From assembly GCF_016592435.1 (NCBI RefSeq), contig NZ_AP014545.1, positions 2,054,693 to 2,118,692 of the forward strand: a stretch of DNA of 64,000 nt, read 5' to 3'. A program made the translations under genes and the position numbers. This document shows positions 1 to 64,000 of this stretch, piece by piece. The notes under the pieces are model-generated. The model was not told the DNA's origin and made no database searches. It worked only from the letters and a program-made list of their open reading frames with translations. Each line of letters begins with the position of its first letter. Position 1 is the stretch's first letter. The stretch comes from Amphritea japonica ATCC BAA-1530 (GTDB lineage Bacteria; Pseudomonadota; Gammaproteobacteria; Pseudomonadales; Balneatricaceae).

Positions 1-248
1 GACTCCATCTGCTCAACCAGCTGACTCAGCTTAGTAATCCGGTTAGCATCAAAACTGTACTGCTCCGCAATCTCTCGCAACAAAGAGCTATAGGCCGATA
101 CCATATGAAACAATACCGACTCGTTATAGGACTCGATCAGAGCATGCTTACTCCAACCAGTTGATTCCTGTGCCGCTTTAAGCGCATCCAGATGGATACG
201 GGTAAAGTTTAACTTCTGATTGGTACGGGTAAGATAAACGCCACTCAT
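1..248 (-). CDS. DUF6586 family protein, N-terminal part (cut by window edge)
   Basis: Reading the minus strand from the ATG at 248 gives an open frame that runs off the left edge, so only about 82 N-terminal residues are present. It starts MSGVYLTRTNQKLNF. The YTRTNQKL-like start and the helical, Leu/Glu-rich continuation resemble the DUF6586 family, which lies beside topA in pseudomonads; I recalled this family rather than searched for it. The gene follows topA on the same strand with a 12-base gap, so the two are probably co-transcribed. Function is unknown. Confidence 0.65.
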   Translation of the reverse strand, partial: MSGVYLTRTNQKLNFTRIHLDALKAAQESTGWSKHALIESYNESVLFHMVSAYSSLLREIAEQYSFDANRITKLSQLVEQME

Positions 249-260
249 TCGAGTCTCCGA

Positions 261-2918
261 TTATTTCTTTTTTGTCGCTTTCTTCTTCGCTTTAGCAGCT
301 TCAATGCTCCAACTGCCACCGGTATAGAATGCACGCCAGCCAGTGGCTTTGCCATTGACTTCCGTCATAACGTACTGCTCTTTTGTTTTACGACTATAAC
401 GGACAACTGTTGGGTTACCTTCGTCATCGGCAACCGGCGCACTGAAGAGGAATTTATACTTAGGATCAATTTCCCCTTTATGCGGCAACAACTCAGCGAC
501 TTTAGGTGCGCGAGTTTCCCGCTTACGGGGGAACTGACTGGCCGCAAGAAACAGCCCTGATGCACCATCCCGCAAGATAAAGGTATCTTCAACATTGTCA
601 CAAGCCAGTTCAGGCATAGGTACAGGATCCATTTTCGGCGGCGCTGCTTCTCCACTTCGCAATAACTTACGAGTATTTTTACAGGTCTCACTTGTGCAAC
701 CAAAGAACTTGCCAAACCGACCGGTTTTAAGTTGCATCTCAGCGCCACACTTATCGCAGTCAAGCACTGGGCCATCATAGCCTTTAATCTTAAAGCTACC
801 CTGCTCTACCTCAAAACCGGCACAGTCAGGATTATTACCGCAGATATGCAACTTACGCTGCTCATCGATAAGATAACTATCCATCGCGGTATCACAGATC
901 TTACAACGATGTTTATTACGCAGAATCCGCGACTCTTCTTCTTCATCTCCATCAACACTGACCACTTCATCGCCGTGCACAAGATTCATCGTGCTTTTAC
1001 AGCGTTCTTTGGGTGGTAGCGAGTATCCGGAACATCCCAGGAAAACACCTGTAGTACCGGTACGAATCATCATCTTACGCTCACAACTCGGGCAAGGAAT
1101 GTCCGTTTCGGTTGGTTCGTTCAGGCGCATTCCCGTTTCCGCATGCTGCGCCTGCTCCAAACGATTGCTGAAGCCCTGGTAGAACTGATTCAACAACTCT
1201 TTCCAATCAGCACTACCCGTTGCGATATCATCCAGCGATTCTTCCATTCTGGCAGTAAAGCCAAAATCCATCAGATCCGTAAAATTCTCGACCAGTCGCT
1301 CAGTAACAATATCACCCATTTTCTGAGCATAGAAACGACGATTTTGAACCTCTACGTAGCCTCGATCCTGAATTGTTGAGATGATCGACGCATAAGTAGA
1401 GGGTCGACCTATACCTTTTTTCTCCAGCTCTTTAACCAGACTGGCCTCAGTGAAACGAGGAGCAGGTTTCGTAAAGTGCTGTTTAGGATCCAGCTTTTGA
1501 ACCTGTAATACATCTCCAGGCTGCACATCCGGCAGAATGACATCTTCATCCTTACCGCGACTGTTAAACACCTTAGTGTAACCGTCAAAGCGCAAAATAC
1601 GCCCTTTCGTGCGTAACTCGAAATCGCCTGCGGTAACGGTGACCCGCGTACTGGTATAAAGCGCCGGCGTCATTTGACAAGCAACAAACTGACGACGAAT
1701 CAACTCATACAAGCGCTCAGCGTCCCGCTCCATCCCTTTTAGAGATGTCGCCTCTATTGACACGTCTGAGGGCCGGATCGCTTCATGAGCCTCCTGAGCG
1801 CCCTCTTTGCTGCTATAGGAATTAGGCTTTTCAGGCAGATACTTGGAACCAAAATTGTCGCTGATGTAGTCACGACAATTATTAACCGCTTCCGCACTGA
1901 GGTTGGTCGAGTCGGTTCGCATATACGTGATATAACCCGCTTCATAGAGCCTCTGAGCCAGCATCATCGTTTTCTTAACACCAAAACTGAGTCGCGTACT
2001 CGCAGCTTGCTGAAGCGTTGATGTAATAAACGGCGCCGACGGCCGGCTGCTAGTAGGTCGATCCTGGCGATTTGTTACCTTAAACTCTTGTTGTTTCAGT
2101 TGTTCAAGATGAGCCTCTGTTTCTACACCGCTCTCTGGCCTGAAACCTTTATCCTGGTATTTATCAACCTGAAGTCGCAGCGATTCCTGCTTACTCGAAA
2201 GTACATCGGCATGCATCTCCCAAAACTCTTCCGGAATAAAGCTACGAATCTCTTTTTCCCGATCAACCAGTAGTCGCACGGCAACAGATTGTACCCGGCC
2301 AGCGGATAGTCCACGTGCAACCTTGGCCCACAGTAATGGCGAGACCATATAACCAACGACACGATCAAGAAAGCGCCTTGCCTGCTGAGCATTTACCCGA
2401 TTAAGGTCTAGCTCGCTTGGCTGCTCAAAAGCTTCCTGTATCGCTTTTTTCGTTATCTCATTAAAGACAACCCGGCGATATCGATCATCGTCACCACCAA
2501 TCGCTTCCCGCAGGTGCCAGGCAATGGCTTCCCCTTCGCGGTCCAAATCGGTTGCGAGATAGATAGTATCGGCATCTTTAGCTAATCGTCTAAGTTCATC
2601 AACGACTTTTTCTTTACCCGGCAAGATTTCATAGCGGGCATCCCAGTCCTGCTCTGGGTTAACCCCCATCCGGGCAATCAGCTGCGTCTTCGCTTTTGCG
2701 GCCTTATGCTTAATCTTCTCATCCGGCGCCAATTTACGGGTTATGGCTGCCTGACGAGCACGCTCTTTAGGGTCTGATGCGGTTGCATTGCCAGAGCCAC
2801 TGGTGGGAAGGTCACGGATGTGCCCCACACTTGATTTCACCACAAACTGATTACCTAAATACTTGTTTATGGTTTTTGCTTTAGCAGGTGACTCTACAAT
2901 AACTAGGGATTTGCCCAT
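261..2918 (-). CDS. topA: DNA topoisomerase I
   Basis: Type IA topoisomerase that relaxes negatively supercoiled DNA by a single-strand break and passage. The 885-residue length fits the family. The N-terminal Toprim domain carries the acidic metal motif DLDREGEA at about 124-131. The catalytic tyrosine is in YITYMRTDS (Tyr332), and GLSAGRVQS lies near 203-211. Three four-cysteine zinc-ribbon modules occupy roughly residues 605-770 (CPSC, CKIC and CDKC pairs). A topo I C-terminal extension and a lysine-rich tail (KKKATKKK) follow, as in the Pseudomonas enzyme. The start [17 protein letters not shown] is the conserved family start. Confidence 0.98.
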
Positions 2919-3119
2919 ATAAATAAAATCCTTAAAGGACGAGGTAGCAATACAAAACAGCGTGCATATATAAGGGCTCAGAGAAGCCGGGTCAAGTTAA
3001 TGTAGAAAAAAACACGCTAACCAGTTAAGAATATTGGCTAATAAAGGTATTTTTCTGGTAGCTTAAATACAGTATGCTGCCGCCATTATTAGTCTCTTTA
3101 ATTACAACTACCTGAGAAT

Positions 3120-3845
3120 ATGCTGCAAGACAACCTGATTTTTCTTTTTTCTTTGATCGCTGTGGGCTTTGTTGCACTGCTGGTGAACTATTTTATTTCT
3201 ACCAGAGAGCATCAACAGGAATACCGAGCCAAGCGCTTAAAAGAGCTGCGTAAGCAGTCTGATGATGCTTTGACGACACTGGCGGTCCTCAGAGAAGCCA
3301 ACTGTCGTCATGAAATTACCGACGCCCTCAGCAGCTATATCATCGGCATGATCGAAGAGATCGCTCAACTCGCACCTAACTCAGATCTTTTACAAGAGAT
3401 CAGCGCGCAGAAAGAAGGAGCTGACCGAGCCAGCCCCATACCTGGCGGGTTTTCCAATGACAGGGCATTGAAACGGGCCCAGATACATATCCAGCATGCT
3501 GAGAAACTTTGCATCCAATTAGCCAAACAAGGAAAGTTGAATGTGACCCGTGCAAAGCAGTACCAGCACGACCTGTACTGGTTACATGTCTGTGTATTTG
3601 CTGACGCGCATATCGAGCAGGGAAATTACTACATGGCACGTGATGACAAATTAGTCGCCATGTCACATTACAAACATGCGAAGGCAATTATTGCCAGAAC
3701 CAACGTACCGCAAAAACAAAAACAAGATTATGTCGACAAAATAAGAGAGTTACTCAATAAGGCCAGACCCAGCAGCGCAATGGCTACCGGAAATCTTGCG
3801 GCGTCACTCGATGAACTGGCAACACAGAAGAACAGTGACGAGTAA
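3120..3845 (+). CDS. Membrane-anchored hypothetical protein
   Basis: A 241-residue protein with one N-terminal transmembrane segment (about residues 5-25) followed by a charged, mostly helical cytoplasmic region. There are no catalytic motifs I recognise. The segment at about 165-205 (ADAHIEQGNYYMARDDKLVAMSHYKHA in part) looks like a TPR-type helix pair, so a scaffolding role is possible. The gene is divergent from topA, and a protein of unknown function in this position is common in related bacteria. It converges with the DUF1653 gene with a 5-base gap. Function not assigned. Confidence 0.75.
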   Translation: MLQDNLIFLFSLIAVGFVALLVNYFISTREHQQEYRAKRLKELRKQSDDALTTLAVLREANCRHEITDALSSYIIGMIEEIAQLAPNSDLLQEISAQKEGADRASPIPGGFSNDRALKRAQIHIQHAEKLCIQLAKQGKLNVTRAKQYQHDLYWLHVCVFADAHIEQGNYYMARDDKLVAMSHYKHAKAIIARTNVPQKQKQDYVDKIRELLNKARPSSAMATGNLAASLDELATQKNSDE

Positions 3846-3850
3846 AACGT

Positions 3851-4069
3851 TTAATCCGCTTTAACCAGGGCAAAACGAGGGCCCCTGTTTCCTGGGCTAA
3901 TAGTTACCTGCTCAGTAAACATAGTCAATGGGCGAACCCAAACTGCCTCATCCCCGTAGCACTGCTGATATACCACCAGCCACTCCTCTGTTTCAGAGTG
4001 TCGCGCCAGATGAAGCACACGGTACTCTGAGCCTTTGTAATGTTTATATAAGCCTGTTTGAAGTGTCAT
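3851..4069 (-). CDS. DUF1653 domain-containing protein
   Basis: A 72-residue protein matching the small DUF1653 fold: GLYKHYKGSEYRVLHLARHSETEEWLVVYQ, then VWVRPLTMF. The family is a small beta-barrel of unknown biochemical role, often found near topA in pseudomonads. It lies 14 bases downstream of the membrane-anchored gene at 4084-4590 on the same strand, so they probably form a two-gene operon. Confidence 0.85.
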   Translation of the reverse strand: MTLQTGLYKHYKGSEYRVLHLARHSETEEWLVVYQQCYGDEAVWVRPLTMFTEQVTISPGNRGPRFALVKAD

Positions 4070-4083
4070 ACTACCCCTGACGT

Positions 4084-4590
4084 TTAAAATTTCTGTTCCA
4101 TTATCGGTTGCATGAGCTGATAAAGTCTGTCCAGCGAACTCTCATCCCCTTTCTCATCCCAGAACAGGGAAAAATGTACCGGTGTCGATTCAATTGAAGA
4201 GACCCCGTCAGGGAGCGCGCCTATCAGCTCATTAAGCATGTTCAATTGCGATTCACTGAGACAACGCTCCCCGGCTCCCCAGCTCCAGCCTTCAGGAAGG
4301 CCTGTATCGGCAATAGCGGTCTGACGAAACACCTGCCACTCGGTAAAACCATCCCTCTCATTTTTCTGCAGATTAAATCGAGGCAGACGATACGCAGTTG
4401 CTGATAACACCTCTGGCTCTACCTGTCCTGCTGCTCTGGGTGGCGTGACACGCACGATTTGAACATGGAAGCCCTGACGTGAAGCCTGTAAACGCAATTT
4501 AGCGAGGAAACGCTGACGAGGGCTGGGCATTACCCACATCATAGACCCCAGTAGTGACATCATAATCAGAACAATAATTGCCCATTTCAT
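4084..4590 (-). CDS. Hypothetical membrane-anchored protein
   Basis: A 168-residue protein with an uncleaved-looking N-terminal hydrophobic segment (about residues 3-21, ending before PSPRQR) and a soluble remainder. It contains several Trp and Phe residues (GWSWGAGERC) but no recognisable enzymatic motif. The arrangement suggests a single-pass inner-membrane protein with a periplasmic or cytoplasmic domain. It is the first gene of a probable operon with the DUF1653 gene. Function unknown. Confidence 0.7.
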   Translation of the reverse strand: MKWAIIVLIMMSLLGSMMWVMPSPRQRFLAKLRLQASRQGFHVQIVRVTPPRAAGQVEPEVLSATAYRLPRFNLQKNERDGFTEWQVFRQTAIADTGLPEGWSWGAGERCLSESQLNMLNELIGALPDGVSSIESTPVHFSLFWDEKGDESSLDRLYQLMQPIMEQKF

Positions 4591-4712
4591 TTCCTATACT
4601 CCCCTGCCTGCATTGATCCCGGTCAGACTTCAAACCGGAAACGCTATACTTATCTTAAAGACCAGACACTCTATGCTACTCTCAATGATATGAAGCAACA
4701 GGAGAAAATCTG

Positions 4713-5153
4713 ATGTCCCTATACAACCATATTCTCTTGGCGATCGATCTGTCAGAAGACACAGACCAATTGATCAACAAGGTGAAACTTCTAGCCCAAA
4801 GCTCTGAAACAGAGCTATCAATGATCCATGTAATTGAACCGCTCAGCTTTGCTTACGGGGGAGATGTTCCGATGGACCTTACCGCCATTCAGACGCAGCT
4901 CGACGAGCATGCGCAGAGCAAAATGGCCAGTTACCGAAAACAACTGGAATACCCGGTGAAGCAGTGTCACGTGGTATCAGGACACACTGAAACTGAGATC
5001 CACAGGGTTGCAGACGAGAATCAATGTGACCTGATTATTGTTGGCAGCCACGGTCGCCACGGACTCGCACTGCTATTAGGCTCAACGGCTAACGGCATTT
5101 TACATGGCGCCAAGTGCGACGTTCTGGCTATCCGCGTTGGTTCCGAGAAATAG
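4713..5153 (+). CDS. Universal stress protein, UspA family
   Basis: A 146-residue single Usp domain. The N-terminal strand is YNHILLAIDLSED. The C-terminal nucleotide-loop region GSHGRHGLALLLGSTANGI is close to the GX2GX9G(S/T) ATP-binding signature but one residue short, as in many UspA-like proteins, so ATP binding is uncertain. A ribosome binding site (AGGAG) lies about 8 bases before the ATG. Its stop codon lies inside a 30-bp perfect palindrome that separates it from the convergent uup gene. Confidence 0.92.
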   Translation: MSLYNHILLAIDLSEDTDQLINKVKLLAQSSETELSMIHVIEPLSFAYGGDVPMDLTAIQTQLDEHAQSKMASYRKQLEYPVKQCHVVSGHTETEIHRVADENQCDLIIVGSHGRHGLALLLGSTANGILHGAKCDVLAIRVGSEK

Positions 5154-5173
5154 AGGCTAGCCTCTATTTCTCG
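5144..5173. repeat. 30-bp perfect palindrome between convergent usp and uup
   Basis: The 15-base arms (5144-5158 and 5159-5173) are exact reverse complements around the centre CTAG. The palindrome contains the usp stop codon and ends on the base before the uup stop codon. As RNA from either strand it folds into a 13-bp stem with a CUAG loop. It has no oligo-T tail, so it may be a bidirectional transcript-end hairpin that works with other factors. Confidence 0.9.
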
Positions 5174-7051
5174 TTACATACCTTCTAACTCGACCCAACG
5201 CTCCATCAGCTGCTCGAGAAATGCTTCTTTGGCCTGTAATTCAGACAGTTTGGCGTTCACGTGCGCCTGATCTCCGGCATAAAAGTCAGCCGCTCCGGTT
5301 TCCAGGTGTAGCTGCTCTAGCTCAGACTCCACTAGCTCTAGCTGTGCGGGAAGCATATCCAGCTCTCGCTGCAACTTGTAACTCAGTTTCTTCTTGACCG
5401 GTTCAGCCTTAGCCACTTCAGTAACAACAACTTTTGCTGTCTCTTTGATCTCAGGCTCACTACCAGGATCAGGACGCTGTCTCAACCAATCTTCATAACC
5501 ACCAACGTACTCCTGAAGTCGGCCATTGCCCTCAAACACAACAGTGGACGTTACGACATTATCAAGGAACGCCCGATCATGGCTAACCAGCAATAGCGTT
5601 CCTTTAAACTCTAATAGAATCTCTTCCAGTAGCTCCAGAGTCTCGATATCAAGATCATTGGTAGGTTCATCAAGTACTAGCAAATTGGCTGGCTGACTAA
5701 ACAGCTTCGCCAACATAACCCGATTACACTCACCGCCGGATAATGCCTTAACCGGCGTACGCGCTCGCTCTGGCGAAAATAAAAAATCACTCAGATAGCT
5801 GATAATATGCCGCGACTTTCCATTGATACTGATACTTTCACGGCCTTCCGAAATATTATCAATGATCGTCTTTTCAGGATCCAGCTTGCCCCGCAGCTGA
5901 TCAAAATATGCAACATCGAGGCTGGTTCCGAGTTTTACCACCCCCTGTTCGGGCGTCAACTGCCCTAGCATAATACGTAACAGAGTACTTTTACCTACAC
6001 CGTTAGGACCAATCAAGCCAATGCGATCGCCCCGCTGCACAGAAAGCGTAAGGTCATTAATAACCGGCTCGTTATTATAGCTCTGGCTGACATTTTCAAG
6101 CTCAATAACAAGCTTGCCCGAGCGGTCCGCTTTCTCAATTTGGAACTTAGCTTTGCCCTGTTTCTCCCGCCGCTGTGAACGCTCAACACGTAAATCTTTA
6201 AGCGCCCTGACCCGGCCTTCGTTACGGGTTCTACGAGCCTTTATGCCCTGACGAATCCACCGTTCTTCCTCAGCCAGCCGTTTATCAAACAAGGCATTAT
6301 TACGCTCTTCCTCCTCAAGCAGTTTTGCTTTCTGTTCAAGGTAAGTTGAATAACTTCCTGGAAAAGAGGTCAGGTTGCCCCGGTCTAATTCGATTATCCG
6401 GGTCGCTAACCTTTCCACCAGAGAACGGTCATGGGAAATAAACAGAACGCCGCCCCGAAACTCTAAAATCTGTTTTTCGAGCCACTCTATGGTTTCAATA
6501 TCCAGATGGTTAGTCGGCTCATCGAGTAATAGTATGTCAGGCTCCTGCACCAGTGCAGCACCGAGAGCGGCACGGCGACGCCAGCCTCCAGACAGGTCGG
6601 ACATCATTTTATCGCCATCCAGCTCAAGTCGTTCCAACACTTGCTGAATTTTTTGCTGTAGATGCCAACCATCAACCAGATCTATCTCATGCAACAGGTG
6701 TTCCATCTCAGCCATGTCAGCATCAGTGTGATTCAGGGCCAAAGCTTCATAACGAACCAGGAGTTCCATTGTCTTCGCGCACCCCGAAGCAACAACATCT
6801 CTGACCTGTCGATCATCTGCTGCAGGCAACATCTGCGATAACTCAGCAATACGAGCACCGCCATCCTGCCAAAGCTCACCATCATCAGTAGCCTGATGAC
6901 CGGCGATAACCTTTAGCAGAGTCGACTTACCTGCACCATTAATACCTACCAGCGCAACCCGTTCACCCTTATCCAGTTGAAAATCGATATGATCGAGTAG
7001 TTGTTTATCGCCAAACGCGACAGAGACTTTATCAAGTCTGATCAGAGCCAT
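5174..7051 (-). CDS. uup: ABC-F family ATPase Uup
   Basis: A soluble tandem ABC ATPase (625 residues from the chosen start). The first nucleotide-binding domain has Walker A GINGAGKST and signature LSGGWRRRAAL. The second has GPNGVGKST and LSGGECNRVML. Both have LLLDEPTNHLDIE-type Walker B motifs. A charged C-terminal domain (about residues 545-625, KKKLSYKLQRELDMLP onward) is the Uup coiled coil associated with branched-DNA binding. ABC-F proteins act on ribosomes, and Uup also affects transposon excision. I start at MALIRLDKV because GGTGGA lies suitably upstream; an ATG-type extension of ten residues is possible. Confidence 0.95.
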   Translation of the reverse strand: MALIRLDKVSVAFGDKQLLDHIDFQLDKGERVALVGINGAGKSTLLKVIAGHQATDDGELWQDGGARIAELSQMLPAADDRQVRDVVASGCAKTMELLVRYEALALNHTDADMAEMEHLLHEIDLVDGWHLQQKIQQVLERLELDGDKMMSDLSGGWRRRAALGAALVQEPDILLLDEPTNHLDIETIEWLEKQILEFRGGVLFISHDRSLVERLATRIIELDRGNLTSFPGSYSTYLEQKAKLLEEEERNNALFDKRLAEEERWIRQGIKARRTRNEGRVRALKDLRVERSQRREKQGKAKFQIEKADRSGKLVIELENVSQSYNNEPVINDLTLSVQRGDRIGLIGPNGVGKSTLLRIMLGQLTPEQGVVKLGTSLDVAYFDQLRGKLDPEKTIIDNISEGRESISINGKSRHIISYLSDFLFSPERARTPVKALSGGECNRVMLAKLFSQPANLLVLDEPTNDLDIETLELLEEILLEFKGTLLLVSHDRAFLDNVVTSTVVFEGNGRLQEYVGGYEDWLRQRPDPGSEPEIKETAKVVVTEVAKAEPVKKKLSYKLQRELDMLPAQLELVESELEQLHLETGAADFYAGDQAHVNAKLSELQAKEAFLEQLMERWVELEGM

Positions 7052-7267
7052 GCTTAAATCCACCAAAAACGTTGGCCGCACATTCTACAGAAAAAAACTC
7101 TCAGGCGTGCCACCCTTAAGAAATATATTTTTCCAATTATTCTAATTTCATTCTCCGACAGACAATTCACCCTTTTTGCATATTTTTCTCTCGAATTTAC
7201 CCTCACTTTACCGCTATGATGAACCTATCGGTGACAATAGAAATTTTGCTAAAGGCCTGATACTTCA

Positions 7268-9283
7268 ATGCGACTTAATCTTGTGAATTTTTACTTCTGG
7301 GTCATCGCATGTTGCGTGCTACCCAACCTAGCTACAGCTGAAATAATCGCGGACTCCCGCCAACTATATAGCCAGGCTTCGGCAGCACTTAAAGCTGATA
7401 ATCTCGATAAGTATTATCAAATAAAAACTAAACTCACCCATTACCCCCTTTACCCCTATTTAGAGCAGCAAGAGTTTGAGCACGATTTTGAAAAAGTGAC
7501 TCAGCAGCAGATTGACCGGTATGCAGAACAATACAATGAAATTCCATCGGTCTCTATTTTGCAGAAAAACTGGCTCCGTTACCTGGCATCAAAAAAACAC
7601 TGGAAGCAATATATAACGGCATATGAATCCAGCCCCAACAGTGGTGAGTTGTATCAGTGTCACTACCGCAACGCACTTTTGGAAACAGCACAACCAAAAC
7701 GTGCGTTTAAAGATATAAATGACCTTTGGAACGCCGGACACTCCATCTCCCGCGCTTGTGATTATGTGTTTAATTACTGGATTACGAAATCACAGGGACC
7801 ACAAAGCGCCCTTGCTTACCAGCGATTCTGGCGAGCGACTGAAACGAACAATATCGCCCTCGCCCGCTACCTTCAACGCTTTATAAAAACCAAGAAGGAA
7901 CAACAGGCAACCAACCGCTTTTTTCAGGTATCTAAAGACCTTTCTCTACTCAAAAATCCTGGCTTCATGACCGGCGATGCACTTTCCAGCAGAAAGACAT
8001 ATTTATATGGACTGGATAAACTTTCTCGAAAAGATCCACTGTTAGCGGCTAACCTTTGGGTTAATGTGCGCACAAAACTATCTTTCAGTTTCGAGGAACA
8101 ACAGAAACTCAATCGAAATATTGCCCGGCGGTTAGCCAGCAAGTCTAATGAGACAACTGACTCGCTATTGGGCCAGCTTAATATGTTTGCTGATGAATAT
8201 ATCCACAATCTTCGCTTCAAGCTGGCACTAACCGAACAAAACTGGCAGAAAGTTCACCGCTTAATCGATCAACTCTCGCCGGAAGAGCAAACACAAGAAC
8301 GATGGGTTTACTGGAAAACCATCTCCGCCAGCCATATTAAAGGCTTAAAGCCAGCTTACTCCGATGCCTTTGAAAATCTCAGTAAAGAACGTAGCTATTA
8401 CGGCTTACTTGCCTCACGGACACTACAAACCCGTTTTCACTTAAATCCGCAGCAAGATAAAGTATCAGAATCGTTACTGGAGGAAGTATCCAGCAACCCC
8501 GCCGTAGCTCGAATGCATGAACTGTATCAACTTAATAATCTTTACCTTGCTCGCAGGGAATGGAATCAGTTCACTCGTGGTTTTGACAAAGCCCAGTTAA
8601 GAACGGCGGCAACCGTCCTGCATCGCTGGGGCTGGCACAATATGGCCATTGCCGGAGTAGCTAAAGCTAAATTCTGGGACGACATCAGCCTGCGATTTCC
8701 AATGCCCTATTCGACGACCTTCGACAAGCTAGCCGGTCAGTTTAATATCGATACCAACTGGGCCAGGGCCGTTGCTCGCCAGGAAAGCGCCTACCAGCCT
8801 TATGCCCGCTCCCGCGTAGGCGCCCGGGGTTTGATGCAACTTATGCCAAAAACGGCACGATCTACCGCTAAGCGTAACGATATCAACTACAAAAATATCG
8901 CAGAACTCTACCAGCCTGAAACCAATATTAATCTTGGCGTTGCCTATCTTGCAGAGATGCAGGAAAAATTCAATGGCAACCAGGTCCTCGCTACAGCCGC
9001 ATACAATGCAGGTCCTCATCGGGTAAAAAAATGGTTAAAACAGCGCGGCAACCTTCCCACCGACATCTGGATAGAAGTGATCCCGTTCAAAGAAACCCGT
9101 AACTACGTGATGAACGTAATGGCCTACCATGCCGTTTATCGCACGTTAGCGGGCCAGCCATCACACGTTATTGAGGATCAGTCTGCCTTTCGTGTTGCTT
9201 TGACGGAGGCCACCAGCGCTCAGCAGGCCGAACGCTTAAGACAGTTTGTTCAAACCAATAACAATGCGACTCAGACCCAATGA
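7268..9283 (+). CDS. slt: Soluble lytic murein transglycosylase (Slt70 type)
   Basis: A periplasmic enzyme that cleaves peptidoglycan between MurNAc and GlcNAc, forming anhydro-muropeptides. It has a signal peptide (residues 1-24, cleavage after LATA) and a long alpha-superhelical domain to about residue 480. The C-terminal lysozyme-like domain contains the catalytic Glu506 in ARQESAYQPYARS, then GLMQLMP and AAYNAGPHRV. Its 671 residues are slightly more than E. coli Slt. Its stop codon overlaps the tatD start (ATGA), so the two are translationally coupled. Confidence 0.96.
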   Translation: MRLNLVNFYFWVIACCVLPNLATAEIIADSRQLYSQASAALKADNLDKYYQIKTKLTHYPLYPYLEQQEFEHDFEKVTQQQIDRYAEQYNEIPSVSILQKNWLRYLASKKHWKQYITAYESSPNSGELYQCHYRNALLETAQPKRAFKDINDLWNAGHSISRACDYVFNYWITKSQGPQSALAYQRFWRATETNNIALARYLQRFIKTKKEQQATNRFFQVSKDLSLLKNPGFMTGDALSSRKTYLYGLDKLSRKDPLLAANLWVNVRTKLSFSFEEQQKLNRNIARRLASKSNETTDSLLGQLNMFADEYIHNLRFKLALTEQNWQKVHRLIDQLSPEEQTQERWVYWKTISASHIKGLKPAYSDAFENLSKERSYYGLLASRTLQTRFHLNPQQDKVSESLLEEVSSNPAVARMHELYQLNNLYLARREWNQFTRGFDKAQLRTAATVLHRWGWHNMAIAGVAKAKFWDDISLRFPMPYSTTFDKLAGQFNIDTNWARAVARQESAYQPYARSRVGARGLMQLMPKTARSTAKRNDINYKNIAELYQPETNINLGVAYLAEMQEKFNGNQVLATAAYNAGPHRVKKWLKQRGNLPTDIWIEVIPFKETRNYVMNVMAYHAVYRTLAGQPSHVIEDQSAFRVALTEATSAQQAERLRQFVQTNNNATQTQ

Positions 9284-10098
9284 TGAGTGACTGTAAATAT
9301 ACGCTCACCGATATCGGTATTAACCTCACGGACAGTGCTTTTGATCCTGACAGAGAACAGGTTATTAGCGACGCCCTGAATGCAGGGGTTCATCGTTTGT
9401 TGATAACGGGAACAACGGCGGCTGAAAGCGAGGAAGCTGTTAGGATGTGCCAACAGTTCGGAGAAAATATCTTCTGTACTGCTGGCATTCACCCCCATTA
9501 TAGTAAAGAGTTCTCACCGGCAGCGCGCCAGACATTGGCAGACCTGTTCCAAGCACCTGAAGTCCTCGCCGTAGGGGAAGCAGGCCTGGACTTTAATCGG
9601 AATTTTTCAACGCCAGAACAGCAGGTTTATGCATTTGAACAACAGCTTGAGCTGGCCTCCGAAGTGAATCTTCCACTATTCCTGCATGAACGGGACGCCC
9701 ATGATAAGCAAGTAGAAATGCTTCGCCATTTTCGTGATTACACGGCCGGCGGGGTAGCTCACTGCTTTACCGGAAGTCGCGAAGAGCTATATAACTATCT
9801 CGATCTGGATCTGTATATCGGAATCACCGGATGGATCTGCGACGAGCGCCGGGGTGTAGAACTGCTAGCCCTGCTGAAAGACATTCCTTCAGAACGATTA
9901 TTAATAGAGACTGACGCACCTTACCTGCTTCCCCGTGATATAAAACCCAAACCTAAAAGCCGACGAAACCTGCCTCGCTATCTACCCCATATTCTGGAAA
10001 AAATTGCTCAAGCCCGGAATATTGACCCAACCGAGCTAGCACAGCAGGTCGAAGAAAACGGTGAGCGGCTGTTTCGATTTAATCAAATTGGGCAATAA
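9280..10098 (+). CDS. tatD: TatD family metal-dependent DNase
   Basis: A TIM-barrel metal hydrolase with 3'-5' nuclease activity. The start TDIGINLTDSAF matches the TatD subgroup rather than YcfH, which has an HxH start. Metal ligands are visible as GIHPHYSKE, VGEAGLDFNRNF, FLHERDAHD, AHCFTGS and IETDAPYLLP. Length is 272 residues, normal for the family. Two adjacent ATGs exist; the first overlaps the slt stop. The 3' end overlaps the convergent glutaredoxin-like gene by 20 bases. Confidence 0.95.
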   Translation: MMSDCKYTLTDIGINLTDSAFDPDREQVISDALNAGVHRLLITGTTAAESEEAVRMCQQFGENIFCTAGIHPHYSKEFSPAARQTLADLFQAPEVLAVGEAGLDFNRNFSTPEQQVYAFEQQLELASEVNLPLFLHERDAHDKQVEMLRHFRDYTAGGVAHCFTGSREELYNYLDLDLYIGITGWICDERRGVELLALLKDIPSERLLIETDAPYLLPRDIKPKPKSRRNLPRYLPHILEKIAQARNIDPTELAQQVEENGERLFRFNQIGQ

Positions 10099-10324
10099 AC
10101 CGCTGTAGCTGACTGGTATCAAAAGGCCAGCGTAACTCTGCTCCGCTCAACTCATCCTGCAGCACAGGTATAAGTAAAGCATAGCGATCCATCAGCTGAT
10201 CATCATAGGCAATATCAACCTCATCAACACAATGCTTCAAAGGATCAAGACTACTGACAATAACAATTGCCGCTTCATCGCACAGATGACAACCCGCACT
10301 GCCCATCAATAGAAACTGACGCAT
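10079..10324 (-). CDS. Glutaredoxin-like protein (DUF836 family)
   Basis: An 81-residue thioredoxin-fold protein. It starts with the beta strand RQFLLMGSAG followed by a redox CxxC (CHLC, residues 12-15). It ends VPVLQDELSGAELRWPFD-like, with IPVL supplying the cis-Pro region. The family is a small dithiol oxidoreductase of unknown substrate. It stands alone, convergent to and overlapping the end of tatD. A TATAAT-like stretch lies about 30-45 bases upstream on the minus strand. Confidence 0.88.
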   Translation of the reverse strand: MRQFLLMGSAGCHLCDEAAIVIVSSLDPLKHCVDEVDIAYDDQLMDRYALLIPVLQDELSGAELRWPFDTSQLQRFIAQFD

Positions 10325-10779
10325 AACCGCTCCTTTAAACCTTAAAGTACAAAAAAATCAGATAATTATATAATAAATCCAGCCATTGAGACGGTTCATC
10401 ACCAAGTCTTAAAGAGTCTTTATACTCTAATAATCTGAAGACTTTTCGCCCCAACAACAGTCCCTTGCAAGCTCACAGGTAACAGCTAAACACAGCCGAT
10501 TTTACCACCCAGGCTTATTATTAATATGAATCAGTAACGATGTAATCTTAAAGAAGCCTGAATTTGTAACTAAAGTAGGGCAATTTACGCTTGCTGCGCT
10601 GCATCAATGTAGCTATGCTCATGGGCTATGTATGATAAATAGCCAATATTATTAAAGGTTCGGATTAGTTTAGAGAGCAATTTATATATTTAATCGTTTT
10701 TAACTAATCCTCCGTATGTGGAAGCTAATCAAAGAAGTTAGCAAAACATCTAAGTTAGGCTCAAAGAGAAGGCAGTTTT
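10325..10779. other. Intergenic region upstream of phaC
   Basis: This 455-base stretch has no convincing gene. It contains the minus-strand promoter area of the glutaredoxin-like gene (AT-rich near 10350-10375). A TGC-rich patch lies at about 10590-10605. AT-rich DNA follows at 10670-10710, and then the phaC leader. The ribosome binding site AGAAGG lies 10 bases before the phaC ATG. I could not place a confident -35/-10 pair for phaC. Confidence 0.6.
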
Positions 10780-12522
10780 ATGGAAAACAACAGCAATATC
10801 CTTTCTAACCCACAAGAATTCATTAACTATCTGAATCAGGAGAGCCAGAAAGTTCTGGAGATGTACTCTCAAACTGGTAGTGAAGATCTGTTCAAAAATT
10901 TCACTCAGTCATGGACTGAGCTGGCTTCACGCTCATTCGAAGATCCAACGGTATGGGTACGCGCCATCACCGATTACCAACAGGCTCAGATGAACCTGTG
11001 GCAGAACATTCTTACTGGCAAAGCAATGGATAAGCCTGTTGCGGCACCTCAAAAAGGCGATCGTCGTTTCGCTGCTGAAGAGTGGAGTCAGAACCCTGTC
11101 TTCTCCTACATCAAGCAATCTTACCTGCTAACATCCAACCTCATGAACGAGATGGCGGCCACCGCTAATCTGGATGAGAGCGAACAGAAAAAGCTGGAGT
11201 TTTATACTCAGCAGTATATTGACGCAATGTCCCCAAGCAACTTTGCAATGACCAACCCAGAGGTACTTCAGCAAGCTCTGGACTCTAAAGGTCAAAGCTT
11301 AATCGATGGTTTGCAGAACCTGATGGGCGACATGGATAAAGGTCGTATTACTATGACCGATGAGTCCGCGTTCTCTCTGGGTGAGAACATTGCAACAACA
11401 GAAGGCGCCGTTGTCTTCGAAAACGAAATGCTACAGCTCATTCAGTACAAGCCAACGACTGAACAAGTATATTCACGTCCGACGCTGATCGTGCCTCCTT
11501 GTATCAACAAGTTCTACATTATGGATCTGCAGGAGCACAACTCCTATGTGAAATATTGTGTTGATCAGGGTCAAACGGTATTTCTGATTTCATGGGTCAA
11601 CCCGACAGTCGATCAGCGCGGAATCAGCTGGGACAACTATGTTGGTGATGGCGTACTGAAGGCAATAGATGCTGTCAAAAGCATCTCTGGCACAAGCAAA
11701 ATCAATGCTACCGCCTGGTGTATTGGCGGTACTATTCTGGCCTCCACCCTCGCTGTTATGGCTGCGCGTAAAGACGACTCCATTAATTCAGCTACATTCC
11801 TCACAACACTGACCGATTTCACCGATCCAGGTGAGCTCAGCGTATTTATCGATGAGCAGCAAGTTAAGCAGCTCACTCAGAAAGTAGATGATGAAGGCCT
11901 GCTAAACGGTCGCAACCTGGCTACAGCATTCAACATGCTACGCTCAAATGATCTGGTCTGGTCGTATGTAGTCAACAACTACCTTAAGGGTCAGAATCCT
12001 GCTCCGTTTGATATCCTGTACTGGAACGGCGATTCCACCAACCTGCCAGCTAACATGTACAACTTCTACATCAATGAGATGTACATCAATAACAAGCTGT
12101 CTAAGCCTGGTGGCCTGACTATCTGCGGCGAGTCCATTGACCTGCGTAATATCAAGATTCCAGTGTACTTCCTGTCAACGATTGATGACCACATCGCTCC
12201 CTGGAAAGGTACCTTTAAGGGTACCGAGACAATGCAAGGCAATATTGAGTTTGTCTTGGGTGCTAGCGGCCATGTAGCCGGCGTCATTAACCCTGCGTCT
12301 AAAAATCGCCGTAACTACTGGACGGGTGGTGAGCTCGGACAAGGTGCTGACCATTGGTTTGAAACTGCCGAAAAACAGGAAGGCAGCTGGTGGCCAAACT
12401 GGACTAAGTGGCTGAAGCCTAAATCAGGCAAAAAAGTCGATGCGCCTAAAGAGTTTGGCAATGCCGAATTCAAAGTTATCGAACCAGCTCCTGGCCGGTA
12501 CGTTGCAACTCGCGTTGACTAA
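10780..12522 (+). CDS. phaC: Class I poly(3-hydroxyalkanoate) synthase
   Basis: Polymerises (R)-3-hydroxyacyl-CoA into PHA storage granules. It is 580 residues, as expected for class I. The N-terminal PhaC domain is followed by an alpha/beta-hydrolase core. The lipase-like box is AWCIGG with nucleophile Cys314; the usual class I form is GxCxGG, so the first Gly is replaced. Asp469/470 in STIDDHIAPW and His498 in GASGHVAGV complete the triad. No phaA, phaB, phasin or phaR gene is present, so it is a stand-alone transcription unit ended by the hairpin at 12546. Confidence 0.96.
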   Translation: MENNSNILSNPQEFINYLNQESQKVLEMYSQTGSEDLFKNFTQSWTELASRSFEDPTVWVRAITDYQQAQMNLWQNILTGKAMDKPVAAPQKGDRRFAAEEWSQNPVFSYIKQSYLLTSNLMNEMAATANLDESEQKKLEFYTQQYIDAMSPSNFAMTNPEVLQQALDSKGQSLIDGLQNLMGDMDKGRITMTDESAFSLGENIATTEGAVVFENEMLQLIQYKPTTEQVYSRPTLIVPPCINKFYIMDLQEHNSYVKYCVDQGQTVFLISWVNPTVDQRGISWDNYVGDGVLKAIDAVKSISGTSKINATAWCIGGTILASTLAVMAARKDDSINSATFLTTLTDFTDPGELSVFIDEQQVKQLTQKVDDEGLLNGRNLATAFNMLRSNDLVWSYVVNNYLKGQNPAPFDILYWNGDSTNLPANMYNFYINEMYINNKLSKPGGLTICGESIDLRNIKIPVYFLSTIDDHIAPWKGTFKGTETMQGNIEFVLGASGHVAGVINPASKNRRNYWTGGELGQGADHWFETAEKQEGSWWPNWTKWLKPKSGKKVDAPKEFGNAEFKVIEPAPGRYVATRVD

Positions 12523-12545
12523 TTAACTCAACTGCCGATAATAAG

Positions 12546-12572
12546 CCGGAGCCTATGCTCCGGTTTTTTTTT
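12546..12572 (+). terminator. Rho-independent terminator of phaC
   Basis: Perfect 7-bp stem CCGGAGC/GCTCCGG (12546-12552 and 12557-12563) with loop CTAT, followed by nine T. It lies 24 bases after the phaC stop. Confidence 0.93.
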
Positions 12573-12605
12573 GCCTTAGCCCCCTACCAACGGCCATGCT
12601 ATCCA

Positions 12606-13973
12606 TTGAAACACTCAAACCAAATATCATTTCAAGAGAGCCGCCAGATTCTTGCGCTAGCCGTGCCGATCATCATTGCGCAGCTATCACAAACCGCAAT
12701 GGGCTTTGTTGATACGCTGATGGCAGCCCGCTATAGCACTGAAGACCTGGCTGCTGTCGCACTGGGATCAGGCATCTGGTTGCCCGTAATGCTTTCCCTC
12801 AGTGGCGTTTTGATGGCCATAACGCCGATGGTAGCCCAGCAGGTGGGCAACGAACGCCTGCGTAGAACACGTTCTATATTCAACCAGGGTGTACTGGTCT
12901 CGGTAATAGCCAGTATCGTCGCCTGGCTAGTGCTACGTAATATGGCCCCGCTACTCGAGTTAATGGATGTCTCCGGCAGCCTTAAACAAAAAACAATCAG
13001 TTATCTTGAAGCGCTTTCATGGGGTCTGCCCGGCATGATGCTTTATCAAACATGCCGAAGCTATTGCGAAGGTTTTGGCAAAACCAAACCGCTCATGAAA
13101 ATAGGGCTTTTCGCGTTAGTCTGTAATATCCCGCTCAATTGGCTGCTAATTTACGGTAACTTTGGCTTTCCTGAGCTGGGCGGCGAAGGCTGCGGCTGGG
13201 CAACCACTATCGTAATGTGGGTGATGGCTATCCTATCAGTCATCTACCTTAAGAAATCTCACCACTTTCGCAAACTTAAGCTAATTAACACACCCAGATT
13301 CAAGCTCAAGCAGTTCTACAACCTGCTCCGCATCGGCATCCCTATTGGATTCACCCTGTTTATTGAAGTTAGTATGTTTACCGCTATCGCCTTATTGATA
13401 GCCCGCCTGGGTGAAACTGTTATAGCTGCTCATCAAATTACACTGAGCTTTACCGGCATTGTGTTTATGATTCCTTTGAGTATCTCAATGGCCCTAACTA
13501 TCCGTGTAGGCCAGCGACTGGGCCAGGGTAGTAATACCGGAGCCAACACTACTGCGATAACGGGATTCGCAATCGTTTTCTGTACAGCCATTATCTCCTG
13601 CTCCTTAATCTCTCTCTTAACAGTACAAATTACCGAACTTTACTCCGAGCAGCAGGAGATCATTAAACTTGCCAGCAGCCTCTTACTGATAGCGGCTTTT
13701 TTTCAGATACCCGACGGAATTCAGGTTGCCGCTATTGGTATATTACGGGGACATAAAGACACCGAGACCCCTCTCTTGTTAGTCTTTATTTCATACTGGT
13801 TGATCGGCCTGCCCATAGGGTATTTATTAGGATTGACCGATATACTGACCCCTGCGATGGGTGCTAAGGGCTTTTGGATGGGGTTGGTCGCGGGCTTAAC
13901 GATCAGCGCTATACTATTAATAATGCGATACCGGAGTATTCGCAAACAATGTCAAAATTTCGATACTGCCTGA
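12606..13973 (+). CDS. MATE family multidrug/Na+ antiporter (NorM-like)
   Basis: Twelve-helix inner-membrane efflux protein exchanging cationic drugs for Na+ or H+. The family core LALAVPIIIAQLSQTAMGFVDTLMAARYS is plain, and two homologous halves are visible. The longest frame would start with an ATG at 12555, but that lies inside the phaC terminator hairpin, so it cannot be the usual start. I chose TTG at 12606, which gives MKHSNQISFQESRQI and a normal length of 455. No strong ribosome binding site supports any choice. It overlaps the lipoprotein gene start by 25 bases. Confidence 0.9.
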   Translation: MKHSNQISFQESRQILALAVPIIIAQLSQTAMGFVDTLMAARYSTEDLAAVALGSGIWLPVMLSLSGVLMAITPMVAQQVGNERLRRTRSIFNQGVLVSVIASIVAWLVLRNMAPLLELMDVSGSLKQKTISYLEALSWGLPGMMLYQTCRSYCEGFGKTKPLMKIGLFALVCNIPLNWLLIYGNFGFPELGGEGCGWATTIVMWVMAILSVIYLKKSHHFRKLKLINTPRFKLKQFYNLLRIGIPIGFTLFIEVSMFTAIALLIARLGETVIAAHQITLSFTGIVFMIPLSISMALTIRVGQRLGQGSNTGANTTAITGFAIVFCTAIISCSLISLLTVQITELYSEQQEIIKLASSLLLIAAFFQIPDGIQVAAIGILRGHKDTETPLLLVFISYWLIGLPIGYLLGLTDILTPAMGAKGFWMGLVAGLTISAILLIMRYRSIRKQCQNFDTA

Positions 13974-15016
13974 TCATTCTGATCCCCTGCATACTGCTGT
14001 CCGGCTGTGACAGTCAGCAGCCGGAACAGATGCTAGAAACCTACAGCAACCGCCTCGCTAACAGTCTGGATATTGATTCAGAACTGAATCTAAGCCAGCC
14101 TCTTCAACTCCCCCCGTATCCACGCCGCCGTGAACGCATAATACCTGTCACAGATCTGCGCCAAGGGCTAGTAGAGGTCTTAAACTTACGTCACTGCCAG
14201 CTATTAAACCTTATCGCAGAACGCAACAGCTCACTTGGCAAAGTCATGCAACCCTCTAAAAGAATGGTTTATGAAATCCGCCTATATAGCGGGCTCAGAC
14301 GTTGCTTAAAAACCTTAAACAGTAACGACGCGGATATAAACCTGATTCAGCAGGTTCAGGCTATTTTTGTCGTTAAAGAAAGTGAGTTTGAAGCAGCCCT
14401 CTGGAATGGCATATTTACCAGTGAAGCTATCGAAAGAAATTTCTCCCTGTCAGAACCAGCATTACCCCTTGAAGGCGATAATGGATTCAGCCTAAGCCGA
14501 CAGGCACTGAATGCACTCAACCAAGTAGCAAAACTAACTAACACTCAAGATCAATGGTCTGAACCGGACTCACTCGAACAGCTTGAAATCCATTACCAGA
14601 GCCTTTACAACAACCGCTATGGCAGTCGCTGGCTGCGCTCTATAAGCCTCATAAGACGAACACTGGAACACAGCACGGCAGTCATCGAACAACGCCTTGA
14701 ACAACGCCCTCTCTGTTATCAGCAGCAAACAACACCGAAAGCCCGTATCGTCATAAACATTTTCAACAAATACTACGCAGGCCAGTTGCAGCCCTATATG
14801 GCACGTATAGATCGCGAGGGAAAACAGTGGCTTGAACTCAATCGTAATTTATTGCATAACTTCAGCAGCATTCCTCAACCGATGCAAAAGTACCACAACC
14901 TTATACTCGCGACAGATGCACCCCACTGGATAAGCTATATTCAGGCACGGGACCGACATACCCGCGCCTGGCAAACACTCTTACGACAATGCAATCTGAT
15001 GCCAGGCTCCTCTTAG
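13949..15016 (+). CDS. DUF3080 family lipoprotein
   Basis: A 355-residue protein with a lipoprotein signal and lipobox LLSGC (Cys about residue 20), so probably anchored to an envelope membrane. The segments LPPYPRRRERIIPVTDLR and LLNLIAERNSSLGKVMQPS match what I recall of DUF3080, a family of unknown function in gammaproteobacteria. The start ATG at 13949 lies inside the MATE gene end; an upstream in-frame ATG exists but would bury the signal peptide. Confidence 0.88.
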   Translation: MSKFRYCLIILIPCILLSGCDSQQPEQMLETYSNRLANSLDIDSELNLSQPLQLPPYPRRRERIIPVTDLRQGLVEVLNLRHCQLLNLIAERNSSLGKVMQPSKRMVYEIRLYSGLRRCLKTLNSNDADINLIQQVQAIFVVKESEFEAALWNGIFTSEAIERNFSLSEPALPLEGDNGFSLSRQALNALNQVAKLTNTQDQWSEPDSLEQLEIHYQSLYNNRYGSRWLRSISLIRRTLEHSTAVIEQRLEQRPLCYQQQTTPKARIVINIFNKYYAGQLQPYMARIDREGKQWLELNRNLLHNFSSIPQPMQKYHNLILATDAPHWISYIQARDRHTRAWQTLLRQCNLMPGSS

Positions 15017-15116
15017 CCGATAACCCCATTTTGAGTAAATAACAGCAGCGCTAACTCTACAGCTGTGAAACAATGAAGATTCCCTTTGATATCAGAAGTG
15101 TTAAGCAATAATTCAC

Positions 15117-15824
15117 GTGGCCAGAGACACTCTAAAGACTCAGCACAGATCTACCTCAGGCCGACCTTCATCACGCCTGTCAGCACTCTTCGGCCTTATT
15201 TTTCTTTCGCTTGCTTATAGCCTGACTGCAGCCCCTGACTTCAGCATTAAAATGTCTGAAGCTCAGATTAAAAAACTTGGCCAAAAATATGGTGAGATGG
15301 CTGAGCGCCGCCTGCGAGCATGGCAAAATCTTATCATCGATAGCGCCAGCCTTGATGAAGATGAAAAACTTCACCGGGTTAATCGTTTTTTCAATCAGCT
15401 CCGTTTTATCGACGACATTATTCACTGGAAGAAGAAAGACTACTGGGCTAGCCCGGTCGAGTTTTTAATCACTAATGGTGGTGATTGTGAAGATTTCTCC
15501 ATCGCCAAGTATTACACCCTGCGCCAGCTTGGGGTGCCAATCGAAAAGCTGAGCATTGCCTACGTAAAAGCGCTCAAACTGAATCAGGCACACATGGTAC
15601 TGACTTATTATCCGTCACCCGGAAAAACACCATTAATTCTGGACAACCTGATCCCTGAGATAAAGCCAGCCAACCGTCGCCTGGATCTGCAACACGTATA
15701 CAGTTTTAATGGCGACAACCTATGGCTGTCAAAAAAAGGGCGTCGTAGCACCCTCGTAGGGACATCAGATCAACTGAAACCCTGGGTGCAATTACAATCA
15801 CGAATGGAACATCAGGACTACTAA
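15117..15824 (+). CDS. lapG: Periplasmic adhesin protease LapG
   Basis: Bacterial transglutaminase-like cysteine proteinase that releases LapA-type giant adhesins by cutting a di-alanine site near their N-terminus. A signal peptide spans about residues 1-39. The catalytic triad is Cys124 (NGGDCEDFS), His159 (NQAHMVL) and Asp176 (LILDNL), with the spacing of the family. It starts with GTG. It is 30 bases upstream of lapD, its c-di-GMP-controlled inhibitor, and almost certainly co-transcribed. The adhesin gene is not in the window. Confidence 0.94.
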   Translation: MARDTLKTQHRSTSGRPSSRLSALFGLIFLSLAYSLTAAPDFSIKMSEAQIKKLGQKYGEMAERRLRAWQNLIIDSASLDEDEKLHRVNRFFNQLRFIDDIIHWKKKDYWASPVEFLITNGGDCEDFSIAKYYTLRQLGVPIEKLSIAYVKALKLNQAHMVLTYYPSPGKTPLILDNLIPEIKPANRRLDLQHVYSFNGDNLWLSKKGRRSTLVGTSDQLKPWVQLQSRMEHQDY

Positions 15825-15854
15825 CCTGATCTTTGAGAAAAAGAGGAATCACGC

Positions 15855-17789
15855 ATGTCAATCGTTAATCAGCTAATGGCCGCCGTTTTAGCCGTACTGA
15901 TCGGATTGGTTTCCGGCACGGTATACCTGATGTCCGATAGCTCTAAAGAGATGCTGATTCATCAGCTTGAGTCACATGGTCAGGATACCGCCACACATCT
16001 GGGGCTCTATCTTGCACCTTATATGGCAGAGCGGGATTTAGCCTCCATTGAAACCACGGTCAATGCTATCTTTGATAGCGGCTTCTACCAACAGATTCGG
16101 GTAGTAGATGCGAATAACCAACCACTCTTCGTTAAAAACACGCCCGCCAAAATCAGTGAAAGCGTGCCTGACTGGTTTGTTAATCTGGTTGAGATCACCC
16201 CGCCAGAAATGACACGCGAAATAACAAACCAATGGCAAAAGGCCGGCACCATTTTTGTTCAAAGTCGTGCAGGCTATGCCTATGAACAACTATGGCGTGG
16301 TGCAGAAAATACCTTTGCCTGGTTTGTCATGCTTTCGCTGCTCAGCATGTTCTTTATCAGCTTACTGATGCGTTACATACTCAATCCATTGAAAGGTGTT
16401 GAGAAACAAGCTTTGGCACTGTCACAGCAAAAATATATTGAGCAAGATAATATTCCCGGCACCCGGGAGCTTAAACAGGTAGTACTGGCAATGAACATGA
16501 TGGTTCGTCGGGTTCGAACCATGTTCGATGAACAAGCTAAAAATATCGAGGAAATCAGACGTACCGCATACCAGGATGACCTTACCGGATTGGCAAATCA
16601 GCGAGCAACATTCAACCAGTTGAATGAACGTATCGATTACCGAAGAGACTTTGGAGCAGGAAACCTGATCCATCTACAAATTGCAGATCTCCAGCAACTC
16701 AACAAGGAACTTGGACTGGAAAAAGCGAATAACTTTATCCTTGCCTGCGCAGGCCAACTGAAAGAGCTGGCCAGACAGACAGAAGAACCTGTCATTGGCC
16801 GCATAAGCATCTCTGAACTCATCTTGCTTAGTGATATTACAGACCCCGACCAGTTACAGAAAGAGCTCAGTAAAATAGCCAACAACCTTCAGGATTGCTA
16901 TCGCCAGCTAAACAACACGATTGAACGTAGTATTTTCTTTATCGGTGTCTCTGCCTACGATGAACAGGGCAGCTCGAAAGAGTTACTTGTTAAAGCCCGA
17001 CAAGCAACGGAGAAGGCCTGTAACGATAACACCCCCCTATTCTGTCAAAATACTACTAGCCCTGAGAGCCAGGCAAACTGGCATCAGCACGTCAGCAACA
17101 AGATTGTCAGCGGCGACATTTTCCTCCAGGCTCAGCCCGTTAGAGAGGTAGCTGATCACAATGGCGTGCTCCATCACGAAATTTATGCGCGAATACTCAA
17201 TCAGGATAATCATCCCTGTATGGCCGGCGAGTTTATCAGTGTTGTCAAACAACTGAACCTCATGACCGCACTGGATAAATCGGTATTGAATTTAGCCCTA
17301 GAACGACTCATCAAAGACCCTGATTTAACACTCGGCGTGAATCTGAGTAACGACTCAGTGCGCGATATGGATTTCTGTGACTGGCTCATCAGCGCAGCAT
17401 CGACTCTGCCCCAGCCAGGGCACCTTTGTATCGAGATAAACGAAACCTCAGTACTAAACAATCTCAGTCAGGTAAACCTCTTCAGAGATAAACTGAAACA
17501 GTCTGGTATTCGATTTGGCGTTGATAATTTCGGTATAAACCCTGCCGGATTCAGCTACCTTTATACGGTCCACCCTGATTATATTAAGATCGATGGCTCG
17601 CTGATAAGAGAGCTGGACAGCAGCGCAGAAGATCGCTTCTTTGTCCGGAGTTTAGTCACGGTGGCCCACAGCCTCGATATCATGACCTATGCAGAACATG
17701 TCGAGCGAGATTCTCAGTTGAACCACCTGCGCCAGCTTGAGGTGGATGGCTCCCAGGGCTGGATTCACGGCAAGCCCGAACAGCTGTAA
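15855..17789 (+). CDS. lapD: LapD, c-di-GMP receptor controlling LapG
   Basis: Inner-membrane inside-out signalling protein of 644 residues. It has an N-terminal TM helix (about 8-27), a periplasmic LapD_MoxY-type domain that sequesters LapG, a second TM (about 153-172), HAMP, GGDEF and EAL domains. Both enzymatic domains are degenerate: RISISE (about 316-321) replaces GGDEF, and YARIL (about 444-448) replaces EAL. This is expected for a receptor that binds c-di-GMP in the EAL domain without making or degrading it. The hairpin at 17851 follows. Confidence 0.95.
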   Translation: MSIVNQLMAAVLAVLIGLVSGTVYLMSDSSKEMLIHQLESHGQDTATHLGLYLAPYMAERDLASIETTVNAIFDSGFYQQIRVVDANNQPLFVKNTPAKISESVPDWFVNLVEITPPEMTREITNQWQKAGTIFVQSRAGYAYEQLWRGAENTFAWFVMLSLLSMFFISLLMRYILNPLKGVEKQALALSQQKYIEQDNIPGTRELKQVVLAMNMMVRRVRTMFDEQAKNIEEIRRTAYQDDLTGLANQRATFNQLNERIDYRRDFGAGNLIHLQIADLQQLNKELGLEKANNFILACAGQLKELARQTEEPVIGRISISELILLSDITDPDQLQKELSKIANNLQDCYRQLNNTIERSIFFIGVSAYDEQGSSKELLVKARQATEKACNDNTPLFCQNTTSPESQANWHQHVSNKIVSGDIFLQAQPVREVADHNGVLHHEIYARILNQDNHPCMAGEFISVVKQLNLMTALDKSVLNLALERLIKDPDLTLGVNLSNDSVRDMDFCDWLISAASTLPQPGHLCIEINETSVLNNLSQVNLFRDKLKQSGIRFGVDNFGINPAGFSYLYTVHPDYIKIDGSLIRELDSSAEDRFFVRSLVTVAHSLDIMTYAEHVERDSQLNHLRQLEVDGSQGWIHGKPEQL

Positions 17790-17850
17790 ATACCGCTAGC
17801 TTTTCTGGTACTCAACGCCTTTCAAAGGCATAGATAGTGACCTTAAAACA

Positions 17851-17878
17851 AAAAAACCGCCATAAGGCGGTTTTTTTT
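17851..17878. terminator. Bidirectional terminator between lapD and proQ
   Basis: The stem CCGCC/GGCGG with loop ATAA is flanked by six A upstream and eight T downstream, so it can end transcripts from both strands. The genes on each side converge here. Confidence 0.92.
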
Positions 17879-17892
17879 GCTTAACAACGCGA

Positions 17893-18342
17893 TCAACCTC
17901 GCTTTGTCAGCAGCATCTCAAGCTTATTATTAAGGCGCTCTTCCTTCTGCTTAACTCTTTGCTGAGCTTTATCTTCCTGCTGCTTTTGCTGGCGCAGTTT
18001 ATTAATCTCTTTAAGCTGCTGCTTGGCGTGCTCCGCTTCTGATTCAGTGACAGCACCCGAGGCCAGCGCATCTAGACCAATTCGATCAGCGCCCTCTTTC
18101 AAACTCCGAAAGTAATATGGAGAACGAACATAAGAAGCAAGAGCCCGCTTAATTTTGTTTTTAGCTAATTTTTCATCAGCAATCAGATCTTCCTGAATAC
18201 CAATTTTAAGTGGACGCATATTTTCCCGGTTAAAAACGTCCGGATACGCATCACACAGCAGTTGCAAGGCAGCTTGATTTGCTGCCCGATTTTTGGAACG
18301 GGTGCGGGATTTTGATTTATCCGCGATTTCTGTTGCTGTCAC
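17893..18342 (-). CDS. proQ: ProQ/FinO family RNA-binding protein
   Basis: RNA chaperone that binds structured sRNAs and mRNA 3' ends. The conserved FinO-like domain occupies about residues 18-100 (LLCDAYPDVFNRENMRPLKIGI, then IKRALASYVRSPYYFRSL). The tail is Lys/Gln-rich and helical, probably coiled (KQQEDKAQQRVKQKEER). At 149 residues it is a short form lacking the C-terminal Tudor-like domain of E. coli ProQ. It sits 79 bases from tusA on the same strand. Confidence 0.9.
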   Translation of the reverse strand: MTATEIADKSKSRTRSKNRAANQAALQLLCDAYPDVFNRENMRPLKIGIQEDLIADEKLAKNKIKRALASYVRSPYYFRSLKEGADRIGLDALASGAVTESEAEHAKQQLKEINKLRQQKQQEDKAQQRVKQKEERLNNKLEMLLTKRG

Positions 18343-18421
18343 AGTAAGCTTCTCTCAACTGTTTATCGTGCGACCCTCAGGGCCTCTAAAATTATCGGAA
18401 TTCGATCCCTAACAAACAGGA

Positions 18422-18661
18422 TTACTCTCCCTTACGGATCAAATACAAAAATTGATTATCTACCGCTTCCTGAGCCAATAACTCATGCCCCAGAAAGGTA
18501 CAAAACTTGGGGACATCTCGCTGCGTTGAAGGGTCCGTTGCAGTCAACTGCAACACTTCACCTGTTGCCATTTCGCGCACTTTGTTGTGCAACAGCATTA
18601 CCGGCTCGGGACAGAACAGACCAGTTGCATCCATTTCTTTATCCGCTTTTACTTCAACCAT
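18422..18661 (-). CDS. tusA: Sulfurtransferase TusA family protein
   Basis: A 79-residue sulfur carrier. It has the TusA/SirA hallmark GLFCPEPVM with active Cys in CPxP and the following helix. TusA relays persulfide sulfur to TusBCD for tRNA 2-thiouridine synthesis and to other sulfur routes. An in-frame ATG ten codons upstream exists, but GAGG eight bases before the ATG at 18661 decides the start. E. coli TusA is of similar size. Confidence 0.92.
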   Translation of the reverse strand: MVEVKADKEMDATGLFCPEPVMLLHNKVREMATGEVLQLTATDPSTQRDVPKFCTFLGHELLAQEAVDNQFLYLIRKGE

Positions 18662-18815
18662 CAGCAATACCTCTAATACATCAGGGGACATATTGTCGCA
18701 AATTCAGCCGCATAGAAAAACCCATCTTTTTGCCTGATAACATTTTACCCGCTTGATTTGAGCTATTATATTGAAATAAATGAAAATAATTTTGTTCAAC
18801 TTATGGAGAGCCATG

Positions 18816-19097
18816 ATGATTAGAGTAATAATTGAGCGCCATATTGCTGATGACCTGGCAGAGCACTATGAAAAAGCTGCCCGAAACACCTTACAAAAAG
18901 CGATGCAAGCCCACGGTTTCATTTCTGGTGAATCGTTAAAGAACAGCAATAACCATAATCACAGGTTTATCATGGCAAACTTTCGCACCCTTCAGGATTG
19001 GCAGCGATGGTTTTCATCAGAAGAGCGTAAAGAGATTATGGAAGCGATTATGCCAATGCTGGAAACTGATGAAAAAATCACGGTCCTTGAGCATTAA
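18816..19097 (+). CDS. Antibiotic biosynthesis monooxygenase-like (ABM) protein
   Basis: A 93-residue dimeric alpha/beta-barrel type protein (IRVIIERHIADDLAEHYEKAARN, then GFISGESL and FRTLQDWQRWFSSEER). The ABM family includes small heme or quinol oxygenases and many proteins of unknown role. GGAGAG at 18805 is best spaced for the second of two adjacent ATGs. It is a monocistronic gene divergent from tusA. Confidence 0.8.
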   Translation: MIRVIIERHIADDLAEHYEKAARNTLQKAMQAHGFISGESLKNSNNHNHRFIMANFRTLQDWQRWFSSEERKEIMEAIMPMLETDEKITVLEH

Positions 19098-19174
19098 CAA
19101 CAAGCCGGAAACATCCATCGCAGTTTATATATGCACCACCATTAAGGAGAGTGGCCTTAATGGTGGCAGCTACA

Positions 19175-20236
19175 TTAATTTCGGTCCAATACCCGAACGT
19201 GTACCGTAATTTCTTCACGATCATGATACAGATGCTTTGCAGCAACCCGAGCTTTAAGGCCGGCGGCATTCAGTTCATTATGCAAGTATTCTAAACAACC
19301 TTTAACTTCTGGGTAACGTTGTTTCATAGGGAGCTTCAGATTGAACACAGTCTCCCTGCACCAGCCTTCAACCAGCCAACGTGTCATCAGTCGGATAACA
19401 CGGGTAGGTTTATCGACAATATCACACACCATCCAGTCAAATGATTTATACGGCTGATAGGTAAAGGCATCTTCTGTAAGGTGAGTCACCTGACCTGTTT
19501 CCATTAAAGATTCGGCCATAGGGCCGTTATCAATCGCCGTTACGAACATATTCTGATTCACCAGTTGCCATGTCCAGCCTCCGGGTGCAGCACCTAAATC
19601 CACAGCTCGCTTGCCGCTACTGATAAATTGATGCCATTGTTTTTGAGGTATAAACCAATGCCATGCCTCTTCCAGCTTTAACGTTGAACGACTAGGCGCT
19701 TGGTGTGGAAACTTCAGACGCATAATACCCATCGGCCAGGGTGCTGAGTTCGCAACCGGAGCAAAGCCGATATAAAAACGGCTGCCAGAGAGCGCAAAAA
19801 TATGCAGCCGGTTTGCCGCTTTACGGGGCAGCATCCCCTGTTTACGTAAAGTTTGACTAAACGCTGAGCCAAAGCTATTGCAAAAACGCTGCATCTCTCG
19901 ACCTTCAGTTGTGTCTGACGGTTCGACCCACAACTCATTACACTCTGGCAACTCGGTAACATAACCAATCAACGAAGCGATGCGATCATTTGTATCAACC
20001 TCATCAAGTATGGGCAGACACGCAATCCATTGCCGGGTAAATACAAGATCATGGAAATCGAGCTGCTCTACAGCCAGACTCGCGCCATCAGGCTGATGGC
20101 TTATAAACAGGGCGTACCCGGTATTCTCTTCCAGCTTGCAATAGCCATAGATCCCCTGTTGCTCACACAACTCACGGATTTCAGCAGCACATTCTTTCTC
20201 AAAACCCGGGCGGCAATAAAGCAGTAAGTGATTCAC
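19175..20236 (-). CDS. rlmM: 23S rRNA (cytidine-2498-2'-O)-methyltransferase RlmM
   Basis: SAM-dependent methyltransferase of 353 residues that modifies C2498 of 23S rRNA. The N-terminal THUMP-like part begins NHLLLYCRPGFEKECAAEI, very close to the E. coli protein. The Rossmann SAM motif is DLGAAPGGWTWQL (from about residue 225). The catalytic Lys and DWMVCD region follow. I chose the GTG at 20236, preceded by GAGG nine bases upstream; a TTG six codons earlier is less likely. The hydrolase gene ends 19 bases upstream, so they form an operon. Confidence 0.96.
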   Translation of the reverse strand: MNHLLLYCRPGFEKECAAEIRELCEQQGIYGYCKLEENTGYALFISHQPDGASLAVEQLDFHDLVFTRQWIACLPILDEVDTNDRIASLIGYVTELPECNELWVEPSDTTEGREMQRFCNSFGSAFSQTLRKQGMLPRKAANRLHIFALSGSRFYIGFAPVANSAPWPMGIMRLKFPHQAPSRSTLKLEEAWHWFIPQKQWHQFISSGKRAVDLGAAPGGWTWQLVNQNMFVTAIDNGPMAESLMETGQVTHLTEDAFTYQPYKSFDWMVCDIVDKPTRVIRLMTRWLVEGWCRETVFNLKLPMKQRYPEVKGCLEYLHNELNAAGLKARVAAKHLYHDREEITVHVRVLDRN

Positions 20237-20255
20237 AGGGTAGTACCTCAACAAT

Positions 20256-20861
20256 TCAATCAGGGATAATCGCGAGCGTGGATTCTACTGCATGAGCAAT
20301 GTGTTCGTCCTGCGTTATTCCAGTTCTTTTCAATGGCTTTAGATCATGATCACCATCCTCAAGCCAGTGAACCGTAACGGAATCTGACAACTGATAGTCA
20401 TCAACCACTGTTTGACGCCCCATCACATCCCGGGTGCCCTGAAAGATATGCACCGGTTTAGTCATTGAAACAAGATGTTCGGTTCTCGGTCGGTCCAGCT
20501 TGCCTGGCGCGTAAAAGGGGTAACCATATACGAAGCACCCCGCAACTCTTGGATCCTCCGACAACAGGGTTGCCATCCGCCCTCCCATTGACTTCCCTCC
20601 CAGCCAAAGCGGTATGCCAGGCTCCGCAAAAGACTCAATCATTCCAGAAAAAAAGTCTAGCAGCTTAGGTTGGCGGTCAGGGGGACGACGCTTACCGTCT
20701 ATCCGTCGCTGTTGCATGTAGGAAAATTCAAACCTAACCACCTCCAGCCCCCCGGCCGCCAAACCTGCTGAAATCTGGTTCATAAACAGGCTATCCATTG
20801 GCGCTCCGGCACCGTGCGCCAACAATATTCTGCCTTTATCTGGCTTGCCTTCAATCAGCAT
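20256..20861 (-). CDS. Alpha/beta-hydrolase, KANL3/Tex30-like
   Basis: A 201-residue cytoplasmic hydrolase fold. Features seen: LLAHGAGAPMDS near the start (oxyanion region), nucleophile Ser in LGGKSMGGRMA, Asp in GTRDVMG and His in DGDHDLKP. This matches the small dienelactone-hydrolase-like family that includes bacterial homologues of Tex30/KANL3. Substrate unknown. It is upstream of and probably co-transcribed with rlmM. Confidence 0.88.
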   Translation of the reverse strand: MLIEGKPDKGRILLAHGAGAPMDSLFMNQISAGLAAGGLEVVRFEFSYMQQRRIDGKRRPPDRQPKLLDFFSGMIESFAEPGIPLWLGGKSMGGRMATLLSEDPRVAGCFVYGYPFYAPGKLDRPRTEHLVSMTKPVHIFQGTRDVMGRQTVVDDYQLSDSVTVHWLEDGDHDLKPLKRTGITQDEHIAHAVESTLAIIPD

Positions 20862-20909
20862 TATTTATCCCGTTACTCTAGAAAGTGACAATTATGCCCC
20901 AGACAGCGC

Positions 20910-20923
20910 TTGATCCACATCAA
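20910..20923 (+). promoter_or_regulatory. Consensus Anr/FNR box upstream of ccoNOQP
   Basis: TTGAT-CCAC-ATCAA matches the FNR/Anr consensus TTGAT-N4-ATCAA at every defined position. A 4/6 -10 candidate (GATACT, 20947-20952) is placed for class II activation with a start near 20959. This would give a leader of about 280 nt before ccoN. The box is also 49 bases upstream of the divergent hydrolase gene, but no -10 was seen on that side. Confidence 0.85.
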
Positions 20924-21029
20924 GAAAATACAAAATAGTAACTTTTGATACTGGCTTAATAACGAACAACTTATGACCAAAACAGCAAAAACATGCACTT
21001 CATACTCTTTAATTAAAACCAACAATAAC

Positions 21030-21072
21030 GATTAATAACGTTATTAATCAATTAGTTGATTAAAAATCAACT
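21030..21072. repeat. Cluster of overlapping AT-rich inverted repeats in the ccoN leader
   Basis: Three nested symmetries are seen. A 20-bp perfect palindrome spans 21030-21049 (centre AACGTT). Next is TTAATCAA-N4-TTGATTAA at 21044-21063. The third is AGTTGATT-N3-AATCAACT at 21054-21072. The last contains TTGAT and ATCAA five bases apart, one more than an FNR site, so it is not a consensus Anr box. Confidence 0.85.
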
Positions 21073-21150
21073 ACTATAAATAAAGACAATAAACTTTAGT
21101 CCTATTTTTTTGCAGTGCGGCACTATGTCGCAACTAATACCGTTGACGCA

Positions 21151-21179
21151 TTGAAATTTCATCGCTGTTTCAACATAAT
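21151..21179 (+). promoter_or_regulatory. Possible proximal sigma-70 promoter of ccoN
   Basis: TTGAAA (21151-21156) and CATAAT (21174-21179) are separated by 17 bases, each 5/6 to consensus. The predicted start near 21186 would give a 50-nt leader. No Anr box is at -41.5 of this promoter, so it could provide basal transcription beside the Anr-dependent distal promoter. Confidence 0.55.
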
Positions 21180-21236
21180 AGCCAGCGGAAATTTACTTTC
21201 TAAACCTTTCTAATAGCTTGTTGATGAGAGCCTGAT

Positions 21237-22667
21237 ATGAGCACAGCAGCTGAACACCCAACCTACAATTACAAGGTGGTGCGTCAATTCGCCATCATGA
21301 CAGTGGTATGGGGAATTGTCGGAATGGCCGTTGGAGTGCTAATCGCATCCCAGTTAGTATGGCCTGCACTAAACTTTGATACTGCCTGGTTGACTTACGG
21401 TCGCCTGCGTCCGTTGCATACCAACGCAGTTATCTTTGCATTCGGAGGCTGCGCATTGTTCGCAACCTCTTACTACGTCGTACAGCGTACGAGCCAAACC
21501 CGTTTGATCTCTGATAAATTGGCAGCCTTCACCTTTTGGGGCTGGCAGCTGGTTATTCTGAGCGCAGCAATCACCCTGCCACTGGGTCTGACCTCTTCTA
21601 AAGAGTATGCAGAGCTGGAATGGCCGATTGACCTGCTTATCACTGTAGTCTGGGTTGCCTACGCTATCGTATTCCTGGGTACTGTGAAGATGCGTAAGAC
21701 ATCTCATATCTACGTGGGTAACTGGTTCTACATGGCATTCATCATCACTGTTGCAGTACTGCACATTGTAAACAGCGCAGCGATGCCTGTTTCTCTGTTC
21801 AAGTCTTACTCGGTTTATCCGGGTGCTGTAGATGCGATGGTTCAATGGTGGTACGGACACAATGCTGTAGGCTTCTTCCTGACAGCAGGCTTCCTCGGCA
21901 TGATGTATTACTTCGTACCGAAGCAGGCTGAGCGTCCAATTTACTCATATCGCCTGTCTGTCGTTCACTTTTGGGCTCTGATTGCTACTTATATGTGGGC
22001 TGGTGGTCATCACCTGCACTACACTGCCTTGCCTGACTGGACTCAGTCTGTAGCAATGGTTATGTCTTTGGTTCTGCTGGCTCCTTCCTGGGGCGGTATG
22101 ATCAACGGTATGATGACGCTATCTGGTGCTTGGCATAAGCTACGCACAGATCCTGTGTTACGTTTCCTGGTTGTTTCTCTGTCTTTCTACGGTATGTCTA
22201 CCTTCGAAGGCCCGATGATGTCTATCAAGACCGTAAATGCTCTATCCCACTACACTGACTGGACTATCGGTCACGTACATGCGGGTGCTTTGGGCTGGGT
22301 TGCGATGATCTCTATCGGTGCGGTTTACCATATGATTCCACGTCTTTGGGGTAAAGCTCAAATGGCAAGCATGTCACTGGTAAACACCCACTTCTGGCTG
22401 GCAACTATCGGTACTGTACTGTACATCTGTGCGATGTGGGTAAACGGTATCCTGCAAGGTCTGATGTGGCGCGCAGTTAACGCTGACGGCACCCTGACCT
22501 ATAGCTTCGTAGAGGCATTGGAAGCAAGCCATCCTGGCTTCTTCGTTCGTGCCCTGGGCGGTGCATTCTTCCTGACCGGTATGCTGTTAATGGCATACAA
22601 CGTTTGGCAGACTGTACGCAAAGACAGCACAGCTCCTGCAGCTGACGCTTCTACGCAAGCAGCTTAA
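21237..22667 (+). CDS. ccoN: cbb3-type cytochrome c oxidase subunit I
   Basis: Catalytic 12-helix heme-copper oxidase subunit carrying heme b and the b3-CuB centre, for respiration at low oxygen. Histidine ligands are visible in [35 protein letters not shown] and [12 protein letters not shown]. Length 476 is standard. It heads ccoNOQP, with a 21-base gap to ccoO. An Anr box about 320 bases upstream suggests induction under oxygen limitation. Confidence 0.98.
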
Positions 22668-22688
22668 GGATCAGAGGAGCATATTGAA

Positions 22689-23309
22689 ATGATCAAACAC
22701 GAAACGATTGAAAAGAATATTGGCATCATGATCCTGCTGATCATCCTGGTGATCAGTGGCGGTGGCCTTGCTGAAATCGTACCTCTGTTCTTTAGCAATT
22801 CGACAACTAAGCCGATCGAAGGTCTGCGCACATACTCTGCGCTTGAACTTGAAGGGCGCGACATCTACATCCGTGAAGGCTGTAACGTATGTCACTCTCA
22901 GATGATTCGACCTTTCCGTGCCGAAACTGAGCGCTACGGTCACTACTCAACTGCCAACGAGCACGTTTGGGAGCACCCTTTCCTATGGGGCTCTAAGCGT
23001 ACCGGTCCAGATCTGGCCCGGGTCGGTGGTCGTTACAGTGATGACTGGCATCGTGCGCACCTGTATAACCCACGCGACGTAGTACCTGAATCTAAGATGC
23101 CGTCTTATCCTTGGCTGTTTGAAAACAAACTGTCAGGTGCAGACACTGCCGCTAAGATGCAGGTTCTGGCTAAACTGGGTGTTCCATACACCGAGGAAGA
23201 TGCCGCTGCCGCTCGCGAACAGGTTGAAGGAAAAGCAGAGATTGATGCTCTGGTATCTTACCTTCAGGCACTTGGCAAAACCCACTCTGTTTACAACAAC
23301 AAGCGGTAA
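22689..23309 (+). CDS. ccoO: cbb3-type cytochrome c oxidase subunit II (monoheme)
   Basis: Membrane-anchored c-type cytochrome of 206 residues. It has one N-terminal TM helix (about 11-33) and one heme c site CNVCH with the conserved [15 protein letters not shown] after it. The distal heme ligand Met lies in SKMPSYPWL. It transfers electrons from CcoP to CcoN. GAGGAG precedes the ATG. Confidence 0.98.
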
Positions 23310-23314
23310 TCAGA

Positions 23315-23500
23315 GTGAGCTACGAAGTTTACGGTCCTTACCTTCCGGTGTTGATGCTGATCACCTTTATCGGTCTATTTATCTGGGTTTTATTACCAGG
23401 TAACCGCAAAGGCTTTGACGAGGCATCTAACCTGCCCTTCGAAGATGATGAGCAGGATCAGCGGACTCTAGGAACTGATAACGGGAGAAAAGAACAATGA
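23315..23500 (+). CDS. ccoQ: cbb3-type oxidase subunit CcoQ
   Basis: A 61-residue single-TM subunit (helix about 9-27, then GNRKGFDEASNLPFEDDE), which stabilises the CcoNO-CcoP assembly. It starts with GTG five bases after ccoO. Its stop overlaps the ccoP start by four bases (ATGA). Sequence and position make the call firm despite its small size. Confidence 0.96.
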   Translation: MSYEVYGPYLPVLMLITFIGLFIWVLLPGNRKGFDEASNLPFEDDEQDQRTLGTDNGRKEQ

Positions 23501-24384
23501 GTGCTTTTTGGGGCGCATGGGTAACTGTAATTACACTTGCAGTTATATTAGGATGTGCATGGCTGCTGCTTGTAACTCGCCGCAGCGAACCGCACAAAGA
23601 AGCGACCGAGGAAACCCTGGGTCACGCATTTGACGGGATTGAAGAGTTTGATAACCCTTTACCTGGCTGGTGGTTGAATATGTTTATTGCAACCATCATC
23701 TTCGGTTTGGTTTATTTGACCCTTTATCCAGGCCTCGGTAACTTCAAAGGAGTTCTGGGCTGGACGTCAACAAATCAGTGGGAAGAAGAGATGGCGCATG
23801 CGGAAGAGGTTTACAAGCCTATTTTCGCTAAATACGCAACCATGTCCATTGAAGATCTTCAGGCGCAGCCTGAAGGCTTGAAAATGGGCCAGCGTATGTT
23901 CGCTAACAACTGCTCTTTGTGCCACGGTGCCACTGGCGCTGGTGCACACGGCTTCCCTAACCTGACCGATAGTGACTGGCTGTATGGTGGTGCTCCGGCA
24001 ACCATCCAACAGACTATTGCAAATGGTCGCCAGGGTGCAATGCCACCTTGGGGTGCGGTTCTGGGTGAAGAAGGTGTTCGCGATGTGACTAACTACGTTT
24101 TGTCATTGAGCGCATCCAATCACGATGCTGATGCAGCTGCTCGCGGTGAGCAACAGTTCCAGGCTCTGTGTACAGCGTGTCACGGTGCAGATGGTAAAGG
24201 CGTTCAGGCACTGGGTGCTCCTAACCTGACTGATGACATCTGGCTGTATGGCTCTACTTTCGAAAAAGTAAGCCACACAATCCGTACTGGTCGTAATGGC
24301 GTAATGCCAGCACACAAAGATCTGCTAAGCGATGATAAGATTCAACTTATCACTGCTTACGTGTACAGCCTTTCTAACAAGTAA
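23497..24384 (+). CDS. ccoP: cbb3-type oxidase diheme subunit III
   Basis: A 295-residue diheme cytochrome c. It has two N-terminal TM segments (about 5-25 and 57-78) and two class I cytochrome domains with CSLCH and CTACH heme sites. GAMPPWG and GVMPAHK supply axial methionines. The length and the FDGIEEFDNPLPGWW motif are typical. It is the last gene of the oxidase operon before a strong terminator. Confidence 0.98.
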   Translation: MSAFWGAWVTVITLAVILGCAWLLLVTRRSEPHKEATEETLGHAFDGIEEFDNPLPGWWLNMFIATIIFGLVYLTLYPGLGNFKGVLGWTSTNQWEEEMAHAEEVYKPIFAKYATMSIEDLQAQPEGLKMGQRMFANNCSLCHGATGAGAHGFPNLTDSDWLYGGAPATIQQTIANGRQGAMPPWGAVLGEEGVRDVTNYVLSLSASNHDADAAARGEQQFQALCTACHGADGKGVQALGAPNLTDDIWLYGSTFEKVSHTIRTGRNGVMPAHKDLLSDDKIQLITAYVYSLSNK

Positions 24385-24397
24385 GGTTCAGATCAAC

Positions 24398-24436
24398 AAA
24401 AAAGGCGATATGATGCAAATCATATCGCCTTTTTTT
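24398..24436 (+). terminator. Terminator of ccoNOQP
   Basis: Perfect 11-bp stem GGCGATATGAT/ATCATATCGCC with GCAA tetraloop, extended by A6/T6 pairing and ending in seven T. It separates the structural operon from ccoG. Confidence 0.95.
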
Positions 24437-24550
24437 ACGCTTGAGCTTAACTACTGCAGCAAACCGAGTATAATATTCAAAATTCCTAATAAACCTTGTA
24501 GAGCTTGGTTTTGAAGGCAGAATTATGATTATTTGATGGTGAGGAATGGT

Positions 24551-25966
24551 ATGAATCAAATACCAGTTAAGGATGTAACACCCAAGAGCAACAAGGGCGA
24601 TGAAAGATACGACCTTTATGCAAAACGCGAACACATCTATGTAAAATTTTATAAAGGTTTTTTTAAAAATCTACGCACCATATCCGGCTTTATTATGCTG
24701 GCAATGTTCTACGGTTTCTCCTGGATTCAATGGGATGGTCATCAGGCTATTCTCTTTGACCTGCCAAGTCGTCAGTTTAATATCTTTGGCCTTACCTTCT
24801 GGCCTCAGGATTTCATGTTACTTTCCTGGCTCCTGATCATTCTTGCCTTTGTACTCTTTTTTGTAACCGTATTTGCTGGACGTTTATGGTGCGGTTATGC
24901 CTGTCCTCAGTTTGTCTGGACCTGGTTTTTCATCTGGGCTGAACGTGTCGCAGAAGGCGACAGAAACCAGCGAATGCGTCTTGACAAAGCCCCCTGGAGC
25001 GGCAAAAAACTTGTCAAAAAGGCAACGAAACACTTCCTATGGATAGCGATTGCAGCTGCTTCAGCTATTGCTTTCGTGGGCTATTTCACTCCGATTCGTG
25101 AACTCATACCGTCCGTTTTATCCTGGGACCTCGGCCCCTGGGAAACCTGGTGGATCGGATTCCTGACCGTAGCAACCTATGCCAACGCAGGCTGGCTTCG
25201 TGAACAGGTATGTATTTACATGTGCCCATACGCTCGCTTCCAGAGCGTTATGTTTGATCAGGACACACTGGTCATCTCTTATGATGACACCCGGGGCGAA
25301 AACCGCGGTAAGCGTAAGAAAAATTCTGACTATAAAGCCGAAGGCCTTGGTGACTGTATCGATTGCGATAACTGTGTCCACGTCTGCCCTGTGGGTATCG
25401 ATATCCGGGACGGCCTGCAGTACGAATGCGTTGCCTGTGGCGCCTGTGTCGATGCATGTGATGACATTATGGATCGCATGGGTTATGAGCGCGGTCTGGT
25501 CCGTTATACAACCGAACACGCCCTGGAAGGAGGTAAGACTCATATCCTCCGGCCTCGCTTAATCGGATATTTCATCGCTATCTGCGCCATGTTCATCGCG
25601 TTCAGTTACACCTTGTATAGCAGGATTCCTCTGGAAGTTGATATTCTTCGTGACCGGGGTCAACTTTATGTTGAAGCATCCAACGGCATGATTGAAAACG
25701 TATATACTCTCAAACTTGCTAACAAGTCTCAGGATGATCATCGCTTTAGCATTCAGGTAACCGGTATTGATGGGTTGACCATGAGCGGAGCCAGCGAAGT
25801 ACTTATTCGCGCTGGTGAATTACTCGACCACCCTATCAGTCTGCAAGCAGATCCCCGCTACCTGGAACGCCCCAACTACAACATAATGTTCAGGGTTCAG
25901 GCTTTAGATGATGAAAGCATTCTGATTAATGAGGAAAACCGGTTTATTGGTCCGGTATCGCACTAA
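24551..25966 (+). CDS. ccoG: Cytochrome c oxidase accessory protein CcoG (FixG/RdxA)
   Basis: Membrane-bound ferredoxin-like cupric reductase used in cbb3 CuB assembly. It has several TM helices, CGYACPQFVWTW and CIYMCPYARF loops, and two [4Fe-4S] motifs CIDCDNCVHVCP and CVACGACVDACD. A C-terminal FixG Ig-like domain follows. I start at MNQIPVKDV because GAGGA precedes it; six residues of upstream frame are unlikely to be translated. First gene of ccoGHIS. Confidence 0.97.
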   Translation: MNQIPVKDVTPKSNKGDERYDLYAKREHIYVKFYKGFFKNLRTISGFIMLAMFYGFSWIQWDGHQAILFDLPSRQFNIFGLTFWPQDFMLLSWLLIILAFVLFFVTVFAGRLWCGYACPQFVWTWFFIWAERVAEGDRNQRMRLDKAPWSGKKLVKKATKHFLWIAIAAASAIAFVGYFTPIRELIPSVLSWDLGPWETWWIGFLTVATYANAGWLREQVCIYMCPYARFQSVMFDQDTLVISYDDTRGENRGKRKKNSDYKAEGLGDCIDCDNCVHVCPVGIDIRDGLQYECVACGACVDACDDIMDRMGYERGLVRYTTEHALEGGKTHILRPRLIGYFIAICAMFIAFSYTLYSRIPLEVDILRDRGQLYVEASNGMIENVYTLKLANKSQDDHRFSIQVTGIDGLTMSGASEVLIRAGELLDHPISLQADPRYLERPNYNIMFRVQALDDESILINEENRFIGPVSH

Positions 25967-26053
25967 GCAAAACTACCCTCTCTTAGCCGACTGAGTTAAA
26001 ATAGCTGCCGGAATTATTTCCGAGCAGCTATTTCTTTTTTAATAAGGAATCTT

Positions 26054-26560
26054 ATGACTGATCAACACTCCGGCCCATGGCATAAACAACCCTGGTTATG
26101 GTTCATTCTGGCGCCTCTAATCGCCACTGTTCTGTACTCAACTGTCTATATCACCGCCTCTATTGTCACCAACGATGGTGTCGTTCTTGATGAGTACACC
26201 AAAAAAGCGAAAGCGTTTCATGCTGATAACTCACGTATCGAAGCAGCACGTAACATAGGACTATATGGCGACCTGAAGCTGGATCAATTAACCGGCGATG
26301 TCGTTGTTAAACTTAATACCTCAAAAGCCGGTTCACTACCGCCTCAGCTGGAATTGATTATTGGCCACCCTTCCAGAGCATCACTGGACATTCTGGTACC
26401 CCTGCGTGAACTTCAGTCTGGTTACTATACCGGCTCTCTCGATAAAACCTTACAAGGCCGTAAGTTTTTGATTATTCAACCCGCTGATAAAGCGTGGCAA
26501 CTAAGACTTGAAGTAGAACCGCCTTACGACGAGCAGATTTTTAAACTCGGCTCTGAGTAA
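26054..26560 (+). CDS. ccoH: CcoH/FixH family protein
   Basis: A 168-residue single-TM protein. WHKQPWLWFILAPL is followed by a hydrophobic helix (about 14-36), and DDYYKKGK-like VLDEYTKKAKAFHADN is the FixH hallmark region. A periplasmic beta domain follows. It aids cbb3 maturation or stability. It lies between ccoG and ccoI as in other cbb3 clusters. Confidence 0.94.
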   Translation: MTDQHSGPWHKQPWLWFILAPLIATVLYSTVYITASIVTNDGVVLDEYTKKAKAFHADNSRIEAARNIGLYGDLKLDQLTGDVVVKLNTSKAGSLPPQLELIIGHPSRASLDILVPLRELQSGYYTGSLDKTLQGRKFLIIQPADKAWQLRLEVEPPYDEQIFKLGSE

Positions 26561-26569
26561 ACGCTATTC

Positions 26570-29077
26570 ATGAATGCCCACCAAGAAACAGGTAAAACCG
26601 ATCAAGGCTGCTTTCACTGTGGCCTTGATATCCCCCCCCACTCTAACTTTGTTACTCTGATCAACGGCAAACCCCAGCCTATGTGTTGCCCTGGCTGCCA
26701 GGCTGTCGCTCAGGCAATTTCAGATGGCGGACTCGAGAATTATTATAAACACCGTACTGGTGAAACACGCTCACCTGAATTCACAGACGTCTCAATTCCT
26801 GAACAACTACTCGCTGAGCTCGCTCTGTATGACCAGCCTTCGATACAGCGATCATTCGTTACGGAAGATGAAGACGGCATCAAGCAGGCATCACTCGTTA
26901 TCGAAGGTATTACCTGTGCCGCCTGCGTCTGGCTGCTTGAACATCATATTAGTAACCTGCCAGGCGTAACCAAGGCATCCGTAAATCTGACCAACCATCG
27001 CGCACAATTAAGCTGGAATAGTGCCGAAATACCGCTTAGCAGCATTCTCACATCGATCTATCGTATCGGCTATCAGGGACACCCGTACCACCCTGATAAA
27101 GAGGAACAGATGCTAGCATCAGAAACCCGAAAAGCAACCAGAAGACTGGGGATTGCGGGCGTTTTCTGTATGCAGGTGATGATGTTAGCTATGGCCCTTT
27201 ACGCCGGTGACATTCAAGGCTTAGAAGGCCATCTGGTCACTTTTATTCGTTGGGCAAGCCTGGTCTTAGCTACCCCTGTTGTTATCTACTCTGCCCGGCC
27301 TTTTTTCAGTGCCGCTATCAGAGATATTAAAACCGGTCATCTGACTATGGATGTACCCGTGTCACTCGCTGTCGGCGGCGCCTATCTGGCTAGCGTATGG
27401 GCGACTGTAACCGCATCAGGCGAGGTTTATTTTGACTCGGTTACCATGTTTACATTCTTTCTGCTTATCGGACGCTTTCTGGAGATGAAAGCCAGACACC
27501 GTACAGGCCGTGCAGGAAACTCTCTGCTTAACCTGCTACCTGCCAGCGCTATCCTGTTGCGAGATAACGAAGAGCTAATGATCCCGGCAAATGAACTGAA
27601 CGTTGGCGATCGAATCCTCGTTAAGCCGGGTCATACCGTACCGGCTGACGGCATCATTCTCAAAGGCCAGAGTAGCATTGATGAGTCTGCTCTTACCGGT
27701 GAATACCTACCGGTCAGCAAGGCCTGCGGAGATACGATTGTTGGTGGCACCTTTAATGTTGAAAACCCGCTACAAGTCGAAATTACTCAGGTCGGTGCAG
27801 CCACACAACTTTCCGCTATTGTCAGGCTTCTGGAACGCGCACACGAAGATAAACCCAAAGCAGCCCAGATCGCGGATAAACTCGCGGGTTATTTTGTTGC
27901 CGCTGTATTAATAACAGCATTAATTGTTGGGATCAGCTGGTGGTTTATAGCGCCCGAACACGCTTTCTGGATCACCCTGTCAGTGCTCGTAGTCACCTGC
28001 CCCTGCGCGCTATCTTTAGCAACACCGACAGCATTAACCGTTACTACTGGCACCCTACGTCAAAACGGTCTCTTAATAACCCGGGGCCATGTATTGGAAA
28101 GCCTCGCTAAAGCGACTCACATCGTTTTTGATAAAACAGGCACACTGACAGAAGGTAACCTTTCGCTCCAGAGCGTTATCCCACTTGGTGATGCCAACTA
28201 TGAACAGACGCTAGCGATCGCCTGTGCGCTGGAAGCGCATTCCGAACACCCAATTGCCAAACCATTCCATGTACAGGCAAAACTGATGGAACCTGTACAG
28301 GCCGCCGAAATAACCAATCATGTTGGGTTAGGTCTTGAGGGGCAAGTGGACGGACGACGCTATCTTATTGGTAAACCCGCCTTTGCCAGCCAATACTGCT
28401 CTCAAATACTCAGCTATGACGATGCCCCGGATGCCCACGGGCAGTGGCTATTGCTAGCTTCTGACGCAGAACCTGTTGCCTGGATAGGATTGAGTGACGC
28501 ACCAAGAAAACAAGCAAAAAGCGCCCTTAATCTACTCACCCGCATGGGTTTGCAAGTTGAGATGCTCACTGGAGACAGTTCCGCCGCTGTCAGCCATATT
28601 GCTAAAGAACTGGGTATTAAAAACACTCTTTCAGGCGTTTCGCCAGAACAAAAACTAGAACATATCCAATCCCTTCAGGCACAAGGCGCCAGTGTTATTA
28701 TGGTAGGCGATGGAATCAATGATATCCCTGTACTGGCTGGAGCACAGACCTCCATTGCGATGGGCTCAGCCACCGACTTAGCTAAGACCAATGCTGATGC
28801 GGTCCTTATTTCAGGAGAGCTCCAACGACTTCCCCAGGCCTTGCAACTGGCTAGAAAAAACCAACACATTATCCGCCAGAACCTTGGCTGGGCAATTTTA
28901 TATAATATGATTGCGCTACCGCTTGCTGCTACCGGTATGATAGCCCCTTATATGGCGGCTATTGGTATGTCTGCCAGCTCTTTAGTCGTCGTAGGTAACG
29001 CCCTTAGACTGTCTAAACTTCCCCCTAGCAATCAAGTAGAATTACCCGAACCATCAAGAAAGATAACTACACCATGA
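26570..29077 (+). CDS. ccoI: Copper-translocating P1B-type ATPase CcoI (FixI)
   Basis: Delivers copper for CuB of the cbb3 oxidase. The N-terminal region is Cys-rich (CFHCGLDIP and CCPGCQAV), followed by an HMA domain with GITCAACVW. The transport motif is CPC in VVTCPCALSLATP, the phosphorylation site is DKTGTLTEG, and the hinge motif is GDGINDIPVL. Its 835 residues suit the FixI group. The stop overlaps the ccoS start (ATGA). Confidence 0.97.
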   Translation: MNAHQETGKTDQGCFHCGLDIPPHSNFVTLINGKPQPMCCPGCQAVAQAISDGGLENYYKHRTGETRSPEFTDVSIPEQLLAELALYDQPSIQRSFVTEDEDGIKQASLVIEGITCAACVWLLEHHISNLPGVTKASVNLTNHRAQLSWNSAEIPLSSILTSIYRIGYQGHPYHPDKEEQMLASETRKATRRLGIAGVFCMQVMMLAMALYAGDIQGLEGHLVTFIRWASLVLATPVVIYSARPFFSAAIRDIKTGHLTMDVPVSLAVGGAYLASVWATVTASGEVYFDSVTMFTFFLLIGRFLEMKARHRTGRAGNSLLNLLPASAILLRDNEELMIPANELNVGDRILVKPGHTVPADGIILKGQSSIDESALTGEYLPVSKACGDTIVGGTFNVENPLQVEITQVGAATQLSAIVRLLERAHEDKPKAAQIADKLAGYFVAAVLITALIVGISWWFIAPEHAFWITLSVLVVTCPCALSLATPTALTVTTGTLRQNGLLITRGHVLESLAKATHIVFDKTGTLTEGNLSLQSVIPLGDANYEQTLAIACALEAHSEHPIAKPFHVQAKLMEPVQAAEITNHVGLGLEGQVDGRRYLIGKPAFASQYCSQILSYDDAPDAHGQWLLLASDAEPVAWIGLSDAPRKQAKSALNLLTRMGLQVEMLTGDSSAAVSHIAKELGIKNTLSGVSPEQKLEHIQSLQAQGASVIMVGDGINDIPVLAGAQTSIAMGSATDLAKTNADAVLISGELQRLPQALQLARKNQHIIRQNLGWAILYNMIALPLAATGMIAPYMAAIGMSASSLVVVGNALRLSKLPPSNQVELPEPSRKITTP

Positions 29078-29274
29078 ATATTTTATACCTGCTTATCCCT
29101 ATCGCTATTGTATTTTCAGGCTTAGCTATCTGGGGATTTTTCTGGTCAGTGAATAGCGGTCAGTATGATGATCTTGAATCACCTGCCCATAGTATTCTTT
29201 ATGATGACGATGAGCACCTCATTCCCGACGATGCTAAATCCCCTGCAAAGCCTATAGAAAAAACGAATGACTGA
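29074..29274 (+). CDS. ccoS: cbb3 oxidase assembly protein CcoS
   Basis: A 66-residue single-helix membrane protein (helix about 3-25, then WSVNSGQYDDLESPAHSIL, the CcoS signature). It is needed for incorporation of cofactors into CcoN. It overlaps ccoI by four bases and the next gene by eight, indicating translational coupling. Confidence 0.96.
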   Translation: MNILYLLIPIAIVFSGLAIWGFFWSVNSGQYDDLESPAHSILYDDDEHLIPDDAKSPAKPIEKTND

Positions 29275-29941
29275 GCCTCTTTCCGTTGTTACTGCCCTTT
29301 TCCTTGGTCTGCTGGGAAGCGCCCATTGTCTGGGCATGTGTGGCGGAATATCCAGTGCTGTTGCAATGGGCATTGACCGGCAGAACCAACGGCCAGCGCT
29401 ACTACTGCTGGGCTTCAATTCAGGCCGCATCCTGAGCTACGCACTGGCGGGAGCCATAGTGGGAAGCATTGGATGGCTGATTCGTTCTCCTGAGGTATCA
29501 TTATTTCTGCGATGTATGGCTGGCGCAATCCTCATTATGATGGGCCTGTATGTTGCTCAGATATGGAAAGGTCTCAGCTACCTGGAACGGCAAGGTAGTC
29601 ATTTGTGGAAACATATTCAGCCATTAAGCCGTAAACTGCTCCCGGTACGAACACCTCTTCAGTCACTAGCACTCGGATTACTTTGGGGATGGCTACCCTG
29701 CGGTTTGGTATACAGCACCCTCATCTGGAGTGCCACCGCTGGTGACTGGACAGAGTCTGCGTTAATGATGGCTAGTTTCGGCCTGGGCACCCTTCCGGCC
29801 ATGTTTGCAACGGGCCTGCTCGCCAGTCAGGTACAAGCCTTGTTAAAAAACCGCAAAGCCCAAACCGTTGCGGGCGTTATGATCATAGCTTTTGGGCTAT
29901 ATACCATCCCCTGGCAGGGACTCGGACTTACACTAGCTTGA
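29267..29941 (+). CDS. Sulfite exporter TauE/SafE family membrane protein
   Basis: A 224-residue polytopic protein with about six TM segments. The first carries GSAHCLGMCGGI, a Cys/Met/His motif typical of the copper-cluster-associated DsbD/TauE-like subgroup found next to ccoS. The second half repeats a related helix with GWLPCGLVYS. A role in metal or thiol transport for oxidase assembly is inferred from context. Its stop codon lies inside the hemN Anr box. Confidence 0.9.
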   Translation: MTEPLSVVTALFLGLLGSAHCLGMCGGISSAVAMGIDRQNQRPALLLLGFNSGRILSYALAGAIVGSIGWLIRSPEVSLFLRCMAGAILIMMGLYVAQIWKGLSYLERQGSHLWKHIQPLSRKLLPVRTPLQSLALGLLWGWLPCGLVYSTLIWSATAGDWTESALMMASFGLGTLPAMFATGLLASQVQALLKNRKAQTVAGVMIIAFGLYTIPWQGLGLTLA

Positions 29942-29978
29942 TAAACATCAATACCGGCACGATTTAAAGCTCTATAAT
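29938..29978 (+). promoter_or_regulatory. Anr/FNR box and -10 of the hemN promoter
   Basis: TTGAT-AAAC-ATCAA (29938-29951) is a perfect FNR/Anr consensus, and TATAAT (29973-29978) is a perfect -10. The distance between them places the box near -41 of a start at about 29985, the class II activation position. The box overlaps the stop codon of the TauE/SafE gene. Confidence 0.93.
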
Positions 29979-30008
29979 CGACCCTTTGCTGTAGAAGTGA
30001 GAAATGTT

Positions 30009-31400
30009 GTGAACCAGAACAATCTGATTAAATGGGATCTCGATCTGATCCGCCGCTATGACCTATCAGGCCCGCGCTACACCTCGTATCCAACGGCAAT
30101 ACAGTTTGATCCTGAACTTTCTGCTAGCGAACTGGTTAACACAGGCCAACAAACTGCTGACCTTAATACCCCATTGTCACTCTATGTACATATCCCTTTT
30201 TGTGCTCACGTTTGTTATTACTGCGCCTGTAATAAGGTAATCACACGCAACCGAAAGAAAGCACAACCCTACCTTGATACCTTGTATAAAGAGATGGCTC
30301 AGCTTTCAGAATGGTATTCCGAAGATCGCGTTGTTGAGCAGCTCCATTTTGGCGGAGGTACTCCGACCTTTATCAGTAATGATCAGATGATCCAGCTGAT
30401 GCAGAAGTTGCGTGATAATTTCAAGCTTCTGGATGATGACTCCGGAGACTATTCAATTGAAATTGATCCCCGTGAAGTCGATCACGAAATGTTAAAAGTC
30501 CTGCGTGAAATCGGTTTCAATCGAGTAAGTTTTGGTGTTCAGGATGTCGAGCTTAAAGTGCAGGAAGCGGTGAACCGGGTGCAGCCCGTAGAAGAGATCG
30601 CCGATGTATTATATGAGTCTCGTCGCCTGGGGTTCCGCTCAATTAACATCGACCTTATTTATGGTCTCCCACACCAGACCCTGGATAGCTTCACGAAAAC
30701 CCTTGATACCATTATCGAGCTCGACCCTGATCGCTTATCGGTATTTAACTATGCTCATATGCCAGACCGATTCAGGTCACAAAGTCATATCAAAGCTGAA
30801 GATCTGCCTAGCCCTGAGACTAAGCTGGCCATTCTAGAAACAACGATTAGCAAACTAATTGATGCAGGTTATGTATATATCGGCATGGACCACTTTGCTA
30901 AACCTGATGACGAACTGGCCCTGGCTCAACAAAGCGGGAAGTTACATCGAAATTTCCAGGGGTATACGACTCACAGTGATTGCGATCTGGTAGCCATGGG
31001 TGTGTCGTCTATTAGCCAGATTGGTGATGTTTACTATCAGAATGAACATGACATCGCCCTTTATTCTGCTGCAGTAGAATCACGTAATGATGCTATTAAG
31101 CGCGGGGTCACCCTGACACGGGATGACAGAATCCGCCGAGCAGTGATTACCCAATTAATCTGTCATTTCCAGTTACATAAAAAAGATATTGAAGATCAGT
31201 TTGAAATATCCTTTGCTGACTACTTTACTGAAGAACTGCAGGAACTGGAAAAATTCACTGGGGATGGCCTGGTTGTACTCACTGATGACAACATTGAAGT
31301 GACCCCGGCAGGACGGCTGCTGATCCGCAGAATATGCATGTCATTTGACGCGTATATTCCAAAGCAGTCGCCGACAAAGGGGTTTTCCCGCATCATTTGA
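30009..31400 (+). CDS. hemN: Oxygen-independent coproporphyrinogen III oxidase
   Basis: Radical-SAM enzyme that converts coproporphyrinogen III to protoporphyrinogen IX without oxygen, supplying heme under low oxygen. The start region SGPRYTSYPTAIQF is diagnostic. The cluster motif is CAHVCYYCAC (CX3CX2CXC), and GGGTPTF follows. Length is 463 from GTG at 30009. A GTG at 29997 is possible but would leave only a 12-nt leader after the predicted start site. It has its own Anr promoter. Confidence 0.97.
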   Translation: MNQNNLIKWDLDLIRRYDLSGPRYTSYPTAIQFDPELSASELVNTGQQTADLNTPLSLYVHIPFCAHVCYYCACNKVITRNRKKAQPYLDTLYKEMAQLSEWYSEDRVVEQLHFGGGTPTFISNDQMIQLMQKLRDNFKLLDDDSGDYSIEIDPREVDHEMLKVLREIGFNRVSFGVQDVELKVQEAVNRVQPVEEIADVLYESRRLGFRSINIDLIYGLPHQTLDSFTKTLDTIIELDPDRLSVFNYAHMPDRFRSQSHIKAEDLPSPETKLAILETTISKLIDAGYVYIGMDHFAKPDDELALAQQSGKLHRNFQGYTTHSDCDLVAMGVSSISQIGDVYYQNEHDIALYSAAVESRNDAIKRGVTLTRDDRIRRAVITQLICHFQLHKKDIEDQFEISFADYFTEELQELEKFTGDGLVVLTDDNIEVTPAGRLLIRRICMSFDAYIPKQSPTKGFSRII

Positions 31401-31410
31401 TACGGGAAAA
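31383..31410. repeat. Interrupted hairpin at the end of hemN
   Basis: TTTTCCCG (31383-31390) pairs with CGGGAAAA (31403-31410), with an inner ATCA/TGAT pairing after one mismatch. It overlaps the hemN stop. It has no T tail on the plus strand, so it looks like an mRNA-stabilising or processing hairpin rather than an intrinsic terminator. Confidence 0.6.
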
Positions 31411-31485
31411 GCTTCACCCGGCTCGAATTTTAGTAGATAATCTTGTGTTAGCTACGTCTATAACAACGAATACAGGACATCATTT

Positions 31486-32265
31486 ATGGGTAACCATAAG
31501 GCATCTGAAGGGAAACTACATAGCTTGCAACAGGTCCACTGCGGTACTTGCAGCTTGAGCTCACTGTGCTTACCCGTGTCCCTCAATATGACAGAGATGG
31601 ACCGGCTTGACGATATTATCGATAAAAGCCGCCCACTCAAAAAAGGTGAACACCTGTTCCACCAAGGCGAACCTTTTTCATCTGTATATGCTATCCGTGC
31701 GGGCACGATCAAAACCTATACTCTGACTAACGAGGGCGAAGAGCAGATCACCGGGTTCTACTTCCCAGGTGAACTGGTTGGAATGAGTGGTTTTGATAAT
31801 GAAGAATACCCGGTATCGGCAAAAATTCTGGAAACCACCACCGTCTGCGAAATCCCCTTTGAGCGACTCGATGACCTTTCTGGACAACTTCCAGAACTGC
31901 GCCGCCAGATCCTTCGTACGATGAGCAAAGAGATTCGCGATGATCAGCAGATGATGCTGTTATTAAGTAAGAAAAACGCGGAACAGCGGGTCGCGACATT
32001 TCTGGTTAAGCTATCTAACCGTTTCAAAGCACGGGGCTATTCAGCCATTAGTTTTCGGCTTTCAATGTCCCGTAACGAAATCGGTAACTATTTGGGGCTT
32101 GCGGTCGAAACTGTTAGCCGGATCTTTACCCGGTTCCAGAAAATGGAATTGGTTCGGGTCGATGGTAAAGAGATTGAGCTAACCAATATTGATGAGATTT
32201 TCAAACTCTCGGGTGAATCACAGGAAGAAGAAACCTGTGAAGAGAAATCCTGCCCTAGCACTTAA
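31486..32265 (+). CDS. anr: Oxygen-sensing Crp/Fnr-family regulator Anr
   Basis: [4Fe-4S] transcription factor active without oxygen. Cluster ligands are Cys19, Cys22 and Cys28 ([11 protein letters not shown]) plus Cys121 (TTVCEIP). It has a cyclic-nucleotide-like barrel, dimer helix and C-terminal winged helix with recognition sequence ETVSRIF, the Glu/Ser/Arg set that reads TTGAT half-sites. Its 259 residues include a Cys-containing acidic tail ([10 protein letters not shown]) that is longer than usual. Anr boxes stand at ccoN, hemN and the CDF gene. None was seen at its own promoter. Confidence 0.97.
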
Positions 32266-32284
32266 CTTCCCATCTGAAGCAAAG

Positions 32285-32313
32285 TAATACCCGCACTTAG
32301 CGGGTATTATTTT
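32285..32313 (+). terminator. Terminator of anr
   Basis: Perfect 10-bp stem TAATACCCGC/GCGGGTATTA with a 5-base loop, then TTTT. It lies 20 bases after the anr stop and upstream of apt. Confidence 0.88.
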
Positions 32314-32347
32314 GTCTCCAAAGTCATTCTGTTTTAAGGTAATTCTG

Positions 32348-32890
32348 ATGAGCTTCGATGAATGTTACATAAAGTCAGTCATGCGCACGATTCCGGATTG
32401 GCCGGAACCCGGCGTCATGTTCAGAGACATCACCCCTCTGTTTAAAGATCCAAAAGCGCTACGCATGATCTCTGATGAATTTATCCAGCGTTATATCGAT
32501 ACTGATATTACTCATATAGCCAGCATTGACGCCCGAGGCTTTCTCATCAGCTCTATCATGGCATATCAACTCAATATCCCATTGGTCCTGGTACGTAAGA
32601 AAGGGAAATTACCCGGTAAAACAATTCAGCGAGAATATGCATTGGAATACGGTACCGCCGCTGTAGAGATGCAGATTGACGCGGTAACTGAAGGAGATAA
32701 AGTTCTTGTGTTTGATGACCTTATCGCCACAGGGGGCACCGTCCTCGCTGCCTGCACTATTATTAAAGAGTTAGGCGCAGAGGTATACGAAACGGCAACC
32801 CTCATTGACCTGCCCGATCTTGGAGGCTCTGAAAAAATTCAGCAGTCTGGCATACCTGTCCATGCGCTGCTCGCCTACGAGGGACTCTAA
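32348..32890 (+). CDS. apt: Adenine phosphoribosyltransferase
   Basis: Salvages adenine to AMP with PRPP. It is 180 residues. The PRPP loop is VLVFDDLIATGGT, and the conserved PGVMFRDITPLFKD lies near the start. The ATG at 32348 is chosen because AAGGT is seven bases upstream and earlier in-frame codons lie in the anr terminator. The anr-apt adjacency is shared with Pseudomonas. Confidence 0.96.
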   Translation: MSFDECYIKSVMRTIPDWPEPGVMFRDITPLFKDPKALRMISDEFIQRYIDTDITHIASIDARGFLISSIMAYQLNIPLVLVRKKGKLPGKTIQREYALEYGTAAVEMQIDAVTEGDKVLVFDDLIATGGTVLAACTIIKELGAEVYETATLIDLPDLGGSEKIQQSGIPVHALLAYEGL

Positions 32891-33075
32891 TCAAAGACCC
32901 TATCACCGGGGATGGCTTTACAGGTCTTCCCTGGTCTAGTATCAGCGTCCGGTACTTTTATCTTCCTGATAGCAATTGCCGTGACTGCTTCCCTGCATGA
33001 TTCAACTATAAATACGCTCCTCCAATCCTCTTTCAAAAATATCTGCGACTATTATACAGTTGCATATTTCTTTAG

Positions 33076-33091
33076 GTTATATGAATATAAC
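33076..33091. promoter_or_regulatory. Inverted repeat upstream of the hydrolase-thioredoxin operon
   Basis: GTTATAT-GA-ATATAAC is a perfect 7-bp-arm inverted repeat 38 bases before the hydrolase start. It lies just upstream of an AT-rich -10-like stretch (TACTATATAAG). It may be an operator; no known family is assigned. Confidence 0.5.
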
Positions 33092-33128
33092 AATGATAAA
33101 AATACTATATAAGTAAGAGTAAACCGTT

Positions 33129-34013
33129 ATGTTTAACCGGCCTGCCTATATCACCGCTCTAGTCATCTCAGTTCTGTTTTGCAGCCATTCATACGCGGAA
33201 GAGGTCAATATAAAGCATGAAAATCTTATCCTTAATGCCAATTTGCAGCGGATTGATGAACAGCCTCTTAGCGGAAGAGTTGCATTAATCACCCATGGAA
33301 CACTGGCGCATAACCAGATGGAGATAATCTCCACCCTGCAAAGCTTACTCACTGATGAAGAACTTCCAAGTCTGGCGATAAACCTTAGCCTTGGTATAGA
33401 TAACCGCCATGGGATGTACGACTGCACCACTCCACACAAACATAAGCATTCCGACGCTCTCAATGAAATCGACCTTTGGCTTAAATGGCTTAAAGACCAT
33501 GGCGCGGATGAAATTGTTCTCGTAGGACACTCTCGCGGAGGCAATCAAACAGCCTGGTACAGTGACACTCATCCAAATAACGCAATTGCTCAGGTACTGA
33601 TCGCCCCTGCAACCTGGAGTGAAGCGGCGGCACGTGAAAATTATGAACAACGTTATAACAAGCCACTTGTGTCAGCTTTCAATCAAGCTAAACAGGCAGC
33701 ATCCGATGATATGATGATATCCACCGATTTTATCTACTGCGCTGATACCAAAGCCACAGCCGGAAGCTTTATCGATTATTACCGTCCCGACCCTCGGTTT
33801 AACACCCCAACTTTACTGCTGGAAACAACCCTCCCCAGTCTGGTAATTATCGGCTCTGAAGATCAGACCGTGAGTAACCTTCCTGAAGCGATGGCGGAAG
33901 TTCACAATGCTAATACTAAGACACTCCTGATTGAGGACGCTGATCACTATTTCAGAGATTTATATGCAGACGAAGTCGTAGAGGGCATTATCGAATTTCT
34001 GGACCAACTATGA
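33129..34013 (+). CDS. Exported alpha/beta-hydrolase
   Basis: A 294-residue protein with a signal peptide (cleavage near SYA, residues 20-24) and an alpha/beta-hydrolase fold. The HG motif is LITHGTLAHNQ, the nucleophile is Ser in VGHSRGGNQ, Asp lies in GSEDQTVS and His in DADHYFRD. Two more Cys are at YDCTT and FIYCADT. Substrate unknown. It overlaps the thioredoxin-like gene by four bases (ATGA), so the two act as a unit. This pairing is often found near sulfur-metabolism genes, but that link is inference. Confidence 0.85.
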   Translation: MFNRPAYITALVISVLFCSHSYAEEVNIKHENLILNANLQRIDEQPLSGRVALITHGTLAHNQMEIISTLQSLLTDEELPSLAINLSLGIDNRHGMYDCTTPHKHKHSDALNEIDLWLKWLKDHGADEIVLVGHSRGGNQTAWYSDTHPNNAIAQVLIAPATWSEAAARENYEQRYNKPLVSAFNQAKQAASDDMMISTDFIYCADTKATAGSFIDYYRPDPRFNTPTLLLETTLPSLVIIGSEDQTVSNLPEAMAEVHNANTKTLLIEDADHYFRDLYADEVVEGIIEFLDQL

Positions 34014-34483
34014 CTCCGCTATTAAGCCGGCTAAGCCTGATAACCGTCTTCTTTCTCAGTACTATTATTCAGGCTTCTGAAATACCAGTGATGGAAAATA
34101 TGAAAAAAGATCAACAGCTAGCCGGTTCACGGTTTCTGCTGGTATTGATCAGCCAGCCAGATTGTAGCTATTGCCGACTCATAGAAGATGAAATTCTCAA
34201 GCCCATGCAGGTCAGTGGCCGGTACAAAGACCGTTTACTTTTTCGCAACCTCATTATCAATGATGGTCGCCGCTTAACAACAGTAGATGGAAAACAACTA
34301 TCCGCTAATAAATTTGCCCAGCGCTACAGCAATTCACTCACGCCAACACTGCTATTTATCGATCCTCGTGATGGCTCCGAGCTCACTGATAGAATGATCG
34401 GTATTAATACGGTTGATATGTATGGTTATTACGTTGATAAAGCGATAGACCAAGCCTACAGCCAGCTTCTCAGTCTTCACTGA
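34010..34483 (+). CDS. Periplasmic thioredoxin-like protein (SoxW-like)
   Basis: A 157-residue protein with a signal peptide (to about residue 22, IIQA|SE) and a thioredoxin fold. The redox motif is CSYC in SQPDCSYCRLIEDEI, and the cis-Pro is in SLTPTLLFIDP. It resembles SoxW or DsbC-like reductants with a DUF255/thioredoxin_2 core. It is translationally coupled to the upstream exported hydrolase. Confidence 0.85.
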   Translation: MTPLLSRLSLITVFFLSTIIQASEIPVMENMKKDQQLAGSRFLLVLISQPDCSYCRLIEDEILKPMQVSGRYKDRLLFRNLIINDGRRLTTVDGKQLSANKFAQRYSNSLTPTLLFIDPRDGSELTDRMIGINTVDMYGYYVDKAIDQAYSQLLSLH

Positions 34484-34568
34484 TAATCTTTTCAACCAGT
34501 CCTGTTCTGGAGTCTCATATCTCTTTACAATAGCCTTCTTTTTTTATTCGACACAAAGGGCTTATTCC

Positions 34569-35483
34569 ATGTGGTTCAAAAATGCCATCTTTTATCGTTT
34601 TAGTCAGCCGTTCAGCTACACCCCTGAAGCCCTCGAAGAAAAGCTCACAGAGAAAGCATTCATCCCTTGCGGTAGCCAGGAGTTAAGCCGTTTCGGCTGG
34701 GTCAGCCCGGCGGGAGATCTCTCTGATATGCTGGTACATGCAGGTAATGGTTTTATGCTGATTGCTGGCCAGAAAGAGGAAAAAATAATCCCCTCTGCTG
34801 TTATACGACAGCAACTTGATGCCCGGGTAAAAGTCATCGAAGACGAGCAGGCACGTAAAGTTTATAAAAAAGAGAAAGATCAGCTGAAAGATGAAATTGT
34901 GCTTGATCTATTACCCCGCGCTTTTAGTAAATATCAAAAAACCTGGGCGTTGATCGCCCCGGCTCAAAATCTCTTAATCGTCGATGCTAGCAGCCATAAA
35001 CGCGCCGAAGATCTACTTAGCCATCTAAGAAGCCTGCTGGGCTCTCTGCCTGTTGTTCTACCCGATGTTAACCAGTCACCTTCCGCCGTTATGTCTACCT
35101 GGCTAGAGCACCCACAAGAGCGCTACACCGGACTGGAGCCTTTGGATGAATGCGAACTACGTGATAGCACTGTTGAAACGGGGGTAATTCGATGTAAAGG
35201 ACAGGACCTGGGCAGTGATGAGATTCGACAGCACCTCGAAGCAGACAAACGTGTCGTTAAATTAGCTTTAGAATGGCAGGAAAGTATTAACTTCATTCTC
35301 CAGGATGATCTCTGTATTAAGCGGATCAAACTGTCAGATCAGCTGAAAGAAAAACTTGATCAGGAAAGTCCGGATGAAGCTTTTGCACAATTCGATGCTG
35401 AATTCGTTCAAATGTCACTCGAACTCACCCGGCTGATTCCGGCGCTAACTGAAGCTTTTGGTGGCGAAGCTCAACGCCCTTAA
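34569..35483 (+). CDS. rdgC: Recombination-associated protein RdgC
   Basis: Ring-shaped DNA-binding dimer that limits RecA filament activity. It is 304 residues, and the start MWFKNAIFYRFSQPF and GWVSPAGDLSDMLVHAGNGF are characteristic. It stands as a single gene with the bidirectional terminator at 35501 after it. Confidence 0.97.
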   Translation: MWFKNAIFYRFSQPFSYTPEALEEKLTEKAFIPCGSQELSRFGWVSPAGDLSDMLVHAGNGFMLIAGQKEEKIIPSAVIRQQLDARVKVIEDEQARKVYKKEKDQLKDEIVLDLLPRAFSKYQKTWALIAPAQNLLIVDASSHKRAEDLLSHLRSLLGSLPVVLPDVNQSPSAVMSTWLEHPQERYTGLEPLDECELRDSTVETGVIRCKGQDLGSDEIRQHLEADKRVVKLALEWQESINFILQDDLCIKRIKLSDQLKEKLDQESPDEAFAQFDAEFVQMSLELTRLIPALTEAFGGEAQRP

Positions 35484-35500
35484 AATAAACGACTGAAAAC

Positions 35501-35528
35501 AAAAAAGCCGTGCTCAGCACGGCTTTTT
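35501..35528. terminator. Bidirectional terminator between rdgC and the rhodanese gene
   Basis: GCCGTGC/GCACGGC stem with loop TCA, flanked by six A on the left and five T on the right. It serves two convergent genes. Confidence 0.92.
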
Positions 35529-35546
35529 AGTATTCAAGTAATAGGC

Positions 35547-36194
35547 TTACTCTGCAGCTTCGCCTACCACAGTCAGACCCAGACTAGTCCAGGCCTGCAT
35601 GCCACCGCGGTAATACTTCAACTTCTCTTCCGGATAACCCGCAGCTAACAACGCTCGCCCCATGGTTGGCGTTTGGCCACACCAGTAACCATTACAGAAC
35701 ATCACTAATGTTTTCGCCCCGTCGAAATCATAATTTTCACCATCAATCGCGACACCAAAGTCATCCAGAGCATCTTCCATATCTTCCTTTTCCTTCATCA
35801 GGGTAAAGGGATAATTGACTGAGCCAGGGATCGTCAGACGAAAATGCCAACCTTCGGTTCGGGTATCGACGATCATGATACTCTCGTCTTCCTGAGCATC
35901 GATCATGTAAGCGGTAAACTCACGCTCTCCCAGCGTCTCAACCTCATGAGGCGCAAAAGGATTCATTGCCTGCGGCATACCACGAAAAGTAGTGTTGTAC
36001 AGTTCAGAAATTTTATTCTCAGGATCCTGGTTACGCATAACTTCAACGGTTTCACCATCATGGGTCACATTGAAAGAGAATAACTCTGGCGATATTTTTG
36101 CCTTTTTCCCCTCTGCCATCGCTATAGGAGAACTGGCAATAACTGCCCCCAGCAGAACACCTGCAAACACTTTTCTCATCATTTTCGACACCAT
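35547..36194 (-). CDS. Exported rhodanese-domain protein
   Basis: A 215-residue protein with a signal peptide (cleavage near AMA|EG, about residue 27). Its rhodanese domain has catalytic Cys167 in VMFCNGYWCGQTP, with a second Cys172 five residues on. IVDTRTEGWHF is the N-terminal rhodanese box. It probably handles thiosulfate or persulfide sulfur in the periplasm. Start at ATG 36194; a second ATG pair at 36179-36182 is possible. Two direct repeats lie in its promoter. Confidence 0.92.
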   Translation of the reverse strand: MVSKMMRKVFAGVLLGAVIASSPIAMAEGKKAKISPELFSFNVTHDGETVEVMRNQDPENKISELYNTTFRGMPQAMNPFAPHEVETLGEREFTAYMIDAQEDESIMIVDTRTEGWHFRLTIPGSVNYPFTLMKEKEDMEDALDDFGVAIDGENYDFDGAKTLVMFCNGYWCGQTPTMGRALLAAGYPEEKLKYYRGGMQAWTSLGLTVVGEAAE

Positions 36195-36230
36195 CAATTC
36201 AGTTAATTATTATAAAACCCAGGAACAAAA

Positions 36231-36260
36231 AAGTTATAAGCTAATCCCTGTAAGTTATAA
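36231..36260. repeat. Direct repeats AAGTTATAA upstream of the rhodanese gene
   Basis: AAGTTATAA occurs at 36231-36239 and 36252-36260. The 21-bp spacing is two helical turns. The second copy continues to a perfect 8-bp palindrome GTTATAAC. A TATAAT-like element lies between them and the gene on the minus strand. A tandem operator is plausible. Confidence 0.55.
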
Positions 36261-36426
36261 CACATTTATACAGCAATCAAATTACCGGGTCACCTTTGCG
36301 CACTAGTGATTTAGTCTGATACCGATCCGGTAATTAAATAGAGAACCTGCAGTGAATCTATGCAACGAATCTATTGAACTGAGCTGATCACTGTGTAGAC
36401 TACGCCCTTCTATCAGGTCAGGTATT

Positions 36427-37068
36427 ATGATGCCAAAAACTTACAGCGTTAAAGAGATTTTCTACACCCTTCAGGGTGAAGGCGCACAAGCGGGACGTCC
36501 GGCGGTGTTCTGTCGCTTTACGGGCTGCAATTTATGGTCAGGTCGTGAGCAGGACCGCTCTAAAGCAGTGTGTGATTTTTGCGATACAGACTTCATCGGC
36601 ACGGATGGCCAGAACGGTGGTAAGTTTGACTCTGCAACACTGCTGGCTAATGAGATAAAACAATTTTGGCCGCAAAATGAAGGGCGTCCCTATGTGGTTT
36701 GCACCGGTGGAGAGCCTCTTTTACAACTTGACCAACCCCTGGTAGAAGCATTTCACCAGGCCGGCTTTGAAGTTGCTGTAGAGACCAACGGCACTATTGC
36801 AGCACCCGAGGGTATCGACTGGATCTGTGTCAGCCCGAAAGCGGATGCGGAATTAGTCCAGAAAAGTGGTGATGAACTTAAGCTGGTCTTTCCTCAATCA
36901 CTGGCCGCACCTGAACTATTCAAAACGCTGGACTTCGAACACTTCTACCTGCAACCGATGGACGGCCCCATGCAGCGCATCCATACTCAGGATGCTATTC
37001 AATACTGTCTCCAATACCCGCGATGGAAGCTAAGCTTGCAAACCCATAAGTTACTTGGCATTGATTGA
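36427..37068 (+). CDS. queE: 7-carboxy-7-deazaguanine synthase
   Basis: Radical-SAM enzyme of queuosine/7-deazaguanine biosynthesis. It is 213 residues with TLQGEGAQAGRPAVF at the start. The cluster motif is Cys34-X14-Cys49-X2-Cys52 (GCNLWSGREQD... CDFCDTDF), the expanded variant known from Burkholderia QueE rather than CX3CX2C. CTGGEPLLQ is the SAM glycine motif. Two adjacent ATGs are both usable. No queC or queD is nearby. It overlaps the convergent transporter by 18 bases. Confidence 0.95.
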   Translation: MMPKTYSVKEIFYTLQGEGAQAGRPAVFCRFTGCNLWSGREQDRSKAVCDFCDTDFIGTDGQNGGKFDSATLLANEIKQFWPQNEGRPYVVCTGGEPLLQLDQPLVEAFHQAGFEVAVETNGTIAAPEGIDWICVSPKADAELVQKSGDELKLVFPQSLAAPELFKTLDFEHFYLQPMDGPMQRIHTQDAIQYCLQYPRWKLSLQTHKLLGID

Positions 37069-37941
37069 AACCGCTTTAAGACTATGCGCACTGTTGCGCC
37101 ACAAAATCAGTGCCACAATGGGCAACTGCATCAGGATGCCATACAGAAGTACCGCTAACGACATCTCCGGTTGCTGTAACAGGGCGCCGGTCACCAGCAG
37201 CCCTGTGCCAGCATTCTGAATACCGGTTTCAATACCCAGCGTGAGAGACGTCTCCGTACTTTGTCGGAGCAAATAGCGACTAACAAATACCGACAAAGCG
37301 ATAGCACTGCTAACCATCATAAGAACAACAGGGCCAAGTACCGGTATCAACTCTGGCAACACCGCTCGATTAGCCCAGCTAATCAACACAACAACAGTGA
37401 ACATAAAGACTAACGACAATACTTTTACCGGACGCTCTATTCGGCGACAAACTTCTGGCCAGATATGGTTAACTATCATCCCAACGGCCACAGGCACCAG
37501 AGTCACGATCACCAGTTTCATTATGGTTATCAATAACGGCAACTCCACCATTACCCCTTCACCCAGAAAATACTTCATACTTAACCAGGTAAGCCATGGC
37601 AAAGTAAAGGGAACGATCAAACTGCTCAATGATGTTAAGGCAATAGATAAAGCCGTGTCAGCGCGACACAAGTGACTGATCATATTCGACGTTGCACCAC
37701 CTGGCGCAAAAGAAACTATCAGCAGACCTACTGCAAGCAAACCGGGTAACTTAGTAGCCGTTACCAGGATAAAAGTCAGAACAGGCAGCATAATGAGTTG
37801 CAGAATGAGGCCCGCAACAATCGGCTTTGGCCGATGCCATAGCTGGGAAAAGGCAGTTACCTGCAGTGTCAGTCCCATACCCAGCATAATGATAAACAGA
37901 GCCACCGGTAATAAAAGTGAAAGCGCATTGCCACCTTCCAT
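37051..37941 (-). CDS. Bile acid:sodium symporter (BASS) family transporter
   Basis: A 296-residue inner-membrane protein with about nine TM helices. Family features seen: FAPGGATSNMISHLCRADTALSIALTSLSSL in the first half and ETGIQNAGTGLLV in the second, the crossover-helix motifs that bind Na+ and organic anions. The substrate cannot be told from sequence. It is convergent to and overlapping queE. Confidence 0.92.
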   Translation of the reverse strand: MEGGNALSLLLPVALFIIMLGMGLTLQVTAFSQLWHRPKPIVAGLILQLIMLPVLTFILVTATKLPGLLAVGLLIVSFAPGGATSNMISHLCRADTALSIALTSLSSLIVPFTLPWLTWLSMKYFLGEGVMVELPLLITIMKLVIVTLVPVAVGMIVNHIWPEVCRRIERPVKVLSLVFMFTVVVLISWANRAVLPELIPVLGPVVLMMVSSAIALSVFVSRYLLRQSTETSLTLGIETGIQNAGTGLLVTGALLQQPEMSLAVLLYGILMQLPIVALILWRNSAHSLKAVSINAK

Positions 37942-38371
37942 TCAGAACGTTCCTACAGATAATTTAGAGAACGCTTATATTAGGGTTAGCCGTGAGCCAT
38001 TTCAACCGCCGGATTATAGAGAATTAAAGGGCTGTCTCAATCTACCCACACAAGCTGTGGATAACGTTGTGGGTACACTCGATATTCACCTCCGCAGTAC
38101 CCGGAAACCAGCCTTCCCAGATAAACTGGTTATTTTTTAACCAGAAGTTATTCCTGTTATTTTTCAATGAGTTATAACCCATTGATCTGGATCAAAAGTG
38201 ACAGGACAACTATTTATCCAATATTTGTTTCAATTCAGCGTCATTACTGTGACTTAAAGAAGTCAATACTTTTCTTGAAATAAAACACAATAAAAAGACC
38301 GCGACAAACTGGTTAATTGAATCCGATCCACTTAACATATGCCCTGCCCTAAAATCGGACCCATTTTTACT
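37942..38371. other. Intergenic region with DnaA box, inverted repeats and an Anr box
   Basis: No gene of confidence lies in this stretch. It holds a perfect DnaA box (TGTGGATAA, 38056-38064) inside the inverted repeat TACCCACA/TGTGGGTA (38043-38075). It also holds the hairpin CTGGTTA/TAACCAG (38126-38144), an 8-bp palindrome GTTATAAC (38171-38178) and a consensus Anr box (38182-38195). A minus-strand frame at 38210-38338 could encode a 42-residue single-helix peptide, but it has only a weak ribosome binding site. Confidence 0.7.
38182..38195 (+). promoter_or_regulatory. Consensus Anr/FNR box upstream of the CDF transporter
   Basis: TTGAT-CTGG-ATCAA matches the FNR/Anr consensus exactly. A 4/6 -10 candidate AATATT is at 38220-38225, near class II spacing, with the CDF gene 110-145 bases further on. 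A minus-strand target (the BASS gene 240 bases away) is less likely. Confidence 0.75.
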
Positions 38372-39535
38372 ATGCAACAGTCTCCAGATAAACAGTATCA
38401 GGCTCAACGAATAACACTTATTGGTGCAGCAATAGATGCTGTTCTGGGTGTTCTAAAAATTATCTTTGGCATACTTGCTCACTCCAGTGCGCTAGTTGCT
38501 GATGGTATTCATTCACTGTCAGACCTGTTAACTGATTTTCTCGTGGTTGCCATTATAAAATACTCTCACCAGGAACCCGATGAAGAGCACCCATGGGGGC
38601 ACGCCCGCTTCGAAACGATTGGTACTGTTATTCTCGGCTGTATATTAGTGGCCGTTGCCGGTGCCATGGCCTTTGAGAGCATCTCTACACTCATTAAAAG
38701 TGAAGTCATACCTCTTCCCGAGTGGCCCGCACTGGTCATCGCCGCAATATCTGTAGGCGCTAAGGAAGTGATCTTCCGTTACACATTGGCCGTTGGTAAG
38801 CGTATTAAATCTGATCTTATTATCGCTAATGCCTGGCATAGCCGAACCGATGCATTCTCATCCATCATCGTATTTGTCGGGGTAGCTGGCGCAATGAGCG
38901 GTCTAATCTGGCTCGATGCTCTGGCTGCCGTCATCGTGGCTTTCATTGTTGCCAAGATAGGCTGGGAACTGACCTGGAAAAGCATCCAGGAATTGGTCGA
39001 CACCGCCCTTCCAGAAGCAAAAATAACCGCCTATACCGATGTTATTATGAAAGTTGAGGGAATCCTCAGCGTCCATAGTTTCAAAAGCCGTACCATGGGC
39101 AGCCAGAGCCTGCTAGAGATGCATTTGCAAGTAGCCCCTCACCTTAGCGCCTCCGAGGGTCACTTTATAGGTGATAAAGCTGTCATTATGCTGATGAGCG
39201 AGTTTGAAGATATCGGCCACATTATCTTCCACATTGATACATACGATGATGAAGCCGAATTCAACGGGTCTCACATCCTCCCGGTGCGCACCGAAATCAG
39301 TCACCTGCTATGGGAACATCTGGACGAGATTGGCCAACCTGATCTGGGCATTAGTCGCCTGGTACTTTTCTACCGCAACGACTCAGTCGAAATAGAACTA
39401 ATGCTATTGGATAACCCTGTTAACAAGAGCATTGACCTAGACGATCTGGAGTCCCGGCTTAACCAGTTATTCCAACAGCATGAATGGTTCAGAAGCATCC
39501 ACCTTTGGCAGGGCACACAACCCGCTAAGTTATAA
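38372..39535 (+). CDS. Cation diffusion facilitator (CDF) metal transporter
   Basis: Proton-coupled divalent metal exporter of about 387 residues. It has six TM helices with metal-binding HSLSDLLTD (HxxxD type) in TM2 and HSRTDAFSS (HxxxD) in TM5, plus the HPWGHARFE loop. The cytoplasmic C-terminal domain is long (about 170 residues) and includes an extra segment after the usual metallochaperone-like fold. Metal specificity is not evident; Fe(II), Zn or Mn are candidates. ATG 38339 is an alternative start. An Anr box lies upstream. It overlaps yigZ by one base. Confidence 0.92.
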   Translation: MQQSPDKQYQAQRITLIGAAIDAVLGVLKIIFGILAHSSALVADGIHSLSDLLTDFLVVAIIKYSHQEPDEEHPWGHARFETIGTVILGCILVAVAGAMAFESISTLIKSEVIPLPEWPALVIAAISVGAKEVIFRYTLAVGKRIKSDLIIANAWHSRTDAFSSIIVFVGVAGAMSGLIWLDALAAVIVAFIVAKIGWELTWKSIQELVDTALPEAKITAYTDVIMKVEGILSVHSFKSRTMGSQSLLEMHLQVAPHLSASEGHFIGDKAVIMLMSEFEDIGHIIFHIDTYDDEAEFNGSHILPVRTEISHLLWEHLDEIGQPDLGISRLVLFYRNDSVEIELMLLDNPVNKSIDLDDLESRLNQLFQQHEWFRSIHLWQGTQPAKL

Positions 39536-40137
39536 TGAGCTATAAACGCCCAGCCAGCGCTCACCATAGCGAGATTGAGATCAATCGAAGTCGGTTTATC
39601 TGTTATGTGCAACCGGTTAACAACCGGGCAGAAGCCGACAGTTTTATCTCCGAGATTCGTCAGCGTCACCCAAAAGCAAACCATAACTGCTGGAGCTATA
39701 TCGCCGGTCCAGCCGATGATGTGCATCAATGGAACGCCAGTGATGACGGTGAGCCAAAAGGAACCGCTGGCCAGCCGATGCTGAATGTGCTGCGACATAA
39801 CAATCTTGGTAATATCTGCGCGGTCGTGACACGTTATTTCGGAGGTATTAAACTCGGAACCGGCGGCCTTGCCCGGGCATACTCACAAGCGGTACAGGAA
39901 GCGCTTAAAGAACTACCTACCCAACTAGTTGTACCCATGCTTGATGTGGCGCTCACTGCGCCTTATGACCTTACTGGCGAAGTTGAGCAGCTCATCTCTC
40001 AATTCAAACTGACTCACTGCGAACGTAGTTTCAATGCTCAACTCCTGATAACAGCTAAGCTCGCCACCTCTCTGGAAGTTGAATTCAGGCAAGCCCTGAC
40101 CCCCTACCAGCACCTGATAGAGCTCAAAATCAGTTAG
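39535..40137 (+). CDS. yigZ: YigZ/IMPACT family protein
   Basis: A 200-residue protein with the UPF0029 N-terminal domain (INRSRFICYVQPV, HPKANHNCWSY, DDGEPKGTAGQPML, VTRYFGGIKLGTGGL) and a C-terminal DUF1949 domain. The family is linked to translation regulation (IMPACT in eukaryotes); the bacterial role is unsettled. The start overlaps the CDF stop (TAATG), so it is coupled to it. Confidence 0.95.
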   Translation: MSYKRPASAHHSEIEINRSRFICYVQPVNNRAEADSFISEIRQRHPKANHNCWSYIAGPADDVHQWNASDDGEPKGTAGQPMLNVLRHNNLGNICAVVTRYFGGIKLGTGGLARAYSQAVQEALKELPTQLVVPMLDVALTAPYDLTGEVEQLISQFKLTHCERSFNAQLLITAKLATSLEVEFRQALTPYQHLIELKIS

Positions 40138-41788
40138 GTTCGTCCCTGAAAACCATTGAATGGGCCATTTCCAAAGCTTTACTACGTTGTTTATGGCAAT
40201 TATTTACAGGCACCAGATCAAGAATCCGTAAGCGCTTGAGAATGTCATTAACGATCGGATTAAGGCCGATCAGATGAACATCCCGACCGACCTGTTGTGC
40301 CTCCAGTATCATATCTTCAATCGCTAGCGCGGTGGACACATCAATCAAAGGCACTCGACTAAAATCCATTAACAAAGCATCATGCGGACGCAGACCTTCT
40401 AACTTCGTCGACAAACCTTTAGCTGCAGCATAACTAATCGGCCCGTCAAATTGATACAAGACAACCCTTCCCTTAGTTTCAGCCAGTAACTGGCGTTCTC
40501 GCTCAGTGAGCCCTTCATCATTACCGGCATGACTGTCGATGACTCGGATACTGTCTAACTGGTTATCTGAAAGCCGTTTAACAGTCACTACATTCGCGAT
40601 AAACACCCCAACAAAAACAGCGGTTACAAGATCAACCATAACCGTCAGAACAAGTACCAATAACATCAGACCCGATACAAAAAGTGGTGCCCGATGAAGC
40701 CGCTGCAGAAATCGCCAATCGATAATATCCAGGCCCACTTTAAGCAGAATACCCGCCAAGACAGCGTGGGGAATGTTTTCTGCTAAAGGAGCAGCCCCTA
40801 ATAAAATACCGCTGAGAACAACCGCGTGAAAAGCACCGGCTAATGGAGTGCTGCCACCCGCTTTAATATTAACTACCGTTCGCATGGTAGCCCCGGCTCC
40901 CGGTAATCCTCCAAACATCCCTGCAAAAACATTACCAATACCCTGACCGATCAGTTCTCTGTCGGAATCATGATGTGATTTGGTCATATTGTCCGCAACC
41001 AGGGAGGTCAGCAGAGAATCAATAGATCCGAGTACCGCCAGCATCAATGCCGCAAGAAACATCTCACTCAGGATTTCCATAGAAAAAGCCGGCATTACCA
41101 GCGCCGGTAAGCCGGTTGGAATATCACCAATAACCGCAAGATTTCGCTCACCATGAAACAACTGATAGATCAGCGTTCCTATGACCAGCGCCAGCAAAGT
41201 AGGCGGAATGATCGCACTGACTTTCCTAGGGCAAAACATCACAATAGCCAGCGTCATTGAGCCTAAAAGCAGCGCCGCCGAGTCAGCTTCCCTTAGGTAC
41301 AGAGGGACTTCACGCAATGCCATTTCGGCACTGGAGGCACCAGGAAAACCAAACATAGGTCCCAACTCTAGAAGGATGATAATAAGACCGATGCCGGTCA
41401 TGAACCCTGAAATAACAGGAAACGGTACCAGGGTGACATATTTACCTAGTTTCAGCAGGCCGAATGACATCTGCAACAAACCACCCATGATAACCACCGT
41501 AAACGCATACAGAGGGCCACTTTGGGGATCAATAGCGACGAATTGCGTAAAGACCGATGCCATAACGACAGTCATCGGCCCTGTAGGACCCGATACCTGA
41601 CTTGGGGTCCCTCCAAAAAGTGCCGCAAACAGCCCTACAAAAATAGCGCCGTAGAGGCCAGCAATCGCCCCCGCACCGGAAGAAACTCCAAAAGCCAGCG
41701 CCAGCGGCAACGCAACTACAGCTGCCGTCAACCCACCTAAAAGGTCTCCGCGAATATTTTTAAAGTGAAGCCCATGTATTAACGACAT
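40130..41788 (-). CDS. SulP family anion permease with STAS domain
   Basis: A 552-residue SLC26/SulP transporter with an N-terminal UraA-like membrane domain (GLTAAVVALPLALAFGVSSGAGAIAGLYGAI in part, SGPTGPMTVVMA). A C-terminal cytoplasmic STAS domain covers about residues 425-535 (VVLYQFDGPISYAAAKG, LLMDFSRVPLIDVSTALAIED). Members carry sulfate, bicarbonate or dicarboxylates; the GAGAIAGLYGA start resembles bicarbonate/sulfate types, but the substrate is not proven. The 3' end overlaps yigZ by eight bases. Confidence 0.93.
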   Translation of the reverse strand: MSLIHGLHFKNIRGDLLGGLTAAVVALPLALAFGVSSGAGAIAGLYGAIFVGLFAALFGGTPSQVSGPTGPMTVVMASVFTQFVAIDPQSGPLYAFTVVIMGGLLQMSFGLLKLGKYVTLVPFPVISGFMTGIGLIIILLELGPMFGFPGASSAEMALREVPLYLREADSAALLLGSMTLAIVMFCPRKVSAIIPPTLLALVIGTLIYQLFHGERNLAVIGDIPTGLPALVMPAFSMEILSEMFLAALMLAVLGSIDSLLTSLVADNMTKSHHDSDRELIGQGIGNVFAGMFGGLPGAGATMRTVVNIKAGGSTPLAGAFHAVVLSGILLGAAPLAENIPHAVLAGILLKVGLDIIDWRFLQRLHRAPLFVSGLMLLVLVLTVMVDLVTAVFVGVFIANVVTVKRLSDNQLDSIRVIDSHAGNDEGLTERERQLLAETKGRVVLYQFDGPISYAAAKGLSTKLEGLRPHDALLMDFSRVPLIDVSTALAIEDMILEAQQVGRDVHLIGLNPIVNDILKRLRILDLVPVNNCHKQRSKALEMAHSMVFRDEPN

Positions 41789-42067
41789 AGCTTACCCGTT
41801 CTAAGGTATTGTTTTAATTATATAGATTTCTAATTTACTGCAAAGTTGATCAGTTTGCATACAACTTATCAAAGAACATGGACTGCCGATTAAATCAATA
41901 AATACTTAGTCTTGTTGCTGACGGCCATCTTGAATCAGAATCAAACAATCGTTCTAAAATATTCACGTTTTGGGTAGAGGACTCCTTCCGTCGGCATTAA
42001 AAAATGTTATTCTTGCTTGAGTTTTGTAGCACTAACTGATTTCCGCGAAATAGCCAGAAGAGGTTTT

Positions 42068-43081
42068 ATGAAGTTCGCAGACAATCCCCAGCAAGCGACG
42101 GAGTACCTTCGTCAAGCCATTCCATTGATGATAAAAAACCGCGTACCACCAAATCCGCTCAATTACGCGCTCTGGTACGCTTATGTTTCCAATGTTCTGC
42201 CTGAACTCAATAATCAGATGGATAAAACCCTGGAAATTTATGGCACCTGCCCTAACTTAATCAGTGAAAAGCTATTTCGTGACTTTCTGATTAACGATGA
42301 AGTTGAAAACGCCGAGGTGATTCAAAACGCTCTATTTTCTGTCATGGGCGACCTTGAGAGCAGTGCTTCGTCAACGATGCAGGATACTGAAGCCTACAAT
42401 GAGGTATTGCAGGATAGCCTGAGTGCACTCAGACATAGCAGCGATGACCAGTCTCTGGAAAGCATCATTCAGAAGCTAACAGTCAATACAGAAACCATCA
42501 GTGAAAGTGCACGCCAGTTCCAGAAAAAAATTGATGATGCCCAGGCTGAGATCAAGGCCCTCAAGCAAGAGTTGGAGACAACTCGCCAGGACGCTAGTGT
42601 TGATCCTCTCACCGGTTTATTTAACCGTCGGGTTTTTGATGCAGAGGTCAATCAACTAGCCGCTGATACCGAGCCTGATGTATCACTGATTATGGTTGAT
42701 ATCGACTTTTTCAAGAAATTTAACGACAACTATGGCCACCAAATGGGCGATAAAGTACTTCAGTATGTCGCTAAGTTAATCAAAGACGAGTGCTCTGAAC
42801 CCTTGCTCCCCGTGCGCTTTGGAGGCGAAGAGTTTTGTCTGCTACTGCCTGGCATGAGTAACGAAGAGTCGGCAGAGTTAGCCGAAAAGATACGTAAGAA
42901 AATTGCAGCAATTCGTATCAAACAGAAGAAAACGGGCGAAGTCATCAGCTCCATTACCGCATCTTTCGGTGTCGCGCGCCTTGCTCCAGATGAAACACCC
43001 GAGAGTCTGATCGAGCGAGCTGATGCCGCACTTTATAAAGCAAAAGATGCAGGCAGAAACAACGTGCAGATTAGCCACTAA
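42068..43081 (+). CDS. Diguanylate cyclase with N-terminal helical sensor
   Basis: A 337-residue soluble protein. The N-terminal helical domain includes NPLNYALWYAYVSN, which resembles other orphan cyclases, and a coiled coil (about 150-195). The C-terminal GGDEF domain has DPLTGLFNRR and active site RFGGEEF. No RxxD inhibitory site precedes it, so product inhibition is unlikely. I start at MKFADNPQQ, after AGAGG; an upstream in-frame codon adds 17 residues. It makes c-di-GMP, a signal read by LapD and PilZ here. Confidence 0.92.
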   Translation: MKFADNPQQATEYLRQAIPLMIKNRVPPNPLNYALWYAYVSNVLPELNNQMDKTLEIYGTCPNLISEKLFRDFLINDEVENAEVIQNALFSVMGDLESSASSTMQDTEAYNEVLQDSLSALRHSSDDQSLESIIQKLTVNTETISESARQFQKKIDDAQAEIKALKQELETTRQDASVDPLTGLFNRRVFDAEVNQLAADTEPDVSLIMVDIDFFKKFNDNYGHQMGDKVLQYVAKLIKDECSEPLLPVRFGGEEFCLLLPGMSNEESAELAEKIRKKIAAIRIKQKKTGEVISSITASFGVARLAPDETPESLIERADAALYKAKDAGRNNVQISH

Positions 43082-43104
43082 AGAAACTCTTTAAATCATT
43101 TACT

Positions 43105-43129
43105 AAAGCGCCTCAGGGCGCTTTTTTTT
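43105..43129 (+). terminator. Terminator of the diguanylate cyclase gene
   Basis: AGCGCC/GGCGCT stem with TCAG loop, A3 before and eight T after. Confidence 0.92.
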
Positions 43130-43171
43130 GTCCATCTGTTTATCAGCCCCTTGTTAACAGAACGTCCAGAC

Positions 43172-43203
43172 AAAAAAATCCCCGGTCTGCAGAGCAGCCG
43201 GGG
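43172..43203 (-). terminator. Terminator of gor
   Basis: On the minus strand CCCCGG pairs with CCGGGG, with an inner CTGC/GCAG stem and one bulged base, then A and seven T. It starts 21 bases after the gor stop. Confidence 0.9.
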
Positions 43204-43223
43204 GAATAGTCGATGAAGATCGC

Positions 43224-44579
43224 TTAACTCACAGGTTCACGCATTGTTACAAACTCTTCAGCCGCAGTCGGGTGAATACCGATCGTCGAATCAAATACCG
43301 CTTTTGTGGCGCCAGCTTTCAGAGCAACCGCTATGCCCTGAATGATTTCGCCGGCGTCGGGGCCAACCATGTGCACCCCAAGTACTTTATCGCTATCACG
43401 ATCAACCAACATCTTCATGAAGGTTTTCTCGTCACTACCGCTGATAGTGTGCTTCATTGCTCTGAACGTAGATTTATAGACATCAACGTTCGTATAGAGT
43501 TCACGACTTTTTTCTTCCGATAACCCCACGGTACCAATATTCGGCTGACAGAACACTGCCGTTGCAATCAAGTCATAATCAACTTGCTGATTCTGGCCAT
43601 CGTAAAGGTTACGTACCAGAGCCATCCCTTCAGCAAGAGCGACCGGCGTTAATTGAACTCGATCAATCACATCGCCGATGGCATAAACCGAAGGCTCCGC
43701 AGTCTCAAACTGATCATTTACAACAATCGCACCGTTATCTGCTTGCTCCAACTTGATATTATCCAGACCGAGATCCATCACGTTGGGTACACGACCTGTG
43801 GCATACATGATGGTATCTGCTGCCAAAGTAGAGCCATCAGTCAGATGCGCCAATAGCGATCCATCGGACAGTTTTTCAATCTTTTCAATATTGTTATTAA
43901 AGCGCAGGCTGACATTTTTCTTGGCAACCTCTTCAGCGGTAAACTCACGGACCTCCTGATCAAAACCTCGCAGGAACATGTCGCCGCGGTAGATCAGTGA
44001 AGTTTCTGCACCCAGACCCGCAAAGATCCCGGCAAACTCAACGGCGATATAACCACCACCTACTACGATTGCGCGCTTTGGAAACTCATCTAGATAAAAC
44101 ACTTCGTTTGAACTAATGACATGCTCACTGCCCTCGAACTCGGGCACATAAGGCCAGCCGCCCGTAGCAATCAATATCCGCTCAGCGGTGTACACTTTCC
44201 CGGCAACTTCGACACTGTTAGGTCCGGCAATTTTTGCTCGGCCATCTATCAGGTTAACCCCTGAGTTCACTAACATATTTCGGTAGATACCATTCAGGCG
44301 TTCAATCTCTTTGGTTTTATTATCCCGCAGAGTTGGCCAGTCAAAACTGGATTTACCAACATTCCAGCCAAAACCAGCCGCATTTTCAAACTCTTCACTG
44401 AAATGGGAACCATAAACAAATAATTTTTTTGGTACACAACCAACGTTGACACAGGTACCGCCCAGGTAGCGATCCTCAGCCATACCTACGCGAACCCCCA
44501 TAGCTGCAGCCATACGCCCGGCACGCACACCGCCAGAACCGGCACCAATTACAAACAGATCAAAATCAAACTCTGCCAC
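43224..44579 (-). CDS. gor: Glutathione reductase
   Basis: NADPH-dependent flavoenzyme reducing glutathione disulfide. FAD motif [13 protein letters not shown], redox disulfide [18 protein letters not shown] site [19 protein letters not shown], and C-terminal catalytic HPTAAEE are all present. Length is 451 from GTG at 44579, nearly the E. coli size; AGGGG six bases upstream supports it over the longer frame from 44624. Confidence 0.96.
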
Positions 44580-44901
44580 AGGAATCCCCTTAACACTGTT
44601 AACTATTAACAAGCAGGCAGGCACTGCCCCCTACTCTGCTTTGTACAATTCTACCGAGCCTAATCTACCTGTTGTCGCTTACTGATGCCAATAAAGATAG
44701 GCAAAAACCGTAATAGAGTTTGTTAATACAAGAAACCTGAGCAGAGTCCTTTGTTCTTACTCAAATGATACAAGCCGGCTCGCTTTATAACCCACAAAGA
44801 ACAGCAAGAATTACAGTCAAATCCAATTGCACTTTCAATCGCTGGAGGTTAAGTTAGGCAGCTTCTATTGTATTCTCAATCAGACCTCCCATTGGATCAC
44901 C
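44580..44901. other. Divergent gor-xthA intergenic region
   Basis: About 320 bases holding the divergent promoters of gor and xthA. The stretch is AT-rich near 44690-44730. I found no convincing gene, consensus operator or repeat, and could not fix the promoters. Confidence 0.5.
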
Positions 44902-45711
44902 ATGAAACTTATCTCATTTAATACCAACGGTCTGCGCGCCCGGCCACATCAGATAAAAGCGTTAATCGAAAAGCACCAACCCGATGTCATCGGTATTCAG
45001 GAAACTAAAGTTCAGGATTCAGAGTTTCCGATCGATATGATCACAGAGCTTGGCTATCACGTTGAATATCACGGTCAGAAAGGGCATTACGGTGTTTGTC
45101 TGATTTCTAAACAGCCTCCACTTACTTTAGAGAAAGGTTTTCCCGGTGATGATGACGACGCCCAGAAACGGATGATCATCGGCGAATATGAAATTGAAGG
45201 CACACGGGTAAAAGTACTCAACGGCTATTTTCCTCAAGGGGAAAACATTGCTCATGAAACGAAATATCCGGCCAAGCGGAAATACTATCTTGACCTGCAG
45301 GCCTATCTTGAAGATCAATGCGATCCAGACCAGCCTCTGGTCGTTATGGGCGACCTGAATATATCACCCGAAGATATCGATATCGGGATTGGCGAGCCCA
45401 ATCGCAAACGTTGGCTGAAAACAGGCAAGGCGAGCTTCCAGCCTGAAGAAAGAGAATGGCTAGCCCGCCTGTTAAGCTGGGGATTGCAGGACACCTACCG
45501 TAAAATCAATCCAGATAGCGATGATCGTTTCAGTTGGTTTGATTATCGCAGCCGTGGGTTTGAAGCAGAGCCTAAACGCGGTTTGCGTATTGACGCCGTA
45601 CTGGCCACGCAATCCCTGTTTGATCGTTGCAGTGATGCGGATATCGACTACGAAATTCGCGGCATGGAAAAACCTTCTGACCACGCCCCTATCTGGGCCC
45701 ACTTCGACTAG
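44902..45711 (+). CDS. xthA: Exodeoxyribonuclease III
   Basis: AP endonuclease and 3'-5' exonuclease for base excision repair. It is 269 residues, as in E. coli. Motifs seen: [10 protein letters not shown], catalytic Glu in [24 protein letters not shown] and [10 protein letters not shown]. The ATG at 44902 gives the standard family start [10 protein letters not shown]; an in-frame ATG 75 bases upstream is rejected. Confidence 0.96.
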
Positions 45712-45743
45712 CCGTCGCTTTACGCGTTGACTCAAAACTCACT

Positions 45744-45771
45744 AAAAAGGGCCATAACTAAGGCCCTTTTT
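45744..45771. terminator. Bidirectional terminator between xthA and the tandem Usp gene
   Basis: A perfect 10-bp stem AAAAAGGGCC/GGCCCTTTTT with an 8-base loop. A and T runs on both sides serve both convergent genes. Confidence 0.9.
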
Positions 45772-45773
45772 GT

Positions 45774-46709
45774 TTATTCTTTTATCGAACTCTCAAACCC
45801 GGGGGGTTTGACCACCAGCAAATCTGAATGCAGCTGATCCAGAATGCGCTCAACAGTACTACCCACCAGTATACGATCTAATAATCCCCGGGCCACAGCA
45901 CCTACTACCAATATATCAATGTGTGCTTCGTCTACATATTCCAACAAGCCCTGATACGCTTCTTTCTCTTTCAGACAAACCGCGGCGCTCTCTGTGCTCA
46001 GGCCAAAAGGTTGAAGCAGATGATCCAGTGCCGTTATATGCTCCTCTCTGACTTTACGCTGCATCCCGTCAAAATCGGTGACCAGATGCTCATCAAAGAT
46101 TGCAGAGTGGGGTAATACATTGAAACTATGGACAACTTTAAGATCGCCCTCAATAGTTTGTACCATTCGCCGGGCCCATTCCAGAATAGTTGTATCCATT
46201 CCCGCCGGGCTATCACATTCATGAAAGGGATCAACCGCAGCAGCAACATGTCCGCCATCGGACCAGGCTTTTTGCTTCAGTAACAAGAGAGGTACCGGAC
46301 ACTCCCTGATCAATAACCAGTCACTCTGATCAAAGATATAGTGCCCTAACCGGCTGTGCTGTGCGACCTGATGCAGAACGATATCCGGTTCGAAGCGCAG
46401 TACTTTGCGAATAATATGTTCAGCATGATGTCGCTGCCAACACACATCCAGATCCACCTCAATACCCAGGCTTTCAAAAGGTTCAAGTAACTGTTCCAAT
46501 TCAGCTTCAGCCTGATGCATATAACCATGTTCAGCTCTGATCAAAGACTCTTTGTCCAACAGATAGCTGTTTCGTAAAGAGCTATTGTAACAGCATCGAA
46601 ATAGTTCAACCTTGGCCCCGCTTCCTTCAGCCAGCCGTAATGCTTTCTCCAACAGCAACGAGCAATCTCTCCCCTGCTCGACATTGACCAGAATTTTTCG
46701 GATATCCAC
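45774..46709 (-). CDS. Tandem universal stress protein (UspE-like)
   Basis: A 311-residue protein with two Usp domains: DIRKILVNVEQGRDCSLLLEKALRL at the start, the second beginning near GGHVAAAVDP (about residue 150). The second domain has the ATP-loop-like VVGAVARGLLDRILVGSTVERIL, close to GX2GX9GS. UspE-type proteins appear in anaerobic and stress responses; several are Anr-controlled in pseudomonads. Only an imperfect Anr-like site lies upstream here. Confidence 0.9.
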   Translation of the reverse strand: MDIRKILVNVEQGRDCSLLLEKALRLAEGSGAKVELFRCCYNSSLRNSYLLDKESLIRAEHGYMHQAEAELEQLLEPFESLGIEVDLDVCWQRHHAEHIIRKVLRFEPDIVLHQVAQHSRLGHYIFDQSDWLLIRECPVPLLLLKQKAWSDGGHVAAAVDPFHECDSPAGMDTTILEWARRMVQTIEGDLKVVHSFNVLPHSAIFDEHLVTDFDGMQRKVREEHITALDHLLQPFGLSTESAAVCLKEKEAYQGLLEYVDEAHIDILVVGAVARGLLDRILVGSTVERILDQLHSDLLVVKPPGFESSIKE

Positions 46710-46823
46710 CGCAACACCTCCGCTCTACATTTACTAAGCATGAGCAAGAGCCGGAATTTTGCAAATTTATCTCTTGATCTGGCACAAAGAACATAATATT
46801 AAGCTTTTCTAACTTAGCGCTTT

Positions 46824-46848
46824 ATATTAAATATAACTAATATATAAT
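46824..46848 (+). promoter_or_regulatory. ArsR-type operator and -10 of the DUF2892 gene
   Basis: ATATTA-N8-TAATAT (46824-46843) is a perfect inverted repeat whose arms equal those of the repeat at 54267-54286. TATAAT at 46843-46848 overlaps its last base, so a bound repressor would block RNA polymerase. The gene starts 45 bases downstream. Confidence 0.75.
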
Positions 46849-46892
46849 ATTCGACAGATATTCACATAACTAACATCGTTGAGGTAAAGATC

Positions 46893-47297
46893 ATGTCTCT
46901 TAATGCCGCACTTCGTCTTCTGGCAGGAAGCGTAATTCTGTTAAGCCTAGCTTTAGGTACTTATATGCACCCTGCCTGGTACTACCTAACCGGGTTCGTC
47001 GGTCTTAACCTTTTACAGTCTGGATTCACTAAATGGTGCCCGGCCATCACCGCCTTTCGTATGCTGAAGTTAACAGAGCAAAGCTGCGACACAGGCATGA
47101 GCATTCATCAGGGTGTTCGCATTATCGCAGGCACTGGTGTTCTCCTGACAGTAGCAGCGTTTATGTTCTTTGCTGCCCCCCAGTGGATTCTCTATCTAAC
47201 AGCGGCATTTGGTGCCAGTCTGCTTCAATCTGCATTTACTGGATGGTGCCCTGCCTTCACCATCGCCGGACTTATCGGCTTCAAAAAAGCAGCTTAA
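46893..47297 (+). CDS. Tandem DUF2892 (YgaP-type) inner-membrane protein
   Basis: A 134-residue protein made of two DUF2892 units, each a helical hairpin. The first is LNAALRLLAGSVILLSLALG followed by GFVGLNLLQSGFTKWCPAITAF. The second is QGVRIIAGTGVLLTV followed by FGASLLQSAFTGWCPAFTIAG. Both carry the conserved WCPA cysteine. In E. coli YgaP this module is fused to a rhodanese and its gene neighbours ygaV (ArsR type). Here it stands alone with an ArsR-like operator. The exact role is unknown; a link to sulfane sulfur is inferred. Confidence 0.88.
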   Translation: MSLNAALRLLAGSVILLSLALGTYMHPAWYYLTGFVGLNLLQSGFTKWCPAITAFRMLKLTEQSCDTGMSIHQGVRIIAGTGVLLTVAAFMFFAAPQWILYLTAAFGASLLQSAFTGWCPAFTIAGLIGFKKAA

Positions 47298-47344
47298 GCA
47301 TTCGATTTCAAGAAGATATTCTCACCGAGTCAGCGCTTATTATT

Positions 47345-47380
47345 AATGATAAATGCCGCTTCCGCGGCATTTATCATTTT
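47345..47380 (+). terminator. Terminator of the DUF2892 gene
   Basis: A 15-bp perfect stem (47345-47359 with 47364-47378) and loop TTCC, ending in TTTT. It is a strong hairpin 47 bases after the stop. Confidence 0.9.
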
Positions 47381-47473
47381 AATACCCCAGGATTACCCAA
47401 TCCGGTAACTGAGCGGCTTCCCATGCACCCTCTCCATGAGTAGGATAAGCACATTGGGCAAAGGAGAGACCGG

Positions 47474-48757
47474 GTGCTGCTTTACAATCTGCAGAAAATT
47501 CTTAAGCTGATGTTGCCTGGCTTCATTCTGCTGTCACTGTCGCCCTTCATTCACAGTCAGCTTAACAACCTTACTTTTGGACAACAGCAACTACTGGGCT
47601 ATATTCCCCCATTACTTGCCTTACTCTCATTAACGCTCTGCATCAGCTTTAACCAGAGTCGACTGCTACTCTCGACACTCAATCTAACTGGATTATTCTT
47701 ACTGATACAAGATCAGTTGCAAAGCAGCCTGAACCAGCCAGGAAACTTCGTATTATTCAGTTTGGTCAGTCTTCTTTTTCCAGTGCTTCAGCTATTTATT
47801 GCCTTCATACCGGAACGAGGCTTGAGCCTTCGCTGGATTCTCAGATACACCCCGGTGGTACTCAGCGGGTATGCCATACTGTGGCTTGCAGCTCAGAGCA
47901 ACGCACTCGCTCATTGGCTTACATCTTTGCCAATGGGATTAATTCAGATGTTTGCCGACCCTTATTTACTTAGCCAATGGACAACCTTCGCCTTCAGTTT
48001 ATCTATCCTGTTGAGCCTACTCATTCTTTGGTTTCGAGGCACTCTGGCCGATGCTTGCCTGGTATTAGTAACGCTTGCGGTTGCCGTTATGCTGGCCTTA
48101 TTCAGTGAGTCCAATATTTCAGCCTTGAGCAGCAGTCTGTCACTGATACTGATACTTTTTACCGTTCTATTTAACTCCTACAGTATGGCGTTTATCGATG
48201 AGCTTACCGGCTTGCCTGGGCGACGGGCGCTGGAAAACACACTCAATAGCGCTGGCCGTCATTACACCCTCGCGATGGTAGATATCGATCATTTTAAAAA
48301 ATTCAATGATACGTACGGTCATGATGTAGGAGATCAGGTATTAAGAATGGTTGCCAGTCAGATGCGTCAGGCTGCCCGCGGAGCCACTGTTTATCGCTAC
48401 GGAGGCGAAGAGTTCACTATCGTGTTCAAACGAATGGATGAAGTCAAAGCGATTGAAATTGCAGAGAAAGTAAGAACCAGCGTTGCTGAATACCCTATGC
48501 AGATTCGCGATCAAAACCGGCCTGGCGATGAAAAACAGGGGCGTAAGCAGCGAGGCCGAAAAAATAAAGATGATGGCACCGCTCAGGTCACTATCAGTAT
48601 CGGTCTGTGCCAAAAAATGAATGACCACAAAGATAGCCAGTCTGTTATTAAACAAGCCGACGAAGCGCTCTATCTTGCCAAACAACAAGGTCGAAACCGT
48701 TCAGTGGCCTGTCACATAGCTCAACCCCGTAAACGTAGAACTGTCGCGGCAACATGA
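47474..48757 (+). CDS. Membrane-bound diguanylate cyclase
   Basis: A 427-residue protein with about eight N-terminal TM helices (to about residue 237), then a GGDEF domain with DELTGLPGRRALE and active site RYGGEEF. The C-terminal half contains an unusual Lys/Arg-rich insertion (GDEKQGRKQRGRKNKD) inside the cyclase domain before VTISIGL, and a basic tail. It starts with GTG, preceded by AAGGAGAG. No inhibitory RxxD site is seen. It resembles cyclases with an integral-membrane sensing domain. Confidence 0.93.
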   Translation: MLLYNLQKILKLMLPGFILLSLSPFIHSQLNNLTFGQQQLLGYIPPLLALLSLTLCISFNQSRLLLSTLNLTGLFLLIQDQLQSSLNQPGNFVLFSLVSLLFPVLQLFIAFIPERGLSLRWILRYTPVVLSGYAILWLAAQSNALAHWLTSLPMGLIQMFADPYLLSQWTTFAFSLSILLSLLILWFRGTLADACLVLVTLAVAVMLALFSESNISALSSSLSLILILFTVLFNSYSMAFIDELTGLPGRRALENTLNSAGRHYTLAMVDIDHFKKFNDTYGHDVGDQVLRMVASQMRQAARGATVYRYGGEEFTIVFKRMDEVKAIEIAEKVRTSVAEYPMQIRDQNRPGDEKQGRKQRGRKNKDDGTAQVTISIGLCQKMNDHKDSQSVIKQADEALYLAKQQGRNRSVACHIAQPRKRRTVAAT

Positions 48758-48860
48758 ATATGTTTCACACATGTAATCGGTTTATCTGCCGATAACCAAT
48801 CTACTCTTTAGGTGAACTACAACATTATTGTGGTCCTGAAACTCAAACGGAGGACCGGGA

Positions 48861-49418
48861 ATGGAAATCAAATCAACACAGAATCAACCAGCGGCAGATG
48901 CGAACCTGGCAACAAAACAATCCCAGGCTGTACTCGATAAAGACGTACAGAACAGGGCAATCCTCCAAGCCTCTCTGGATGTCAGTATATCTTCAGGTAA
49001 TGATTCTCTGGCTCTGCTATACAGCAGCGTAGTCAGTGAACTCAATCAAGTGCTTGAAGCGGACATGGGACCTTCTGCTATACAAAAAGCTTACGACTCT
49101 GGGGTGGACATGAGCCCTGCAGCCACAGCGGAACGCATTGTCGGATTAAGCGCTAACTTTTTCAGCAGTTATCAGGACCAGCACCCCGAGATGGATTACG
49201 AAACTCAGGTACGCAGCTTCGTTGAGTTGATTGCTGGCGGTATAGATCAGGGTTTTAGTGAAGCCCGCGACATTCTCGATGGCTTACAAGTTCTGGAAGG
49301 TGATATCGCCTCTAACATTGATACCACTTATGATCTGGTTCAGGAAAAGCTAACCGCGCTGATCGATACATTGCTCAACCCTGAGGTAAGCGAAGGAGAT
49401 ACTGCAGTACCCGAGTAG
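48861..49418 (+). CDS. DUF5610 family protein
   Basis: A 185-residue soluble, mostly helical protein. SLALLYSSVVSELNQVLEADMGPSAIQKAYDSG (in part) and GGIDQGFSEARDILDGLQVLEGDIASNIDTTYDLV match what I recall of DUF5610, a gammaproteobacterial family of unknown function. GGAGG precedes the ATG. It ends at the hairpin at 49441. Confidence 0.85.
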   Translation: MEIKSTQNQPAADANLATKQSQAVLDKDVQNRAILQASLDVSISSGNDSLALLYSSVVSELNQVLEADMGPSAIQKAYDSGVDMSPAATAERIVGLSANFFSSYQDQHPEMDYETQVRSFVELIAGGIDQGFSEARDILDGLQVLEGDIASNIDTTYDLVQEKLTALIDTLLNPEVSEGDTAVPE

Positions 49419-49440
49419 TACGCTCACGCCAAGTAAAAAC

Positions 49441-49469
49441 AAATAAACCGGGCAACGTCCGGTTTATTT
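49441..49469. terminator. Bidirectional hairpin between DUF5610 and the outer-membrane barrel gene
   Basis: An 11-bp perfect stem AAATAAACCGG/CCGGTTTATTT with a 7-base loop, suitable for ending both convergent transcripts. Confidence 0.85.
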
Positions 49470-49492
49470 ATTTGCGCGCTGCACTACCCCTA

Positions 49493-50842
49493 TCAGAACG
49501 CATATCGAATCCGGCCATAAACATTACTCGCATCTTCAAACTGACCGAAAAAAGTATGCGATTTCTCCCCACCAAAAACATTGGCTCCAACCACTATATT
49601 CAGATTATCACTGTAGCGATAAGTAACCGTTGGACGAATAAAGTAATCGTCGTCACTGGGTGAATAATAGGTAAATAGTGAGCCAATCAGGTTGTCCTGA
49701 AGCATTCGATAGTTGAGCCTGACGGTATACAGATAACGATTCTTTGCCGGGTTATAAGGCGACGCTGAAGCTTTCTTCAGGGCTGTATAGTCCTGCGTTT
49801 GTTCCAGGTAATACTGTAAACCCAGGGTTAGCCTGGGCAGTAACTCCCGCTCGTATCCCAGCAAGAAACGAAACTGATCATTAGGTTTCAACGGATTGTT
49901 ACCGGCGCTGTCCTCTGCCAGATGCCAGGCAATTTCAGCATTTGCTAAGCCGGTGCCAAGATTTCCCCGCACACTGGCGCCGAACACATCCAATCGGGTA
50001 AATTCCGGCTGTCCGGTTGCACTCAGGGCATTCGGTTGCTTCTGAAAGCCTCGGTAGCCATACAGAGCCCACTCGGTACCGCGGGCATTTCCGGCAAGGC
50101 GGGTGGCAAATTCGCCGTTGGCAAAACTATTTGCCGGATCCTCAGCAACAATACGCCCGGAAGGTGCTGCAACGTTCTCCCCTGTCTGAGGCGAAAACCA
50201 GGAGAAACGTTCGCCATTTATAAACCTGTCCGAGGTAAACACTGGCACCCACACCAACTCTAAACTGGCTGAGTCGCCGTAATAACTTGTTTTAGCACCC
50301 GCCACCGGCGCTTTAAGGTACTCGGTATCTCGCCCGGAAAAATAAGACTGCCAGTCTTTAGGAAACATATCATTCAGAAACAATAGGTCTCCGGTACCCC
50401 AGGTGAGTACCTGCTGGCCAATTTTGACATCGGTGCGCTCTGTGATCCCGAAAGTATATGACGCTTCGCGAAGGTCTGCCCGGGTTCCCTGTACAACCCC
50501 ATCGGCATACAGGTCTGCCTTAATGGTATAGCGGTTATCTCCAATAAAACCGGTTGTTTCCAGTCGTAAACGAAGATCGGCCAGGGTCGCATCATCAACA
50601 GCGGAAAATTGCTCGTCAACGGCAGAATCTTCCTGAAGCCTCATTCCCAGCGCCGTTTCAACAAACCCATGCCAGTTACTACCGCTCTGCTCTTCTGTCC
50701 AGCTATCGTCATTCCAGCTCTCATCACCCCAGTCGTCACCGTTCGACGTTTCACGGACTGACTCATTAACAGCCTCTTGGGCGAGAACCGCTGGCGTTGA
50801 AAGCGCTATAGCGGCCATCAGAGGCCAGTATTTTATTGTCAT
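49493..50842 (-). CDS. Outer-membrane beta-barrel protein of the RND export operon
   Basis: A 449-residue protein with a signal peptide (cleavage near VLA|QE, residue 21). A peculiar Asp/Trp-rich linker (residues 35-57, four Trp) follows. After it come alternating beta strands ending with an aromatic C-terminus (YGRIRYAF), the outer-membrane insertion signal. It resembles DUF1302-like barrels that accompany MMPL-type permeases. Start at ATG 50842, 20 bases after the LolA-fold gene; a longer frame overlaps that gene and lacks support. The substrate is unknown. Confidence 0.85.
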   Translation of the reverse strand: MTIKYWPLMAAIALSTPAVLAQEAVNESVRETSNGDDWGDESWNDDSWTEEQSGSNWHGFVETALGMRLQEDSAVDEQFSAVDDATLADLRLRLETTGFIGDNRYTIKADLYADGVVQGTRADLREASYTFGITERTDVKIGQQVLTWGTGDLLFLNDMFPKDWQSYFSGRDTEYLKAPVAGAKTSYYGDSASLELVWVPVFTSDRFINGERFSWFSPQTGENVAAPSGRIVAEDPANSFANGEFATRLAGNARGTEWALYGYRGFQKQPNALSATGQPEFTRLDVFGASVRGNLGTGLANAEIAWHLAEDSAGNNPLKPNDQFRFLLGYERELLPRLTLGLQYYLEQTQDYTALKKASASPYNPAKNRYLYTVRLNYRMLQDNLIGSLFTYYSPSDDDYFIRPTVTYRYSDNLNIVVGANVFGGEKSHTFFGQFEDASNVYGRIRYAF

Positions 50843-50862
50843 TATCTCAGACCCGTTTAATG

Positions 50863-51669
50863 TTACTCTGGACGCTTCAACCACTGACGCGGTGGATTGC
50901 GCAGTGAACGTTCAGAAAAGACAGAGCTTTCCATGCCCATATCATAGCGAATAAATCGAAACTCCATGGTCGTGCTCGCACCACTGATAAGATCGCTCAC
51001 CCGTGATTTTGTCACGGTAGGAATTCCCTGCACCTCTTTTGTACCCAGGACTTCGACCCGACGATAGAGCTTGTCACTACTGTCGTAATACTCTATTTTC
51101 ACCGGCAACATACTGACCTTCTCAATCCATACCTGATACCGGCTAAATTCGACTGAATTAGCATCTTTAGGCGTATTTTCTACCAGGTAATACTTTTCTG
51201 TCGTTTCTATCAGCCGATGATTATCGTCATCAGAATTACGACCTGAAACATCCTCGTAGAAATAGTGTGAACCGACAAAACTGGTACGTTTATCTCCGGC
51301 AGAGATCCGCTTCACCAGATCAAGTCCCGGCAGATAGAGCCAGCGATCATCGTCACCCTGTGCATGTTTCTCAACCAGAAAAACAGTATTGCGAACATCC
51401 GCTGGTCGGCTAAATACCACGAGGAACTGCTGATCGCCGCCATCTTCATGATCCCGCCGCAGAATAGTAAACTGGCGCTGCTGCTTTCTCCCCTGCGCAT
51501 CCTCAATCACCATCCGAGCTTCGGAACGGCCATCATCGCCTTGATAGTAGGCAGCCAGAGTCGCCTGGTTGATAATGACATTTACATCCGTCAGATCTTC
51601 AGCCCAGACCGCTGTCGTAAACAGCATTGTCAGTGATATCGAAAAAATTGAAGCCAGTTGCTTAAACAT
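50863..51669 (-). CDS. LolA-fold outer-membrane lipoprotein-sorting protein
   Basis: A 268-residue periplasmic protein with signal peptide (cleavage near VWA|ED). It matches the 'outer membrane lipoprotein-sorting protein' family found next to MMPL/RND permeases: FLVVFSRPADVRNTVFLVEKH, RWLYLPGLDLVKRISAGDKRTSFVGSHYFYEDVSGR in part, and VWIEKVSMLPVKIEYYD. It likely carries a hydrophobic cargo between the permease and the barrel. GGAGA precedes its ATG. It overlaps the RND gene by eight bases. Confidence 0.9.
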   Translation of the reverse strand: MFKQLASIFSISLTMLFTTAVWAEDLTDVNVIINQATLAAYYQGDDGRSEARMVIEDAQGRKQQRQFTILRRDHEDGGDQQFLVVFSRPADVRNTVFLVEKHAQGDDDRWLYLPGLDLVKRISAGDKRTSFVGSHYFYEDVSGRNSDDDNHRLIETTEKYYLVENTPKDANSVEFSRYQVWIEKVSMLPVKIEYYDSSDKLYRRVEVLGTKEVQGIPTVTKSRVSDLISGASTTMEFRFIRYDMGMESSVFSERSLRNPPRQWLKRPE

Positions 51670-54220
51670 GGTGAGTCTCCTTTCTAGCTGGCTTTACGCC
51701 AAACAGAGCATCTTTGTTACTAATCAGTTGCATCACCGCAGGCAACAGCATGACTGTCACTGCTGCGGATACCGCCATAATCGTTGCCAGAAAGAAACCA
51801 ACGGTAATATAGGGTACCAGTGGAGCAAACAGTAAGGGCGTAAAGCCGATAGCAATAACCACCGCATTACGACTGATTGCCCGGGAAGGCCCTTTATATA
51901 CTTCAGCTACGGTCTGCTGCCAATCTCCACATTCCCGATATATCGCCCGGGTACGTTCAAGAAAATGAATCGCAAAATCTACCGATAAGCCCAGTGTTAA
52001 CGCTGATAAAACCGCAATCGGCATATCATAGTCTTTACCCACTAGTCCGATCAGCCCGTATATAAACAATATAGTGACCGTCAGCGGTAACATTGATAGC
52101 AGGCCGATTTTGACTGAACGGAATAGCAACATCATCATCAGCAACACCATCAAAAAGGCCCCCATCAGACTGTTTAACATGCCGTTAACCATCTCATCCT
52201 GCCAAACCACATTGATGTAAGTCAGTCCCGCCCAATTGAGCTCAACCCCCTGAGGCAAAGGATTCCCTTCTACATAGTCTTCAACAAGGGCCAGCACCTC
52301 ACTCATATCCTGATTATCACCACTACTAAGCTGCAGCCACAAAGTAGTAGAACGATAGTCCGGAGTCACCATATGCCACAGATCATCAGGTCGGTGCGAA
52401 CCCTGGAAGCTCAGGACTGTCTGCGCCGCCGCTGCAGCGGATGGCGGTAGTCGGTAAAACTCTGTTTCACCACCCTGCAATTCGCGGTATACGGTTTTTA
52501 ACAGCGTAGGCAAACCATTACTCTTACCGATATAGTCAGACTGATCCAGATAGCTTTGAAGATTATCCAGATAGGTTACTGCCTCAGGCGTCAGGAAATA
52601 TTTACTGTTGATCTGAGCTTGCTCAGTCATATCAATTAGCGATAGCCAGAGATTTTCATTAGCAGAATCTTCATAGCTTAACTCATCAAAAAGATAAACC
52701 AGCTCATTGGTATATTCAGTAAAATCAGCCGCAGCAGCACCCGTTAACCTGGCTTGCAAATCCACGCCTGCTTCTGATGCGCGAGCCAGAAGTTGCTGAT
52801 TTAATCCGCTTTCCAAATCCCCTTTTTTATCCAGCACAAGAAACGCATTATAGGTTCCCGGAAAATGGTGATTCATCACCTGATCAGCAACCCGCAAGGG
52901 ATGGTCCGGTTTAAACCAGCGCACCGGATTATCATTTATCTGAATCTGCGCCACACCATAACCACTGCCAACCAGAATTAAGATAAATAAAACCAACAGC
53001 GTTTTAGCGCGGGCAATAGAGAAACGGCCCGTAGAGATGAGCAAACGACCCAGCAAAGAACTGTCATCTTCTTCGATATTATGATCTTGCAGCTGAGCCA
53101 TACGCTGAGGCGAAAGGCTGACAATATACGCAGGAACCAGGGTAATCGTTAACAGGAATGCCAGCATAATACCGAACGCCACATGCAGACCGAAAATTTG
53201 TACCGGGGGAATCGGCGTAAAAGCCAGCGAAGCAAAACCAACGGCAGAGGTGATTGATGTGAACAACATCGGTGTAAACAAGTGACTTAAAACATCCGCC
53301 AGTGCTTTTTTCGGATCATCTCCCGGACGATATCTATCGGCAAATTCAGACAGTATGTGCACCGAATCAACCACCGCGATAGGCATTAGAAAAATAGGAA
53401 TCATCGAGCTCATAATATGCACGGTGTATCCTTGCCCAATCAGCAAGCCCATCGTGATAATAACTGAGCCCATCGCCACCAGCATCGGTGCGGTGATCAG
53501 AAGGAAGCTACGGAAAAAGACCCACATCAGAATAAAGATCATGAGTCCGGCCAGAGGTGCTGAGATCGCCATCTGAATAAACATCTCAACGCCAAAAGTA
53601 TCTTCAGCCACCGGTAAGCCTGAGATGTAATACTGATTATTACCGCTCAACTGAGCTATTTCAGACTGGATCTCTCCGGCAATTCGATAGCTTTCAGATT
53701 TCTGCTTAATGGGGATATAGATGCCAGCAGCCTCTCCATCACCCGAAACCAGCGTATTATTCAGCAGAGGCAACCGTTCTACCGATTGGCGAATTTGATC
53801 AATGCCAGCCTGATCTTCAGGTACAGACTTCATCATCCACTCAAAACGGATCGTGCCTGGCGCTTCCTGACCTATATTATCAACACGATCAAGCGACATC
53901 ATATCCTGACCGACAACCCCGTCCATCTGCACAATGGCATCAGACAGTTGCTTCAGTTCAGACAGACTCTCCCGATTAAACACGCCCTTATCGGAGTTGT
54001 TGACCACCCCGACAACGATCATGTCGTGCAATCCGAACCGCTGCTTCACTTCGTCATGAAAAACTCTGGCGGGATTATCATGGGGCAGCATGTTTTCCGG
54101 GTCAGTATCTACCTGAATTGACGGTATCTGAAATCCTGCCAGCGCTGCCAGCAGTATCACCCCGATAAAAACCCATCTAGGGCGATTCATGGCAAGATTC
54201 ATCAGTGTCGATTGGAGCAT
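51662..54220 (-). CDS. RND superfamily (MMPL/HpnN-type) exporter
   Basis: An 852-residue inner-membrane permease with two homologous halves, each a single helix, a large periplasmic loop and five further TM helices. The start IPSIQVDTDPENMLPHDNPARVFHDEV (in part) is typical of MMPL/HpnN transporters for lipids or hydrophobic molecules rather than drug pumps. No membrane-fusion protein is encoded; instead the partners are a LolA-fold protein and a barrel. AGGA lies seven bases before the ATG. Its promoter carries the ATATTA-N8-TAATAT operator. Confidence 0.93.
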   Translation of the reverse strand: MLQSTLMNLAMNRPRWVFIGVILLAALAGFQIPSIQVDTDPENMLPHDNPARVFHDEVKQRFGLHDMIVVGVVNNSDKGVFNRESLSELKQLSDAIVQMDGVVGQDMMSLDRVDNIGQEAPGTIRFEWMMKSVPEDQAGIDQIRQSVERLPLLNNTLVSGDGEAAGIYIPIKQKSESYRIAGEIQSEIAQLSGNNQYYISGLPVAEDTFGVEMFIQMAISAPLAGLMIFILMWVFFRSFLLITAPMLVAMGSVIITMGLLIGQGYTVHIMSSMIPIFLMPIAVVDSVHILSEFADRYRPGDDPKKALADVLSHLFTPMLFTSITSAVGFASLAFTPIPPVQIFGLHVAFGIMLAFLLTITLVPAYIVSLSPQRMAQLQDHNIEEDDSSLLGRLLISTGRFSIARAKTLLVLFILILVGSGYGVAQIQINDNPVRWFKPDHPLRVADQVMNHHFPGTYNAFLVLDKKGDLESGLNQQLLARASEAGVDLQARLTGAAAADFTEYTNELVYLFDELSYEDSANENLWLSLIDMTEQAQINSKYFLTPEAVTYLDNLQSYLDQSDYIGKSNGLPTLLKTVYRELQGGETEFYRLPPSAAAAAQTVLSFQGSHRPDDLWHMVTPDYRSTTLWLQLSSGDNQDMSEVLALVEDYVEGNPLPQGVELNWAGLTYINVVWQDEMVNGMLNSLMGAFLMVLLMMMLLFRSVKIGLLSMLPLTVTILFIYGLIGLVGKDYDMPIAVLSALTLGLSVDFAIHFLERTRAIYRECGDWQQTVAEVYKGPSRAISRNAVVIAIGFTPLLFAPLVPYITVGFFLATIMAVSAAVTVMLLPAVMQLISNKDALFGVKPARKETHHV

Positions 54221-54263
54221 CTGCAGGTCCTGTTTTACTTATAACTAAACGATCAATTTACCC

Positions 54264-54286
54264 ATTATATTAGAATATACTAATAT
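54264..54286 (-). promoter_or_regulatory. ArsR-type operator and -10 of the RND operon
   Basis: ATATTA-N8-TAATAT (54267-54286) is a perfect inverted repeat. On the minus strand TATAAT (54269-54264) overlaps its downstream edge, as at 46824-46848. It lies in the divergent region of the RND operon and the ArsR gene. Confidence 0.78.
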
Positions 54287-54308
54287 TTAAAAGTACTACA
54301 TTAGTAAA

Positions 54309-54337
54309 TTGAGATTTAGCCATCTCTACAGTAGAAT
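54309..54337 (+). promoter_or_regulatory. Sigma-70 promoter of the ArsR-family gene
   Basis: TTGAGA (54309-54314), 17-base spacer, TAGAAT (54332-54337), each 5/6 to consensus; transcript start near 54344. The spacer contains part of the inverted repeat GAGAT-N6-ATCTC (54311-54326). Confidence 0.65.
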
Positions 54338-54432
54338 AACCTATGTATTGTAGGGAAAAATCAAGAAGCTCCAACACCCTGCACGATAATAAGAACAGGC
54401 GGAAAAACAGATTGAATACGGCTACCCAGAAA

Positions 54433-54741
54433 ATGACGCCAGAAACGCTGGCGATGATGAAAGAGAACTCCAGTAAGGCTGCCAAACTGATGAAAGCCTT
54501 AGGTAATGAGAGTCGACTTCTGATTCTCTGTTATCTGGACGGGAAAGAACTTTCAGTGACCGAACTAAATGAGTGTCTGGACCTGAGCCAGTCAGCCCTG
54601 TCGCAACATTTGGCCGTTCTGCGTAAAGATGGCCTGGTCAATACTAGACGAGAGTCACAAACCATCTACTATTCTCTCTCAGGCGATACTGCCACGCGAA
54701 TCATTCACACTCTACATGAGATGTTTTGCCCGACAGTCTGA
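54433..54741 (+). CDS. ArsR/SmtB-family regulator, probable BigR/SqrR-type persulfide sensor
   Basis: A 102-residue winged-helix repressor. ALGNESRLLILCYLDG is the N-terminal helix pair. SVTELNECLDLSQSALSQHLAVLRKDGLV is the recognition region, and TRRESQTIYYSL the wing. Cys33 (LLILCYL) and Cys99 (EMFCPTV) are 66 residues apart, the same spacing as the dithiol of BigR (Cys42/Cys108) and SqrR (Cys41/Cys107). ArsR metal-binding CVC and SmtB His/Asp sets are absent. An extra Cys48 exists. Start uncertain: TTG 54412 also fits; ATG 54343 lies at the predicted transcript start. Confidence 0.9.
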   Translation: MTPETLAMMKENSSKAAKLMKALGNESRLLILCYLDGKELSVTELNECLDLSQSALSQHLAVLRKDGLVNTRRESQTIYYSLSGDTATRIIHTLHEMFCPTV

Positions 54742-54750
54742 TGCTACAAC

Positions 54751-54779
54751 AAAAAACCACCCGGCCAGGTGGTTTTTTT
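54751..54779 (+). terminator. Terminator of the ArsR-family gene
   Basis: CCACC/GGTGG stem flanked by six A and seven T, directly after the stop codon. It could also serve the convergent Pat gene on the other strand. Confidence 0.9.
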
Positions 54780-54823
54780 AGCGCTCAATGGCTGACGCTT
54801 AGCAGCCAGCCTGCAACTAATCT

Positions 54824-57559
54824 TTAATGCTGTAAACGGTACCGCTGCCAATCTTCGGTCGGCTCATTCAGCATCATCTCCATTTCCACTACATCCTCAT
54901 CCATGTTGTAGTGGTTTTTAAATCCAAGTTTCAGCGCTAATCCCTGCATCCCTTTGTTAGACGTCAGGGTTGACCCCATAAACAGCAAGGTACCCCGCGC
55001 TTTGCAGTAATCGATCGCTTTTTGCATCAACACGATACCCAAACCCTCTCCCTGAAGGTCATCACGAATAACCACCGAAAATTCAGCTCGAATATTATCG
55101 GCGTCGGTGACTGCCCGAACCACACCCAGAGTTTCCCAACCGGGCTCGTCTTTACGCGGAGAGGTGACTATAAATGCCATCTCCCGGTCATAATCGATCT
55201 GAGTCCAGTTTGCTAACTCCTGATGCGTCGGAATCCCCCTGCTGTAAAAATATCGCAGACGGATCGATTCCGGGCTGAGCTGATTGTAAAACTCCAGATG
55301 ATTGGGCTCATCCTCACCCCGTATCGCCCGCAATACAGCTTTACGGCCGGACTTACGTAATGTTACATGTTCGCTCAGATGCTCTGGGTATGGCGAAATT
55401 GCCAGTACCGAAGGCTCTCCCAGAGAAACAGCAACATCCACCGCTAACACACCACGACGATTGATCAGCATTGGATTAATTTCCAGGCCTTTCAGGTTAG
55501 GTAACTCAACCACCATCTGTGAAAGCTTAATGAGCAGATTACTCAGCTGTTCCAAATCCCGTTCTAACTGCTCACTATTCTCTCTCAGAACCGAATAGAT
55601 ATGCGAAGTACTGATTAGCTGACGCGCCAGACTGAGGTTCAGCGGCGGTAACATAACCTGCCGGTCAGCCAGAACATCGACTGAATACCCCCCTTTACCG
55701 AACACCAGTAAGGGACCGAATACCGGATCTCGGGTGATCCCCATATTGATCTGTAGTGACTGAAAACCCCGCTTCATTTGCTGTACACAGAAACCCTGCA
55801 CATCATCTTCTGGAAAGCGCTCCCTCACCCTATACGTAAGCTGAGTAACCGCCTGCTTAACGTCAGCACTGGAAAACAGATCCAGGGCCAGGTCTTTCCA
55901 ACGGGGCTTGTCTTTATTGTCATAGTTAAACGGATAAATATTGTCCCGGTGCATCACTTTAACGGCAACCGCGCCACCTAACTTTGTCGCAATATCGACA
56001 ACACCTTCCACATCATCCGCATAATGCGTGTGGGAGACGGGAATATCGTACTGGTCCAACAGGTCAGTGGCTTCATTGTGCGTCAGGTAATCACGCCCTT
56101 CTGCCAGCGCATCGGCAATCAGCTTTTTCGCCCGCAGATGATTCTGTTCGTTCTGATCTACAAAAGGAGCCGGTGTTTGCTTCATTACCGCCTGATTACG
56201 GCGAAACTCAACCATATGCATAAATGCATCAACCGCTTCCTCAGGCGTAATAAACGTTGTAATTCCTGCTGAATTAAAGTGATTTCGTGACTCAATGGCA
56301 GTGCTTCGTCCCATCCAACAGGTAAGGATATTACGAGGTGTATTGCGCGCCACTTTGATGATCTCTTCAGCGACATCAATACCTGGCGCCAAACGAGTCG
56401 GCGCGTGCAGCACCAACACGGCATCGACATTCGGATCTTTGGTTAGCAGCTGAGTTACCTTAGCAAAGCGTTCCGGTGTTGCATCGGAATGCATATCAAT
56501 CGGATTTTTCAGGTTCCAGTGATCCGGCAACACTTCCCGCAGGGCTGTGACCGTGTCCTCACAGAGTTCAGATAACTCACCACCACTGCGCAGCAACTGA
56601 TCGGTCGCCAGTGCATTTGGCCCCATTCCATTACACACCAGCGCTAGGCGTTCACCACGCATCGGCTTCATACGGGTCAGAGTCTCAAGCGCATTGTAGA
56701 GCTGGTCAACCGTATCAACGCGAACCACACCGGCACGACGCAGTGCCGCATCATAGATGAGATCTTCATCTTTGATGCCCAGCGCTGGCTGATTTACTTT
56801 TTCGTCCTCAAACACCATATTGGATTTAAGCACCAGCACCAGCTTGTTCCGCGATGCCGCCCGTAATGAACTAAGCAGGTCTCGGGAAGAGCCGACAAGG
56901 TGATCCAGCTGTATCAGAATTGACTGAGTGTAAGGATCTTGTGCGTAGTAATCGATGATAGAAGGAAGATCAACATCCACCCCTTCACCCAGCGTTAGAA
57001 AATGAGAGAAACCAATCTCCTGGCCATTCGCCCAGTCGATCATAGCCGTGCCAAGTAAACCCGATTGGCCAACGTAGCTGACCTTACCTTTACGAATATT
57101 CAGGTGTGAATAGCTGGCGTTCATCTTATGGGCTGACACCAACATACCCATGCAATCAGGCCCTAATATACGGATGCCGTAAGGCTTAGCGGCCTCCATA
57201 ATCTCATCACGCATACTCCGGCCCAGCGGCTCACTGGCGCGGGACAAACCACCGGTGAGGATCATCGCTGCCTTCACCATATTCGCGCCTAATTTACGAA
57301 TCAGCTCTGCTACCGACCCGGCCGGTGAACAGATAATTGCCAGATCAGGCATCTCCGGCAACTTTGATAACGACTTATAGCAGGTCACACCGTAAACCTG
57401 ATCATAGCCCCGCTTATTGACCGCCATTAATTTACCTTCAAACCCACCATCCAGCAGGTTCTGGAGGACGATGCCTCCCATGCTGTTCTCTTTTTCTGAT
57501 GCTCCAAACACCGCAATCGATTTAGGCTTAAAAAAACGTTTGAGATATTGTGTACTCAA
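54824..57559 (-). CDS. NDP-forming acyl-CoA synthetase/GNAT protein (Pat/PatZ-like)
   Basis: A 911-residue protein acetyltransferase-type fusion. The N-terminal CoA-binding domain starts LKRFFKPKSIAVFGASE. Succinyl-CoA-ligase-like domains follow (SYVGQSGLLGTAM, LVCNGMGPNALATDQL), then an ATP-grasp domain (about 490-715). A C-terminal GNAT domain (about 745-905) has VVIRDDLQGEGLGIVLMQKAIDYCK, the acetyl-CoA loop. Pat proteins acetylate lysines of acetyl-CoA synthetase and others. The start is TTG at 57559 because GGAG lies eight bases upstream; the longer frame is unsupported. Confidence 0.92.
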   Translation of the reverse strand: MSTQYLKRFFKPKSIAVFGASEKENSMGGIVLQNLLDGGFEGKLMAVNKRGYDQVYGVTCYKSLSKLPEMPDLAIICSPAGSVAELIRKLGANMVKAAMILTGGLSRASEPLGRSMRDEIMEAAKPYGIRILGPDCMGMLVSAHKMNASYSHLNIRKGKVSYVGQSGLLGTAMIDWANGQEIGFSHFLTLGEGVDVDLPSIIDYYAQDPYTQSILIQLDHLVGSSRDLLSSLRAASRNKLVLVLKSNMVFEDEKVNQPALGIKDEDLIYDAALRRAGVVRVDTVDQLYNALETLTRMKPMRGERLALVCNGMGPNALATDQLLRSGGELSELCEDTVTALREVLPDHWNLKNPIDMHSDATPERFAKVTQLLTKDPNVDAVLVLHAPTRLAPGIDVAEEIIKVARNTPRNILTCWMGRSTAIESRNHFNSAGITTFITPEEAVDAFMHMVEFRRNQAVMKQTPAPFVDQNEQNHLRAKKLIADALAEGRDYLTHNEATDLLDQYDIPVSHTHYADDVEGVVDIATKLGGAVAVKVMHRDNIYPFNYDNKDKPRWKDLALDLFSSADVKQAVTQLTYRVRERFPEDDVQGFCVQQMKRGFQSLQINMGITRDPVFGPLLVFGKGGYSVDVLADRQVMLPPLNLSLARQLISTSHIYSVLRENSEQLERDLEQLSNLLIKLSQMVVELPNLKGLEINPMLINRRGVLAVDVAVSLGEPSVLAISPYPEHLSEHVTLRKSGRKAVLRAIRGEDEPNHLEFYNQLSPESIRLRYFYSRGIPTHQELANWTQIDYDREMAFIVTSPRKDEPGWETLGVVRAVTDADNIRAEFSVVIRDDLQGEGLGIVLMQKAIDYCKARGTLLFMGSTLTSNKGMQGLALKLGFKNHYNMDEDVVEMEMMLNEPTEDWQRYRLQH

Positions 57560-57830
57560 GAGACTTTCTCCGATGACCTGGAAACAGGCCGCCACGGCCT
57601 GATATAAATACTGCTGTCATTCTACATTACGCAGGTGCAGCATAAAACGTATTCGACAACTTTTGTGACCGAAATCATAAAGCCGGTTCGAAGTTGATAT
57701 AAACACAGTTCATTAACGGCTACAGAGACTAATTTTCAACATCGCTGCGTTGTTATAATGCTTATGACTATAGCAAACCAACCTCGAACGTAACCGGTCA
57801 AAAGCCCTCAGGAAGGCGCAAAACGGGCAT
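57560..57830. other. Intergenic region upstream of the Pat gene
   Basis: No convincing gene is seen. It carries the Pat promoter area on the minus strand. On the plus strand a TATAAT lies at about 57754 with no gene behind it. A GCTGCGTTG stretch resembles one upstream of phaC. A small plus-strand RNA ending near the 57831 hairpin is possible but unsupported. Confidence 0.5.
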
Positions 57831-57852
57831 AAAAAAACCCGCTAAACGCGGG
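57831..57852 (-). terminator. Terminator of the duplicated-domain lipoprotein gene
   Basis: On the minus strand CCCGC/GCGGG with a 5-base loop is followed by seven T, 49 bases after the stop codon. Confidence 0.9.
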
Positions 57853-57900
57853 CTTTCACACTATAGAGTCAGATGTTTAAAAAAACAGTTAACGCTTATG

Positions 57901-58467
57901 TTACAGGGCGTTAATTTCTTTAAAACGCTCAACCAGCGCTGCGGGATATTTTTTCTTATTACCACTGTTCAGCACAAAAACAACCGACTGCCCCTGAGGC
58001 CCGGTACCTATCTGGGTCAAACGGTAGGCCGCTTCACCGGTAGCACGTACCGCTTCCATATCTTCCAACGTACTAAAGACATACAGGCGACCATCTTCTG
58101 CACGCATCTCACCATAAAAAGTCTCGTCAGCAGGCATATTGCCGCTATACATCTCTACACCCGCGATACCTGACAATTTTTTCTTATCTTCGGCGCGCAG
58201 ACCAAATACCAGAGTCTCATTCTTAGGGCCTTCACCGATTAAAACTTTACGATAAGAGGTCTCACCCACTGTAAGAAATTCTTGATACGTCGCAAAGTCA
58301 TCAAACACATAGTGACGACCTTCATGATCAACTTCGTACAGATCCTGGTTATTCAACTCAGGTGCGGTCGCCATTTCTTGCTTTACGTCTTGTGTCTGAC
58401 AAGCCGTCATTGTCAGCGTTACCGCTGTAATAGCTGTAGCTATAGCTGCTTTTTTCAAAAAGGACAT
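57901..58467 (-). CDS. Lipoprotein with a tandem internal duplication
   Basis: A 188-residue protein with a lipobox (LTMTAC, Cys23). It is made of two related units of about 56 residues. The first contains GRHYVFDDFATYQEFLTVGETSYRKVLIGEGP then ETLVFGL and DKKK. The second contains GRLYVFSTLEDMEAVRATGEAAYRLTQIGTGP then QSVVFVL and NKKK. Each unit looks like a small alpha/beta fold reminiscent of YHS-type modules, but I cannot assign it. It is probably an envelope protein and monocistronic. Confidence 0.85.
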   Translation of the reverse strand: MSFLKKAAIATAITAVTLTMTACQTQDVKQEMATAPELNNQDLYEVDHEGRHYVFDDFATYQEFLTVGETSYRKVLIGEGPKNETLVFGLRAEDKKKLSGIAGVEMYSGNMPADETFYGEMRAEDGRLYVFSTLEDMEAVRATGEAAYRLTQIGTGPQGQSVVFVLNSGNKKKYPAALVERFKEINAL

Positions 58468-58645
58468 ATTTTTCCCCAGGGGTTATCTTATCTGCCGAAA
58501 GCTATTAGCTTTCGGCACTCATAAATTCCACCCGAAGGGTAAAGCGTTAAAATGACAGATTGGTTGCTTTAATATGTCGTATTGATGACAAGAGCAGTAT
58601 CCGTGATAAAACCTTTGTTTCCGGCCTGAACCTTTATGCAGGCCC

Positions 58646-58894
58646 TCAGGTTTCATCCAGTAGAGAAAAGGAAAGAAAGGTCGTGAACAGTCCCAGTGTA
58701 ATGACAACTGGCGGTATAGGCAGTATCAGCATCAACAAACCCGAAGCGATCCACAAACGGCGTACCCAGCGAAGCCGGGCACGATAGGCAGAGGTAAATT
58801 TACGACGAAAGAAATGACGACTATCCGGCTGCCGGCTTCCCATCCATTCAGGTAGCAGCAAAAACAAATAGAATCGAAACAGCTCAAACCCCAT
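58646..58894 (-). CDS. Small single-helix membrane protein
   Basis: An 82-residue basic protein with a hydrophobic N-terminal stretch (FELFRFYLFLLLPEWM), an Arg-rich middle and one clear TM helix (about 50-77, LWIASGLLMLILPIPPVVITLGLFTTFL in part). GGAGG five bases before the ATG at 58894 is a strong ribosome binding site and decides the start. Not recognised. Confidence 0.65.
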   Translation of the reverse strand: MGFELFRFYLFLLLPEWMGSRQPDSRHFFRRKFTSAYRARLRWVRRLWIASGLLMLILPIPPVVITLGLFTTFLSFSLLDET

Positions 58895-58996
58895 TATCAC
58901 CTCCATCTGAAACGCCTCATTTCAGCTTATCAAAGATTGGGGAAATTGCTTGCTATGACTTAATGAAATCCAAAAAAGCTGACGACTATAAATCGA

Positions 58997-60109
58997 TTAA
59001 TAGTCCGCCACACGGTAAAGCACGGCATCCCGGTAACCGGTAATAATCCGAATCAAGCCTGATAGCTGATGATTAAGTTCGACGTCACCGCTATCCACGA
59101 TCAAAGGCCGTCCGTCCAACTCTTTTAACTTACTTTTAGTCGCAACGACGATGATATTATCCCGCCCCAAACGCCTTAACAACTCAGGACTCAACTGCTG
59201 ATTCCCTCTACCAATAATATGTCCCTGACCACCGATAACGGTTATCACCAAACGGGCTTTACGCCCTTCGGTCATGGCCAATAGCTGTTGGGCTGTCAGG
59301 TCGCTACCAATTAACTTACCGTTTTCAATCAGATCGACGCCCAGAAGAGTATTGTCCAACCCCAGATGTTCCATCAAGGCCTGTACAGTGGAGCCCGATC
59401 CCATAATATAACGAACATCATCTTCCATAGTTTCTGTAAAATCGGCGGCAATATCGTCCAGCACCAACTCTTCAATCTCACGGCCACCTTCTTTAGTGTG
59501 CTGCATAAAGCGCCCCTCCTCCGGGACCAGCAACTCACCATAATACTTAGCTCGAACCCGGCCCTCACGGAAAGCCTCTTCGTCTATATCACGCACTTCC
59601 TGATCCGCCAAAGTGACTAATTCTCCACGCACCAGCATAGCCACAACTTCACCCGCCGCTTTTGGTGTTACCGTGTACACACCTGAATGGATTTTTACCC
59701 CGGCCGGGATACCCAATACAGGGGTTGAATCACCGATGGCATGACAGATATTCCTAGCGGTGCCATCACCGCCGGCAAACAAAATCAAATCCACCCCCAG
59801 AGCAGCCATTTCGCGCGCGGCCCGTTCAGTATCCGCCGCAGAGGTGTGCCCTTGTTTAATAGCGCCTAACACCTGTGGATCGAAACCTGCAACGCGAGCA
59901 CAATCTTCACCCATTTCACCGGGATAGGTTATCAGCTCAATCTCCAGTCCTTTTAACGGTTCCAGAGCTTGCTGGCTACGCAAGTTTGCCTTTGGTTCCG
60001 CACCCAGTGCTAAGGCCTTTTTTGCAGTGGCTTCACCATCACTGCCTTTCAACCCAACACTGCCGCCAACACCCGCCAGTGGATTTATGATTAAACCTAA
60101 ACGAAACAC
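58997..60109 (-). CDS. ATP-NAD kinase family protein
   Basis: A 370-residue member of the AcoX/NAD-kinase-like family. GLIINPLAGVGGSVGLKGSDG is at the N-terminus, and the kinase motif FAGGDGTARN (GGDGT at 113-117) follows. VLGIPAGVKIHSGVYTVTP is characteristic of the AcoX-type subgroup, whose substrate is not settled. It starts with GTG immediately after the PilZ gene stop, with AGGAG inside the PilZ gene, so it is tightly coupled. Confidence 0.9.
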   Translation of the reverse strand: MFRLGLIINPLAGVGGSVGLKGSDGEATAKKALALGAEPKANLRSQQALEPLKGLEIELITYPGEMGEDCARVAGFDPQVLGAIKQGHTSAADTERAAREMAALGVDLILFAGGDGTARNICHAIGDSTPVLGIPAGVKIHSGVYTVTPKAAGEVVAMLVRGELVTLADQEVRDIDEEAFREGRVRAKYYGELLVPEEGRFMQHTKEGGREIEELVLDDIAADFTETMEDDVRYIMGSGSTVQALMEHLGLDNTLLGVDLIENGKLIGSDLTAQQLLAMTEGRKARLVITVIGGQGHIIGRGNQQLSPELLRRLGRDNIIVVATKSKLKELDGRPLIVDSGDVELNHQLSGLIRIITGYRDAVLYRVADY

Positions 60110-60832
60110 TTATAACTCCTGCCCGAAATGATCAAGATTGCCCGTTTCAATGAGAAATTGCTGGTAAACAAATGCAGCGAGAATCAAACGGGTATCCTCA
60201 TCCAGATCAAAAAATTTAAAACCATGGTTATAGACACTACCGGACTCAACGGAGGTTGAATGTACATTTCGCAGTTCGATCGGCACTAGCAGTACCTGAT
60301 CAATATTGGCGATAGCAAGCCGGGTAGTCAGGTAAAAACGATCGCCAGCGGTACCCAGAGACCGGGGCAGTTGCAAACACACGCCCCCAGGACTGATATC
60401 AATACAGAGCGCACCGGCAGGCAGGCCTTCACGCTCGGCCATCTCATCATAATCATCGATTGAACAGCTAAGCCGTACCGTTATACGGGAGTGCTCCCGA
60501 ATTCGCTTCTGCTCGATCTGTTCCGGGTATGCCAATACCCAGTAGCCAAACGGCTGATCATATTGTTTGAGTATTTTACAACTAAAATTACAGATCCGAT
60601 TACCACTAACCAAACGCAGACTGGCAATATTACCTTCATTAATCAGTGAAGAAGCCCCACTTTTTATTGAAGGAGCTGAAATCATCAAACCATTGTTTTC
60701 AGAGTAACCCAGTAACTTAGCGGTAAAGCGTGCCCGGGGTGAGCGAATCTCAACGCGGACAGGCTCGCCAATCTGAAGCCGTAATTCAGATAGCGGTTTA
60801 TCGGTTTGAGCTGATTCAAGTTGCAAGGTCAT
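60110..60832 (-). CDS. PilZ-domain c-di-GMP receptor (YcgR-like)
   Basis: A 240-residue protein with an N-terminal YcgR_2/PilZN-type domain (VRVEIRSPRARFTAKLLGYSENN in part) and a C-terminal PilZ domain. The c-di-GMP motifs are RxxxR at 112-116 (RIREHSR) and DxSxxG at 145-150 (DISPGG). YcgR-type proteins couple c-di-GMP to flagellar or surface behaviour. It is the first gene of a two-gene operon with the ATP-NAD kinase family gene. Confidence 0.9.
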   Translation of the reverse strand: MTLQLESAQTDKPLSELRLQIGEPVRVEIRSPRARFTAKLLGYSENNGLMISAPSIKSGASSLINEGNIASLRLVSGNRICNFSCKILKQYDQPFGYWVLAYPEQIEQKRIREHSRITVRLSCSIDDYDEMAEREGLPAGALCIDISPGGVCLQLPRSLGTAGDRFYLTTRLAIANIDQVLLVPIELRNVHSTSVESGSVYNHGFKFFDLDEDTRLILAAFVYQQFLIETGNLDHFGQEL

Positions 60833-60897
60833 TAAACCCTATCCATTTAGGCGTATAAGTAGGTCATTATCCAATAAAGTTATAACGCAACAAAGCC

Positions 60898-62043
60898 TTA
60901 TTCCAGGATAAACCCAACGGCTTTGAGCTGATCAGCCAGCGCTTTATCAGGTTTAACGCCCTGAAGCTTCGCTGCTGCACACTCTCTGCGTACCGGGTAC
61001 CGTTTACGCAGCAAATCAAACCTCTGCGGCTGGCTGCCGGTATCTATCAACGAATCGATGAATCGCTGATGATCCGCTTCAGGCTGATAAACCCGATGCA
61101 CAATAGTGGCCAGGTCTTCGCTCCCATCAAGCACAATCTGCAGAGGACTGTCAGCTTCAGCCAGACAGTCAGCCAGTTCAATCTCAGGTTGTATCCCCAC
61201 ATGCTGGCAAAAAGCAGTATAGAGCATCCATGTGCCTCTGATTTTGCCATCCAGACTATAGCCAGCAATATGTGGCGTACCAATACGCACCTGCTGCGCC
61301 AACTGAGGGTCCACTTTGGGCTCCTCTTCCCACACGTCCAGCAGTAACGTGACATCCGGGCGCTTCCGGTGCCAGTCCAACAGGGCCACATTATCAATAA
61401 CGGGCCCCCGACCGGCATTCAGCACGATTGAATCCGGTTTAACCATTGGCAGGTTTTCAGCATTAAGAAGGTGATAGCTAGGATACCTTCCCTCCTTTAT
61501 TAAGGGAGTATGCAGGCAGATAATATCGGCTTGTTGCAGTAATGATTCAAGCTGGACAAAGCCCTGATCACCGGCGGCTTCACGGGGAGGGTCATTTAAC
61601 AGCAACTTAATACCCAGCGCTTCCAATCGCTGTTGCAAGCGTCGACCTACATTGCCGACACCGACGATTCCCACAGTTTGATCCTTCAGCTTAAAGCCCT
61701 TCTCTGAGGCAATTAGCAACAGGTTACTTACCACATATTCTGCAACCGCATCCGCATTACAGCCTGGCGCACTGGAAAAACCAATCTCTCTGTTCTTTAA
61801 AGCCGCTTTATCGATATGGTCAGTACCTATCGTCGCCGTGCCCACAAAATGAACAGGGGATGTCGCTATCAGTTGCTCACTAACCTGTGTTACCGAGCGC
61901 ACCAACAGAAGGTCAGCCTCCTGAAGATCACTGTTCTGAATAGTCCTGCCCGGCAATCTGGTAATCTTACCAAAGTGACCAAACAAGCGATCCAGTGCGG
62001 GAATATTTTCATCTGCGACGATATTCAGGTTGGTTAGCTTCAA
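60898..62043 (-). CDS. pdxB: Erythronate-4-phosphate dehydrogenase
   Basis: NAD-dependent dehydrogenase of the DXP-dependent pyridoxal phosphate route. It is 381 residues. LNIVADENIPALDRLFG is the usual PdxB start. The Rossmann motif GIVGVGNVGRRL, RGPVIDN, and the catalytic HIAGYSLDGKIRGT identify it. The C-terminal PdxB dimerisation domain is present. It starts with TTG at 62043, with GGAG five bases upstream; a TTG four codons earlier is less well spaced. Confidence 0.94.
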   Translation of the reverse strand: MKLTNLNIVADENIPALDRLFGHFGKITRLPGRTIQNSDLQEADLLLVRSVTQVSEQLIATSPVHFVGTATIGTDHIDKAALKNREIGFSSAPGCNADAVAEYVVSNLLLIASEKGFKLKDQTVGIVGVGNVGRRLQQRLEALGIKLLLNDPPREAAGDQGFVQLESLLQQADIICLHTPLIKEGRYPSYHLLNAENLPMVKPDSIVLNAGRGPVIDNVALLDWHRKRPDVTLLLDVWEEEPKVDPQLAQQVRIGTPHIAGYSLDGKIRGTWMLYTAFCQHVGIQPEIELADCLAEADSPLQIVLDGSEDLATIVHRVYQPEADHQRFIDSLIDTGSQPQRFDLLRKRYPVRRECAAAKLQGVKPDKALADQLKAVGFILE

Positions 62044-62093
62044 AGATGGCTCCAAAGGTTAAAAATCAGCTGGTTAAGGGACGAAACGCCGAT

Positions 62094-62099
62094 TATAAT
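62094..62099. promoter_or_regulatory. Shared divergent -10 element for pdxB and the WGR-like gene
   Basis: ATTATAAT reads TATAAT on both strands (plus 62094-62099, minus 62098-62093). It could serve as the -10 for pdxB (leader about 43 nt) and for the WGR-like gene (leader about 48 nt). -35 boxes are weak. Confidence 0.45.
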
Positions 62100-62153
62100 T
62101 GCCCGCCTTACGGTTTGACATCATTTTCCGGACAAATTCATTCAGGTTATTTT

Positions 62154-62402
62154 TTGATTATTCGCTGGCGTAAACAAAAGGATTATTTCATAGTCCGACT
62201 CTATCAGGATCTGATGGGGGACTGGGTGCTGAGCGAGTCCTGGGGGAACACCCTGAATGAGAAAGAAGCGATTAATCACACTATTTTTCATTGCTACCAT
62301 GAAGCCCGCGCACAACTCAGGGAGATCAGCCGGCAGCAAAAATCCCTCGGATATAAGAAAACCGTCTCTAAAGAGCAGCAGATCGAACTCGACTTTGGCT
62401 GA
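62154..62402 (+). CDS. Small WGR-like domain protein
   Basis: An 82-residue protein. KDYFIVRLYQDLMGDWVLSESWGNTLN resembles the WGR domain, a nucleic-acid-associated module, followed by a charged helical tail. Family function in bacteria is unclear. The frame is open upstream to an ATG at 62046. However, TTG at 62154 has AGG seven bases before it and lies after the likely -10 at 62094, so I prefer the short form. Divergent from pdxB. Confidence 0.65.
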   Translation: MIIRWRKQKDYFIVRLYQDLMGDWVLSESWGNTLNEKEAINHTIFHCYHEARAQLREISRQQKSLGYKKTVSKEQQIELDFG

Positions 62403-62448
62403 TAGCCGACACCTCTCTTACCTAGTTAACAAATTAATTACTCGCTAA

Positions 62449-62465
62449 TGGTTGGCATCCAACCA
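62449..62465. repeat. Inverted repeat between the WGR-like gene and trpB
   Basis: TGGTTGG-CAT-CCAACCA is a perfect 7-bp-arm inverted repeat, 99 bases before trpB and 47 after the WGR-like gene. It could be an operator or a hairpin; there is no T tail. Confidence 0.5.
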
Positions 62466-62563
62466 CAGCAACGATATATTTCTCCTTTATATAACAATAT
62501 TACACATAGCGTGACGGGCGGCATCGGTTAAATTTCCGCCATTTGAATTGAGAGAGAGATTTT

Positions 62564-63766
62564 ATGAGTAAGTTTGATTTTGCCCCAATGCCTGATACAG
62601 ACGGATTTTTCGGTAACTACGGTGGCCAGATTATTCCTCCAGAGCTTAAGAAAGTGATGGATGATATTAACCAGGCTTACGAAGAAATCCGTCAGACGGA
62701 AGCCTTCCAGACTGAACTAATGCAGCTGAATCAGGACTACGTTGGCCGTCCCAGCCCTATCTATCACGCAAAACGCCTGAGTGATCAACTGGGTGGCGCG
62801 CAGATCTACCTAAAGCGTGAAGACCTGAACCACACCGGCGCACATAAAATAAACCACTGCCTGGGTGAGGCTCTGTTAGCCAAGTTCATGGGTAAAAAGA
62901 AAGTTATCGCTGAAACCGGTGCTGGTCAGCACGGTGTTGCACTGGCGACGGCTTGTGCTCTGGTAGGCATCCCCTGTGAAATCCACATGGGTCAGGTGGA
63001 CATCGAGAAAGAACACCCAAACGTTACTAAGATGAAAATCCTCGGCTGCAAGCTGGTACCTGTCACCCGCGGTACCGCCACCCTGAAAGACGCTGTCGAC
63101 AGCGCCTTTGAAGAGTACCTGAAAAACCCTGAAGAGTTCATCTATGCCATCGGTTCAGTCGTTGGTCCACACCCGTTCCCGAAAATGGTGCGTGATTTCC
63201 AGAGCATCATAGGCCGCGAAGCCCGCCAGCAGTTTAATGATCGACACGGCAAAAATCCGAACATCATCACCGCTTGCGTAGGTGGTGGTTCTAATGCCAT
63301 GGGCTTGTTCACGGCCTTCCTGAATGATGACGAGGTCAAGATTGTCGGTGTTGAGCCTGCCGGTTTAGGACTGGATACAGACAAGCACTCGGCGACGATG
63401 ACCCTGGGTAAGCCAAGCCAGATCCACGGTATGAAATGCTATGTTCTGGAAACGGAAGACGGCGAACCTATGCCGGTTCACTCTATCGCATCGGGTCTCG
63501 ATTACCCGGGTGTCGGCCCACAGCACTGCTACCTGAAAGATATCGAGCGAGTTGAATATCACTCTGTCACTGACGACGAGTGTCTCAACGCCTTTATGAG
63601 CCTGTCTCAGGTTGAAGGTATCATCCCCGCACTGGAAAGCGCCCACGCTGTTGCCTGGGCGATGCGTGTTGCACCCACCCTGTCAGAAGATCAGAACATC
63701 CTGATCAACCTGTCCGGGCGTGGAGACAAAGACGCCGATTACGTAGCTGAGAAGCTGGGACTGTAA
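62564..63766 (+). CDS. trpB: Tryptophan synthase beta chain, stand-alone variant
   Basis: PLP enzyme joining indole and serine to tryptophan. It is 400 residues. The PLP lysine is Lys95 in HTGAHKINH, the catalytic Glu117 is in AETGAGQHG, and GGGSNAMG is the phosphate site. The N-terminus reads [21 protein letters not shown] rather than the common GGRFVPETL form, and the helix after the lysine reads HCLGEAL rather than NALGQAL. No trpA follows in the remaining 234 bases, so it lacks the usual partner locally. Confidence 0.95.
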
Positions 63767-63804
63767 TTCAAAAAAAAGGCACAAAGAAATAAGCCTCAAA
63801 GTAT

Positions 63805-63830
63805 AAGCGGTTACTATAGGTAACCGCTTT
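63805..63830 (+). terminator. Hairpin downstream of trpB
   Basis: A 10-bp perfect stem AAGCGGTTAC/GTAACCGCTT with a 5-base loop and a short T run, 38 bases after the trpB stop. Beyond it, to the window end, I see no gene. Confidence 0.75.
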
Positions 63831-64000
63831 CTAACCCTTTCAGCTTCTCTTCCCAATCTTTGCCAAAACCTAACCTATACACATATGCAGCTTTATAGAT
63901 CGAATTATGGACAAATTAAAAAAGCAGCATCATTAAAGACTGATCGGCTTAGATATATAACGAGCTTAGTTCTGAAGTAAAAAAGATTCAGGTATTACTG

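What the first reader, a model, noticed from the sequence alone, without database searches (positions are those of the whole stretch)
46824..54286. Shared ATATTA-N8-TAATAT operator links an ArsR-type persulfide-sensor gene, an RND export operon and a distant DUF2892 gene
Seen: identical perfect inverted repeats ATATTA-N8-TAATAT at 46824-46843 and 54267-54286, 7.4 kb apart. In each case TATAAT overlaps the downstream edge of the repeat. The spacers differ in sequence, so this is not a recent duplication. The second site sits beside an ArsR-family gene whose Cys33 and Cys99 are 66 residues apart, as in the persulfide sensors BigR and SqrR. Known: YgaV/BigR-type regulators control DUF2892 or rhodanese genes. 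Inference: one reactive-sulfur-responsive repressor controls both the DUF2892 gene and the RND/LolA/barrel operon.
Basis: partly seen in the sequence, partly recalled or inferred. Interest (0 to 1): 0.78.

Follow-up and report, generated by a model that had tools for sequence, protein, structure and literature searches.

The report
Sulfur-stress regulon controlling a lipid-type exporter
Two identical DNA switches in a marine bacterium belong to a shared set of switches, found in its relatives, that very likely let one sulfur-sensing protein turn on sulfide-clearing genes together with an unusual export machine of unknown cargo.

Summary
The two repeats are real and more than chance. The working motif is ATATTAG-N6-CTAATAT. 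It fills the spacer of the RND promoter and overlaps the -10 box of the DUF2892 promoter, where a bound repressor would block both. Among relatives it stands before the RND/LolA-like/barrel operon in 31 of 31 loci (at most 1 mismatch in 14 fixed bases) while its own spacer drifts, and it follows RND, not the ArsR gene. In the genus all 21 perfect copies lie before RND, DUF2892, persulfide-dioxygenase-like, SQR-like or SLAC1 genes. The reversed control motif has no perfect copy in 37 genomes; with 1 mismatch, 17 genomes hold 86 copies against 15. One-mismatch copies add rhodanese, sulfite-dehydrogenase-like, YeeE/YedE and OsmC genes. The linked ArsR protein keeps both cysteines of the persulfide sensors (80 and 81 of 81 sequences) and is nearest to HlyU among solved structures. 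DNA binding, repression and persulfide sensing are inferred, not shown. New is the exporter as the most constant predicted member; RND genes beside such regulators were already noted in print. The exporter's cargo is unknown.

The parts
46824..46843 (.). operator 1, ATATTAAATATAACTAATAT (1 mismatch to ATATTAG-N6-CTAATAT), DUF2892 promoter
   Evidence: within 2 mismatches in 21 of 26 orthologous or homologous promoters
46843..46848 (+). -10 box TATAAT of the DUF2892 promoter, overlapping the operator edge by one base
   Evidence: sequence
46893..47297 (+). DUF2892 gene: two YgaP-like transmembrane repeats, each with a WCP motif
   Evidence: Pfam PF11127, 2 stretches; motif seen in the translation
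54267..54286 (.). operator 2, ATATTAGAATATACTAATAT, in the spacer of the RND promoter
54286..54291 (-). -35 box TTTAAA of the RND operon
   Evidence: TTGAAA/TTTAAA-like box at this place in the 30 aligned loci
54264..54269 (-). -10 box TATAAT of the RND operon
   Evidence: TATAAT at this place in 22 of 30 loci
51662..54220 (-). MMPL/HAE3-like RND transporter, 852 aa
   Evidence: PF03176; TIGR00921 E=1.8e-54 but below its cut-off; MmpL/NPC1/HpnN-like fold
50863..51669 (-). periplasmic LolA-like protein
   Evidence: PF17131 E=6.8e-58, DUF1329 E=1.7e-9; solved relatives 4z48, 9tp6, 3bk5
49493..50884 (-). outer-membrane beta-barrel (true start probably ATG 50842)
   Evidence: no Pfam family for the window protein; DUF1302 in 2 of 16 aligned members, best E=1.2e-5; porin/AlgE-like model, pLDDT 68.4
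54433..54741 (+). ArsR-family regulator, 102 aa, Cys33/Cys99
   Evidence: PF01022; HlyU 4k2e E=4e-29; cysteine conservation
54309..54337 (+). likely regulator promoter: -35 TTGAGA (54309-54314), 17 bp, -10 TAGAAT (54332-54337), preceded by an ACATTAG half-site
   Evidence: similar element in many, not all, loci

Best explanation
The two palindromes are operators of one regulon run by the ArsR/HlyU-type protein encoded at 54433-54741. In the reduced state its dimer sits on ATATTAG-N6-CTAATAT between or over the -35 and -10 boxes and blocks RNA polymerase. When persulfides or polysulfides build up, they bridge Cys33 and Cys99, the protein leaves the DNA, and the RND-LolA-barrel export operon, the DUF2892 membrane protein and, elsewhere on the chromosome, a rhodanese gene and a SLAC1/TehA-type channel are switched on. 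In relatives the same operator also serves persulfide-dioxygenase-like, SQR-like, sulfite-dehydrogenase-like, YeeE/YedE and OsmC genes. Shown here: operators, conservation, promoter geometry, gene content, cysteines. Inferred: binding by this protein, repression, persulfide as signal.
For: Operator at most 1 mismatch upstream of RND in 31 of 31 loci (19 perfect) with varying spacer, and at 1 mismatch before a 58%-identical RND beside a 59%-identical regulator in another family of the order (G029). ArsR genes with RND beside them have it within 1 mismatch in 30 of 30 cases, those without in 1 of 50. Control genes within 2 mismatches: AcsGNAT 0 of 45, gor 0 of 24, GGDEF 0 of 2, DUF5610 0 of 1, Usp 8 of 18, of which 7 share the stretch with DUF2892. 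In L071 RND is about 2.9 kb from the regulator and still carries it. Perfect copies: 25 in 37 genomes, reversed control 0; all 21 in the genus lie before RND (11), DUF2892 (3), PDO-like (3), SQR-like (2, about 300 bp upstream) or SLAC1 (2) genes. At most 1 mismatch: 86 against 15 in 17 genomes. Rhodanese promoters within 2 mismatches in 12 of 13, SLAC1 in 13 of 15. The operator fills the 16-bp spacer of the RND promoter. Four genus genomes with the regulator but no RND beside it (G001, G002, G003, G013) have no perfect copy. Regulator: HlyU, the 6o8l group (SqrR, name recalled), YgaV and BigR are among its best solved relatives; Cys33 in 80 of 81, Cys99 in 81 of 81, ALSQHLA in 81 of 81. Of the 15 genomes with a perfect copy 14 encode a homologue. 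The deduced SqrR site ATTC-N8-GAAT (passages of PMC9774250) has the spacing of ATTA-N8-TAAT. HlyU forms a tetrasulfide bridge with persulfide and loses DNA (passages and section 4 of PMC10509353), and HlyU represses its own gene (passages of PMC6018088).
Against: No binding or expression data. Within the home genome alone the motif barely exceeds its control (21 against 15 at 2 mismatches). Some promoters lack it: PDO-like in 4 of 11 rows, DUF2892 in 2 distant homologues (and 3 mismatches in 3 more), SLAC1 in 2 of 15, SQR-like 3 mismatches in 1 of 3. Of 30 one-mismatch loci read, 7 have no sulfur link and 7 more are a Sel1 gene beside a cysteine-synthase-like gene. The footprinted V. cholerae HlyU site TAATTCAGACTAAATTA does not fit this motif, and its authors see no strict HlyU consensus (passages of PMC4330345). 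One genome with a perfect copy (G034, 81% complete) has no homologue of the regulator. Several target names rest on family scores below NCBIfam cut-offs (PDO, SQR, sulfite dehydrogenase).
Confidence: 0.83

Rival explanations
1. The operators belong to a regulon of sulfur genes, but another transcription factor encoded elsewhere binds them; the neighbouring ArsR gene is a bystander or a further target.
For: The palindrome is missing (more than 1 mismatch) upstream of the ArsR gene in 49 of 50 loci without RND beside it, so the classic sign of autoregulation is absent; the HlyU footprint sequence in PMC4330345 (passages) differs from this motif.
Against: Divergent adjacency with RND in 30 of 80 loci and with DUF2892 in five Neptunomonas loci; 14 of 15 genomes with perfect copies encode a homologue; among the five HTH_5 hits of the home genome it is the only one seen with this cysteine pair (the others: an ars-operon regulator, a NemA-like-linked regulator and two frames of 506 and 174 aa not read further); the deduced SqrR site has the same geometry.
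Confidence: 0.1
2. The regulator senses another signal (peroxide, other thiol oxidants, arsenite or metals) and the export operon serves general envelope stress.
For: HlyU was earlier proposed as a redox switch (passages of PMC4330345); the RND relatives move lipids, lipid-linked or siderophore cargo, not sulfur.
Against: The genes under the operator are mostly sulfide, persulfide and sulfite genes; no CxC metal site (the home genome's ars regulator has CVC); HlyU reacts with persulfide but not H2O2 (PMC10509353, passages).
Confidence: 0.1
3. Chance: AT-rich palindromes near promoters.
For: The fixed bases are nearly all A or T, and a single genome gives many near matches.
Against: 31 of 31 conserved RND promoters, nearly empty controls, 86 against 15 across 17 genomes.
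Confidence: 0.01

Closest known systems
HlyU of Vibrio cholerae (persulfide-responsive ArsR protein)
   Same: Closest solved sequence (4k2e, E=4e-29); cysteine pair 66 apart (Cys38/Cys104, PMC4330345 passages); same stretch SQSALSQHLA
   Different: HlyU activates hlyA from a remote site (though it represses its own gene, PMC6018088 passages); here sites sit inside promoters of sulfur genes, which predicts repression; the footprinted sequence differs
BigR / SqrR / YgaV persulfide repressors
   Same: Dithiol pair; control of yeeE/yedE/pdo2 (BigR, PMC7315123 section 8) and of a rhodanese gene (YgaV, PMC9774250 passages); control of sqr by SqrR and DUF2892 in YgaP are recalled; site over the promoter; deduced SqrR site with equal spacing
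   Different: Half-site ATTAG instead of ATTC; score below NCBIfam's BigR cut-off (89.8 against 155 bits); an RND export operon as the most constant predicted target
AmeABCD of Castellaniella defragrans (HAE3 RND, DUF1329/LolA, DUF1302 barrel, AmeC; PMC6394551 passages)
   Same: HAE3-like RND pump with LolA-like periplasmic protein and a barrel with DUF1302 traces in one operon
   Different: No AmeC gene; placed, by inference, under a sulfur sensor rather than in a monoterpene island
RND genes beside sulfane-sulfur-responsive ArsR regulators (PMC12423496, section 2.1 and passages)
   Same: Published survey of neighbourhoods names RND pumps among likely targets of dithiol ArsR regulators
   Different: No operator or RND type given in the section read; its supplement was not seen

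Membership tests
Dithiol persulfide-sensing ArsR regulators (SSN cluster 4 of PMC10509353) | ArsR winged helix-turn-helix domain | tested here: met
   PF01022 E=5.6e-14
Dithiol persulfide-sensing ArsR regulators (SSN cluster 4 of PMC10509353) | Conserved cysteine pair in alpha2 and alpha5, about 66 residues apart | tested here: met
   Cys33 in 80 of 81 and Cys99 in 81 of 81 sequences; aligned with HlyU's cysteines
Dithiol persulfide-sensing ArsR regulators (SSN cluster 4 of PMC10509353) | Persulfide-driven polysulfide bridge and loss of DNA binding | not testable with these tools
   needs protein chemistry
Dithiol persulfide-sensing ArsR regulators (SSN cluster 4 of PMC10509353) | Targets are sulfide/persulfide detoxification genes | tested here: met
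   by operator prediction only: PDO-like, SQR-like, YeeE/YedE, rhodanese, DUF2892
BigR proper (NCBIfam NF040642) | Score over the curated cut-off | tested here: not met
   89.8 bits against 155
HlyU | Orthology with Vibrio HlyU | tested here: inconclusive
   best PDB hit 4k2e, but no tree with Vibrio sequences was built
HAE3 transporters (TIGR00921) | Score over the curated cut-off | tested here: not met
   E=1.8e-54 but 185 bits against 351.9: a relative, not filed as a member
AmeABCD-type cassette | RND + LolA/DUF1329 + DUF1302 barrel | tested here: inconclusive
   RND and LolA/DUF1329 met; DUF1302 found in only 2 of 16 barrel sequences, not in the window's
AmeABCD-type cassette | AmeC-like second periplasmic protein | tested here: not met
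   the operon holds three genes only

The most novel reading that the evidence does not exclude
The RND-LolA-barrel machine is a disposal route for hydrophobic sulfane sulfur (for example S8, organic polysulfanes or sulfur-modified lipids), pumped from the inner membrane across the envelope. It would be most needed in species like this one, where no homologue of the relatives' persulfide dioxygenase or of one of their two SQR-like types was found.
Probability: 0.17. Interest if true: 0.8.

Novelty: new variant of a known kind. Interest (0 to 1): 0.52.

Why it matters
Persulfide-sensing repressors are known to control sulfur enzymes and small sulfur transporters. Here a lipid-transporter-like RND machine is the most constant predicted member of such a regulon, which suggests an envelope branch of the reactive-sulfur response with an unknown substrate. 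It also gives an operator code for this regulator group, so that regulons can be predicted in related marine bacteria, and hints that HlyU-like proteins, known for toxin control in Vibrio, serve sulfur detoxification elsewhere.

Tried and rejected
Single-genome scan as proof: rejected, because near matches in the home genome barely exceed the reversed control. The looser core ATTAG-N6-CTAAT with 1 mismatch is useless (97 against 142 in the control). Autoregulation through the palindrome: not supported, since it is absent (more than 1 mismatch) upstream of the regulator in 49 of 50 loci without RND beside it (L112 had only 92 bases of upstream DNA). A conserved half-site before the regulator's -35 box is left open. 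Recent duplication of the site: rejected, the two spacers differ and both sites have conserved counterparts. RND as a substitute for PDO: only partly fitting. PDO was sought in 14 genomes. Of the 10 genus genomes among them, the three without RND beside the regulator (G001-G003) have PDO; of the seven with it (G000, G004-G009) only G007 and G009 do, the latter with an in-frame stop; G011 and G015, outside that search, have both RND and PDO. Own-genome perfect copies at G000:390827, 694044 and 3351517 were looked at and dropped. Papers were sought; none listed was seen to describe this operator or such a regulon in Oceanospirillaceae, but most subscription journals are not held and no supplement was seen.
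Full report
Setting. The window lies in a 3.83-Mb single-contig genome. The regulator is 99% identical to Amphritea orthologues, so the organism is probably an Amphritea-like member of the Oceanospirillaceae. From left to right: a Usp gene (-), DUF2892 (+), GGDEF (+), DUF5610 (+), barrel/LolA-like/RND (-), ArsR (+), then an acyl-CoA-synthetase/GNAT-like gene (-, name by eye).

Observation. None of 120 simulated windows held a perfect copy. The pair is suggestive but thin on single-genome evidence: at 2 mismatches the home genome has 21 sites against 15 for the reversed motif.

Conservation. 80 loci around regulator relatives were fetched with organism names. RND lies divergent and adjacent to the regulator in 30 of them, and in L071 at about 2.9 kb. 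The RND promoter carries ATATTAG-N6-CTAATAT with at most 1 mismatch in 31 of 31, 19 of them perfect; Markov-shuffled versions of the same stretches did as well in 0 of 100 cases each, 1 of 100 in L078. The spacer varies. A further RND, 58% identical, beside a 59%-identical regulator in another family of the order (G029) has the site at 1 mismatch. Regulator genes without RND beside them have the site within 1 mismatch in 1 of 50 loci (L085), against 30 of 30 with RND, so the site belongs to RND. Four genus genomes (G001-G003, G013) have the regulator next to the GGDEF/DUF5610 genes with no RND between and no perfect copy anywhere. Controls in the same loci, within 2 mismatches: AcsGNAT 0 of 45, gor 0 of 24, GGDEF 0 of 2, DUF5610 0 of 1; Usp 8 of 18, 7 of which share their upstream stretch with DUF2892.

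Promoter anatomy. Over 30 loci a TTGAAA/TTTAAA-like box ends at the first operator base and, after 16 bases, comes TATAAT (22 of 30), so the operator is the promoter's spacer. In the window: -35 at 54286-54291 and -10 at 54264-54269, minus strand. For DUF2892, TATAAT overlaps the operator edge by one base. This geometry predicts repression. The regulator has its own promoter-like pair (54309-54337) with a half-site just before it; similar elements stand in a number of loci without RND.

Unbiased scan. In 37 genomes (own included) perfect copies number 25, in 15 genomes; the reversed motif gives 0. All 21 in the genus were assigned: RND 11, DUF2892 3, PDO-like 3, SQR-like 2 (about 300 bp upstream), SLAC1/TehA-type 2. 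Families were tested on one representative of each kind, the rest by eye; the PDO-like protein matches the dioxygenase half of Blh and, like the SQR and sulfite-dehydrogenase matches, scores below NCBIfam's cut-off. In G010 and G016 the DUF2892 and RND copies lie 7476 bases apart, the layout of the window (7443). Outside the genus the four perfect copies lie before DUF2892 (G020), RND (G023), an HlyD-type adaptor (G019) and an ArsR-methyltransferase gene (G034). With 1 mismatch 17 genus genomes hold 86 against 15. That listing was cut; beyond sites already assigned, 30 loci were read: 16 lie before SQR-like (3), sulfite-dehydrogenase-like (2), OsmC (4), YeeE/YedE (3), TsoY (2), PDO-like (1) or SulP (1) genes; 7 before a Sel1 gene divergent from a cysteine-synthase-like gene; 7 have no sulfur link (L250, L251, L255, L256, L257, L266, L269), one of them inside a reading frame. 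In the home genome one-mismatch copies lie before the rhodanese gene (G000:2227972) and the Sel1 gene (G000:1081453), and two-mismatch copies before SLAC1 (825289, 825307) and OsmC (470592). Orthologous promoters confirm rhodanese (12 of 13 within 2 mismatches, one more locus had no upstream DNA), SLAC1 (13 of 15), DUF2892 (21 of 26) and PDO-like (7 of 11 rows, two of them the same site).

Regulator. Its best solved relatives are HlyU (4k2e), a 102-aa 'transcriptional activator' (5znx), HlyU (3jth), the 6o8l group (SqrR, name recalled), YgaV, NolR and BigR. Cys33 (80 of 81) and Cys99 (81 of 81) are nearly invariant; Cys48 is not (54 of 81). NCBIfam's BigR model scores below cut-off. Of 37 genomes 27 encode a homologue, including 14 of the 15 with perfect operators. 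PMC10509353 (passages, section 4): HlyU forms a tetrasulfide with persulfide and leaves DNA. PMC9774250 (passages): deduced SqrR site ATTC-N8-GAAT. PMC4330345 (passages): a different HlyU footprint, and no strict consensus. PMC6018088 (passages): HlyU represses its own gene. PMC7315123 (section 8): BigR targets yeeE/yedE/pdo2, which match part of this regulon. PMC5823870 (one passage) gave no operator sequence.

Exporter. The RND protein is MMPL/HAE3-like; sequence and model matches are MmpL3/4/5, NPC1/NPC1L1, Dispatched, Patched and HpnN, mostly carriers of lipids, lipid-linked or siderophore cargo (model pLDDT 71.5). The periplasmic partner is LolA-like. The barrel is porin/AlgE-like by a moderate model (pLDDT 68.4, TM about 0.4-0.5) with a DUF1302 trace in 2 of 16 members. 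AmeABCD (PMC6394551, passages) has the same three kinds of protein plus AmeC and gives monoterpene tolerance. Cargo here is unknown. The home genome gave no match for the relatives' PDO or the L148 type of SQR; the second type was not searched for.

Verdict. What is new is the operator code and the exporter as its most constant predicted member. PMC12423496 (section 2.1) already names RND pumps beside such regulators, so this is a new variant of a known kind.

Noticed in passing
window 54298-54337: Element ACATTAG-n-AAATTGAGAT plus TAGAAT before the regulator gene; similar elements stand in many loci, also where RND is absent; possibly a weak autoregulatory half-operator next to the -35 box.
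   Followed up: partly
L013:1501-1520 (G000:1081453) and L242, L243, L249, L259, L260, L261, L264: A recurring ATATTAG-N6-CTGATAT site before a Sel1-repeat gene divergent from a cysteine-synthase-like gene; may be a weaker member of the regulon.
   Followed up: partly
L123:1501-1520 (G000:470592): Two-mismatch operator before an OsmC-family gene; four relatives carry one-mismatch sites there (L248, L252, L262, L268).
   Followed up: partly
window 54824-57595: Acyl-CoA synthetase/GNAT-like gene lies near the regulator in many of the 80 loci, with no operator within 2 mismatches in the 45 tested.
   Followed up: no
G009:C74:19057-19926 (L162): Persulfide-dioxygenase homologue with one in-frame stop codon and no operator.
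   Followed up: no
   Followed up: no
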